48,653 nt of DNA, taken from NCBI GenBank assembly GCA_022842285.1, contig JALHPV010000015.1, positions 1-48,653 on the forward strand, given 5' to 3'. The translations under genes and the position numbers were made by a program. Shown here piece by piece: positions 1-48,653 of this stretch. Position 1 is the stretch's first letter. Each line of letters opens with the position of its first letter. The notes under the pieces are model-generated. The model was not told where the DNA came from and did no database searches. It worked only from the letters and a program-made list of their open reading frames with translations. The DNA is from Kofleriaceae bacterium (GTDB lineage Bacteria; Myxococcota_A; Polyangia; Haliangiales; Haliangiaceae).

Positions 1-78
1 TCAGAGGAGAGATTGTTCGCGCTTCGCGCGGACCGGACTCATGCCCTGACGCAGGCGGCGTTCGATGTCCGGGTGCCG

Positions 79-131
79 GACATCATTCCTCGGCGTCCTC
101 TGCGCCCTTGGCGGTCAGATCTCTGGAGCAC
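79..131. repeat. Dispersed repeat, copy 1 (CTTGGCGG type)
   Basis: This ~53-bp stretch matches 860-913 with only a few mismatches. The shared core runs from GACATC through a CCTTGGCGGT tract to ATCTCTGGAGCAC. On the minus strand it contains the last codons and TGA stop of the 115-205 gene fragment, followed by CGCC-rich sequence. Just upstream, near 17-33, is a short GC hairpin of the CGCGCTTCGCGCG type that recurs near 22271 and 23281. I infer a member of a local dispersed repeat family. Confidence 0.6.
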
Positions 132-205
132 CCGCGGCTCGGAGGCGCGCGAGGGATTCGTCGACGACCGCGGCATCACCGCCGGCGAGCCACGCGAGGG
201 GATCC
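115..205 (-). pseudogene. 3'-end fragment related to the 1304-1999 membrane protein
   Basis: Read on the minus strand, this stretch encodes a tail containing LAWLAGGDAA, then VD, LARLR and a stop. That matches the C-terminus of the membrane protein at 1304-1999, which also has LAWLAGGDAA, VD and LARLR. Nucleotide identity over about 60 bp is high but not perfect (for example a shared GCGAGCCACGCGAGGG run). Upstream of the match, at 206-222, the sequence changes abruptly to a palindromic repeat, so only the 3' end is present. It looks like a truncated paralogue remnant separated from the intact gene by about 1.1 kb that carries repeats and one hypothetical gene. Confidence 0.6.
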
Positions 206-222
206 ACGGGGTCGGACCCCGT
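206..222. repeat. GGGGTC/GACCCC palindrome (REP-like)
   Basis: ACGGGGTC and GACCCCGT form a perfect 8-bp inverted repeat around a single G. Related but less perfect GGGGTC...CCCC elements occur near 267-287 and 922-941, both followed by CATTGATG, near 1000-1012, and within the long hairpin at 23306-23344. This resembles repetitive extragenic palindromes; no transposase of the REP-associated kind is present in the window. Confidence 0.5.
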
Positions 223-302
223 CAAAACTTGGCGACAACAGTTAGCGCGGCTGGACGGGTCCGACTGGTCCGCCCCCCATTGATGCCAATCGCGCGTGTC
301 GC

Positions 303-728
303 CTAGCAGCGCACGAGGTCGAGCGCAGCGCGCGCGTTCGGCGCGAACACCAGGAGCGATGCCGTCGCGGTACGCGCAATGATGTCGAGCGTGTGATCGT
401 GGAACGTCCCGACCCAACGCGTGAGGCCGTCGTCATGCGCGTGCTGATAGAACGTGTAGTAGTCCATTCCTCGGGTCAGCGGATGGGTCCGCTGCTGGTC
501 TTCGCTCGGCGCACCGAGATGGACGTGGACCGCGCCCTCGAAGCGAAGAGCTCCGAACGGCTCCGCCCCGCCACGGCGTTCGAGATAACTGTCGGTGTCG
601 GGATGGCCCCAGCCCGGGAATGCGGTGTCGCGAGCCCGATAGACGCACCAGACCGCGCCGTCGATGTGAAACAGCTCTGGCTCGGGCGCGCCGGTATCCA
701 TCGGGGGCGGTTCGTGCCAGCGGATCAT
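303..728 (-). CDS. hypothetical protein, 141 aa
   Basis: I do not recognise this family. The protein is soluble-looking, rich in His, Asp, Trp and Tyr (for example HDDGLTRWVGTFHDH near the C-terminal third), and has no signal peptide or membrane helix. Its balanced composition, unlike the Arg/Ala/Pro-rich antisense frames around it, is the main reason to accept it as a gene. ATG at 728 is used; a second ATG at 701 is possible and neither has a strong ribosome binding site. It is isolated between repeat blocks, with a 3'-end gene fragment on one side and a repeat strip on the other, so it may be cargo of a small inserted segment. Confidence 0.5.
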   Translation of the reverse strand: MIRWHEPPPMDTGAPEPELFHIDGAVWCVYRARDTAFPGWGHPDTDSYLERRGGAEPFGALRFEGAVHVHLGAPSEDQQRTHPLTRGMDYYTFYQHAHDDGLTRWVGTFHDHTLDIIARTATASLLVFAPNARAALDLVRC

Positions 729-859
729 CGGGGACTGTCGCCACTGTTGTACGCGTAGCGGACATGCGCAAGGGAGCAGTCCACGGCATGCACCGGGCCA
801 CCGTTGAGCTACGCGCGCGTGCCCGCTTGGAGGTCCGCGTTCCTAACGGCCGGCTGCAC

Positions 860-913
860 GGACATCGATCCTTGGCGTCCCCCGCGACCTTGGCGGTTAC
901 ATCTCTGGAGCAC
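860..913. repeat. Dispersed repeat, copy 2 (CTTGGCGG type)
   Basis: Second copy of the 79-131 repeat. It shares GACATC, the CCTTGGCGGT tract and ATCTCTGGAGCAC. On the minus strand the copy can be read as APEM followed by TAA, parallel to APEI and TGA in copy 1. Both copies may therefore preserve the very end of a gene plus its downstream CGCC-rich flank. It is followed by a GGTCGGCCCC-ATTGATG element also found at 267-287. Confidence 0.55.
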
Positions 914-1105
914 GATCAACGGGTCGGCCCCATTGATGTCCGGCGTTCGGACAAGGCGCTCCTGACTGGGGGCAGCCCCGCCACACCGCACGGCTTGACG
1001 GGGTCCGCCCCCTGCGTACGCCCGCGCCGAACACACGGTGGACACCTCGAGTCTGCGCCTACCCCAGGTGGTGGCGGCGATCGCGCGCGTCGCCTGAAGC
1101 TTTCG

Positions 1106-1175
1106 GCACGCGATTCATGCGCACGCGATTCGTGCCCCGGAGTTCCAACGCCAAGACGCCATCGACGCCGAGAGG
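1106..1175 (+). repeat. Composite repeat module, locus 1
   Basis: Two adjacent 15-bp units (1106-1120 and 1121-1135) differ at one base, GCACGCGATTC(A/G)TGC. They run into TCGTGCCCC and then ACGCCAAGACGCC followed by a degenerate CGCCGAGAGG. The same order (15-bp doublet, TCGTGCCCC, ACGCCAAGACGCC, CGCCAAGG) occurs at 23193-23265. Both modules lie on the plus strand a short way 3' of a minus-strand gene end. Confidence 0.55.
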
Positions 1176-1303
1176 AAGGTTTCGGAGGACGAGCTACCCA
1201 TGTTCCCGGTTGCACAGCCCCACCCCACAAGAGAGCTCCGGCGCGAAGCGCCCTGAAAGTTCCGGCCCTGGCGTCTATGGCGTCTTTGGCGTCTTGGCGT
1301 TGA

Positions 1304-1999
1304 TCATTCTTCGAGCGGGCATCTCCTGAGGCGTGCAAGTGCCGCGTCGACGGGCGCGGCATCGCCACCCGCGAGCCACGCGAGGGCTGCCGCGTCGAGC
1401 TCGCGAACGGCGTCGGGGTCGGCGCCCATCGCGAGCGCATCGGCGAAGGGCGCGGCGATCGGTTCGCGGGCGCGGCGGAGTACGGCCAGGCGGCCGTAGC
1501 TACCGCGGACGATGACCTGGCGGCCGTGCCAGTACGCGACGAGCAACGCGGGCAGCGCGATGAGGTCGGTGGGATCGGGGACGATCGTCGAGCCGCCGGT
1601 GACGACCGAGAGGGTCGCGGCGACGACAGCGGCCGCCGCGGGCGAGAGCTTGACGGCGGTGAAGCCGAGGAATGCGATCACGAGGGCGGCGTGCAGCTTC
1701 CAGGGACGGAGCGAGAAGTCGAGGCGCAGGCCGAGGCGTGCGAGCGCCATGAACGCCACGTCGAGCGCGGCCGTCGCGACGAGCGGGACCACCGCGAGGC
1801 CGGCGACATCGGAGAGCTTGCCGGTGATGGTGCCACCGACGGCGGGCTTGAGGAGCCAGTCGTTGACGACGAGGAGCGCGATGCATGCGAGAGGCAGCGG
1901 CGCGAGGAGCTCGGCCGCGGGGAAGCCCGGGCGTGCTGTCGAGTCGGGCCCGGCCAGGAAGCGCCAGGCGCGGCGGTAGGCGCTTACGTGCGATTCCAC
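1304..1999 (-). CDS. predicted multi-pass membrane protein, 231 aa
   Basis: I cannot assign a function. Hydrophobic segments that could span the membrane lie at about residues 28-50, 64-90, 102-135 and 145-165, so three or four helices. The soluble C-terminal tail (about 180-231) is Ala/Asp-rich and contains LAWLAGGDAA, the part that is duplicated as a fragment at 115-205. The ATG at 1999 lies inside the end of the BoxC-like gene, giving a 16-nt overlap. The stop is followed directly by CGCCAAGACGCC-type repeat sequence. The overlap suggests co-translation with the upstream boxC-like and kinase genes. Confidence 0.7.
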   Translation of the reverse strand: MESHVSAYRRAWRFLAGPDSTARPGFPAAELLAPLPLACIALLVVNDWLLKPAVGGTITGKLSDVAGLAVVPLVATAALDVAFMALARLGLRLDFSLRPWKLHAALVIAFLGFTAVKLSPAAAAVVAATLSVVTGGSTIVPDPTDLIALPALLVAYWHGRQVIVRGSYGRLAVLRRAREPIAAPFADALAMGADPDAVRELDAAALAWLAGGDAAPVDAALARLRRCPLEE

Positions 2000-3654
2000 T
2001 GAAACTGTGGACGCTCGGGGCGGCCGTACAGCGTCAGGGCGCCGTGCTCGCCGGTGGAGTTGGCGCGCGTGAAGATCCAGTTCTGCCAGGCCGAGAGGCG
2101 ACCGAAGATCTTCGTCTCCATGGTCTCGGGGCCGACGAAGCGCAGGGAGGCTTCCATGCCGGTGAGGGCATCGGGCGAGAGCGACGCCCGCTCCTCCACG
2201 GCGATGCGGAGCTCGTCGGCGAAGTCGATGTCATCGGCGGCGACGGTGACGATGCCGAGCGCTTCCGCCTCCTCGACGTCGATCGGCCCCTCTTTGCCCC
2301 GGGCGATGACCTTGCCGACGCGCTCGGGCTCGCCGTAGAAGCGGGCCCCGAGGCGCGAGAGGCCGGTGTGGGTGGTGTTGAAGCCCTCGTTGGCGACCGA
2401 CAGAGCCACCGAGATCTTGTCGTCGAGAAGCGCGTAGAAGCGATCGGCGCCGAGGGCAAGCTCGAGCAGGGAGCCGGCGAAGCACGACGTCGGCGCATCG
2501 GCCACCGCGTAGAAGCTGCGGGCCGTGTTGTCGAAGCGCTTCAGCACGCGCTTCTGGAGGAGCCGCACTTCGCGGGCGAAGCCGGTCTTGGCGGCGGCGA
2601 GGGCGGCGTCGTGAGCGAGGACCTGCGCCGCGTCACCAACGGTACGAACGAGGACCATGCCGATGTCGGAGAGATCGAAGCGCAGGTGGAGGAGCGCGTC
2701 GTCGAGCTCGCAGAAGGCGCGCAGGCTCCACTGGTTCGGGTCGAGCGAGTCGGCCTGCGGGGCCGCGTCGGGGCCCTTCACCGTCAGCTGGGCGGTGCGG
2801 GTGGCCTTGTCGTAGGCCAGCTCGACGTACTTGTAGACAAAGGACGTGGCCGTGATCTTCGGCGCGAGCTCGGGCAGCTCCACGGCGGGACCGCGCGCCA
2901 CGGTCTGCTTCGCGGCGAGCTTGCCGGCGCGGGCCTTCACGGTCTCGTCCCACTTGGTGCGGGAGATGACGTCCTCGACGAGGCCCCAGTCCTTCGCGCG
3001 CTTGCCCTTGATGCCCTCTGCGGTCGTGCAGAACACGTCCGCGCGGTCGCGGCGGACCTTGCGCTTGTCGACGAGGCGGGTAAGGCCCCCCGTCCCGGGG
3101 AGGACGGCGAGGAGCGGCGTCTCGGGGAACGACACGGCTGACGAGCCGTCGTCGACGAGCACCGTCTCGTCGCACGCGAGCGCGAGCTCGTAGCCGCCGC
3201 CGGCGGTCGTGCCCTTGCACGCGCAGAGGCTGGCGAGACCGCTCTCCGCGGAGGCATCCTCGAGGTAGAGGCGCGTCTCGTTGGTGAACTTGCAGAAGTT
3301 CACCTTGAACGAGTGGGACGAGAGCCCCAGCATGTAAATGTTGGCGCCCGAGCAGAACACGCGATCGAGGTCGGCCGTGAACACGACCGTCTTCACGGTG
3401 GGATGCTCGAAGCGGAGACGCTGGATCACGTCGGCGAGCTCGATATCGACCGAGAGGTCGTACGAGTTGAGCTTCAGCTCGTAGCCGGGCTTGTGCGGGT
3501 GGTCCGCATCGACGGCCATGACCACCGTCGCGACCTCTCCATCGACGGACAGCCGCCAGTGCTTGTACTTGGAGGGATGCGTCTCGAACCGCGTGGGCTC
3601 CATCGGCACGTGGGTACCAACGAACCGACGCTTTGTCACTACGGGGTTGGCCAT
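1984..3654 (-). CDS. boxC: BoxC-type 2,3-epoxybenzoyl-CoA dihydrolase (benzoyl-CoA-dihydrodiol lyase)
   Basis: A 556-aa crotonase-superfamily protein of the length and sequence style of BoxC. BoxC opens the ring of 2,3-epoxybenzoyl-CoA hydrolytically in the aerobic benzoyl-CoA (box) pathway of the cytoplasm. Visible crotonase features are the CoA-ester oxyanion-hole region VFCSGANIYMLG (about residues 100-110), the glycine-rich GTTAGGGYELALACDE (about 148-163) and SFPETPLLAVLPGTGGL (about 175-191). A second crotonase-like half follows. The start at 3654 overlaps the end of the kinase gene by 16 nt; ATG at 3603 (MEPTRF) is an alternative. BoxA and BoxB are not in this window, so the pathway assignment rests on the family alone. 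A different CoA-thioester substrate is possible. Confidence 0.8.
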   Translation of the reverse strand: MANPVVTKRRFVGTHVPMEPTRFETHPSKYKHWRLSVDGEVATVVMAVDADHPHKPGYELKLNSYDLSVDIELADVIQRLRFEHPTVKTVVFTADLDRVFCSGANIYMLGLSSHSFKVNFCKFTNETRLYLEDASAESGLASLCACKGTTAGGGYELALACDETVLVDDGSSAVSFPETPLLAVLPGTGGLTRLVDKRKVRRDRADVFCTTAEGIKGKRAKDWGLVEDVISRTKWDETVKARAGKLAAKQTVARGPAVELPELAPKITATSFVYKYVELAYDKATRTAQLTVKGPDAAPQADSLDPNQWSLRAFCELDDALLHLRFDLSDIGMVLVRTVGDAAQVLAHDAALAAAKTGFAREVRLLQKRVLKRFDNTARSFYAVADAPTSCFAGSLLELALGADRFYALLDDKISVALSVANEGFNTTHTGLSRLGARFYGEPERVGKVIARGKEGPIDVEEAEALGIVTVAADDIDFADELRIAVEERASLSPDALTGMEASLRFVGPETMETKIFGRLSAWQNWIFTRANSTGEHGALTLYGRPERPQFQWNRT

Positions 3655-6600
3655 GCGACCACTTCAGACTCGGACAGATCGACCAGGTTCGTGACCTCGT
3701 GCAGCCACTTGCGCAAGGCGGCCGGCTCCGTCGGGACGCTCAGATCGAAGCGGAAGATCGCGTGGCCCGGCCGCCGAAAGGCGATGCTCGAGCCGTTGAC
3801 GGCGGGCGGGTCGGAGATCGTGGCCGTGGTGAACACGTCGTAGGTCAGGCCCGTGGGCAGGTCGATCACGCGCAAGCGGCCGTTGCCGCCGCTGGTGATG
3901 AGTCGATCCTCCGACGCGATACTGAAGTCGCCGATGGTGAGCGGCAGGATGCGCCCCGTCGTGCCGTCGTGGACGTAGATCGCATTGGCGAGCTTGGCGA
4001 TCACGTAACGTTCCGATCCGGAGAGGTTGACGATGCGCGACTCGAGGTCGTCGTAGATGAGGAGCACGCCGTCCCATTTCCAGAGGCGCTTGCCACTGGC
4101 GACCCACACGACGCCCCCGTCGTCGACGATGATGCTGTCCAAGGGGGTGGGTAGCACCGTACAGATCCGCGCATCGGTCCGCAGGTCGACGCGGCAGAGC
4201 CGGCCGTTGGACACCGCCACCACGAGCCAGTCGCCGCGGAGCGACGCCGCCAGCGGTGTGCCGTCGAGCCGCGGGAGCTCCGTGACCGTGCCGGTCGCCA
4301 TCGTCGCGAGCTGGCCATCGGCCCCGATGATGACCGGGTAGCGGTCCAGAAGGGCGAAGTCGAGGGGACGCAGCGTCACGACCTGCTTGGTCGTGGCATC
4401 GCGAATGTACTGCCGCCCATCCTTCGAGCCGGTGGCCACCAGCCAGCGGTCGGTCGGGTCGACCGTGACGCCCTGGTAGGCATCGAAGGGCATGTCGAGC
4501 GCCTCGCGCGTTCCGTCGAGGGCGACGCGGGTCACGCGGAGAAAGTCCTCGATCGTATAGAGCGCGACCGAGGTGATGGCCGCCAGCGTGCCCGCCCCCG
4601 TGTACGGCGAGAGGTTCTGCTGCGCGAGGTCGTAGAGCATCACCTCGTTCATGCTCGCCGCCGCGAGGTAGTGGTCGTCCATGCTCGTCGTCGCGCGCTG
4701 GTACCCTGCCGGTCGGGGAGCCAGCTCGATCGAGTGGGTGGGGAGCGCGACGAAGATCGTGCCCTTGTGCGTCAGCGCGATGGCGCCGCGCCCGTTGGCC
4801 GTCGGGAACAGCCCCGAGACCGGACCGGGGTACATGATTCCGGTGATCCCGTTCGGTAGCTCGCTGACGAGCGCATTGCCGCGGGCGGCCACGACGAACG
4901 ACCCGACTACCGCCATGACCCCGACGTTGGAAGAGCAATGGCCCACCCCATCGGGCGAGGCGTGCCAGACGCACGTCTTCGTTCGCGTGGTGGCCACGAC
5001 GAGAGCGCCGAGGCTGGTGAGAAACGGCGATTCGTCGAGCTCGATGTGGCCCGGCAACTCGCGCTCACCCGACGGCGTGAGGAGGTACACGCGCTTGCCG
5101 ACGAGGTGCGCGACGCCGTGGCCGGTGACGCCCACCGGCTTCTCGAGCCCCGTCACGAGGGGCGGACCGAGCGCCGTCATCGCCGGATCGAAGGCATAGA
5201 CCGAGGTGTCGGAGAGCACGTAGCCGCCACGCCCGATCACGACCACGACTGGTTGGGGGCCCGCGGGAACCTCACGTTGGGTCTTCGTCTCGGTATCGAG
5301 GATGACAACGCCCTCCGGTCTGCCGCCGACGATGATGCGCTCGTCGACCCACTGCAGGCCGCTGGCGTCGGAGGTCCCGATCAGCGACCGCTCTCCCGAA
5401 GGCACCTCCTGCACCCACAAGGTCCTGTCGATGAGTCGGACGAGGAGTCGCTTGCTGCTCGGCGAGAACGCCACGAAGACGACCTGGGAGGGGTACGAGT
5501 AGCCACGAGGGATGCCACGGGCCATGGCCGCCCCCGCGACGACCGACGCCGCACGCCACTGGGTCGAGTCCAGCGGGATCCGACGCAAGACGGCGATCGC
5601 CGCCGCCGGATCCGTCTCGGCCAGATCCATCGCGTGCCGCACGAGCAGCTCGTCGCGCTTGTCATTCGCTGCCCGCTGACCGGCCAGCGCGACCTTGCGT
5701 GCTTGCTCCGCGGCATCTCGCTCGGCGATCACGCGCTGCACCGAAAGCGTGGCGCCGACGGCAATGATGACGAGCGCGATGACCGCAACGGCGATCACGG
5801 GCTTGTGGCGACTCGCGAAGCGGCGGAGCTGCTCGAACCACGTGTAGTGCCGCGCTCCGACGAGCTTGCCTGTCACGTACTGTCGGAGATCTGACGCCAG
5901 CTCGCCCGCGTCGGCGTAGCGACGGCTCGCCTGCGGATCCATCGCCTTCCTCAGGATCGCGACGAGATCCGCCGGCGTGCGCTGGTCGAGCTGCGACCAG
6001 TCGGCATCCTGGTTCGCGCCCACCCTGGTCAGGATCTCCGTCGCACTGTTCGTGCGGAACGCGAGCTTGCCCGTCAGCACGTAGTAGAGCGTGGCCCCGA
6101 GGGCATAGACATCGGCGCGCGCATCGATGGTTTCCCCCCGCGCTTGCTCGGGGGCCATGAAGCCTGGCGTGCCGGCCACGGCCCCGGCCCGGGTCAACTC
6201 CGGGTGGCTATCGAGGATCGGCGCCGGGCCCTCGGTCGTCTGCTCGTCGAGGTCGTAGGCACGGGCGAGGCCCCAGTCGATCACGAGGGTCTCGCCGAAC
6301 GGTCCGACGAGGATGTTCGTGGGCTTGATATCGCGGTGAATCACGCGGCGCGCATGAGCGAACCCGACGGCATCGCAGGCGGCGAGCACGTTCGGTACCA
6401 GGGCGAGTCGCGCGTCGAACGCACGTGGATCCACGAGCTCGCTGAGCGGCCGGCCGTCGACCTTGCGCATCACGTAGTACGGCTTGCCCTCGGCATCGCG
6501 ACCGGCGTCGTGAATCGGCACGATCCCGGGGTGCTCGAGCCGCGCCGTGATCTGCGCTTCACGTTCGAAGCGCGCCAGGTCCGTCACGTCCGTCGACATG

Positions 6601-6833
6601 ATCGTCTTCACCGCGACGGAGCGGCCCAGCGCGCGATCGTACGCATCGATGACCCGGCCCATGCCACCGCGCCCGAGCTCACCCAGCTCCGCGAAGCGAT
6701 CCGCGGGTTGGTCGAATGCCCCCACCGGCGCCGGCATGTCGATGGTGCTGGCCGCGGTCGCGGACTCGCGTGCCCGGAGCCCCGGACTCTCGCGCAGGGT
6801 CTCGACATCCGCCGGGTCCGGCTTCACGGCCAC
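3639..6833 (-). CDS. Ser/Thr protein kinase with C-terminal beta-propeller, one membrane span
   Basis: A 1064-aa PknB-like kinase. From the GTG start, the Gly-rich loop GRGGMGRV is near residues 55-62, the catalytic Lys in VAVK at 76, HRDIKPTN near 166-173, DWG (instead of DFG) at 186-188 and APE near 227. A single transmembrane helix lies at about 344-364. The rest is a long all-beta region with repeats typical of WD40/PQQ-like propellers, predicted outside the membrane and likely a sensor or binding platform. The GTG at 6833 is chosen because GGAGG lies 7 nt upstream; longer in-frame starts run into the divergent acyl-CoA dehydrogenase region. The stop overlaps the boxC-like start by 16 nt, so the kinase appears to lead a three-gene operon. 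Confidence 0.85.
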   Translation of the reverse strand: MAVKPDPADVETLRESPGLRARESATAASTIDMPAPVGAFDQPADRFAELGELGRGGMGRVIDAYDRALGRSVAVKTIMSTDVTDLARFEREAQITARLEHPGIVPIHDAGRDAEGKPYYVMRKVDGRPLSELVDPRAFDARLALVPNVLAACDAVGFAHARRVIHRDIKPTNILVGPFGETLVIDWGLARAYDLDEQTTEGPAPILDSHPELTRAGAVAGTPGFMAPEQARGETIDARADVYALGATLYYVLTGKLAFRTNSATEILTRVGANQDADWSQLDQRTPADLVAILRKAMDPQASRRYADAGELASDLRQYVTGKLVGARHYTWFEQLRRFASRHKPVIAVAVIALVIIAVGATLSVQRVIAERDAAEQARKVALAGQRAANDKRDELLVRHAMDLAETDPAAAIAVLRRIPLDSTQWRAASVVAGAAMARGIPRGYSYPSQVVFVAFSPSSKRLLVRLIDRTLWVQEVPSGERSLIGTSDASGLQWVDERIIVGGRPEGVVILDTETKTQREVPAGPQPVVVVIGRGGYVLSDTSVYAFDPAMTALGPPLVTGLEKPVGVTGHGVAHLVGKRVYLLTPSGERELPGHIELDESPFLTSLGALVVATTRTKTCVWHASPDGVGHCSSNVGVMAVVGSFVVAARGNALVSELPNGITGIMYPGPVSGLFPTANGRGAIALTHKGTIFVALPTHSIELAPRPAGYQRATTSMDDHYLAAASMNEVMLYDLAQQNLSPYTGAGTLAAITSVALYTIEDFLRVTRVALDGTREALDMPFDAYQGVTVDPTDRWLVATGSKDGRQYIRDATTKQVVTLRPLDFALLDRYPVIIGADGQLATMATGTVTELPRLDGTPLAASLRGDWLVVAVSNGRLCRVDLRTDARICTVLPTPLDSIIVDDGGVVWVASGKRLWKWDGVLLIYDDLESRIVNLSGSERYVIAKLANAIYVHDGTTGRILPLTIGDFSIASEDRLITSGGNGRLRVIDLPTGLTYDVFTTATISDPPAVNGSSIAFRRPGHAIFRFDLSVPTEPAALRKWLHEVTNLVDLSESEVVAWPTP

Positions 6834-6940
6834 GTCACCACCTCCGCCCCGGGAACGTCCGGCGAGCGCCGGCAGGCCGTCTGGCCGCCCGCACGCTCTC
6901 CTCCAGTTTGCCATCCCCCACGGGGGTAGGATGCCACGGC
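6834..6940. promoter_or_regulatory. Divergent intergenic region between kinase and acyl-CoA dehydrogenase genes
   Basis: This 107-bp gap separates divergent starts at 6833 (minus) and 6941 (plus) and must contain both promoters. On the minus strand GGAGG at 6841-6845 is a clear ribosome binding site for the kinase GTG. A CCCCCACGGGGG palindrome at about 6916-6927 is the only obvious symmetrical element. I cannot recognise -35/-10 boxes. Confidence 0.45.
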
Positions 6941-8122
6941 ATGTTCCAGCTCGACGAACAGACACAGATGGTAGCGGGCGTATTCCGGCAGTGGTGTCAG
7001 TCGACGCTGCAGCCGCGGGTGCCCGCGCTCGAGGCCGGCACCGAACAGCCATTCGACCTGATGAAGCAGATGGCGAAGACGTTCGGCTTCGACGCCATGC
7101 TCGGTGGTGCGGTCAAGAAGCGCCTCGCGAAGCTCAAGGCGGGCGAGACCGCGCCCGGCGAGTCGCTCGCCGCGTCGAGCGGGACCCCGATGATGATGCA
7201 CGTCGTGGTGAAGGAGCTCTCGCGCGTCTCGCCGGGCTTCGCGATGGGCTTCGGCGTATCGATGGGGCTCGCGGGGGGCTCGATCGTCGCGAAGGGCACG
7301 GCGGAGCAGATCGAGCGGTGGGGACTGCCGCTCGCCACGATGCAGAAGATCGGCGCCTGGTGTCTCACCGAGCCCGGAGCCGGCAGCGACGCCTTCGGAT
7401 CGATGCGCACGACCGCCACCGCCGATGGCGACGGGTATCGCCTGACGGGCAGCAAGACCTTCATCACCAACGGTCCTGGTGCCGACATCTTCCTCGTCTA
7501 CGCCCGTACCCCCGACGGCATCGGCAGCTTCATCGTCGAGCGCGCGATGAGCGGCGTGACGGTGGGCCCGCCCTTCAAGAAGATGGGCATGCGCGATTCG
7601 CCGACGAGCGAGGTCTTCTTCGATGACGTGAAGCTCGGCGCCGAGCACCGCCTGCCGGGTGGTCGCAGCGCGACGAAGGACAGCCTGGGGACCGAGCGCT
7701 CCGGCGTGCCCGCCATGGCGTGGGGCATCATCGAGCGCTGCTACGACATGAGCCTGCAGCACGTGCGCGACCGCAAGCAGTTCGGGCGCGCGATCGGCGA
7801 CTTCCAGGCCGTGCAGCTGAAGATCACCGATCTCTTCCTGAAGCTCCGCACCGTCGAGAACGTCGTGTTTCGGCTCGCATGGATGCAGCAGGCGGGCGTG
7901 AAGGACCAGCCGTTCGTGAATGCGTCCAAGGCGATGAGCGCACAGCTCGCCGTCGACGCTGCGCTCACGGCGATCCAGATCCACGGCGGCATGGGCTACA
8001 TGGAGGAGCTAGGGCTCGAGAAGCTCGCACGCGATGCCAAGCTCCTCGAGCTCGGTGCCGGCACGACCGACATCAACCTGCTCGCCGCCGCGCGCGAGCT
8101 GATCGGGCCGCTAGAAGCGTAG
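6941..8122 (+). CDS. acyl-CoA dehydrogenase family protein
   Basis: A 393-aa flavoprotein of the ACAD family, which oxidises acyl-CoA thioesters to the 2,3-enoyl-CoA and passes electrons to ETF. The signature WCLTEPGAGSD lies near residues 140-150, the RKQFGRAIGDFQAVQ helix near 277-291, and the C-terminal IHGGMGYMEELGLEKLARD near 347-365. The usual catalytic Glu of the YEGT motif is replaced by Ala373 in GAGTTD, while Glu252 (LGTERSG) sits where isovaleryl-CoA and long-chain dehydrogenases carry their catalytic Glu. This suggests an IVD/LCAD-type active site. ATG at 6941 is preceded by GGGGGTAGG. The gene converges with 8111-8764, overlapping by 12 nt. Confidence 0.88.
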   Translation: MFQLDEQTQMVAGVFRQWCQSTLQPRVPALEAGTEQPFDLMKQMAKTFGFDAMLGGAVKKRLAKLKAGETAPGESLAASSGTPMMMHVVVKELSRVSPGFAMGFGVSMGLAGGSIVAKGTAEQIERWGLPLATMQKIGAWCLTEPGAGSDAFGSMRTTATADGDGYRLTGSKTFITNGPGADIFLVYARTPDGIGSFIVERAMSGVTVGPPFKKMGMRDSPTSEVFFDDVKLGAEHRLPGGRSATKDSLGTERSGVPAMAWGIIERCYDMSLQHVRDRKQFGRAIGDFQAVQLKITDLFLKLRTVENVVFRLAWMQQAGVKDQPFVNASKAMSAQLAVDAALTAIQIHGGMGYMEELGLEKLARDAKLLELGAGTTDINLLAAARELIGPLEA

Positions 8123-8764
8123 CGAGAGGCCGGCGGTGCCGCCGCCGTCCCCCGTCGGGGTGATGTAGGGCGCCATGCTGTAGTAGCCGGGATACTGCCC
8201 CAGGCGCATGCGGAGCTCGCGCACCCGGCGATTGTGACCGGCCGGGCCGGTGAAGGCGTCGATGGATTCCCAGATGCGCAGCACGGAGAATCCGATCAAG
8301 CCAACGGCCATCACCGTGATCCCGCGGGAGTCGTTGCAGGAGCCTTCGTAGTCGTCGCATGCGTTCACCGCGTCCACGACGCCACCGACGATCAGGCCCA
8401 GCGACCCGATCTCGCCGAAGGTGAAGATCCAGCCCGTGTCACTCCACCGGCCCTGGATGGCCTGTCCCACGCCGAAGCCGAAGAAGATCGCGCCGAGTCC
8501 GCCGAGCGCGACGTGGGAGCTGTCGATCTCGCCTCGCATGAGGATGTCGCGCTCCTCCTCGGTGATCTCCACGGCATACTGCTGCGGCGACGGCGCGTAG
8601 TAGTTGCCTTGCGGCGGCGGTCCGTAGGCCGGCTGGGGAGCGGGCGGTGCGTAAGGCCCTTGCTGGGCCGGCGGCGGATACGAACCTTGATTATCTGGCC
8701 CAGGCTGCGCGCTGGCGATCGACGTGAGGCAGAGCAAGCCAACGGCGCCAGCGCGAATCCCCAT
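8111..8764 (-). CDS. exported protein with Pro/Gln/Tyr-rich linker and hydrophobic core
   Basis: A 217-aa protein of unknown function. It begins with a likely signal peptide (MGIRAGAVGLLCLTSIASA) and is followed by a linker of Pro, Gln, Gly and Tyr to about residue 62. A second half then has two or three hydrophobic stretches (about 88-105, 115-130 and 148-165). Two Cys in ACDDYEGSC could pair. The C-terminus ends in SLRF, with a final aromatic as in many outer-membrane proteins, but that alone is weak evidence. The stop lies inside the end of the acyl-CoA dehydrogenase gene on the other strand. Confidence 0.65.
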   Translation of the reverse strand: MGIRAGAVGLLCLTSIASAQPGPDNQGSYPPPAQQGPYAPPAPQPAYGPPPQGNYYAPSPQQYAVEITEEERDILMRGEIDSSHVALGGLGAIFFGFGVGQAIQGRWSDTGWIFTFGEIGSLGLIVGGVVDAVNACDDYEGSCNDSRGITVMAVGLIGFSVLRIWESIDAFTGPAGHNRRVRELRMRLGQYPGYYSMAPYITPTGDGGGTAGLSLRF

Positions 8765-8841
8765 GCGCCGAGGTTATCGCGGCTTCGGCTCGGCGCGGGC
8801 AACTTGTCGATCCGGAGCCGTAGGTGTGACTTCGCCCACGA

Positions 8842-9357
8842 CTAGAGATCGATCCCGTTGCGCTCGACCACGGCCTCGACGCAGCCCAACCGCGCCGCAC
8901 AGTCTGCAGCGTTCGTGCACTCGATCATCTCCTCCATGATCGGCTCCGAGATGAGGCGAATCAGGCTCGCGTCGTCATCGCCCTCCAGCGTGCACGCCTC
9001 CTCGCTGATTCCGCTCTCCGCGCATCCGAGGAGGTTGGCGCGGCACGCATCCTCCCACTCATCATGAATCGGAAGCCGCGAGATCTGACCGAGGCAGGTC
9101 TCCTCCCGGCCCTCGCACGTGAGGTCACCGATGCACTCCGCGAGGTCACCGAAGGCATCGGAGCGCGGCCAGCCGTCGAAGTCGTCGCGGCATTCGGCGA
9201 CGCAGCCCTCGACGGTCTCCGTCTCACCTTCCTCGAGGCAGGCCACATCGCGCGTGCAGATCTTCTGGCAGCCGTCACGGACCTCGGACTCGGAGGCCGG
9301 CCCCGCGCCATTGCCGCCACACGCTGCCAGGACAACCATCACCATGAATCGCTTCAT
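8842..9357 (-). CDS. Cys-rich lipoprotein, 171 aa
   Basis: A short lipoprotein of unknown function. The N-terminus MKRFMVMVVLAACGG holds a lipobox (LAAC), so the mature protein would begin at Cys13. The remainder is acidic and contains many Cys spaced as in small disulfide-bonded domains (for example CQKICTRDVACLEE, CVAEC, CIGDLTCEGREETC). This style of Cys-rich lipoprotein is common in myxobacteria. ATG at 9357 is chosen because it gives the signal peptide; longer frames are Arg/Ser-rich and implausible. It lies 13 nt downstream of the 9371-10513 gene on the same strand and is probably cotranscribed. Confidence 0.7.
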   Translation of the reverse strand: MKRFMVMVVLAACGGNGAGPASESEVRDGCQKICTRDVACLEEGETETVEGCVAECRDDFDGWPRSDAFGDLAECIGDLTCEGREETCLGQISRLPIHDEWEDACRANLLGCAESGISEEACTLEGDDDASLIRLISEPIMEEMIECTNAADCAARLGCVEAVVERNGIDL

Positions 9358-9370
9358 GGCGTCGATCTTC

Positions 9371-10513
9371 TCATGGACGCGAGCGACGCAGCACCACCTG
9401 CAGATCGCCCCCGGTGGCAAACAACTGACCGACGTGGCGAATCTGCGAGAGCTCGTTCGCGAGGAAGTCGGCCGTATCGACCGAATCCTGCGCCTCCCGC
9501 GCGTGGGCCGCGAGCAGGCCGCCGACCTGGTAGTAGACCTCGTCGCGATTCCCGGTCTGGACCGGCTCGAGGAGCTCGCGTTCGGCGAGGAGCTCCAGGA
9601 ACCGCTTCGCCCACGCGGCCAGCTCCTCGGCCCGCATGTGCGTCTCGAGCTCCACGGGGGCGGTCGCATCGTCGACCTCGTCGACGTCGACCGGCACGGG
9701 GGTCGCGAGCCGATTCACGCTCGATCGCTCGACGGTACGCGCGGGCTCTTGCCGCGAGGCCAGCGCCTCCTTGCGATCGATGTCGCCCATCATGAGGAGC
9801 GCACTCGGAATGCGGCCCTCGACCGGGATCGCCGAGCCGAGGTCGCCCTCCTCGAGGAAGGTTGCGAAGCCCGTGCGCGCAACCTCCCACGAGATGAGAT
9901 CGCAGCCCGGTACCACGAAGTCACCGCCGTCCGGATCGCTCAGCGTGATCGTGTCCGTGCGAGCCGGATCGCCGCACGCGGTCGCGTAGCCCTCGACCGA
10001 CTCGACGACGTAGAGCGCACACTCGTCACCGGCGAGCACGGCGACGAGCTGGTCGTCGGCCGCGGACCACATGCGCACGAGGCGCGGCTGGTCGAACGAC
10101 GCGGTGTGCAGACCATCGAGCGCCTTCTGCAGCATCTCTGCGCCGGTGATGACGAGCGCATCGTCGCCGTACTCGCCCCAGATGAGGAGCGGCTCACCCG
10201 ACGGCGTGCGGTGCTTCGTCTTCACGAGATCGAGGCGCTCGGCGGGAACCTCGATGAGGAGGCCGTCGGCGATCTCTCGCATCTGCGGCTCGGCGAGCAA
10301 GACCTCCCACTTCGCCTGCCCGCTCGACTCGATGTACGTGAACGCGTAAATGCTCGCGCCGTCGCCGAGGCGCTCGACGCGGCCGCCGTGGCCGCACTCG
10401 TGATGGAAGGCGTCCTCGGCGTCGAGGAGCTTATCGTCCTCGGGCCCATCGACATACGCCACGACCTCCTGGAGGAAGGCGCGGAAGTCATCGGGGACGA
10501 GGAAGGGGACCAC
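9371..10513 (-). CDS. hypothetical cytoplasmic protein, 380 aa
   Basis: I do not recognise a family. The sequence is acidic, mixed alpha/beta in character, without signal peptide or membrane helices. The N-terminal half (about 1-230) looks like one folded domain, a low-complexity Val/Asp/Pro segment lies near 260-290, and a helical C-terminal domain follows (AEELAAWAKRFLELLAEREL). The proposed GTG start at 10513 lies 20 nt after the stop of the upstream metallopeptidase gene, with a small CTCGGGGCCGAG palindrome between them. No strong ribosome binding site is visible, so the start is uncertain. Confidence 0.6.
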   Translation of the reverse strand: MVPFLVPDDFRAFLQEVVAYVDGPEDDKLLDAEDAFHHECGHGGRVERLGDGASIYAFTYIESSGQAKWEVLLAEPQMREIADGLLIEVPAERLDLVKTKHRTPSGEPLLIWGEYGDDALVITGAEMLQKALDGLHTASFDQPRLVRMWSAADDQLVAVLAGDECALYVVESVEGYATACGDPARTDTITLSDPDGGDFVVPGCDLISWEVARTGFATFLEEGDLGSAIPVEGRIPSALLMMGDIDRKEALASRQEPARTVERSSVNRLATPVPVDVDEVDDATAPVELETHMRAEELAAWAKRFLELLAERELLEPVQTGNRDEVYYQVGGLLAAHAREAQDSVDTADFLANELSQIRHVGQLFATGGDLQVVLRRSRP

Positions 10514-10533
10514 GGGGCGGCTCGGCCCCGAGC

Positions 10534-12594
10534 TTACATCTCGATGGCGTAAACGTAGGTAGCGCGGGGGATCCGAGCGTACCGCTCCCGGATGGTCTCG
10601 TGAGGGACCACGGCCGAGCTGTCCACGTACTTCGCGAACAAGGCCTCGGCCGCCTTCACGTCGCCCCGGGCCTTGATGCCAGCCGTCACCTTCATCATCT
10701 CCTTGATGGCGGCCACGAGCTTGTCGCCGTGCACGATGAACGCACCCACATCCGTGCCGTTCGCGGCCTTGGCCTTCGCATCCCACGTGATCGCCCCCTG
10801 ATCGATCAGGAAGCCGACCTGGATCGCGGCGAGCTGGCTGTACGTCTTGCGATTCTTGTCGCCCGTGTACATGCCCTGGGAGATGTGGCCCAGGCACCAG
10901 ACGATGCCGTCGATGTAGCCCTGGGCGACGTACTCGGCATCGAGCACCTGCTTCGTCTTCAGAAAGTCGAAGAGGTACAGCGCGCCCGTCTGCGCCTTCA
11001 GCTCCTCGAGCACCGACGCGATCGGCCCCGTGAAGATGTCGCCGTCGTTCTTCCCGCCGACCGTGTAGTCATGCGACGGGCCGAGGTTGTGGGTCGCCTC
11101 GTGGAGGATCGTGTTCAGGAGCCCCGGGTCGGCCTTCGTGCTGGCGTAGGGCTTCATGCTCTCGGCATCGATGAGCGACTCGGCCGCGGCCTTGCGCGCA
11201 TCGCGCGTATCGCGATCGATGCCGACGTTCGTCATGGCGACGGTGCGACCGCGTCCCTCGTCGGCGACCTTGCCCCAGTTGGGCAGCGACTGACCGGCGG
11301 TGATGTTCATCGGATCGCGGTCATCGCCGGCGTTGATGACGATCTCGATGAAGTCCGGCAGGTGGAACGTCACCTTGCGCGGCGCGTACGGCTTGCCGGC
11401 GCGCTCGGCGATTGCCTGCTCCATGTCCTGCTGCACGGGGACGAGCTTGCTCTGCCATTCCTTCGAGGCCTGGCTGATGCGCGCGAACGTCAGATGGAGC
11501 CCGGCCTTCTCCGCGCATGGCTCCCAGTACGTCTCGTCGGGCGCGATGCGCACGTACCACTTGGAGTTGTCGACGTTCATCGCGGCCCACGCTTCGTTCG
11601 CGGGCTCCCAGTCGTTCGTCGTGAAGCTGCCGGCTGCCGCCTTGAGGTACGCCACGAGCGCGGCCTCGCTCGGATCCTTCAACGCCTCGGCAGCCGCAGT
11701 GAGCTCGGCGGCGATCGCCTTGTACTGTTCGGCGTACGCCTCGGAATACGGGACCGCCTTCAGATCGGCCCCGTCTCCTCGCACGACGACGAAGTGATCG
11801 AGGAGCCCCTTGTCCTTCGGCTCCGACAGCTTCTTGCAGAAGTCGGCGTCGGCCTGGAGCGCGGCGGGATAGAGATCGAAGATTGGCTTCGGCGCGCCCG
11901 GGATCGCGGAGCACGCCGCATTGCCTTCGGTCGCTTGCCCCACACATGCCGGGCCGCGGTTGCGGCGGAAGAGGCTGCGGCTCGCCGCATCGGCCGGCAG
12001 CTTCGTCTCGAGGGCCTTGGAGCCGTTCTGCAGCTCGTACAGATCGTCGACGAGCTTGGCGATCTTCTGCATGCGCGCCACGAAGGCCTTCTCCTCCTTG
12101 GTGAACGCACCGATGCGCGTCCGGATCAGTGTGGCGCGGCCCTGGTCGAGATCCTGCGCCACGAGCGCCTGGCGCTGCCCCTCGGGCGTGCTCGGGTCGG
12201 CGGCCGGCGCCTTCATCGCCGCACCGATCGCGGCGTAGGCGGTGTAGAGCGCGTCGGTGAACGCGCCGTCCTTGACCCACTCGGCCGCGGGCGTCCCCGA
12301 GGTCGGATAGAACATCAACGACGCGACCTCGTCGGGATCGAGCGCCTTGTTCTCGTTCGTATCCTCGATCCAGTAGACGGGGAGGTTGGCGCGAACTGCC
12401 CACTTGTTGAAGTCCATGCGCGCGATCGCATCGAGCTTCTCGGGCTTCGTCGTCGTCGCCCCGGTGCCGGATCCAGAACCGGTCGCCGTCGCCCCCGGCG
12501 TGCCGCTGCCGAGATCCGGCGCTGGCTGCGGCTCCTTCTTGGATCCACATCCAGCCGCGAGGGCGAGCACCAGAGCGAGGCGTCCAGATTTCAT
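10534..12594 (-). CDS. M49-like (dipeptidyl-peptidase III-like) zinc metallopeptidase lipoprotein
   Basis: A 686-aa predicted lipoprotein. The signal peptide ends in LAAGC (lipobox) and is followed by a Gly/Ser/Thr/Pro linker. HEATH at residues 498-502 is an HExxH zinc site, and about 30 residues later VLEELKAQTGALYLF provides a Glu. That resembles the HExxxH plus EECRAE arrangement of peptidase family M49, although the spacing and the HExxH form differ from classical DPP III. I infer an envelope-bound zinc peptidase. ATG at 12594 is preferred over GTG at 12603. It is followed at 20 nt by 9371-10513 on the same strand. Confidence 0.65.
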   Translation of the reverse strand: MKSGRLALVLALAAGCGSKKEPQPAPDLGSGTPGATATGSGSGTGATTTKPEKLDAIARMDFNKWAVRANLPVYWIEDTNENKALDPDEVASLMFYPTSGTPAAEWVKDGAFTDALYTAYAAIGAAMKAPAADPSTPEGQRQALVAQDLDQGRATLIRTRIGAFTKEEKAFVARMQKIAKLVDDLYELQNGSKALETKLPADAASRSLFRRNRGPACVGQATEGNAACSAIPGAPKPIFDLYPAALQADADFCKKLSEPKDKGLLDHFVVVRGDGADLKAVPYSEAYAEQYKAIAAELTAAAEALKDPSEAALVAYLKAAAGSFTTNDWEPANEAWAAMNVDNSKWYVRIAPDETYWEPCAEKAGLHLTFARISQASKEWQSKLVPVQQDMEQAIAERAGKPYAPRKVTFHLPDFIEIVINAGDDRDPMNITAGQSLPNWGKVADEGRGRTVAMTNVGIDRDTRDARKAAAESLIDAESMKPYASTKADPGLLNTILHEATHNLGPSHDYTVGGKNDGDIFTGPIASVLEELKAQTGALYLFDFLKTKQVLDAEYVAQGYIDGIVWCLGHISQGMYTGDKNRKTYSQLAAIQVGFLIDQGAITWDAKAKAANGTDVGAFIVHGDKLVAAIKEMMKVTAGIKARGDVKAAEALFAKYVDSSAVVPHETIRERYARIPRATYVYAIEM

Positions 12595-12655
12595 GCGCCG
12601 CACGCTACCTCAACGCGTGCCGCACACAAGCTGCGTCGGTGGTGCGACGTGTCAG

Positions 12656-14056
12656 TCAGGGCTGCGACGCGAGCGGCCCGGAGGTGCAGGCGCCGGCGGG
12701 AGCCGCGGCTTGACCACACGGCGTAGCCCCCGGCGTGTTGATACGCACGCGTCCCGCCGCGCCGCCGCCGCCCGCACCGCCATTGCGTGCCGCCGTCGAG
12801 GAATCGGTGCCATCGACCCCGCCGAGCATGGTACTCGCGCCCGCGCCACCAGCCCCGGCCTGACTCGCTCCACCGTTGCCGCCGGCCACGCGCAGCGTAC
12901 CGGCACCGATCGAAACGCTCGGCGCCTCGACGAGGATCGAGCCACCACTACCGCCGCCGCCGCCCGTGGCCGACTTGAAGTCGATGTCCATGCCGACCGC
13001 AAAGCCCGCGCCGCCCTCCGCGGAGACGACACCGATGATCGAGACCGCGCCCCCGGCCGAGATCTGGAGGGCCCCACCGCCGCCGCCACCCGCGTGACCG
13101 CACTGGGTGGCGCAGGTCCCGTCCGCGCCGCTGCCGCCGCCGCTGCCGCCGACGAGCGGAGTCAGCGCTTGCGATGTGCACGCCATGCCGCCGGCACCAC
13201 CGGGACCGATCAGGAGCGGGATGCCTGAAGCGTTGCCGCCATAGCCCTGCCCGCCCTTGCCGCCGAGCCCGCCGTTGCCACCGCCACCACCACCGCCCGC
13301 CGCGGCTGCGGCCGCCTGCGTGTTGCGCACGCCACCGCGCCCTGCACACGGTCCGCTGCCCACCTGTCCGCCCGCGTCGTTCTCCGCGTTCGCACCCGCG
13401 AAGCCGCCCATGCCGCCGCGCCCCCCGGTCAGGGCGGAGGCCGCGCGACCATCCACGCGGAGCTGGCCCGCGATCGTGACGTTCCCCGTCACGAGCAGGA
13501 CGATCGCCGCGTTCGAGTCGCCATTGCCCGTCTCGACGAGCCGCGCGCCTCCGTCGATCTCCAACGAGCTGAGGCAGAACACCGCGATCGCCGGCTCGAG
13601 CCCCGCGCTCGGGATGACCGTCGACGGAACGACCATGCCCCCCGCGTTCAACACCGGAACGAGTGCGCGGTCGATGGTGGCCGTCTCGCTGTTCGCGATG
13701 GTGATGGCCGGCGCGGCCGATGTGCACTGTTGCTGGATCGCCGAGCTGAGGTTCGAGGCGCTGAAGCAAGCGCCGTCCGTGCACGCGAGATCGCAGGTCG
13801 TGGTCGTGAGGGTGCTGCCGTCCGCGCTGCACGTGGACAGCACGCGGCCATTGCAGCTCGTCGCGTTGGGGGTGCAGAGAGATGCATCCGGCGCCCCATC
13901 GAGGGGCGGCGCGTCGCTGGAGCTGGAGTCAGGCGAGGCGTCGGGGGGCTCACGATCGGCGTCCTCGCCGATCGGCGCATCCGGGGCCGCGCCGCCCGTG
14001 AATCCACATGCTCCGACCGCAACCGCGAGCCAGAGCCCGATGAGGGCACCGTTCAT
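12656..14056 (-). CDS. Gly-rich lipoprotein, 466 aa
   Basis: A surface-type lipoprotein. The signal peptide ends in AVGAC, followed by an Asp/Pro/Ser spacer (about 23-58), a small Cys-rich module (CTPNATSCNGRVLSTC, then CDLACTDGAC) and a conserved-looking beta region (about 100-200). The remainder to the C-terminus is dominated by GG and GGAGG tracts broken by hydrophobic beta-strand segments. The plan is the same as in the 337-aa lipoprotein at 23353-24366, without close sequence identity outside the Gly tracts. The role is unknown; an extracellular matrix or adhesion role is only a guess. Confidence 0.7.
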   Translation of the reverse strand: MNGALIGLWLAVAVGACGFTGGAAPDAPIGEDADREPPDASPDSSSSDAPPLDGAPDASLCTPNATSCNGRVLSTCSADGSTLTTTTCDLACTDGACFSASNLSSAIQQQCTSAAPAITIANSETATIDRALVPVLNAGGMVVPSTVIPSAGLEPAIAVFCLSSLEIDGGARLVETGNGDSNAAIVLLVTGNVTIAGQLRVDGRAASALTGGRGGMGGFAGANAENDAGGQVGSGPCAGRGGVRNTQAAAAAAGGGGGGGNGGLGGKGGQGYGGNASGIPLLIGPGGAGGMACTSQALTPLVGGSGGGSGADGTCATQCGHAGGGGGGALQISAGGAVSIIGVVSAEGGAGFAVGMDIDFKSATGGGGGSGGSILVEAPSVSIGAGTLRVAGGNGGASQAGAGGAGASTMLGGVDGTDSSTAARNGGAGGGGAAGRVRINTPGATPCGQAAAPAGACTSGPLASQP

Positions 14057-14229
14057 GCGGGGAGCCTACGGGCGGTCGTCCCGGATCGCGACTTTCCACC
14101 CGTGCCGAGCGCCAGCGCACGGTGGGCGCTCGCGCTCTCCAGTCCCGTGAAATCGCCCGGGAACTCAGCAGGATCTCACGCTCGTTTTCGAGCCGTTACG
14201 GGCATATACCATGCACCACGCGAGGGACC
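14057..14229 (+). promoter_or_regulatory. Intergenic region between Gly-rich lipoprotein and hybrid kinase genes
   Basis: This gap serves the divergent genes at 14056 (minus) and 14230 (plus). GCATATACC at about 14201-14209 is unusually AT-rich for this genome and could be a -10 region for the kinase operon. If so, transcription would begin just before the TTG at 14230 and the longer GTG start at 14122 would be excluded. This is inference from composition only. Confidence 0.3.
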
Positions 14230-15903
14230 TTGGGCAGCGATCTTCCGTACGAGCTGGACGACGACACCGGGCCACCAAGCGTCAGCTACGGGCGCGACAT
14301 CCTGGTAGTCGACGACAACCAGTCGAACCTCGTCGCGATCGAGGCGGCGCTGCAATCCCTGGGGCGCAAGCTCGTGCTCGCGAGCTCGGGGGTCGAGGCC
14401 CTCGGCTGTCTCCTCGAGCAAGACTTCGCGCTGATCATCCTCGACGTCGCGATGCCGGGGATGGATGGCTTCGAGACGGCGAAGCTCGTGCGCTCGCGCG
14501 ACAAGAATCGCTCGACGCCGATCATCTTCGTGACCGGCCTGTCGTGGCAGGACGACGCGGTGATCCGTGGTTACGAGCTCGGCGCGTTCGACTTCCTCAT
14601 GAAGCCGATCCGCCCCGAGGTGCTGCGCGCCAAGGCGAGCGTGTTCGTGCAGCTGCAAGAGCGCACCATCGAGCTGCAGGAGAAGGCCGACGAGCTTCGC
14701 CGCGCGCAGGCGCGCAATCACGAGCGCGAGCTCCAGGCTCTCAGCAAGCGGTTCGAGAACGATTCGCTCGAGTACCAGATGAAGCAGCTCGCGGAGATCG
14801 ATCGCCGCAAGGACGAGTTCCTCGCGATCCTCTCGCACGAGCTGCGTAATCCCTTGCAGCCGCTCCAGACGGCCGTCGAGGTGCTCGATCACGACCCCGA
14901 TGCGCCCGTGCCTCCACGCATCCGCGGCATCATTCACCGCCAGGTCCATCACATCACGCGCCTCGTCGACGACTTGCTCGACATCGCGCGCCTGAACGCC
15001 GGCAAGCTCGAGCTGCGCCGCGAGGTGGTGCGGCTGTGCGCAGTGGTCGACGAAGCCGTCGAGTCGACACGCAAGCTGGCCGAGGCGCGGACCCACAATG
15101 TCGTCGTGGTCGGCGCCGACGCGCCCGCAGCCGTCCATGGCGACTCGACGCGCCTCGTCCAGGTGGTGTCGAACCTCCTCTCGAACGCGATCAAGTACAC
15201 GCCGCCGAACGGCAAGATCACCGTCGAGTGCGGCATGCGCGACGGGTATGGCTTCATCCGCGTCACCGACAACGGCAAGGGCATCACCGCGAAGCTCTTG
15301 CCCCGCGTGTTCGACATGTTCGTCGACGAGCGCACCGAGCCCTCCGGGGCAGGTGGGCTCGGCCTCGGGCTCGGCCTCGTGAAGCGGCTCGTCGAGATGC
15401 ATGGTGGCTCGGTCCACGCGTTCTCCGAAGGGACGGGCAAGGGCGCGAGCTTCGAGATCCGCCTCGCCCTCGTCGACGCGCCCGCGGTGGCACGCACCCG
15501 GAACCAGACGAAGCTGCCGCCGAAAGGCCCGCTGCGCGCCGTCGTGTGTGACGACGCCCCGGACCTGCGCGAGCTGATCGCGGACCTGTTGCGCCTCCAC
15601 GGACACGTGGTGACGGAGGTCTCGGACGGTCCCGCCGCCATCGAGGCGGTGCTGCGCGAGAAGCCTGACGTGGCGCTGATCGATATCGGCCTTCCGGAGA
15701 TGGATGGTTACACGGTGTCGCGGGAGATTCGTTCGCGACTCGCCGGCGCCGGGGTTCGTCCGCGCTTGATCGCGATGACCGGCTACGGCCAGGCCTCCGA
15801 TCGAGCCGCCGCCTTCGAAGCGGGCTTCGACGAGCACATCACGAAGCCGGCGACCGCCGACACGATTCTTCGAGCGCTCCACGGCACCGATCCAGAAGGG
15901 TGA
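14230..15903 (+). CDS. hybrid histidine kinase, REC-HisKA-HATPase-REC
   Basis: A 557-aa cytoplasmic signalling protein with no membrane span. An N-terminal receiver carries DD and phospho-acceptor Asp72 ([11 protein letters not shown]). A coiled coil at about 135-190 leads to HisKA with SHELRNPL, His203. HATPase boxes are [15 protein letters not shown] and [11 protein letters not shown]-terminal receiver carries Asp485 ([11 protein letters not shown]). There is no DNA-binding output, so it probably works in a phosphorelay. TTG at 14230 has GAGGGA just upstream and a possible -10 before it. GTG at 14122 is the only other workable start and would add 36 residues. The stop is 8 nt before the ATG of the giant kinase gene, so the two are very likely cotranscribed. 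Confidence 0.85.
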
Positions 15904-15911
15904 AACGACCT

Positions 15912-22262
<6,351 letters not shown>

Positions 22263-22532
22263 CAGGTCGTTCGCGCTTCGCGCGAGGGCATGACGAGGCG
22301 GCCGCAGCTCCGCGCCACGGGGGCTGGGTCCGCTCGCCCCGTCGCATGAGACGGAGTGCTCGCACCACCGGCGTGCCATGCGCACCAACTCACGCCGGCG
22401 CCCGACTGAGCCGCCTCCCCGCTACGGTGCTCGAGACCCACCCCCGATGTCGCTCCGCAGGCGGCCTGCCTCGTTCATGCCCCAACCGCGCGCTCCCCGC
22501 CCCCCGCTTCGTCCTCCACGTAGCATGCAGGC
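22263..22532. other. Intergenic strip with hairpin and 50-bp repeat
   Basis: No gene is visible. At 22271-22285 TCGCGC-TTC-GCGCGA forms a 6-bp hairpin 10 nt after the kinase stop. Its motif also occurs near 17-33 and 23281, so it is a repeat as much as a terminator. At 22434-22483 lies the first copy of the 50-bp direct repeat described separately. The last 20 bases carry GCAGG before the DMP19-like ATG. Confidence 0.5.
22434..22483 (+). repeat. 50-bp direct repeat, copy 1
   Basis: This 50-bp block is identical to 23145-23194 and in the same orientation. It includes GCAGGC-G-GCCTGC, a small palindrome, and starts AGACCCACCCCCGATG. The two copies bracket the DMP19-like gene (22533-22970) and the 3'-end gene fragment at 23053-23142. 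Read on the minus strand it could encode MNEAGRLRSDIGGGS, probably without meaning. Confidence 0.85.
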
Positions 22533-22970
22533 ATGAGCATCGAGGCGAAGGAGACGGCGCTGTTCGCCGCCTACGAGCGAATCGTGGCGAGTCAGCAGAC
22601 AGTTGGATTCGCCAAGCTCGACCGGGCGGATCAGCTGTTCATCGTGATCTGGGAGCTCGAAGCCGAGGTGAACAACGGCGGGTTTTCGCAATGGATGTTC
22701 AACAGCTTCGGTGGGCAGCCGGAGCTTGCTGTCGTCGCGCTTCGTGAGCTCGGTGCGAGCGCAGTGGCAGATGTCTGCGAGCGTTTCTTTGCGTTGTTGC
22801 CGGGCGGTCGCCCCGAATCCGATCGAGATGCTCGTCAATCGCAGCTCGAAGCCGCGGAAGCGCAGCACGGCGAGAAAGCGTTCGAGGATGCGTGCTCGGC
22901 GCTAGAGGAGGAGTTTTATTCGCTCGAGGACGACCTCCGCGACCGCCTGTGGAGTCTCGTGCGTAGCTGA
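22533..22970 (+). CDS. DMP19 family (DUF4375-like) protein
   Basis: A 145-aa soluble protein. The stretch IWELEAEVNNGGFSQWMFNS followed by a Gly-containing turn and a helix (LAVVALRELGAS) matches my knowledge of the DMP19/DUF4375 family, which keeps an NGGF-type motif. DMP19 proteins are acidic DNA mimics in Neisseria, but most relatives have no known role; I do not claim that activity here. The codon use is visibly less GC-biased than in neighbouring genes (for example TTTTATTCG, TTTGCGTTGTTG). It is flanked by 50-bp direct repeats, which suggests acquisition or mobility. Confidence 0.7.
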   Translation: MSIEAKETALFAAYERIVASQQTVGFAKLDRADQLFIVIWELEAEVNNGGFSQWMFNSFGGQPELAVVALRELGASAVADVCERFFALLPGGRPESDRDARQSQLEAAEAQHGEKAFEDACSALEEEFYSLEDDLRDRLWSLVRS

Positions 22971-23052
22971 GCTCCGAACATCTTTAGGGGAGCGCTCTGT
23001 TGCCGCATCAGAGACGAGAATTCTCGCCGATAGTTCTCAAAGCACATTCGCG

Positions 23053-23142
23053 TCAGGGCCAGCTGACGATTGCGAGGCCTGCCCGGCCGGCCGCGCCGCC
23101 GGTGCCACCGAGGCCGGCGGTCTCGCGGTCCGGGTCGCTGGC
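23053..23142 (-). pseudogene. 3'-end fragment of a Gly-rich lipoprotein gene
   Basis: Read on the minus strand this encodes the last ~29 codons and a TGA stop of a close relative of the 23353-24366 lipoprotein: GLGGTGGAAGRAGLAIVSWP here versus GLGGTGGAAGRAGLVIVSWP there. About 87 bp align (23056-23142 with 23355-23442) with only a handful of differences. Upstream of the match the sequence turns directly into the 50-bp repeat, so only the 3' end exists. It parallels the fragment at 115-205. Confidence 0.75.
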
Positions 23143-23144
23143 GT

Positions 23145-23194
23145 AGACCCACCCCCGATGTCGCTCCGCAGGCGGCCTGCCTCGTTCATGCCCC
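23145..23194 (+). repeat. 50-bp direct repeat, copy 2
   Basis: Identical to 22434-22483 and in the same orientation. It begins two bases after the end of the Gly-rich gene fragment and runs directly into the 15-bp doublet at 23193. Confidence 0.85.
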
Positions 23195-23265
23195 GCGCGC
23201 TCGTGCTCCGCGCGCTCGTGCCCCAGAATCGTTTGACGCCAAGACGCCGAGGAACGCCAAGGTCA
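23193..23265 (+). repeat. Composite repeat module, locus 2
   Basis: Two adjacent 15-bp units (23193-23207 and 23208-23222, CCGCGCGCTCGTGCT with one mismatch) run into TCGTGCCCC, then GACGCCAAGACGCC and AACGCCAAGG. The order of elements matches 1106-1175. A GCGCTTCGCGC element follows at 23281, comparable with GGCGCGAAGCGCC in locus 1. Confidence 0.6.
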
Positions 23266-23305
23266 GAAGAGATGTGATCGGCGCTTCGCGCACGACGCGT
23301 GTGCG

Positions 23306-23344
23306 GGAGGGTGTCGCAGGGGTCGGCCCCCTGCGACACCCTCC
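23306..23344. terminator. Long perfect hairpin 3' of the Gly-rich lipoprotein gene
   Basis: A 17-bp perfect inverted repeat (23306-23322 with 23328-23344) encloses a 5-nt loop TCGGC. It lies 8 bp beyond the stop of the minus-strand lipoprotein gene. No T tract follows on either strand, so it may act as a terminator or mRNA-stabilising structure rather than a classical intrinsic terminator. The loop region (AGGGGTCGGCCCCCT) belongs to the GGGGTC/CCCC family seen in the first kilobase, so it may also be a REP-type element. Confidence 0.55.
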
Positions 23345-23352
23345 GATGTGTT

Positions 23353-24366
23353 CTAGGGCCAGCTGACGATGACGAGGCCTGCCCGGCCGGCCGCGCCGCC
23401 GGTGCCACCGAGGCCGGCGGTCTTGCGGTCCGGGTCGCTGGCGTTGCCGGGCGTGGCACCCTCGCCGGCGTCGGTGTCCTGTTGCGAGAGGCCGGGTTCG
23501 ATGTGGCTGCTACCGCCGCCGCCCGCGGAGGTGCTGGAGGAGCCGCCGTTGAAGCCAGCGCCGCCGCCGAAGTAGCCGCCACCGCCGCCGCCCGAGCCGT
23601 TGGTCATGGAGTTCGACCGGGCCGAGCCGCCTTGGGTGGAGGTGCCCGCGCAGTCCGGGATCACGTTGCAGGTGCCGGGGGCGGATTGCGTGCCGCCGCT
23701 GCCGGGGTTGTTGCCGTTCAGGCCGGGGAGGCCTTCGAGTCCGCCGCCGGCGCCGCCGGATTCGGCCGCGCCGTCGCCACCGCCTCCGCCTCCGGCGGCG
23801 GTGATGAGCTCGATACCGGCGGAGATGACGGCGGAGCGTCCGCCGCCGCCGCCGCCGAAGCCGGTCTGCGGCGTGCCACCGCCGGACCCGCCGCCATTGA
23901 CGCCGCCTGCGCCCGACGACGACCCCCCACCGCCGCCACCGACGAGGATCATCAAGGGACCGTCGAGGTCGGTGGCAAAGCCGGTCGCGAATCCGCCGCC
24001 GCCGCCGGGGCCGCCATCGCTGCCACCGCCGGCGCCCCAGAGCTTGAAGGTCGCGGATGAACAGCCAACGGGCAGCGAGACGGTGAACGTGCCGACTTCG
24101 TCGAAGCGCTCGGTGCCGGGTACGCAGATGGCGGCGTCGATGGACGCGTCGGGCTCGGCGTCGATGGGCGCGTCGGGCTCGGCGTCGAGAGGCGCGTCGG
24201 GCTCGCTCGCGTCGGCGAAGGGGTTAACGGTGATGCAGGTGGCGCTGGGGCCGCAGATCTGATCGCCGGGGCACCGCGAGCTGTCGCTGCACGGAACGCC
24301 CTCGGGCACCGTGGGCGCGTAGCAGGCCGCAAGCAGGACCAGTACGGTGAGGCGCGGAGCAGGCAA
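23353..24366 (-). CDS. Gly-rich lipoprotein, 337 aa
   Basis: The signal peptide ends in the lipobox LAAC. It is followed by a small Cys module (CSDSSRCPGDQICGPSATC) and a spacer of EPDAPLDA-like repeats (about 53-80). A beta-rich region begins at FTVSLPVGCSSATFKLWGAG, and the rest is a Gly-rich C-terminal half with long GGGGGG tracts ending in LVIVSWP. The plan matches the 466-aa lipoprotein at 12656-14056. The last ~29 codons are repeated as a fragment at 23053-23142. The function is unknown; a surface location is inferred from the lipobox. Confidence 0.72.
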   Translation of the reverse strand: MPAPRLTVLVLLAACYAPTVPEGVPCSDSSRCPGDQICGPSATCITVNPFADASEPDAPLDAEPDAPIDAEPDASIDAAICVPGTERFDEVGTFTVSLPVGCSSATFKLWGAGGGSDGGPGGGGGFATGFATDLDGPLMILVGGGGGGSSSGAGGVNGGGSGGGTPQTGFGGGGGGRSAVISAGIELITAAGGGGGGDGAAESGGAGGGLEGLPGLNGNNPGSGGTQSAPGTCNVIPDCAGTSTQGGSARSNSMTNGSGGGGGGYFGGGAGFNGGSSSTSAGGGGSSHIEPGLSQQDTDAGEGATPGNASDPDRKTAGLGGTGGAAGRAGLVIVSWP

Positions 24367-24471
24367 CCAGGGGAGCGTATCACCGCGGAAACCGGCAGCA
24401 GCGAACAGTCAATGCGGGCAGGGAATGGCACCGGCGTCAACTGGCGCGAGGAATCGTGTGTCTATTGGGAC

Positions 24472-25419
24472 ATGCGGTGGCTAGCTCTTGGATGTGCTGC
24501 GATCACCATGGCCTGTGCCGTGAGCTCCAACATGGATGCCAGTGCCGAAGAGGCGCTGACGGACTGCGGGACGCCACCCGGCAAGGACGGTTCGTTCCGC
24601 CACACGCGGAGCCGGGCGATCGCGAAGCTCGGCGAGCCGACGCATCGCGGGGTCGACGTGGTGGCGCGGACGACCGATGGCACGCAACGGCTCGGCGGGA
24701 AGCTGGCGTACGGGTCGACGGACAAGGACCTCGAGGACGAGGACGTGACGATCTTCGCGTGCACGCCGAGCGGCTGGCACGCGATGACGACGACGACGAC
24801 GGATGACGAGGGGCGCTTCGAGGCGACGCTCGCCGGGGCGGCGCGGCTGGGCGCCGGGACGCATACGCTATATGCGCGCGTGAACGGCGATGGAACCGGT
24901 GCGTTCTTCTACGGCTTCGTCCTCACGCCGGGGCAGCGCGTGATCGTCTCGGACGTGGATGGGACGTTGACAGCGTCGGAGAACGCGATCGTCGAACAGG
25001 TCGCCCTCGGGACGAACATCGGGATCCAGGAGGGATCGCCGGAGGCGCTGCGCGAGAGCGGCGCGCTCATCGTGTATCTCACGGCGCGCGGCGATCAATT
25101 CACGGAGCTGACGCGGCAGTGGCTCGATGCGCGGGGGTATCCGCGCGGGGCGCTGCGACTGGCACCGTCCCTGCTGACCTTGCCGGGCGACGGGCAGCTC
25201 GAGGCGAAGCAGGCGTTGCTCGCGGACCTCCAGATCCCGATCGCGGCGGGCATCGGGAATCGCAGCACGGACATTCATGCGTACACGCATGCGGGCCTCA
25301 CGCCGGACCGGATCTTCATCAAGCTGCCCGAGTTCACGGACGAGCTCGAGGCGCAGCTGGCCGCCGGGCAGGCGACGAGCTTCGAGGACTACTCGCTGCT
25401 GGCGGCGCAGCTGCCGTAA
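24472..25419 (+). CDS. exported lipin/LNS2-like HAD phosphatase
   Basis: A 315-aa HAD-superfamily protein with a probable signal sequence (MRWLALGCAAITMACAVSS). An N-terminal beta-sandwich-like region (about 35-155) is followed by the LNS2 fold. Motif I is VSDVDGTLT with Asp161 and Asp163; motif II lies in VYLTARGDQ; and GNRSTDIHAYTHAG followed by DRIFIKLPEF strongly resembles GNRxxDVxAYxxxG in lipins. Lipin-type enzymes dephosphorylate phosphatidate to diacylglycerol, so a lipid phosphatase outside the inner membrane is plausible. ATG at 24472 is chosen because it opens the signal peptide; the 20 residues before it look like leader sequence. It diverges from the Gly-rich lipoprotein. Confidence 0.75.
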   Translation: MRWLALGCAAITMACAVSSNMDASAEEALTDCGTPPGKDGSFRHTRSRAIAKLGEPTHRGVDVVARTTDGTQRLGGKLAYGSTDKDLEDEDVTIFACTPSGWHAMTTTTTDDEGRFEATLAGAARLGAGTHTLYARVNGDGTGAFFYGFVLTPGQRVIVSDVDGTLTASENAIVEQVALGTNIGIQEGSPEALRESGALIVYLTARGDQFTELTRQWLDARGYPRGALRLAPSLLTLPGDGQLEAKQALLADLQIPIAAGIGNRSTDIHAYTHAGLTPDRIFIKLPEFTDELEAQLAAGQATSFEDYSLLAAQLP

Positions 25420-25435
25420 GCCGAAAATGAACGAC

Positions 25436-25464
25436 AGCCCCATCGACGGTAAATCGATGGGGCT
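25436..25464. terminator. Bidirectional terminator hairpin
   Basis: AGCCCCATCGA and TCGATGGGGCT form an 11-bp perfect stem around the 7-nt loop CGGTAAA. It lies 16 nt after the stop of the lipin-like gene and 5 nt from the stop of the convergent EF-G-like gene, so it can serve both. Confidence 0.8.
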
Positions 25465-25469
25465 AACTA

Positions 25470-27428
25470 CTAGCCAGGTGCGCGCTCGTAGCGAGCGGGC
25501 TCGAGCGTGAAGCGACCGCGCCCGTGCGTGAGGGTGCCGAGGGCACTCGCGTAGCCGAAGACTTCGGCGAGTGGGACCTCGGCCTTCACGACGCGATCGT
25601 CGGCGCGCACGTCGAGGCCCAGGATCTGGCCACGGCGGCGCCCGACGTCACCAACGACGGAGCCCAGGTGCGACTCGGGGGTGGTGACCTCGAGCGACAT
25701 CACGGGCTCGAGGAGCGTCGGGTCCGCGGAGGCGGCAGCTTTCCGGAAGGCGAAGCGGCCCGCATTCGCGAACGCGAGCTCGCTCGAGTCGGAGACGTGC
25801 ATCGCGCCGTCCAGGAGCGTGACCTTGATGTCGACCACGGGGTGGCCGCCACAGAGGCCGTCGTTCATGGCTTGCTTGATGCCCGTCTCGACGCCGCGGA
25901 CGTGCTCGCGCGTGATCGCGCCGCCCTTGATGCGGTTGTCAAAGACCAGGCCCGCACCGCGGTCGGCGGGTCCGACCTCGATGACGATGTGAGCCCACTG
26001 ACCTGGCCCGCCGTCTTGCTTGACGTGCCGGTAGGTCACTTGCGTGACCTTGCCGAGTGTCGAGCGATAGGCGACGAGCGGCTGGCCCGTGGCCACCTTC
26101 ACGCCGTGCTCCAGGGCGAGTCGCTCGACGGTGATCTCGAGGTGCAACTGGCCCATGCCCGCGAGGAGGGTTTGTCCGGTCTCCGGACTCGTCTCCACGC
26201 GGAGCGAGGGGTCAGCGGCCACCATGCGCTGCAGGGCCATGCCCAGCTTCTCGCGATCAGCGCCCGTGACGGGCTCGATGGCGATTCGCATCACCGGGTC
26301 CGGCGCGCGGATCGCTTCGAGCTCGACGGGATGCTCGGGAGAGCTGATGGTCTCGCCACCAGCGAGGGGCATGCCGATGATGGCGCCGATCTCGCCGGCT
26401 TCGAGGCGCGAGACCTCGGTTCGCTCGTCGGCCGTGAGTTGCACGAGCCGACCGACGCGCAGCTTGCGGCCACCGCGCGACGCGAGCACGGCCTGCCCCT
26501 TCTCGAGCACGCCGTCATAGACGCGCACGAACGTGAGCTGACCGTAGTCGTCGAACGTGACCTTGAAGCCGAGCGCCGCGAGCGGAGCCGACGCCGAGCC
26601 CGACGGCGCGGGGAGTAGCGCCACCGCCGCGTCGAGGAGAGGCTCGACGCCACGATGCCGGTACGCCGAACCGGCGAGCACGGGGACGATCCGACCGGTG
26701 ACCGTCGCTGCCCGCAGCGCGGCCCACAGCGTCTCGGAGGAGATGCTGCGACCGGCCACGACGGCGTCGAGCACGGCAGGATCCTCGTCGGCACACACCT
26801 CGAGGATGCGGTCGCGAGCGCGCTGCAAGTTGTCAGAGAGCGTGACCGGAAGGGCCGTGGGCGTCGAGGGGCGGTCGGAGTGATGCCAGCGCAGTTCCCG
26901 CTGGCCGACGAGATCGATGACGCCGACGAGGTCGTCGCCGTCGAAGAGCGGCCAGTTGACGGGCACGGGGTTGGCCCCGAGGCGCGAGGCCACCTCGGCG
27001 ACGCTACGTTCGAAGTTCGCGCCGGTGCGATCGAGCTTGTTGACGAACACCAGCCGCGGGACGCGGTGGCGATCGGCTTGACGCCAGACCGTCTCGGTTT
27101 GCGGCTCCACGCCGGCGACGCCGTCGAGGACCACGATCGCCCCGTCGAGGACGCGCAGGGACCGCTCGACTTCAACGGTGAAGTCGACGTGACCTGGCGT
27201 GTCGATGAGGTGGATGCGGTGCCCCTGCCAGTCGCAGGTGACGGCCGCAGCGAGGATCGTGATGCCTCGGCCTTGTTCGAGCGGGTGCGAGTCGGTGCTC
27301 GCCGTGCCGTCGTGGACCTCGCCGATCGAGTGGATCCGTCCCGTGTGGAAGAGGATGCGTTCGGTGAGCGTGGTCTTGCCGGCGTCGACGTGCGCGATGA
27401 TGCCTAGATTGCGGATACGGTTGTTCAT
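25470..27428 (-). CDS. elongation factor G paralogue (EF-G-like translational GTPase)
   Basis: A 652-aa translational GTPase. The G motifs are present: AHVDAGKTT (G1), GRGIT (G2), DTPGHVDF (G3), NKLD (G4) and SAY (G5). Domain III-V sequences are also recognisable, including HVKQDGGPGQWAH of domain IV and SSELAFANAGRFAFRKA. It is about 40-50 residues shorter than typical EF-G, mainly in the G' part. EQGRGIT replaces the usual ERERGIT, so it is likely one of the accessory EF-G paralogues (EF-G2-like). A tetracycline-protection role is not supported. No ribosomal protein or tuf genes are nearby, which also argues against the housekeeping copy. Confidence 0.85.
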   Translation of the reverse strand: MNNRIRNLGIIAHVDAGKTTLTERILFHTGRIHSIGEVHDGTASTDSHPLEQGRGITILAAAVTCDWQGHRIHLIDTPGHVDFTVEVERSLRVLDGAIVVLDGVAGVEPQTETVWRQADRHRVPRLVFVNKLDRTGANFERSVAEVASRLGANPVPVNWPLFDGDDLVGVIDLVGQRELRWHHSDRPSTPTALPVTLSDNLQRARDRILEVCADEDPAVLDAVVAGRSISSETLWAALRAATVTGRIVPVLAGSAYRHRGVEPLLDAAVALLPAPSGSASAPLAALGFKVTFDDYGQLTFVRVYDGVLEKGQAVLASRGGRKLRVGRLVQLTADERTEVSRLEAGEIGAIIGMPLAGGETISSPEHPVELEAIRAPDPVMRIAIEPVTGADREKLGMALQRMVAADPSLRVETSPETGQTLLAGMGQLHLEITVERLALEHGVKVATGQPLVAYRSTLGKVTQVTYRHVKQDGGPGQWAHIVIEVGPADRGAGLVFDNRIKGGAITREHVRGVETGIKQAMNDGLCGGHPVVDIKVTLLDGAMHVSDSSELAFANAGRFAFRKAAASADPTLLEPVMSLEVTTPESHLGSVVGDVGRRRGQILGLDVRADDRVVKAEVPLAEVFGYASALGTLTHGRGRFTLEPARYERAPG

Positions 27429-27539
27429 ACAGAAGCTCTCGGGTGCGTGAAGGAGCGTTCGAACGGCTCAGTCACCGCGAAGAGCGGACGCGCGGCATCG
27501 AACGGATGCGCCGCGGTCGTCGTCGTGGCTCCCCGCGGT

Positions 27540-27614
27540 CTACAGACGCGCGGCCGCGAACATGGCGCAGCCGGCCAGGAACGCGTAGCGGTTGGTGTAG
27601 AGCGAGAGCAACAT
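27540..27614 (-). pseudogene. small hydrophobic ORF, possibly frameshifted
   Basis: ATG at 27614 opens a 24-codon frame with a single hydrophobic segment (LYTNRYAFLAGCAMFAAA) and a TAG stop at 27540-27542. In another minus-strand frame the sequence continues protein-like to 27425 (HPFDAARPLFAVTEPFERS). One frameshift would therefore give a ~60-residue single-span protein ending next to the EF-G start. No strong ribosome binding site is visible. The rest of the 251-bp gap (27429-27679) shows nothing else. It may be a remnant or chance. Confidence 0.3.
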
Positions 27615-27679
27615 GACGGCGCCACACTAAGGAGCCCGCCGCGATCCGTCAACAGGTGTCTCGGAGAGCCGCGAAACCT

Positions 27680-29089
27680 TTAGTAACCGTCGAGCGCGGC
27701 GAAGGCCGCCGACAGGTTCGGGCGAGGGCCGATGTGCTCCTTCGTATTGCCGGTCTGCGGCGAGCCGCTCGACACCAGCAAGCCCCGCACGTGCTCCGGC
27801 GACAGCACGCCGCCACGGCGCTTCGCGTAGCTCTGGAGGAGGATCGCCGCGCCGGCCACGATCGGCGACGCGCTCGACGTCCCGCTGAACTCGGCGGTGT
27901 AGTGCCGGTCGGTGTTGTCGTCGCTGCAGGACTGGAGGTCGCCATAGTCGAGGGTCGTGACCTTGCGGCCCCAGCCCTGGACGTCCACGCGGGTGCCGTA
28001 GTTGGAGAAGTCGAGGCGCGCCCGATCGCGGAAGCCCACTCGCGGCGGACCACCGGCCCCGACCATGATGGCGCCCGAGTCGCGCTTCGTACGATCGAAC
28101 TTGCCCTTGTACGCCTTGTGCTCGAGGTTCTCGGCGCCGTTGCCCGCGGCTTCGACGATGATCACGCCGCGCTGCGCATGCGTCGAGATCGCGAGGTAGA
28201 CGTCGTCGTACCACTCGACTGGAATCCAGCGACCGCGCGGCCCCGCCGTCTGCAGCTCGATGAGCAGGACATCCCCGGGCCGCAGGGCGTTCGCGGCCGC
28301 ATCGATGGCCGCGGCCACGCCGATGCCGCCAAGCGACGCCGTCACGACGCGCTCGGTGCCTGGCGCGATGCCGCCCACGCCGATGCGATTGTGCTTCCCG
28401 ACGACCTCCCCGAGGACCGCCGTGCCATGCGCCTGCCAGCTCCGATCCATCGGCGAACCAGCCACGTGCTCGATGCGATCACCAGGCAGATCCTCGTGGG
28501 CCGCGTTCCAGCCGCCTTCGATATCCGCAAACGCGACGCCCTGCCCCATCGCATCACGACGCCATCCCGCAGCCGCGTCGATGCCGCCGGGGGCGACGCC
28601 GAGATAGCCCTGCTGCTTCACGAAGAGCGGGGTGTCGATCGGGCAGCCACGGTCGTCACGCCGAACCGCGGGTAGCGACGGCTCGATGAATACGCTCCGC
28701 GGGAGCTCCGATGTCGGCTCGACGAAGGCCTGGGCGACCCCGGCGAGCGCCCGCAGCTGCTGGACGAGGATTTCTGCCGCCTGCGGCGACGGCGCCGGCA
28801 AGCGCAGCCACTGCGCGCGTCCGTCAGTGCGCAACGCCCCCGACTCGAACAGCGAGTGTTCGAGCCTCGCCGGGAGCAACTCGCCTTGCAGCGACATGTC
28901 CCGCGTCAGCTCGACGTGGACGAACGTCGAACCACCACCAGCGGTGGACGTGGCCTGTCCGATCACGCTCGCCAGCCGCTCGGGCGCCGTCGGCGTGGCC
29001 CGCGGCGTCGGAATGAGCGTGGAGAAGGCAGCGGCCGCGAGCAACAAGCCCCCGAGCCGCCACGGCAGCGTAGTCCCCGTCGCGAGCAT
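27680..29089 (-). CDS. S8 (subtilisin-like) serine protease, exported
   Basis: A 469-aa protease with an N-terminal hydrophobic export signal (about residues 10-28), a propeptide-like region to about 140 and an S8 catalytic domain. The triad is Asp189 (FADIEGG), His221 (QAHGTAVLG) and Ser405 (FSGTSSASP), with oxyanion Asn317 (EAAGNG). The catalytic Ser motif GTSSASP carries Ser where GTSMASP is usual. It begins 55 nt after the stop of the FecR/TPR anti-sigma gene on the same strand, so it may be the last gene of that operon. A role in processing envelope proteins is possible but unproven. Confidence 0.85.
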   Translation of the reverse strand: MLATGTTLPWRLGGLLLAAAAFSTLIPTPRATPTAPERLASVIGQATSTAGGGSTFVHVELTRDMSLQGELLPARLEHSLFESGALRTDGRAQWLRLPAPSPQAAEILVQQLRALAGVAQAFVEPTSELPRSVFIEPSLPAVRRDDRGCPIDTPLFVKQQGYLGVAPGGIDAAAGWRRDAMGQGVAFADIEGGWNAAHEDLPGDRIEHVAGSPMDRSWQAHGTAVLGEVVGKHNRIGVGGIAPGTERVVTASLGGIGVAAAIDAAANALRPGDVLLIELQTAGPRGRWIPVEWYDDVYLAISTHAQRGVIIVEAAGNGAENLEHKAYKGKFDRTKRDSGAIMVGAGGPPRVGFRDRARLDFSNYGTRVDVQGWGRKVTTLDYGDLQSCSDDNTDRHYTAEFSGTSSASPIVAGAAILLQSYAKRRGGVLSPEHVRGLLVSSGSPQTGNTKEHIGPRPNLSAAFAALDGY

Positions 29090-29144
29090 CTGACGATCTT
29101 AACCGCGCAGCTGGCTCTGTCCAGAACGAAGCGAGCCTCGCGCC

Positions 29145-30407
29145 CTACTTGTCGAGCTCGCTCAGTCCCTGCTTCGCGGCGGCCTGCACCGCCGGATCCT
29201 TGTCGTCTGCGACGGACTCGTACCAGGTGCGCGCCGACGCCGTGTCCCCTCGCTGGGCGAGGAGGCGGGCGAGCGTGACGACCGCACGCCCGCGACGCGG
29301 CGACGTCGGCGATCGATCGAGGAAGGCCACGAGCGCCCGCTCGGCCTCGGTGCCGCGCGAGATCTTGATGAGCGCCTGCGCCTGGAAGTAGAGCGCATCG
29401 GCAGCGAGAGGGCCTTCGCCCGCCGCCGCTGTACCGAGCTCCTGTGCCGCCTCGGCGTACTTGCCGGCGCGCAGGTGCTTCCAGCCGGCCTGGAAGTGAT
29501 CTTCGACGATGTCGGCGGCTCCGGTGTCGACCGGGGCGGCAGGCGGGTTCACGGTGACGGGCGGTTGCGTCGGCGGCGGGATCTCGATCGCGGGCGCTCG
29601 GTTCGAGGAGTCCGTCGGGGCGGGCCGCGGAGTCCGGACGCCGGACGGTTCGGCCTGCGCGTCGCCGCTGTTCGCGGGGCGAGGGCTCGCGCTGATCGAC
29701 GGCGCGGAGGTCGGACTCGCCGACGACGGAGCGGCGGGCTCGGTTGCGACCGGGGGATCATTCGCTTCGCTAGCCGGCGCGAGCGCGACCACGTCAGCGG
29801 GGCTCGGCAAGGCTGGGCTCAGGTCCGCCGTCTCGATCGGGGCGCGCCAGGTCTGGCCCGTCGCGAGGAAGACGGGGGCCTGGCCGGCGACGACGACCCG
29901 CGCCGTGCCGCGGGCGACCGTGACGCTGCGCAGCGAGTCATCGACGACCTCGACCTCGAAGGCACCGGCACCCTCGACCTGCGCGTCACGCGTCGCGAGC
30001 TGGACTCGATCGCCGTCACGCACGGCGGGAATGGCCAGGCGGAGCTTGCCGTCTCGCACCCGCACCGTCTCCAGGGTCCCCGTCGCGGTCGGAGTCATCA
30101 CGTGCTCGAGCGCGACCGCGTTCGACGACTCGACGGTGGCGTATGCGCCGTGATCGGCCACCGGAGCCGACGACGACGCGGGCGAGCGGACCAGCAGCAT
30201 CGCGACCGCGGCGGCCGCCAGAGCCCCCGCGACGAAACCGAGACCGGCGAGGCCCCACGAGCGACGGGGCGCGGCCTCCTCGGCCCGGACCGCCTGTAGC
30301 AACGACGCGCGAACCGCCTCGCGGCGCGCATCATCGGGCGCGTCGAAGGGGAGCTGCTTCGCGAGATCGGCGAGGCGAGAGTCGGTGGCAGGATCGAGGT
30401 CGCTCAT
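29145..30407 (-). CDS. FecR-like anti-sigma factor with TPR repeats
   Basis: A 420-aa single-span membrane protein. A cytoplasmic N-terminal helical segment (1-48) suits an anti-sigma domain, and the transmembrane helix lies at about 51-73. A FecR-like beta domain follows (about 85-190, ending in VTVARGTARVVVAGQAPVFLATGQ), then a long Pro/Ser/Ala linker (about 195-300) and a C-terminal TPR region (GWKHLRAGKYAEAAQEL and onward). The ATG overlaps the stop of the ECF sigma gene by 4 nt (ATGA) and has AGGGGG as ribosome binding site. I infer that it holds and releases the adjacent sigma factor in response to an envelope signal. Confidence 0.8.
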   Translation of the reverse strand: MSDLDPATDSRLADLAKQLPFDAPDDARREAVRASLLQAVRAEEAAPRRSWGLAGLGFVAGALAAAAVAMLLVRSPASSSAPVADHGAYATVESSNAVALEHVMTPTATGTLETVRVRDGKLRLAIPAVRDGDRVQLATRDAQVEGAGAFEVEVVDDSLRSVTVARGTARVVVAGQAPVFLATGQTWRAPIETADLSPALPSPADVVALAPASEANDPPVATEPAAPSSASPTSAPSISASPRPANSGDAQAEPSGVRTPRPAPTDSSNRAPAIEIPPPTQPPVTVNPPAAPVDTGAADIVEDHFQAGWKHLRAGKYAEAAQELGTAAAGEGPLAADALYFQAQALIKISRGTEAERALVAFLDRSPTSPRRGRAVVTLARLLAQRGDTASARTWYESVADDKDPAVQAAAKQGLSELDK

Positions 30408-31015
30408 CGCTGTCCCCCTTCGATGGCATCGCGGAGCGCTTTGCGGGCGTCGTGGAGCCGGCGCCAGAGTGTGCCGATGCGGCAGTCGAGTGCCTTGGCG
30501 GCGTCGGCACCGGGCAGGTCCTCGAGCTCGCAGAGCACGTAGGCGGCCCGGAGATCGTGCGGGAGCTGGTCGAGCGCCAGCGCCAGGCGATCGAGCTCCT
30601 GCTTACGGATAGCCTCCGCCGCGGGCGTGGCCGCATTCGCGGGCGTCTCGAGCGCGGCGTAGGCGTCACGACGCCGGCGAGCACTCCGCACGTGCTGACG
30701 GACGGTGTTGGCGGCGATGCCATACAGGAACGACTTCACCGATCCACCGCCCCGGAAGCCCTTCGCACTGCGCCACGCCGACATGAACGTGGTTTGCACG
30801 AGGTCGTCGACCTCGGAGCGCTCGCAGCGCAGGAGCCGCGAGACGAGCCGAAAGACAGCGGCGTGGTGGCGATCGTAGAGGGCACCGAGAGCGGCCGCGT
30901 CGCCGACGCCACACGCGGCCAGCAAGGCCTCGTCCGAGATCTCGGAGAGCGCAGCCTTGCGCTCCTCGATGCGTCGCAGCGGGACGACCTGGCCGCCCTG
31001 ATCCGACTTCGCCAT
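30404..31015 (-). CDS. ECF-type RNA polymerase sigma factor
   Basis: A 203-aa sigma-70 family factor. Region 2 includes LYDRHHAAVFRLVSRLL and VDDLVQTTFMSAWR, and region 4 includes LPHDLRAAYVLCELEDLPGADAAKALDCRIGTLWRRLHDARKAL. It would direct RNA polymerase to promoters of its regulon, probably including its own operon. ATG at 31015 is preferred because GGAG lies 6 nt upstream. A GTG at 31048 overlaps the upstream stop by 4 nt and would add 11 residues. The stop overlaps the anti-sigma ATG. Confidence 0.88.
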   Translation of the reverse strand: MAKSDQGGQVVPLRRIEERKAALSEISDEALLAACGVGDAAALGALYDRHHAAVFRLVSRLLRCERSEVDDLVQTTFMSAWRSAKGFRGGGSVKSFLYGIAANTVRQHVRSARRRRDAYAALETPANAATPAAEAIRKQELDRLALALDQLPHDLRAAYVLCELEDLPGADAAKALDCRIGTLWRRLHDARKALRDAIEGGQR

Positions 31016-31044
31016 GGTGGGCTCCGGGCTCGCCTTCACTGCGC

Positions 31045-32229
31045 TCACGGGAGCCCCACCCGCACGCCGATGCCGAGCTCGGCACGCACCAGCGGTTCGC
31101 CGGGCAGATCGATGAGACCGTCCCACATGTTGGGCTCGGGGGTCGGGAGGTTGGTGGAGAAGGCCTCGGTGTGCGCGAAGGGCGAGATGGTGAGACCGGC
31201 ACGACCCTCGAGCCACAGCCAGTCGGAGAGCGGGATGTCGAGGCGCATGGCCAGGCCCGCGCGGGGCGAGACCGACGTGTTCGAGAAGTTGTCGCCCACG
31301 TAGATCGTGCCATCGGCATCGTTGCTGGCGCCAACACACATCTCGCCGGGAACCGGCACTTTCTCGACGCCGGGGGCTCCATCGAAACCGACGGGGTTCG
31401 TGGGCCTTGGGTTCGGTTGCATCGGCTCGCTCGGGTCCGGCCCCGGGTTCATGGAGTTGTCGATGGTCTCCTTGCAGGTCTCGACGCGCGCGGTGGTCAC
31501 GATGCCGACACCGGCCGCGGCCTCGACGGCGAGCCGCGCGCGCCCCAGCGGCACCGCGCGGCTCGCGGTGGCGAGGACGGCGATGTCGCGACGCTTCATG
31601 CTCGTCAGTGTGAGATCGCGCTCGCTCTCGAACGTGGCATCGATGCGACCACCGAGGCACGCCTTGCCGAGCGCACCGCAGGCCGCGAGCGAGAACCCCG
31701 ACCAGTCACTCTCCTCGTCACCACTACCGAGCGCGTAATTGACGCTGAATCCAAAGCGCTCGAGCACACCGCGCCGCAGCGTGCCCGGCGGCGTCTCGCC
31801 GAACGCCGGGGGCGGAGGTGGCGCGAGGTCGACCGTCGCCGGTGGCGGCTCGGGGATCCATGCGGCCGCAGCCGCATCGTCGGCGAGCCAGGAATCGATC
31901 CAGGCGGCAGCGACCGTCGCGTCACTCACGACGCGGCCTTCACTGGCCTGCGCCGAACCGCGCACCGCGACGAGGATCGAGTCGGGCGCGGCGTCAGCCT
32001 GCACCATCGCGATCACCGTCGGGCACGCGGCCGGCGCGACGGTCTCGGTCCCCTGCAGCGCGATGCGCTCGACGGAGATACCGAGGCGCTCGAGCTCGGC
32101 CGCGACGCGCGCGACCACGGCTTCGTCACCACCCAGGCGCGCGTGAGGACGGCATGGCTCTGCGACCGCGAGGTGATTCGCGAGCAGGCACGCCGCGCTG
32201 GCGCCGATGATGACGAGGCCGGGCTTCAC
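31045..32229 (-). CDS. exported protein with probable outer-membrane beta-barrel
   Basis: A 394-aa protein with a signal peptide (GLVIIGASAACLLANHLAVA). An N-terminal globular domain follows (about 25-140, with paired Cys), then a Pro-rich linker (about 128-150), then a C-terminal region of alternating hydrophobic strands typical of small outer-membrane barrels. A low-complexity Pro/Asn/Asp loop lies at about 255-285. GTG at 32229 overlaps the TGA of the Cys-rich lipoprotein by 4 nt, which decides the start. Its position between a surface lipoprotein and a sigma/anti-sigma pair suggests a sensor or transport part of the signalling operon. Confidence 0.65.
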   Translation of the reverse strand: MKPGLVIIGASAACLLANHLAVAEPCRPHARLGGDEAVVARVAAELERLGISVERIALQGTETVAPAACPTVIAMVQADAAPDSILVAVRGSAQASEGRVVSDATVAAAWIDSWLADDAAAAAWIPEPPPATVDLAPPPPPAFGETPPGTLRRGVLERFGFSVNYALGSGDEESDWSGFSLAACGALGKACLGGRIDATFESERDLTLTSMKRRDIAVLATASRAVPLGRARLAVEAAAGVGIVTTARVETCKETIDNSMNPGPDPSEPMQPNPRPTNPVGFDGAPGVEKVPVPGEMCVGASNDADGTIYVGDNFSNTSVSPRAGLAMRLDIPLSDWLWLEGRAGLTISPFAHTEAFSTNLPTPEPNMWDGLIDLPGEPLVRAELGIGVRVGLP

Positions 32230-33419
32230 GGGGTCTCGGGGTGGTCTCCGCCGGGGGGCGGATCCATCGTGCCCCCACCATCGGTGGGCGTGTCGCCACA
32301 CGGCGGCGGCTCGACGGGGACGTCGCCGTCCTCGCAGCCGAAGTCACCGGGCGGGTGATCGGGCTGCCAGCCGTCGTCGGGTGAGCACATACCGTTGTCC
32401 TTGCAACCCGGCTCGTCGCCCGGCTGCGGCCAGCAGTTGGTGCTGCCATCGCTGCCCATCGTGCAACCGCACGACATCGGATCGTACGAGCACGGATCCG
32501 GTTCGCAGGTGGACGGATCCATCGAGTCCTCGCACGGCGGCGGCGGCTCCGGCCAGCCACAGTTCGGAGCGCTCGGATCGGGGCACATCGGATCGGGGTT
32601 GCACCCCGGATCGTTCATGTCCTCGCACGGCTTTGGCGGGCAGTTCGCCCCTGACGGATCCGTGCAGCCCGGGTCGGGCCAGCCGCAGTTGGGCGCGCTC
32701 GGATCGGGGCACATCGGATCGGGCCACCCGCAGTACGGGTCGGCCGGATCGGGGCACATCGGATCGACCGGGCAGTTCGGGTCCGTCATCGCGTCGCATG
32801 GCGGCGGCGGCTCGGGGCAGTCCATTCCGCCCGCCACGGGCGTACAACCGGGGTCCGGCTCCGGCCAGCCGCAGTTCGGCGCCCCTGGATCGGGGCACAT
32901 CGGATTGCAGTTCGGATCGTTGGTGCCTTCGCACGGATCCGTCGGCGTGTCGCACGGCGAGCCGTCGGCGTTGGTACACGGCTCGGGATCCGGCCAGCCG
33001 CAGTTTGGCGCGCTCGGATCGGGGCACATCTCGTCAGGTTGGCCAGGGCTGCCGTCACCCGAGCTACCGGGCTCACCGACGCCACCCATGTCGTACGGAT
33101 CGGTCGGCGAGCAGACCTTGAAGCTGACCGCGCCCCACGCGCCCTCCTTCTGGGCCACGAGGTCTTTGACCCCGGACTTGGTCAGCACCTCGAGGCGATA
33201 TTCCTTGCCCGCCGGGAGCTGCAGCGTGAACGAGCCGTCGGCACGAATACTCGCCGCGGTGATCGTCTCGCTACCGGACACGGCGCGGACGCCGACCGCA
33301 TCGGTCGACGCAACCCGCCCCGTGATTACCTGGGTGCCGGCTTCGTCGCCCGCACATCCCGCTGCCCCCGCGGCCGTGAGCAGCGCCAGAACCAGCAATC
33401 GCCTCGCAGTCATCATCAT
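32226..33419 (-). CDS. Cys/Pro/Asp-rich repeat lipoprotein, first gene of a sigma operon
   Basis: A 397-aa lipoprotein. The signal peptide ends in the lipobox GAAGC. It is followed by a small beta-sandwich-like domain (about 28-100, with TGRVASTD and SIRADGSFTLQLPAG, like carboxypeptidase-regulatory domains). The remaining ~290 residues are low complexity, with five copies of MCPDPxxPxCGWPxP separated by other Cys/Pro/Asp/Asn-rich stretches. AGGAGG lies 7 nt before the first of three ATG codons at 33419, an unusually strong ribosome binding site for this window. The stop overlaps the next gene by 4 nt. The family of the repeat is unknown to me. Confidence 0.78.
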   Translation of the reverse strand: MMMTARRLLVLALLTAAGAAGCAGDEAGTQVITGRVASTDAVGVRAVSGSETITAASIRADGSFTLQLPAGKEYRLEVLTKSGVKDLVAQKEGAWGAVSFKVCSPTDPYDMGGVGEPGSSGDGSPGQPDEMCPDPSAPNCGWPDPEPCTNADGSPCDTPTDPCEGTNDPNCNPMCPDPGAPNCGWPEPDPGCTPVAGGMDCPEPPPPCDAMTDPNCPVDPMCPDPADPYCGWPDPMCPDPSAPNCGWPDPGCTDPSGANCPPKPCEDMNDPGCNPDPMCPDPSAPNCGWPEPPPPCEDSMDPSTCEPDPCSYDPMSCGCTMGSDGSTNCWPQPGDEPGCKDNGMCSPDDGWQPDHPPGDFGCEDGDVPVEPPPCGDTPTDGGGTMDPPPGGDHPETP

Positions 33420-33500
33420 CAGAGTGCCTCCTCTGATGACCTTGTTGCCGTAGCCTTTCGATCCTTCGCCGAAATATTTCAGGCGAGGGATTTCAGTGAG

Positions 33501-35279
33501 TTACAGGCGGGGGCAGGTCTTGTGAGCGCCCGGGTTGTTCCGGAAGTCGGTCGAGTCGACCTGCGTGCAGTGCTGGCGGATGAGGACGCGGAGGCGGTCG
33601 ACCTCTTGCCAGGTGAGGGAGATCGGCTCGAACGTCAGCGGAATCGTCTGCGCAGTCGAGATGGTGGTGCGGAGCGCGTCGAGCTTGCCGCCCGCGCGGT
33701 TCGTCTCCCACAGCTGGTTGAAGTTCGCCTCGAACGCGTCGGCGAGCGGCTTGAAGGCTGCGCCGGTGGTGTGGACAACGTTCTCGAACGTCGCGTGCTC
33801 GGCGTTCATCGAGAAGTTGTAGGAGCCGGAGAAGACCTCGTTGCCGTCGATGACCATGTACTTGCTGTGCATCTGGATCGCGTAGGACGCGTTCCAGCGA
33901 TACGAGTACGTCTTGAAGCGAACGGGGATGCCCGCGTCGACGAGGGTCTTCGAGAACAGGAAGTCGTTGTAGCCGCACTCGGCACGCTCGGCGTCGGTGG
34001 TCGCCTCGGCGATGCAGGCCTCGACCTCCGCGAGTTGCGTGTTCTGCGCGGTCGTCGAGAGCCACTCCTGCTGATCGAGGTAGACCTTGATGTCGAGCTC
34101 GGGCCGGGCGGCCTTCGCGGCGACGAGGGCCTCGGCCAGCGGGCGCAGTCGCAGGTGCCCCGACCCGACGTGAATGGACTTGGTCGCGCGGCCGATCGCG
34201 TCGACGAACTCGTCGCTCACCACGAACGACTCCTCGTCGACCTTCCACGTCGCGCCATCGCTGCCGCCGGGACGGAAGTTCGCCCGCGTGAACAACGCTT
34301 CGATGCCCGCCTCGTCGGCGACACTCGCCGGCGTGACGCGCGCCCCCGACGGACCCTGCACCGGCGCTGGGCCCTCGAAGTCACGCGAACCGATCCACAG
34401 CGCATCGAACTCGGCCTGATACGCCGCCGCGAGCTCGGGGCTGTTCTCGATGAAGAACGTGGCCTCGTCATAGACCGTGCCGCCGGTCGACGACCAGTTC
34501 GCGCTGCCCGTCACGAGCTTCGCGGTGGCGGTGCGGCTCGCGTCATCGCGCGGACCATCGACGATGGCGAGCTTGTGATGGAGGATCTTGTTCACGTAGC
34601 GGACGTCGACGCCCGCCGCTTCGAGCTTGCCCGACTTGGACGCGGCACGCGCCGCGGGATCCGTGATGCCCTTGTCCTTGCGGGCGGTCTCGAACAGGAA
34701 GCGGATCTTCACCCCGCGCCGCACCGCATCGGCGATCGCGGCGGAGACGCCCGCATCCGAATAGCTGTACATGGCGATGTCGACCGACGACTGGGCCCCG
34801 CGGATCATCTGCGCGATGCGCGCGTTGTGAGACGCCTCGGGCACCTGCGGTGAGAACAGGACATCGATGCGCGTGCCGTCATTCGCGTGGACGAGGCCTC
34901 GCACCCGCGCCGCCTCGAGCAGGGCGTTCAGCGTGGCCGGGCCGACGTAGGGAATCGCGTCGAGCTCGCGGAGCGTCTCGAAGGCATTGTCATCCGCCGT
35001 GCTCGGCGCGCCATCGGGACCATTGCGATACGTGACGATGTTGGTCGCGACGCGGGTCGTGATCCCCGCGGCTGACTTCAGGGCCGCCGCATTCAGGGTC
35101 GGGTCATTCACGAGGGCCAGGACGCCGGCCGCCTCGTTGGAGCCCTCTTCCAGCCCGCCGTCCGCCTTCCCGTCCGGGAAGCTGTCGGTCTCGCCGTCCT
35201 CGATCTCCACGTCCGTACACGCGGACAGAGCGCAGAGGGTCGCGAGGGCGAAGCTGAGGTTTTGGGCGAGGCGCATCAT
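33501..35279 (-). CDS. phospholipase D-like lipoprotein with helix-hairpin-helix domain
   Basis: A 592-aa lipoprotein of the PLD superfamily. The signal peptide ends in LSAC. A helix-hairpin-helix-like segment (LRELDAIPYVGPATLNALLE) lies near residues 103-122. HKD motif 1 has His234, Lys236 and Asp241 (HHKLAIVD), followed by a GSANWS-type motif; HKD motif 2 has His471, Lys473 and Asp478 (HSKYMVIDG), followed by GSYNFS. The enzyme could hydrolyse phosphodiesters in lipids or nucleic acid; the HhH segment hints at DNA but does not prove it. ATG at 35279 is used, with AAGG 8 nt upstream; an upstream TTG would add six residues. It is divergent from the SDR gene. Confidence 0.8.
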   Translation of the reverse strand: MMRLAQNLSFALATLCALSACTDVEIEDGETDSFPDGKADGGLEEGSNEAAGVLALVNDPTLNAAALKSAAGITTRVATNIVTYRNGPDGAPSTADDNAFETLRELDAIPYVGPATLNALLEAARVRGLVHANDGTRIDVLFSPQVPEASHNARIAQMIRGAQSSVDIAMYSYSDAGVSAAIADAVRRGVKIRFLFETARKDKGITDPAARAASKSGKLEAAGVDVRYVNKILHHKLAIVDGPRDDASRTATAKLVTGSANWSSTGGTVYDEATFFIENSPELAAAYQAEFDALWIGSRDFEGPAPVQGPSGARVTPASVADEAGIEALFTRANFRPGGSDGATWKVDEESFVVSDEFVDAIGRATKSIHVGSGHLRLRPLAEALVAAKAARPELDIKVYLDQQEWLSTTAQNTQLAEVEACIAEATTDAERAECGYNDFLFSKTLVDAGIPVRFKTYSYRWNASYAIQMHSKYMVIDGNEVFSGSYNFSMNAEHATFENVVHTTGAAFKPLADAFEANFNQLWETNRAGGKLDALRTTISTAQTIPLTFEPISLTWQEVDRLRVLIRQHCTQVDSTDFRNNPGAHKTCPRL

Positions 35280-35341
35280 CGGGCCCGCCTTCAGCAAGCA
35301 GCGCGCCGCGTCAACCGCCCACGATTGTAGGCAGTTGGCCC

Positions 35342-35377
35342 TGTCCGGCGGACTGTCCGGCCAGTTGTCCGGCCGGC
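35342..35377. promoter_or_regulatory. Three 12-bp direct repeats (TGTCCGGC iterons)
   Basis: TGTCCGGC occurs at 35342, 35354 and 35366, exactly 12 bp apart, with a related GATCCGGC near 35379. The array lies between the divergent PLD-like and SDR genes, about 40 bp before the proposed SDR start. Regular spacing near one helical turn suggests a regulator-binding array; no regulator gene is adjacent. Confidence 0.45.
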
Positions 35378-35417
35378 GGATCCGGCGCCTCGAGTGGCCA
35401 TGGTACGTGTCCGGGAC

Positions 35418-36398
35418 ATGCCCAAGGTCGCGATCACGGGAGCGTCAGGACTCCTCGGTGGCAATCTCGCCGCACTCCTCTGCGCAGACGGTCACACGGT
35501 CGTCGCCACCCGCCGCGCCGGCACGCAGGTGACCCACCTGGCCGATCTGCCCATCGAATGGCGCGAGGCCGATCTCGGCTCGGTGCCGGCGCTGACAAAG
35601 GCGTTCGAAGGCGTCGACGCCGTCTTTCACTGCGCGGCCGCGGTCGGCGTCTCGAAGGAGATCACACCGGCCCTCGTGTCGGCGAATGTCGATGGGACCA
35701 AGCACGTGCTCGAGGCCGTCGCCGCCGCCCGCGTGGCGCGCCTGATCCACACGTCGAGCACGGTCGCGGTCGGCGTCTCGACGAACGGTCAGCTCGTCGA
35801 CGAGAACGCGCGGTGGAACTTCGACGACTACAAGCTCGACGACGGGTACGCGATCACGAAGCGCCAGAGCGAGGAGCTCGTGCGCAGAAGCTCGCTCGAT
35901 CACGTCGTCGTGAATCCCGGCTACATGTTCGGTGCGCGCGACGCGCGGCCGTCCTCCGGCAAGATGATCGTCGACGTCGCGAAGGGACGAGCGCCCGGCT
36001 TCACGCCGGGCAAGAACAACTTCGCCGCGGTGAAGGACGTCGCGCGCGGCATGATCCTCGCGTGGCAGAAGGGCAAGCGCGGCGAGCGCTACATCCTCGG
36101 CGGCCACAACCTGTCCTACGGCGACATCTTCAAGCTCATCGCAAAGGTCGCCGGCGCGAAGCCGCCGCGCTTCCGCGTGCCCTACGCGGTCGTCGCCCTC
36201 ATCGGGCGCTACGGCGACTTCGTCGAATCACGCGGCAAGGATCCGCTCGTGAACTCCGTGCAGGCTCGCTACGCCTTCACGCAGCGCTTCCAGTTCACCA
36301 GCGACAAGGCCGTGCGCGAGCTGGGCTACGTGATCTCGCCGCTCGAACCCGCCATCGCCGACGCGATCGCCTGGTTCCGCGCGAATCAGATGCTCTAA
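35418..36398 (+). CDS. NAD(P)-dependent epimerase/dehydratase (extended SDR)
   Basis: A 326-aa extended short-chain dehydrogenase. The dinucleotide motif GASGLLGGNL lies at about residues 7-16, the HTSST region near 110-118 contributes the active-site Ser/Thr, and the YAITK motif carries the catalytic Tyr and Lys. The closest families I recognise are dihydroflavonol-4-reductase-like or HpnA-like proteins; the substrate cannot be read from the sequence. The start MPKVAITGASG at 35418 is preferred, with in-frame GTG at 35394 and ATG at 35400 as alternatives. The 3' end overlaps the convergent 36395-37255 gene by 4 nt. Confidence 0.85.
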   Translation: MPKVAITGASGLLGGNLAALLCADGHTVVATRRAGTQVTHLADLPIEWREADLGSVPALTKAFEGVDAVFHCAAAVGVSKEITPALVSANVDGTKHVLEAVAAARVARLIHTSSTVAVGVSTNGQLVDENARWNFDDYKLDDGYAITKRQSEELVRRSSLDHVVVNPGYMFGARDARPSSGKMIVDVAKGRAPGFTPGKNNFAAVKDVARGMILAWQKGKRGERYILGGHNLSYGDIFKLIAKVAGAKPPRFRVPYAVVALIGRYGDFVESRGKDPLVNSVQARYAFTQRFQFTSDKAVRELGYVISPLEPAIADAIAWFRANQML

Positions 36399-37255
36399 CC
36401 GCAGGGCACGCCCGTGACGTGCACGACCAACCCGCTGGTGGTGCTGAGCCACGCACCACCTGCTCCGTCGAGAGCGATGCCGCTCGGCGTGAGCGCCGCC
36501 GGCAGCGTGAGCGTTCCCAGTACCGCGCCCGTCGGCGAGTAGCGGATGATGCTCGGTTGGACACTCGAGGTCACGAGCAGCTCGCCGGTCGCGTTGCAGA
36601 CGTCGAGGTCGCCGAAGCTCACGTCGAACGCGCCCGTCGGGAAGCTCTGGATCAGCGCCCCCGTGACGAGGTCGAGCTCGGCGACGGTGTTCGCCGCCGT
36701 GGCGGCCGCTCGGTCCTGCAGCACGAAGAACGAGCCCCGCCCCGGATGGTACGAGCCGCCAACGACATGCGAATCACCGAAGGCGGCGGTGAGGGTCACC
36801 GCGCCGTCGTCCCCCTCGGCATAGAGCTCCGCGGGGCCGGTCTCGCCATTGATGCGCACGCTGTCGCCGGGCGCGACGCTCGTCGTGCCGAGCGTGTACG
36901 TGGCATCGGAGATCTCGATATCCGCGTCATCGGCCAGCTCGCCCGACCACGCTTCGGTGCGCCGCAGCGTGCCCTCCACGGAGTAGACATGCACCTGCGT
37001 GTTCTGGCACGGCACCACGTGCACATCGCCCGTGGACTCGTCGAACCCGAGGCCGCACAGCATGCCGAGGGTGGTGTCGAACATGTTGTCGCTCACCAAC
37101 ATCCCCATCGGCGCATCGACCGGGGCATCAATCGGTTCGGCGGCATCGATGGCCGCATCCGCCGGCTCCGCCGCGTCCGGGTTCTCTCTCCGCTGACCGC
37201 CGTCGTCCCCACATCCCGCCAGAGCCGTGATCACGAACCACACCTGCGCGCGCAT
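36395..37255 (-). CDS. lipoprotein with beta-propeller-like domain, 286 aa
   Basis: The signal peptide ends in the lipobox LAGC, followed by an Asp/Ala/Pro spacer (PADAAIDAAEPIDAPVDAP). The remainder consists of repeated beta segments such as GMLCGLGFDESTGDVHVV and TPSGIALDGAGGAWLST, which resemble NHL/SMP-30-type propeller blades. The function is unknown; surface exposure is inferred from the lipobox. ATG at 37255 lies 21 bp from the divergent ATG at 37277, so the two promoters must overlap the neighbouring genes. Confidence 0.7.
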   Translation of the reverse strand: MRAQVWFVITALAGCGDDGGQRRENPDAAEPADAAIDAAEPIDAPVDAPMGMLVSDNMFDTTLGMLCGLGFDESTGDVHVVPCQNTQVHVYSVEGTLRRTEAWSGELADDADIEISDATYTLGTTSVAPGDSVRINGETGPAELYAEGDDGAVTLTAAFGDSHVVGGSYHPGRGSFFVLQDRAAATAANTVAELDLVTGALIQSFPTGAFDVSFGDLDVCNATGELLVTSSVQPSIIRYSPTGAVLGTLTLPAALTPSGIALDGAGGAWLSTTSGLVVHVTGVPCG

Positions 37256-37276
37256 CGCGTAATCATACCGCCGCCC

Positions 37277-37822
37277 ATGGGCCTGTCCCATCACCTCGCC
37301 GCTCTCCTCGAGCGCCCGCTCCGAGTGCCCGCGCACGCGATCGCGCCGCGGGATGCCATCGTCGTCCTTGGCTCCACGCTCCTGCCCTCGGGTGCGCTCA
37401 CCGACGTCCTCGCCGAGCGGGTGGCCGCCGCCGCGACTCTCTTCCATGCGGGCGCCGCGCCCGTCGTGGTTGCCACCGGCGGCCTGCTCCACGGCGCCCC
37501 GCGCCCCGAAGCCGATGCGATGGCCGAGGCCCTCCGCGCCGCCGGCGTCCCCGCCGCCGCGATCGTCGTCGAGCGCGCCTCGCGCAACACCTACGAGAAC
37601 GCACGCCTCACGGCCGCGCTCTTGCCGCGGCGGGCCCGGATCTGGATCGTGACCCAGCCGTTCCACGCCCGGCGCGCCGCGCGGTGCTTCCGCGCCTTTG
37701 GCTTCGACGTCGCCGCCGCGCAGATGGCAGACAGCATCCAGTACGCGCAGCGCCGCCGCGCCCTCAAGTGGCTCGTCCGCGAGTACGCCTCGTGGGCGAA
37801 CCACCTGGTTCGTCGACGCTAG
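37277..37822 (+). CDS. YdcF/ElyC-like (DUF218) protein
   Basis: A 181-aa protein of the DUF218 family. The hallmarks are DAIVVLGS near residues 25-32, the VVVATGG loop, EADAMAEALRAAGVPAAAI, ERASRNTYENARLT and IVTQPFHARRAARCF. Relatives such as ElyC/SanA act in envelope integrity, but this copy has no obvious N-terminal membrane helix. The catalytic or binding role is unknown. The stop overlaps the convergent sigma-factor gene by 4 nt. Confidence 0.8.
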   Translation: MGLSHHLAALLERPLRVPAHAIAPRDAIVVLGSTLLPSGALTDVLAERVAAAATLFHAGAAPVVVATGGLLHGAPRPEADAMAEALRAAGVPAAAIVVERASRNTYENARLTAALLPRRARIWIVTQPFHARRAARCFRAFGFDVAAAQMADSIQYAQRRRALKWLVREYASWANHLVRRR

Positions 37823-39054
37823 CGCTCAGCCGGTTCGACCGGTGGCCCGCTCTGGAGGGGGAAATGGAGCGTGAGATCGCGCTCCATCCTCACACCATCG
37901 GGCGGCGGATCGAGCTCCAGCGCGTAGAGCTGCTGGGTAAAACACTCGCGGAGCGACGGCTGCGTGATTGTGGTTGATTCCTCGATGATCTCGACGCGTT
38001 CGAGCAGGCCGCCGACGGTGGGCTCTCCGACGAGCGAGAACCGGACGAGCATCGTGCCGGTGAGGTCGGGGACCTCGGCGTGAGCGAGGTCAAAGCACTC
38101 GCCGAGTACCTCGTTGAGGGTGCCGAGCGCGCGCTTCGACCACTCGCTGGTGTCGCCGGTCTTGTCGGCGATGTCGAGCTTGGCGGCGGGCGTCGGCGTC
38201 GGCGTGGACGCGGCGGGCGCGACGGTGCGCTGGACGCGAGCTTCTCTCGCCCGCGCGATCGCGGCGAGCATGGCGGCGCGCGCGGCGGCGCGCGGTTGCG
38301 GGGCAGATGTTGGTGAGGTCTGCGCATCGGTCGCGACCGCGGTCACGCTCGGAATGGCTGCGGACGCACCGCGCGATGCCGTCACATCCGGCGCATGCAT
38401 CGGGGCCGTCGAGCTGCCACCGCGCATGGGAACGAGGATCACGATCGTCGTCGCGATCGCGAGCAGGAGGGCGGCGAGAATGACCAGAACGAGCTTGGTG
38501 GGTTTGGCCACGTACATACCTCCCTGGGCGAACGCGATCACGGCGGGTGCCCATTGCTTGCGATCGCCGGCGCTGGCATCCAACCCGGCGCGCAGCCGCG
38601 AGAGCGCCTCGTGGACGCGCTTGCGGACCGTGCCGTCGGGGATGCCGAGCGACTGGGCGATCGAGGCCGACGTGCGGCCTTCGACGAAGCGAGCGATGAT
38701 GGTCGAGCGATAGGGCTCATCGAGCTCGAGGACGAGATCCACGAGCTGCCGGTGCAGTCGCATCTGGGCCACGAGCTCGTCGGGCGCGGCGGTCGACGGG
38801 GCGTCATCCGTGAGGGCGTGGCGGGCCGCCCGCCGGCGCTCGCTGCGGCGCTTCATCCCCGCGAGGTCGCGTACCACCTTGGTGAGCCAGCCCCGCATCG
38901 GCCGCGTGGGGTCGGGTTGACGGCGCCACGCGGCGATCAACGCCTCCTGCACGAGATCGTCGGCGTCGTCGCGATCGTTCGCGAGGCGCGTCGCCAGGCC
39001 CTTCAGCCAGGCCATGTCCTGGAGCAGGTGCTCGGCTTTCTGCACGTCGGTCAC
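37819..39054 (-). CDS. ECF sigma factor fused to membrane anchor and AgmX/PglI-like C-terminal domain
   Basis: A 411-aa fusion. The N-terminal ~170 residues form an ECF sigma factor: region 2 with DADDLVQEALIAAWRR, region 4 with LDEPYRSTIIARFVEGRT and SLGIPDGTVRKRVHEALSRL. A transmembrane helix lies at about 184-206 (KLVLVILAALLLAIATTIVIL). A Thr/Ala/Pro-rich spacer leads to a C-terminal domain (about 310-400) with ECFDLAHAEVPDLTGTMLVRF and a later Cys (SLRECFTQQLYALEL). That domain resembles AgmX/PglI C-terminal domains of myxobacteria. No separate anti-sigma gene is adjacent, so the factor may be controlled in cis. The start is GTG at 39054. Confidence 0.8.
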   Translation of the reverse strand: MTDVQKAEHLLQDMAWLKGLATRLANDRDDADDLVQEALIAAWRRQPDPTRPMRGWLTKVVRDLAGMKRRSERRRAARHALTDDAPSTAAPDELVAQMRLHRQLVDLVLELDEPYRSTIIARFVEGRTSASIAQSLGIPDGTVRKRVHEALSRLRAGLDASAGDRKQWAPAVIAFAQGGMYVAKPTKLVLVILAALLLAIATTIVILVPMRGGSSTAPMHAPDVTASRGASAAIPSVTAVATDAQTSPTSAPQPRAAARAAMLAAIARAREARVQRTVAPAASTPTPTPAAKLDIADKTGDTSEWSKRALGTLNEVLGECFDLAHAEVPDLTGTMLVRFSLVGEPTVGGLLERVEIIEESTTITQPSLRECFTQQLYALELDPPPDGVRMERDLTLHFPLQSGPPVEPAER

Positions 39055-39113
39055 GCCCCCATCCTGCCGCCCGAGTCCGGACCGTTACCGAAAATCGTCT
39101 GCCGCCCCGGCAG

Positions 39114-39194
39114 CTAGAACCGCAGGCCCGGCCGGGGGGCGGCGTCGACGTCGCCCGTCGTCAGGCCGACGTTCAGGACGACGGCGCGCTTCAT
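39114..39194 (-). CDS. 26-codon ORF coupled to tyrA
   Basis: The ATG at 39194 overlaps the TGA of tyrA by 4 nt (ATGA), the same coupling used by real genes in this window. It encodes 26 residues starting [15 protein letters not shown] and ending in GLRF, then TAG. It is unlike any family I know; it could be a small protein, a truncated gene or chance. It is followed by 59 bp of intergenic sequence before the sigma-factor start. Confidence 0.35.
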
Positions 39195-40345
39195 CGCGGT
39201 TGGTCGCGCCCGGAGAGGTAGGCCTTGCCGCGGGTCATGAGGTTGCGGAAGCCCTCGAGGTCGCCGGCGCGCACGACGGACCGCAGGCGCTCGACCGCGT
39301 AGAGCAAGGCCGCGAGGGACTCGGTGCCGTAGTCGTTGAGCGTCTGGATCTCGAAGTAGAGATCGGGATTCTCGCGCGCCACCTTCCCCGCGACGCCGAG
39401 CTGGCTGTCGAACGTGGTCGACGACAAGGTCGCGAGGCGCGGGGCCGCTTCGCCGGACTCGGCGAGGGCGGTGAAGAAGGCAATGTTGAGCGCGTGGGAC
39501 AGGCCCAGCACGTAGGCGATGAGGCGGTCGTGCGACTCGAGGTCCATCTCGACGAGCGTGGCCATCGTCGGCTCGAAGAGCGCGCGGGCGGCGGCCGTCG
39601 CGTCGGGGTCGCCGCAGTCGACGAAGATCACGTGGCGGCCACTCAGGAGCTCGGTGTCGGGACCGAACATGGGATGTACCGAGCAGACGCGACCGCCGGC
39701 GGCCTGCAGCGCACGTAGACCGGCGCGCAGCGGCGACTTGAGCGAGCCCACATCGAACACCACGCCCTTGGGTGGGTTCGCGGCAAGCGCGGTCAGGATC
39801 TCGCCGGTGGCGGGCATCGGGGCGGCGATCACGATGAGCTCGTGGTCGAGGCTCACGGCTCGCCAGTCGCGGTGCAGCGTCACGCCGGGCGGGCCCTCGC
39901 CGTGCGGATCCGCGATCTCGACGGTGAAGCCCTGGGCGCCGAGGTAACGGACGAACCAGCGCCCCATGTTGCCGGCGCCACCGATCACGAGCACGCGCCG
40001 ACCGGAGCCTTCGCCCTTGGTGGCGACGGTGTCCTTCTCCTGGACCATCAGCGAGCTGCGGATCAGGGCGAGCACGATCTCTTCGCCCAGCGACGGCGGG
40101 AGGCCGTGGGCGGTGGCGGCGGCGCGGGCGCGCTCGACGACGTCGCGCTCCTGGCGGTAGTCGCGCGTGGGGATGCCGGCTTCGCGCTTCACCTGCCCGA
40201 TGCGCTGCGCCAGCGTCTGGCGCCGCGCGATCAGGCCGAAAATCTCCTTGTCGATCTCGCCGAGCTCGGTGCGCAGCGGCTCGAGCGCCGCTGACAGGGT
40301 GCGCGACGCGGATGGATCAGGGGCCGCGCGGGTGTCTTCAGACAT
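39191..40345 (-). CDS. tyrA: bifunctional chorismate mutase/prephenate dehydrogenase
   Basis: A 384-aa T-protein. The N-terminal ~100 residues are an AroQ-type chorismate mutase ([19 protein letters not shown], then [11 protein letters not shown]). The prephenate dehydrogenase domain carries the NAD-binding GGAGNMG at 122-128 and the conserved SVHPMFGPD with His224. It would convert chorismate through prephenate to 4-hydroxyphenylpyruvate for tyrosine synthesis in the cytoplasm. The length matches enterobacterial TyrA. It starts 9 nt after the heme oxygenase stop, so the two genes are probably cotranscribed. Confidence 0.92.
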
Positions 40346-40354
40346 CCCGCGAAA

Positions 40355-40954
40355 CTACACCGCTTCGGCGTGTCGAATCCCGCTCGGCCCCTGGCGGTAC
40401 CAGCGACGCTTCATACTGAACGCGTCGTGCGCGGCGGAGATCACGCGCTCGGCGATGGCCGGCTGGGTCGCGATGCGATCGAGCGTCTCGCCGAGCTCGC
40501 CCCAGCGAGCACCGACGCGACCCTCGTGGGCGGAGAGGTACGCCGACGCGACTCGCGTCTCGCGCGGGAGGTGGGAGGTCAGATGCCCCTTGAGCACGCT
40601 ATGCGAGAGCGTGTGGCGCTCGATCACGTACATCCAACCGAGGGCTTCGGCGGAGCCACGGAACTGCGGGATGGCGAGGCACTGCGGCAGCTCGGCGATC
40701 TCGTGCGGACGGATGCCGAGGGCCGCGAGGTCCTGCGCGAGGTAGTGGGCCTTGCCGCGGTCGTGCGTGCGCAGGCTGAGGTCGAGGCCCGGGGTCATGG
40801 CCAGCATGGCCTCGACCGGCGCCTCGAACCCGTAGGCCCTCATCAGGAAGACCAGGTAGTCGGCGGCGGCGACGTCCTGCGCGAACAGGGGGGCGAAGTC
40901 GGAGTCCGCCGCCGTGTGGTGCTCGGCGGTCACGGCGTTGAGCCGTGCGATCAT
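40355..40954 (-). CDS. heme oxygenase-like protein
   Basis: A 199-aa protein of the bacterial heme oxygenase family. RLNAVTAEHHTAAD at the N-terminus would provide the proximal His (His12 or His13), and the distal helix region LGWMYVIERHTLSHSVLKGH resembles LGxxYVxEGxxLGG. The family opens heme to biliverdin, iron and CO. Arg-His-Thr replaces the usual Gly-rich distal motif, so activity is not certain. ATG at 40954 is chosen, with GGTGGGA upstream; ATG at 40993 would add 13 residues. No phytochrome gene lies in the window. Upstream, 40955-41104 has no recognisable element beyond a CACGCAG direct repeat. Confidence 0.7.
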   Translation of the reverse strand: MIARLNAVTAEHHTAADSDFAPLFAQDVAAADYLVFLMRAYGFEAPVEAMLAMTPGLDLSLRTHDRGKAHYLAQDLAALGIRPHEIAELPQCLAIPQFRGSAEALGWMYVIERHTLSHSVLKGHLTSHLPRETRVASAYLSAHEGRVGARWGELGETLDRIATQPAIAERVISAAHDAFSMKRRWYRQGPSGIRHAEAV

Positions 40955-41104
40955 CCGCGACTGTCCCACCAGCCTCGGTGGTGCAAACCACATACTTCTG
41001 TGCGGAAGAACCGATCCCACGCCTACGGCCCCGGGGAGGGCATCGTGACGGGGCTCGCTGTGCGGTGGTGACACGCAGCGCACGCAGTGCACGGGCGCGG
41101 GCGC

Positions 41105-42169
41105 TCAGCGGCGGGCGACGACGACCTTGGCGACCAGGTGCGATTCGACCGCTTCCACGGTGAATCCGGCGTCTCCCAGCATCACGGCGAGGTCGTCCTC
41201 GAGGTAGTCCGCATAGAACGGCTCGTGAAACTCCCCCGGGAACGCTCGGAGCGCGGACGCGATGTCGGCGCTCTCGGCGAGCTGGGCGGAGTCCTCGATG
41301 ACGACCAGGCCGCCCGGGCGGACCACGCGATGGAGCTCCGCGATGACGTTGCGGCGCGCGTTTCGCGGCAGCTCGTGGAACAGGTACACGCTCGTCGCGA
41401 CGTCGAAGCTGCCGTCGGCGAACGGAAGGTTCTCCCCGTTCTCGACCGAGAGCGCGAGCTCGGACACGTGCGCGAGCCGCCTGCGAGCGGTGCGGATGTA
41501 CGCGGGGGAGAGGTCGACGCCGTAGTACTGCACGTCGGGGTGCGCGGCCGCGAGCTGGCGGAGCGCATTGCCCGTGCCGCAGGCCACGTCGAGGAGGCGC
41601 GCGCGGCCCGGCTGCTCGATCCATCCGCGCCGCCCTTCGGCGGCACTTCGCCCCGCGCCCCCGCGAGGCTCGCGGAGGAAGCGCGTGATCGGCGGGATGA
41701 TCTGGCGCCGCATCACGTCGGCGGTGCCGCGGAAGAGGAGCTGGACACCGAGGTCATAGCGCTCGGCGCTCTCCTCGGTGAAGTAACCATCCGTCTGCCA
41801 GTGGAACGTCCGCCGGTAGTACGGGGGGAAGCGCTCCTTGTCGACGGGCGGGATGTCCTTGTAGTCCCCCGAGCGCATGCGACGGAGCACGCGCGGCGTA
41901 TCGCGCACGAGTGATGGCAGCGCCTTCGCGTACTGGCGCAGCGGGATGTCGAACAGCAGGGATCGCGGATACATCCCCGCGTCGACGTTCGCGAGGTCGC
42001 GCGCATGGAGGTCGGCGCGCCGCTTGAAAAGGAGCTTGAGCTCGTCGGGCGGAAGCGTCGGGCGGGGCGTACGCGAGACGATGCGCACCGCTTCCTGGGC
42101 GAGGGTCGCGTTCAGGAGCAAACCGAAGTGCTGCGAGCGGTACGCGAAACGGTCGAGGCGGGACAGCAT
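41105..42169 (-). CDS. SAM-dependent methyltransferase (class I)
   Basis: A 354-aa protein with a C-terminal methyltransferase fold (about 185-350). Motif I is LLDVACGTGNALRQL, followed by YYGVDLSPAYI, ENLPFADGSFDVATSVYLFHEL and VVRPGGLVVIEDS, which are typical of the Methyltransf_11/25 type. The N-terminal ~180 residues form a helical extension rich in Arg and Tyr that I do not recognise. The substrate is unknown. The ATG follows the stop of the upstream MYXO-CTERM gene without a gap (TAG then ATG), so translation is probably coupled. Confidence 0.8.
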   Translation of the reverse strand: MLSRLDRFAYRSQHFGLLLNATLAQEAVRIVSRTPRPTLPPDELKLLFKRRADLHARDLANVDAGMYPRSLLFDIPLRQYAKALPSLVRDTPRVLRRMRSGDYKDIPPVDKERFPPYYRRTFHWQTDGYFTEESAERYDLGVQLLFRGTADVMRRQIIPPITRFLREPRGGAGRSAAEGRRGWIEQPGRARLLDVACGTGNALRQLAAAHPDVQYYGVDLSPAYIRTARRRLAHVSELALSVENGENLPFADGSFDVATSVYLFHELPRNARRNVIAELHRVVRPGGLVVIEDSAQLAESADIASALRAFPGEFHEPFYADYLEDDLAVMLGDAGFTVEAVESHLVAKVVVARR

Positions 42170-43537
42170 CTAGCGGAAGGATGACCGGCGGCGGCGCCGC
42201 AGCAAGGTGCCAAGGCCCAGACAAATCAGCGCGCCGGCGCCCGGGTTTCCCCCGGTCCCGCAGCAGCCGTCTCCCTGGTTCGTGGGCGGGCCGTCGACGG
42301 TCGAGACCGGGCCATCCGGCCCGCCGTCCACCAGATTCGGGCACTCGCGCGCCGGATCGCAGCCGAGCTGGCTACAGAGGGCGCACCAGCCGATGGTCGG
42401 GTTCGGGTTGCGATCGCACCGGTCGTACTGAACCGTGCCCGGGGCGCAGGTGACCGGGGCGACCACATCCTGGAAGCGCATCACGCCGGTCCACGTCGCG
42501 AGATCCGTCGACTTCATCATCGCGAAACCATCGTTCGGGACGCCCGGGACCGATTGGCCGCGCGTGCATGCCCACACTTCGCCCGCCGCGTTCTCGACGA
42601 GGCAGTTGATGTGGGGCGGATTCGCGAGGGGCGTCCAGGTGGTGCCGCCATCCGTCGAGCGGAACGAGCCGAGGTCTTCGTGGCTGACGAGGAGGTCGCC
42701 ATTCTTCCGCGCGACAAACGACAGGGGATCGCGCTCGCCGTAGATGCGAGTCCAGGAGGCCGCCCCGTCGACGCTCTTGTACAGGCCTTCACCGGAGAGG
42801 TTGTTCTCCTGCACCACCTTGGCGTAGACGATGTCCTCGTTCATCGCATCGATGCCGACGATCTCGATCCGCGAGTTCGACATGGCCGTGAAGTCGGTCG
42901 TCGGCCGCTGCGTGTACGTCGCGCCGGTGTCGTCGCTGCGATAGACGAAGACGGTCTTCACCATCTCGCCGTTCATCTCGACGAAGCGATAACCCGTCGC
43001 GTACACGCGGGTGGCGTTCGACGGCGCGACCTCGATACTGCTCCACCAGTCGAGCGGCTGGCCCTCGTTGGCCGGCGGCAGAAACGACATCGCGTCGTCG
43101 GTGCTGCGGTAGATGTGGCTGTCGGCGGGGACGCCCGCGCCGGGAGCCTGTGCACCAGCGAAGTGCAGGGTGCCGTCGGGGCCATCGGCGATCGCAGAGA
43201 AGAAGTTCAGGGGCGGAGTGGGCGGCAGCGCGAAGTCACAGGTATCGCGGCGGACCTGGAGCCCCACAAACGTGGTGGCGAACAGCGTGCCCGAGACCGC
43301 GTAGACGTAATCCGGATCGTACGTGCCGCTGTAACCGATCGAGTCCTCGCACAGCCAGCGCCAGGAGGCGCCGTTGTCGTCCGACAGCAGGAGGCCGAAC
43401 GTCGTGCCGGCGGCGATGTGCGTCTCCATCCCGCGCCGGAAGTGCAGAGTGGAGACGCCCGGCGGACGGCCGTTCGCGTGCGCCGTCGTGGCCATCGCCA
43501 CGAGGCACGCGGTACCGAGGAGAAGCCCGCGCAACAT
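42170..43537 (-). CDS. secreted BNR/sialidase-like propeller protein with MYXO-CTERM tail
   Basis: A 455-aa exported protein. The signal peptide (MLRGLLLGTACLVAMATTAHA) is followed by repeated blades with Asp-box-like motifs (SDDNGASWRW, STDDAMSF, SDDTGATYT, SVDGAASWT, STDGGTTWT). A Cys-rich stretch (CSQLGCDPARECP) and an Asp/Pro linker lead to a tail with CCGTGG, a hydrophobic span and RRRRR. That tail matches the MYXO-CTERM sorting signal of Myxococcota. The protein is probably displayed or released at the cell surface. The ATG at 43537 is only 20 bp from the divergent kinase GTG. Confidence 0.82.
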   Translation of the reverse strand: MLRGLLLGTACLVAMATTAHANGRPPGVSTLHFRRGMETHIAAGTTFGLLLSDDNGASWRWLCEDSIGYSGTYDPDYVYAVSGTLFATTFVGLQVRRDTCDFALPPTPPLNFFSAIADGPDGTLHFAGAQAPGAGVPADSHIYRSTDDAMSFLPPANEGQPLDWWSSIEVAPSNATRVYATGYRFVEMNGEMVKTVFVYRSDDTGATYTQRPTTDFTAMSNSRIEIVGIDAMNEDIVYAKVVQENNLSGEGLYKSVDGAASWTRIYGERDPLSFVARKNGDLLVSHEDLGSFRSTDGGTTWTPLANPPHINCLVENAAGEVWACTRGQSVPGVPNDGFAMMKSTDLATWTGVMRFQDVVAPVTCAPGTVQYDRCDRNPNPTIGWCALCSQLGCDPARECPNLVDGGPDGPVSTVDGPPTNQGDGCCGTGGNPGAGALICLGLGTLLRRRRRSSFR

Positions 43538-43557
43538 CGCGTTCGAGGATACCACCG
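43538..43557. promoter_or_regulatory. Very short divergent intergenic region
   Basis: Only 20 bp separate the MYXO-CTERM gene start (minus) and the Ser/Thr kinase GTG (plus). GAGGA at 43546-43550 serves as kinase ribosome binding site. Both promoters must therefore lie within the coding sequence of the opposite gene, or one start is misplaced. Confidence 0.45.
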
Positions 43558-45405
43558 GTGTACGATTCGGAAGCGGTGGGTCAGTACGACGACGACGCGA
43601 CCCTCCCGACGACGGGACCGCAGCCGGAGTCGAGCAAGTCGGTCCGCGCGTCGCGTACGTCACAACCGCTGCGCCCCGAGCCGATGACGCGCTACGATGT
43701 GGGGGCCGTCCTCGGGAAGGGCGGCATGGGCGAGGTCCGGCTCGCCCGCGACACCCGCATCGACCGCGAGGTCGCGGTGAAGCTGATGCGCGCCGAGTTG
43801 CGCGACTCCGTCAACGTTGCCCGCTTCTTCCGCGAGGCGCACGTACAGGGGGCGCTCGAGCATCCCTCGGTCGTCCCCGTACACGACCTCGGCATCGATG
43901 CCGACGGCACGCCGTACTTCGTGATGAAGCGCCTCGCCGGTGTGACGCTGGCGCAGGTGCTCGAAGGGTCACCGCTCTCGCGCCGCGAGATCCTCGATCG
44001 CCTGGTCAGCGTCTGCCTCGCCGTCGAGCTCGCCCACCAGCGCGGGGTCATCCACCGCGACCTGAAGCCTGCCAACATCATGTTCGGCGATTTTGGCGAG
44101 ACGTACGTGCTCGACTGGGGACTCGCACGCGTGGGCGGCGACGGCACGATCAAGCACGTCGAGCCCATGTCCGGTGACCTTCGCGACACGCTCGACGAGC
44201 GCGACTCCGGAGAGACGCAGGCGGGCGAGCTGATGGGGACGCCCGGCTACATGGCGCCCGAGCAGGCTCGCGGGGTGACGATCACACCCGCCGCCGACGT
44301 CTTCAGCCTCGGCTGTATCCTGTTCGAGATCCTCGCGGGCGAGGCCGCCCTCCCCCGCGGCATCGCCGCCATCGCCGCCACGCTGGGTGCGGACTTTCAC
44401 TCGCCGGCCAGCCGCGCGCCGGATGCGGACATTCCGCCTGAGCTCGACCAGCTCTGCATCGCTGCCACCTCGCATCTGCCGGCGGAGCGGCCCACCGCGC
44501 AGGCGTTCGCCGACGCGATCCGAAAGTACTTGAACGGTGACCGCGACGAGGCGGCGCGCAAGGTGCTCGCGAGCGCCCATGCCGCCACAGCGCGGACCGC
44601 GATGGACCAGATGCCACTGACGGATGCCAATCGCGCCCTCGCCATGAAGGAGGCGGGCCGCGCCCTCGCTCTCGACCGCAAGAACGCCGATGCGCAGGCG
44701 TTGCTCGCGTCCCTCCTCGTCGCCGCGCCCGATCACATTCCGGCGGAGGCCCTCGCCGCGGCCGACCTCGAGCGCGCCGTGCTTCGCCAGAAAGCGCTAA
44801 AGCAAGCGATCAGCGCGTACGCGAGCCTCGTCCCGCTCATCGCCATCCTGTTCGCCTTCCACGTTCGCGTGCCTGCGGTGCCGCTAGTGACAATGCTGCT
44901 GTGTGCGACGGTGGCCGTGATGGCGTACCTCGCCTCGAGAACGCCGCTGTCACCTGGATCTCCGTGGTTCGCCGCGCTGATGATCACGAACAGCGTCCTG
45001 CACACCGTCGGCGGGCTCATGTTCGGACCACTGCTGGTGATGCCCGTCTATCTCGTCGGCTCGCTAGCCTTGATCCTCGGCGTTGCCCCCATCACGTTTC
45101 GGCCCTCGCTCATCGTCGCCGCGCACGTGCTGCCGATCGGCGTCGCCCTCGCTCTCGAGCTCACGGGCATCACGCCCCGCACCTTCGTCATGGCGGGCGG
45201 CTCGATCCAGCTCACGTCGTGGGTGATCGACTTCACGCCGATGGCCCTCGTGATCGCGCTCGTGATCGCGCTCGCGAGTCAGTTCCTGACCATCGTCGCG
45301 GGCGCCGTACCGGCGCGGCAGGCCGAAGAGCTTGCACGGGACCGAGCCCACGCGCAGGCGTGGCACCTGAAGCAACTCGACCCACGAGACCGAAGCGAGA
45401 AGTGA
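43558..45405 (+). CDS. Ser/Thr protein kinase with six-helix membrane tail
   Basis: A 615-aa kinase. From the GTG start, GKGGMGEV is at 53-60, the catalytic Lys in VAVK at 75, HRDLKPAN near 167-174, DWG at 186-188 and APE at 233-235. After a helical linker (about 310-410), six hydrophobic segments follow between about 415 and 595, ending in a short cytoplasmic tail. Most bacterial Ser/Thr kinases have one span, so this multi-pass tail is unusual and could sense membrane state. GTG at 43558 has GAGGA at a good distance; another GTG at 43576 has GGAAG immediately upstream. Confidence 0.87.
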   Translation: MYDSEAVGQYDDDATLPTTGPQPESSKSVRASRTSQPLRPEPMTRYDVGAVLGKGGMGEVRLARDTRIDREVAVKLMRAELRDSVNVARFFREAHVQGALEHPSVVPVHDLGIDADGTPYFVMKRLAGVTLAQVLEGSPLSRREILDRLVSVCLAVELAHQRGVIHRDLKPANIMFGDFGETYVLDWGLARVGGDGTIKHVEPMSGDLRDTLDERDSGETQAGELMGTPGYMAPEQARGVTITPAADVFSLGCILFEILAGEAALPRGIAAIAATLGADFHSPASRAPDADIPPELDQLCIAATSHLPAERPTAQAFADAIRKYLNGDRDEAARKVLASAHAATARTAMDQMPLTDANRALAMKEAGRALALDRKNADAQALLASLLVAAPDHIPAEALAAADLERAVLRQKALKQAISAYASLVPLIAILFAFHVRVPAVPLVTMLLCATVAVMAYLASRTPLSPGSPWFAALMITNSVLHTVGGLMFGPLLVMPVYLVGSLALILGVAPITFRPSLIVAAHVLPIGVALALELTGITPRTFVMAGGSIQLTSWVIDFTPMALVIALVIALASQFLTIVAGAVPARQAEELARDRAHAQAWHLKQLDPRDRSEK

Positions 45406-45427
45406 CCGTCGGGGGCGCGCAGGGCCG

Positions 45428-45715
45428 TCAGGTGCGACGCCGGCGGCTGAGCCCTCTTGCGATGCGCTCGACGCTCTCGGGGGATAGCTGCTGCTTCTCC
45501 GCCCGGGTGAGCTGCTTGATCGCGTACTCGAGGCGCAGGGCGAAGCCCTTCATCCGGCAGCGTCGCGTGAGCACCACCTTCAACGGGCCCCGCGAGCGCG
45601 TGTACTTCGCGCCCGTCCCGGCATCATGCTCCGCGATCCGCTCCGCGACATCGCGCGCGATGCCGCAGTACAGCGAGTCATCGGCGCAGCGCGCCAGGTA
45701 GACGAACCAGGCCAC
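45428..45715 (-). CDS. GIY-YIG nuclease family protein
   Basis: A 95-aa protein of the small GIY-YIG family (UPF0213/YhbQ type). The motif VYLARCADDSLYCGI opens the domain (YL and YCG in place of GIY and YIG), followed by RIAEHDAGTGAKYTRSRGP and a conserved Arg/Glu pair (LRLEYAIKQL). Members are predicted endonucleases. The GTG start at 45715 has no clear ribosome binding site. It lies 7 nt after the stop of the phosphatase gene and is probably cotranscribed. Confidence 0.85.
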   Translation of the reverse strand: MAWFVYLARCADDSLYCGIARDVAERIAEHDAGTGAKYTRSRGPLKVVLTRRCRMKGFALRLEYAIKQLTRAEKQQLSPESVERIARGLSRRRRT

Positions 45716-45722
45716 CGGAAAA

Positions 45723-47408
45723 CTAGCCGACCTTGTGGGCGATCTCCGGCTCGGACGCGAAGAAGCGGTTGCGCTTCGGATCGTTGAAGCGCTGGTAGTC
45801 GATGAGCCACGGGGTGACCTGCGCGGTGCCGCCCTCGAGGTGAATCGTCGCCGCCATCGGCGTCACGCTGCGGTAGCTCGAGTCCTGGGGCAGATCGTTG
45901 TTGTCGGCGCCTCCGGCGGAGAACAGGGAGATGAGCGACGTGGCGTCCGAGTACATGGGACGGAAGCCGGAGTCGACCTTCTCGTGGCCGCGCACCATCA
46001 TCGAACAGCCGATGCGGTTCATGAAGTGCTCGAACTGGTGCTTGCCGAACGGAAAGCGCGCGTTCTGCGCCTGCAGATCGTCGGGGATGTAGTCCGCCGT
46101 CGACGGATCGCTCCACAGCATCTGGAAGCGGATGTCTGGATCATTCAGGCCCGCGAGGTCGGTCACCTTCGCCTTGATGTCGGCGTCGCGCGGGATGCCT
46201 GCGTGGACGAACATCAGGTCGTCGAAGAACAGCATGTTCGGCAGGGCCTCGAACAGGCGCATGTACTCGGCGAAGACCTCGCCGGGCATGTGGCCGGCCA
46301 GGGTGTTGATCGCCTCGGCCGGCTTCACGCCGCCGTAAATGCGGCCGCGATACTCGATGTAGTACTCGTGGTTGCCGCGCAGCGGGAACACGTGGTCCGG
46401 AGCGGCGAGGAAGAGCTGCATCACGGCGCGCAGCACGCCGTTGTAGCTGAAGCGGCCGCGATCGATGTAGTCGCCCAGGAGGATGATCTTCGGCTCGGGC
46501 TTAGTGTGGTCGGCCTTCCACGCCTCGAGCTTTGCGAAGAAGTCGGCCTGGAGGAGCGCGCCCTTCAGGCACGAGTAGCAGCCGTGCAGGTCTCCGAGCA
46601 CGGTGAGCTCGTAGACCTTGTTCGGATCGGCGGGGTGCACGTAGACGTGACCGTCGAGGAACGGCTGCTGGCCGGTGAACTCGGCGACGCTCTGCTTGCC
46701 CGCGAGTTTGCCCTCGCCGGCCGCGCGCTGCTCCGAGAGCTTCGCGAGGACCCGGTACATGAGGTCCATGTCCGCCTCGGCCTGCTGCTTGATGCGCTCG
46801 GGGTCCGCCGAGTAGTGGTGCTCGAAGCGCGCGAAGAACGGGTGGTCCTCGTGACGCGTGCGCAGCGACGCCGGGCTCTCGATCTCGACCTTGTTGTGGT
46901 GGAGGATCTGGATGTCCTCGGGCGAGAGCTCCTTGGCCTCCAGCAGCGCCTCGAGCTCCTCGCGGAACTTCTTCTCCGCAGGGTGCGCGGTGCCGTCGGC
47001 GTAGATGAGCTCGTCGATCGTCGCGAGCAGCTCGTGCTGATTGTTGCGATCGAACGTGTGGAAGATCTCGAAGCTGCGTAGCTTCAGTTTCGCGTAGACG
47101 AACTTCTCGACGTTCTCGCCGTCGGCGACCGCCTCGTCGAACAGGTCCTGGACGCTGCGGTCGACCTGCTCGAAGACCTCGTGGAAGTGGCTGACGAAGC
47201 GGTTCACCACCTCGTCGCGCGTCTTGGCATCGGCGTCGGGCATCGCCATCTTCGCGCGCGCCGTCACGAGCTGACGGATGTAGATGCGAACGAACGTCTT
47301 CTCGGTGAAGTCGAACTCCCCATCGATGTACCCGAATGCGGTCAGGTAGAAGATGATCGCGTTCATCTGCTGTTCGGCGACATCAGGGTCCGTGCTGAAG
47401 GTGAGCAT
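45723..47408 (-). CDS. PPP-type protein phosphatase with N-terminal TerB-like domain
   Basis: A 561-aa protein. The N-terminal ~150 residues contain AFGYIDGEFDFTEKTFVR and later ELIYADGTAHPAEKKF, two acidic helix turns typical of TerB-like domains. The C-terminal half is a calcineurin-like metallophosphatase of the PPP family: GDLHG near 270, GDYIDRG near 309, GNHE near 344, and RGHE (PPP RAHQ-like) near 472. It would dephosphorylate Ser/Thr phosphoproteins or nucleotides with two metal ions in the cytoplasm. Its position near a Ser/Thr kinase gene makes it a candidate counterpart. It diverges from the OmpA-like gene with 35 bp between. Confidence 0.82.
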   Translation of the reverse strand: MLTFSTDPDVAEQQMNAIIFYLTAFGYIDGEFDFTEKTFVRIYIRQLVTARAKMAMPDADAKTRDEVVNRFVSHFHEVFEQVDRSVQDLFDEAVADGENVEKFVYAKLKLRSFEIFHTFDRNNQHELLATIDELIYADGTAHPAEKKFREELEALLEAKELSPEDIQILHHNKVEIESPASLRTRHEDHPFFARFEHHYSADPERIKQQAEADMDLMYRVLAKLSEQRAAGEGKLAGKQSVAEFTGQQPFLDGHVYVHPADPNKVYELTVLGDLHGCYSCLKGALLQADFFAKLEAWKADHTKPEPKIILLGDYIDRGRFSYNGVLRAVMQLFLAAPDHVFPLRGNHEYYIEYRGRIYGGVKPAEAINTLAGHMPGEVFAEYMRLFEALPNMLFFDDLMFVHAGIPRDADIKAKVTDLAGLNDPDIRFQMLWSDPSTADYIPDDLQAQNARFPFGKHQFEHFMNRIGCSMMVRGHEKVDSGFRPMYSDATSLISLFSAGGADNNDLPQDSSYRSVTPMAATIHLEGGTAQVTPWLIDYQRFNDPKRNRFFASEPEIAHKVG

Positions 47409-47443
47409 CGACTTGGCGCAATATTAGCCCTACGGAGCAGGCG

Positions 47444-48653
47444 ATGTATGATTTGGGCGTGCGCGCACGTGGGGCAGTTGCGTTCGCCATCGGTCTGCTC
47501 GGCGCTCCGGAGGCAGATGCCGATCCCGTCGTCGAGGTGGGCGTGTTTGGAGGGGCCCGCTGGTTCACGGACGACATCCAGCTCGGTAACTCGCAGTTTC
47601 CCGATCAAGTGCCGCGCGACGCGGCCACCATGGGGCTCCGCCTCGCGTTCATCCTGCCGCCGCTGTGGACCAGCGAGGATGGCGAGAGCCGGCTCCAGCT
47701 CGCCGTGGAGACGGAAGGAGCGTTCACGCCAGCGTACAGCGGTGCGGGTGGTGGTATGGGCACGGGGCCGCGGCCCAGCGTGTACTCGCCGATCTACGGC
47801 GGCCGCGGCCAGCTCGCGCTGCGCTTCTCGAAGTGGGACGAGGTCCCGCACTTGCTCGTCGGCGGCGGCTTCGACGCGATCGACTCCGATTCGCCGTTCA
47901 TGACGAAGGAGAGCGACTGGATCGCGTACTACGGCCTCGGGGTGACGGTGCCGCTCGGCTCCCGTATGGAGCTGCGCGCGGACATTCGCCACGGCCTCAT
48001 GCCCGGCCGCGTGCAGGACATCACCTCGACGATCGAAGTGCATGGCGGCCTGCAGATCGCATTCGGCGGGACGTACCGTCGGCCGCCGGTCATCGAGATC
48101 GTCCATCGCGAGCCTGACGTCGTGGTCTTCGAGGAGCCGGACGATCCGACTCCGCCGCCCCCGCCCGACCGTGACGGTGACCGCATCGCTGACGCGAGCG
48201 ACCGCTGCCCCGACGAGCCCGAGACGCGGAACAACTTCGAGGACACCGACGGTTGCCCCGAGCAGGACTCCGACGGTGACAAGCTCTGGGACTCGGCCGA
48301 CCGATGCCCCGGCGGCCCCGAGGACTACGACCGCTTCGAGGATGCCGACGGTTGCCCGGATCCCGACAACGATGCCGACGGCGTCGATGACATCGCCGAC
48401 ACGTGCCCGAGCGAGGGCGAGGTACGCAACGGCTTCCAGGATACTGACGGCTGCGCGGATGCGATTCCCGTCGATGTGACGAAGGCGTTCCAGCTCGTCG
48501 CGGCGATGAAGTTCGAGCCGAATCGCGCGCGCGTGACCGAGGCAGGCCGTGCCACGCTTCGCAAGGTCCTCGCGACGCTCGACTCGTACCCCGATCTGAA
48601 GATCGTCGTCACGGGACACGCGGACAAGAGCGGCAACGCGCTGGCGAAGAAGC
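47444..48653 (+). CDS. outer-membrane OmpA-family protein with TSP3 repeats (3' end outside window)
   Basis: A partial gene; 403 codons are visible. It has an N-terminal signal peptide (GAVAFAIGLLGAPEADA) and then a beta-strand region (about 30-210) likely forming a barrel. Three thrombospondin type 3-like calcium-binding repeats follow (DRDGDRIADASDRCPDEPE, DSDGDKLWDSADRCP, DNDADGVDDIADTCP; about 242-330). The beginning of an OmpA peptidoglycan-binding domain (KIVVTGHADKSGN) is present at the edge. ATG at 47444 has GGAG 6 nt upstream. Such proteins link outer membrane and peptidoglycan; this one is cut by the window end. Confidence 0.85.
   Translation, partial: MYDLGVRARGAVAFAIGLLGAPEADADPVVEVGVFGGARWFTDDIQLGNSQFPDQVPRDAATMGLRLAFILPPLWTSEDGESRLQLAVETEGAFTPAYSGAGGGMGTGPRPSVYSPIYGGRGQLALRFSKWDEVPHLLVGGGFDAIDSDSPFMTKESDWIAYYGLGVTVPLGSRMELRADIRHGLMPGRVQDITSTIEVHGGLQIAFGGTYRRPPVIEIVHREPDVVVFEEPDDPTPPPPPDRDGDRIADASDRCPDEPETRNNFEDTDGCPEQDSDGDKLWDSADRCPGGPEDYDRFEDADGCPDPDNDADGVDDIADTCPSEGEVRNGFQDTDGCADAIPVDVTKAFQLVAAMKFEPNRARVTEAGRATLRKVLATLDSYPDLKIVVTGHADKSGNALAKK

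Follow-up and report, generated by a model that had tools for sequence, protein, structure and literature searches.

A probable REPIN-like palindromic mini-element with three-heptad arms in a Kofleriaceae genome, and similar arm architecture in other bacterial phyla

The repeated module at two gene ends of the window (the whole stretch of DNA that was analysed, 48,653 nt from a Kofleriaceae bacterium) most likely belongs to a palindromic element of REPIN-like kind that is non-autonomous and would be moved by a putative enzyme. We give a probability of about 0.6 to this reading, in which the module is a single arm and the mini-element, palindromic and non-autonomous, works in the manner of a REPIN or a REP dimer. 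An arm consists of the tag GTGCCCCGGA, a T-rich spacer, and three CGCC-heptads in the order CGCCAAGA, CGCCnnnGA, and CGCCAAGG at spacings of 8 and 9; alignment of 46 copies gave the consensus GnGCCCnGGAnTTTCAACGCCAAGACGCCnnAGACGCCAAGG. In the window, the 12-mer CGCCAAGACGCC has three occurrences (1149 on the plus strand, 1288 on the minus strand, and 23237 on the plus strand), where dinucleotide shuffles predict 0.05. The features of the window are as follows.

77-131, minus strand: degenerate arm GTGCTCCAGAGATCTGACCGCCAAGGGCGCAGAGGACGCCGAGG; direct repeat, 85% identical with 859-913; layout assigned by eye, below the profile threshold
859-913, minus strand: degenerate arm GTGCTCCAGAGATGTAACCGCCAAGGTCGCGGGGGACGCCAAGG; direct repeat of 77-131; layout assigned by eye, below the profile threshold
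1106-1135: 15-bp tandem doublet outside the plus arm; a variable feature, with different arrays in copies elsewhere
1130-1177, plus strand: arm (tag GTGCCCCGGA, spacer, three CGCC heptads); profile R1, 44.8 bits, E 6.5e-11
1241-1251: hairpin GCGCGAAGCGC, the inner hairpin of the minus arm 1278-1309; also follows the arm in other copies
1278-1309, minus strand: inverted arm, complementary to 1146-1169; profile R1, 30.4 bits
1304-1999, minus strand: gene with its stop at 1304, preceding the inverted arm when read in its own direction; without a Pfam match
22271-22285: hairpin TCGCGCTTCGCGCGA, without heptads, following the stop of the hybrid kinase gene
23055-23143, minus strand: second copy (89 bp) of the 3' end of gene 23353-24366, separated from it by the arm-bearing insert
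23189-23224: 15-bp tandem array of 2.4 copies outside the locus-2 arm
23217-23267, plus strand: arm with GAGGAACGCC in the middle, of a longer subfamily in this genome; profile R1, 36.5 bits
23281-23291: inner hairpin GCGCTTCGCGC of locus 2
23306-23344: perfect 17-bp hairpin GGAGGGTGTCGCAGGGG/CCCCTGCGACACCCTCC, adjoining the gene stop
23353-24366, minus strand: gene ending at locus 2, with a glycine-rich domain

The first-pass annotation had described one series of parts at both loci, alike in order and orientation and followed by the stop of a minus-strand gene. The parts are indeed common to both: the 15-bp tandem doublet (1106-1135 and, in 2.4 copies, 23189-23224), TCGTGCCCC (at 1130 and 23216), ACGCCAAGACGCC (1148-1160 and 23236-23248), and the GCGC-GAA/TTC-GCGC hairpin (1241-1251 and 23281-23291). 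Locus 1, however, is a pair of opposed arms, a plus arm (1130-1177) facing a minus arm (1278-1309) to which the GCGC hairpin belongs, and the orientations differ: the locus-1 minus arm is sense to its minus-strand gene and adjoins the stop; the arm at locus 2 runs antisense to its minus-strand gene and sense to the plus-strand gene 22533-22970. Among the stretches previously taken for loose parts, those at 17-131 and 860-913 correspond to the degenerate minus arms at 77-131 and 859-913, and the one at 22271-22285 is a hairpin only. The locus-2 arm belongs to a subfamily with matches of 79-89% identity at C69, C9, C125, C228, and C172 in the same genome. In Rfam 15, the window had no match at the gathering threshold, and 1000-1320 had none up to E 5.

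Several other repeats lie nearby. A direct duplication of 89 bp (23055-23143 and 23355-23443), with the stop codon at the same place in both copies, flanks an arm-bearing insert of ~211 bp and resembles either an insertion that made a very long duplication or a tandem duplication combined with an insertion; it is unlike the usual target duplication. A 67-bp repeat (ACCCACCCCCGATGTCGCTCCGCAGGCGGCCTGCCTCGTTCATGCCCC...), 90% identical between 22434-22500 and 23145-23211, adjoins the locus-2 arm. A separate palindromic repeat with the core GGGGTCSGMCCCC is present at 206-220, 998-1012, and 23306-23344, and is also found near arms elsewhere in the genome (L006). The window further encodes, at 15900-22262, a hybrid histidine kinase of 2120 aa with 11 HAMP matches, which about ten tandem repeats of 276 bp encode.

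In the whole genome (7.9 Mb, 550 contigs), CGCCAAGACGCC was found 73 times and its reversed control twice. The profile scan of the genome, set beforehand as the test of the module, returned about 150 matches and not two weak ones: at E<1, the sequence-only profile recovered 150 arms, which fall into 68 clusters, and since the profile was built from 46 of the found copies and matches those by construction, the 12-mer count (73 versus 2) is the independent figure. The arm count is probably an underestimate because 22 of the 57 arm-bearing contigs have an arm within 400 nt of a contig end. Arms occur singly, in tandem, or as inverted pairs, and many in this genome are unpaired; other copies include tandem arrays with units of 66-129 bp. 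The inner GCGC hairpin shortly past the core recurs in other copies, as do short tandem arrays just outside the tag, but these arrays differ from copy to copy, so the 15-bp doublet is not the fixed part of the module that it was first thought to be.

All 20 mixed clusters of this genome run from plus to minus with the heptad 3' ends inward, an order also seen in the listed mixed clusters of two same-genus genomes (G004 and G007). A pair arranged in this way would form a long stem. At locus 1, 1146-1169 and 1279-1302 are 92% complementary over 24 nt, and folding of whole units gave z -9.7 and -8.7. A single arm behaves differently: the consensus arm of this genome is without a fold (-0.4 kcal/mol, z +1.8), and z was -1.8 for a G007 arm and -0.4 for a AACCGCAAAG-type arm. 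The two arms of one unit agree at variable positions more than when arms are randomly reassigned within a genome (76 versus 64.8, p 0.0034, 19 units from G007 and G004), with weaker agreement in the Kofleriaceae genome (p 0.036 in one of five measures). The loops mostly have at most short stretches in common (in one pair, 41 nt recur in inverted orientation); as they are mostly unrelated, the whole unit is not faithfully copied. That the arms keep one spelling per genome while the loops diverge suggests that the arms are the recognised part.

Placement was determined with a purpose-written gene caller, counting only fully bounded clusters in this genome: 21 lay in convergent, 18 in co-directional, and 1 in a divergent region. 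When this genome, G004, and G007 were pooled and compared with intergenic length, convergent regions were enriched (p 6.5e-7) and divergent regions depleted (p 2.6e-6), the baseline being the intergenic length within 309 kb of the Kofleriaceae genome, borrowed for the G004 and G007 part. Random placement relative to genes, which would have counted against the module, was not what was seen: arms lay mostly 5-60 nt past stop codons. Outer arms faced a stop in 47 cases, at a median of 34 nt, and a start in 11, at a median of 158 nt; seven clusters were inside predicted genes. Sense orientation holds by definition in convergent regions, and a test of it comes only from co-directional regions whose arms have a single orientation; these gave 12 sense and 4 antisense (p 0.038). 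In the cross-phylum set, placed with a crude caller, 19 co-directional regions were sense and 18 antisense, with 14 convergent and 12 divergent. The genome G043 served as a negative control: CGCCAAGRCGCC was found there 62 times versus 7 for its control pattern, but of 42 sites that were read, 40 lay inside predicted genes, so that codon usage and not the element accounts for them. Simple pattern counts need a check for gene overlap.

Comparison within the genus supports the view that this lineage has gained arms where there were none before, at any rate between skp and fabZ (one site, 71-85% identity). About 400 nt separate two conserved blocks there in the Kofleriaceae genome and hold two arms and further arm-like sequence, whereas in those genus relatives whose junction could be read through, the interval measures 21-145 nt and lacks an arm. 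At this identity, neither exact ends nor a target duplication could be discerned at the gain site. For locus 2, no arm-free counterpart was found in the relatives, in which the neighbourhood is not conserved. The genomes of the genus have from 0 to 24 profile matches, which indicates a lineage-specific expansion.

The same architecture was recognised in at least 15 phyla, each genome having its own spelling. The pan-bacterial pattern ACCRCNAAGRCRCNAAGRACRCNAAG matched at least 120 stretches of species genomes, where ~0.2 matches are expected in the whole collection by our own estimate under uniform base composition. According to the record titles, the taxa among the matches listed include Cyanobacteria, several proteobacterial classes, Bacteroidota, Planctomycetota, Chloroflexi, Acidobacteria, Verrucomicrobia, Lentisphaerae, Spirochaetia, Gemmatimonadales, Nitrospirae, Nitrospinota, Latescibacterota, Hydrogenedentota, KSB3, WOR-3, and Sorangium. 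Sixteen such genomes had 1-178 exact copies each and no control match in any (132 in Sorangium cellulosum So ce26, 178 in Calothrix NIES-4105, and 11 in Methylosinus). Heptads are genome-specific, for instance mostly CACTAAG in Pinibacter (G421) and CGCGAAG in Tychonema (G426), and the three heptads of an arm agree in their variable letters in 180 of 240 comparisons versus 78 expected from column shuffles (80 loci), a figure raised by the base composition common to a genome. An inverted partner within 300 nt was downstream at 31 of 97 cross-phylum loci and upstream at 2 of 97. The pattern has no exact match in the Kofleriaceae genome because the middle heptad has diverged in the dialect of the window; common ancestry of the distant arms and those of the window would rest on architecture (8/9 spacing, AAC(C) start, and polarity) and not on a tree. 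Among IMG/VR contigs, 58 stretches (L403-L460) carry the exact pan-bacterial arm pattern, in phage DNA or host flanks.

REPs tagged with GTAG or CGTC, and their dimers, are intergenic, lie near stop codons, and occur in many phyla (Di Nocera et al. 2013, PMC3733652); REPINs were described by Bertels and Rainey (2011, PMC3116915). The arms resemble both in being short, high-copy, and present in several phyla, and, in this genus, in being intergenic, close to stops in convergent or co-directional regions, and scarce in divergent ones. Like REP dimers, inverted arms with variable spacers pair as one stem, but with a single polarity, whereas REP dimers are both head-to-head and tail-to-tail. Unlike REPs, which are self-palindromic units of 20-40 bp with an unpaired tag and an associated RAYT gene, the arm of this genome forms no hairpin, consists of three direct heptads, and does not track RAYT. 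GTAG was found in 0 of 95 5' flanks and 1 of 95 3' flanks and CGTC in one of each, both below the shuffled means. The arms therefore work like a REPIN but are not a member of that family as defined, failing on the self-palindrome, the tag, and the RAYT.

Membership of the REP/REPIN family proper, with movement by a RAYT (Y1 transposase), is accordingly hardly probable, even though placement and dimers are REP-like, this genome has 2 PF01797 matches above the cut-off, and such matches occur in 13 of 15 arm-bearing genomes elsewhere. The two matches are on contigs without profile matches; G004, with 12 profile matches for the arm, has only one PF01797 match, below the cut-off; and no PF01797 match was found in Sorangium So ce26 or Methylosinus, for all their exact copies. 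RAYT was rejected as the mobiliser on this lack of tracking in the genus and its absence from Sorangium and Methylosinus, contrary to the proposal of a REP-associated transposase. G011 and G012, of the same genus, show a marked expansion of Y1 transposase-like genes (34 and 20 PF01797 matches) and have no profile match for the arm. If the arms were instead the terminal inverted repeats of an ordinary transposon, with its full-length copy overlooked, they would form a MITE, as the short non-coding loop between inverted repeats and the lineage-specific bursts recall, and long copies may be unassembled where contigs break at arms. This, too, is improbable: unlike the MITEs of IS elements, the arms have variable ends, no target duplication was seen, and the ends of one transposon would be unusual in so many phyla. 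The open reading frames between widely spaced inverted arms, in the sequence pieces fetched, encode ordinary genes or matchless products, with no transposase, no full-length parent element, and no other candidate mobiliser.

A selected 3' UTR element, in which an arm with its hairpin, or else the paired stem, would terminate the transcript or shield it from 3' exonucleases and be kept for that function, is unlikely but deserves more weight. It would account for the arms facing stops, the convergent enrichment, and the sense bias of the co-directional regions; yet REPs are placed likewise (PMC3733652), the hairpin lacks a U-run, the bias is missing from the cross-phylum set (crude caller), and most genus relatives have near-background arm counts. 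Very improbable is a binding array, in which a DNA- or RNA-binding protein that reads repeats would bind the three heptads of an arm and the repeats would serve that protein. The agreement of heptads at variable letters and the tandem arrays would suit it, but that agreement is raised by base composition, spacings of 8 and 9 bp are off the DNA helical repeat, and the dispersed gain would still require a means of movement. From general knowledge, Rho utilisation sites were set aside, their spaced CC dimers suiting the CGCC spelling and not the CAC spellings elsewhere, as were integron attC sites, since core-site sequences were not seen and the arms adjoin isolated host genes. Elhai and colleagues reportedly described, in 2008, small dispersed repeats of Nostoc that are short and intergenic; these differ in sequence and occur in few lineages. 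The intergenic TAACTGA repeats of Beggiatoaceae (PMC4679880), likewise short heptamer direct repeats, are also set apart by their sequence and by the few lineages that carry them.

In the REPIN-like reading, then, an arm would comprise a 5' tag (~CCGGA), a short T-rich spacer, and three CRCNAAG heptads at spacings of 8 and 9, and inverted arms with heptad 3' ends inward would have a variable loop of some 50-200 nt between them. By sequence and folding, the pair could form a long stem in single-stranded DNA or RNA, and a putative copying enzyme, probably acting in trans, would recognise the arms. Arms also multiply locally into tandem arrays, single arms may be half or decayed units, and copies persist mostly past stop codons, where promoters and frames would presumably be least disturbed. 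The initial suggestion of a non-autonomous element or a structured 3' region was broadly right, except that the unit is the arm, often with an inverted partner, and that the triple-heptad pattern extends across phyla. More tentatively, and at somewhat less than even odds, these arms may define an unnamed superfamily of palindromic mini-elements in many phyla, with three CRCNAAG heptads per arm, 8/9 spacing, genome-specific spelling, and a mobiliser other than RAYT. Keyword searches of the literature returned REP papers and other repeats only, with no description of the module, and the arm sequence strings appeared in no open-access paper text, although papers frequently give such sequences in figures or supplements alone.

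If this reading is true, the arms would represent a widespread class of bacterial repeats that fails the REP definition yet has REP habits. Genome-specific spellings on a constant scaffold would suggest that a recognition factor evolves along with its target. Sorangium, which has 132 exact copies but lacks a RAYT, would be a clean place to seek that factor.
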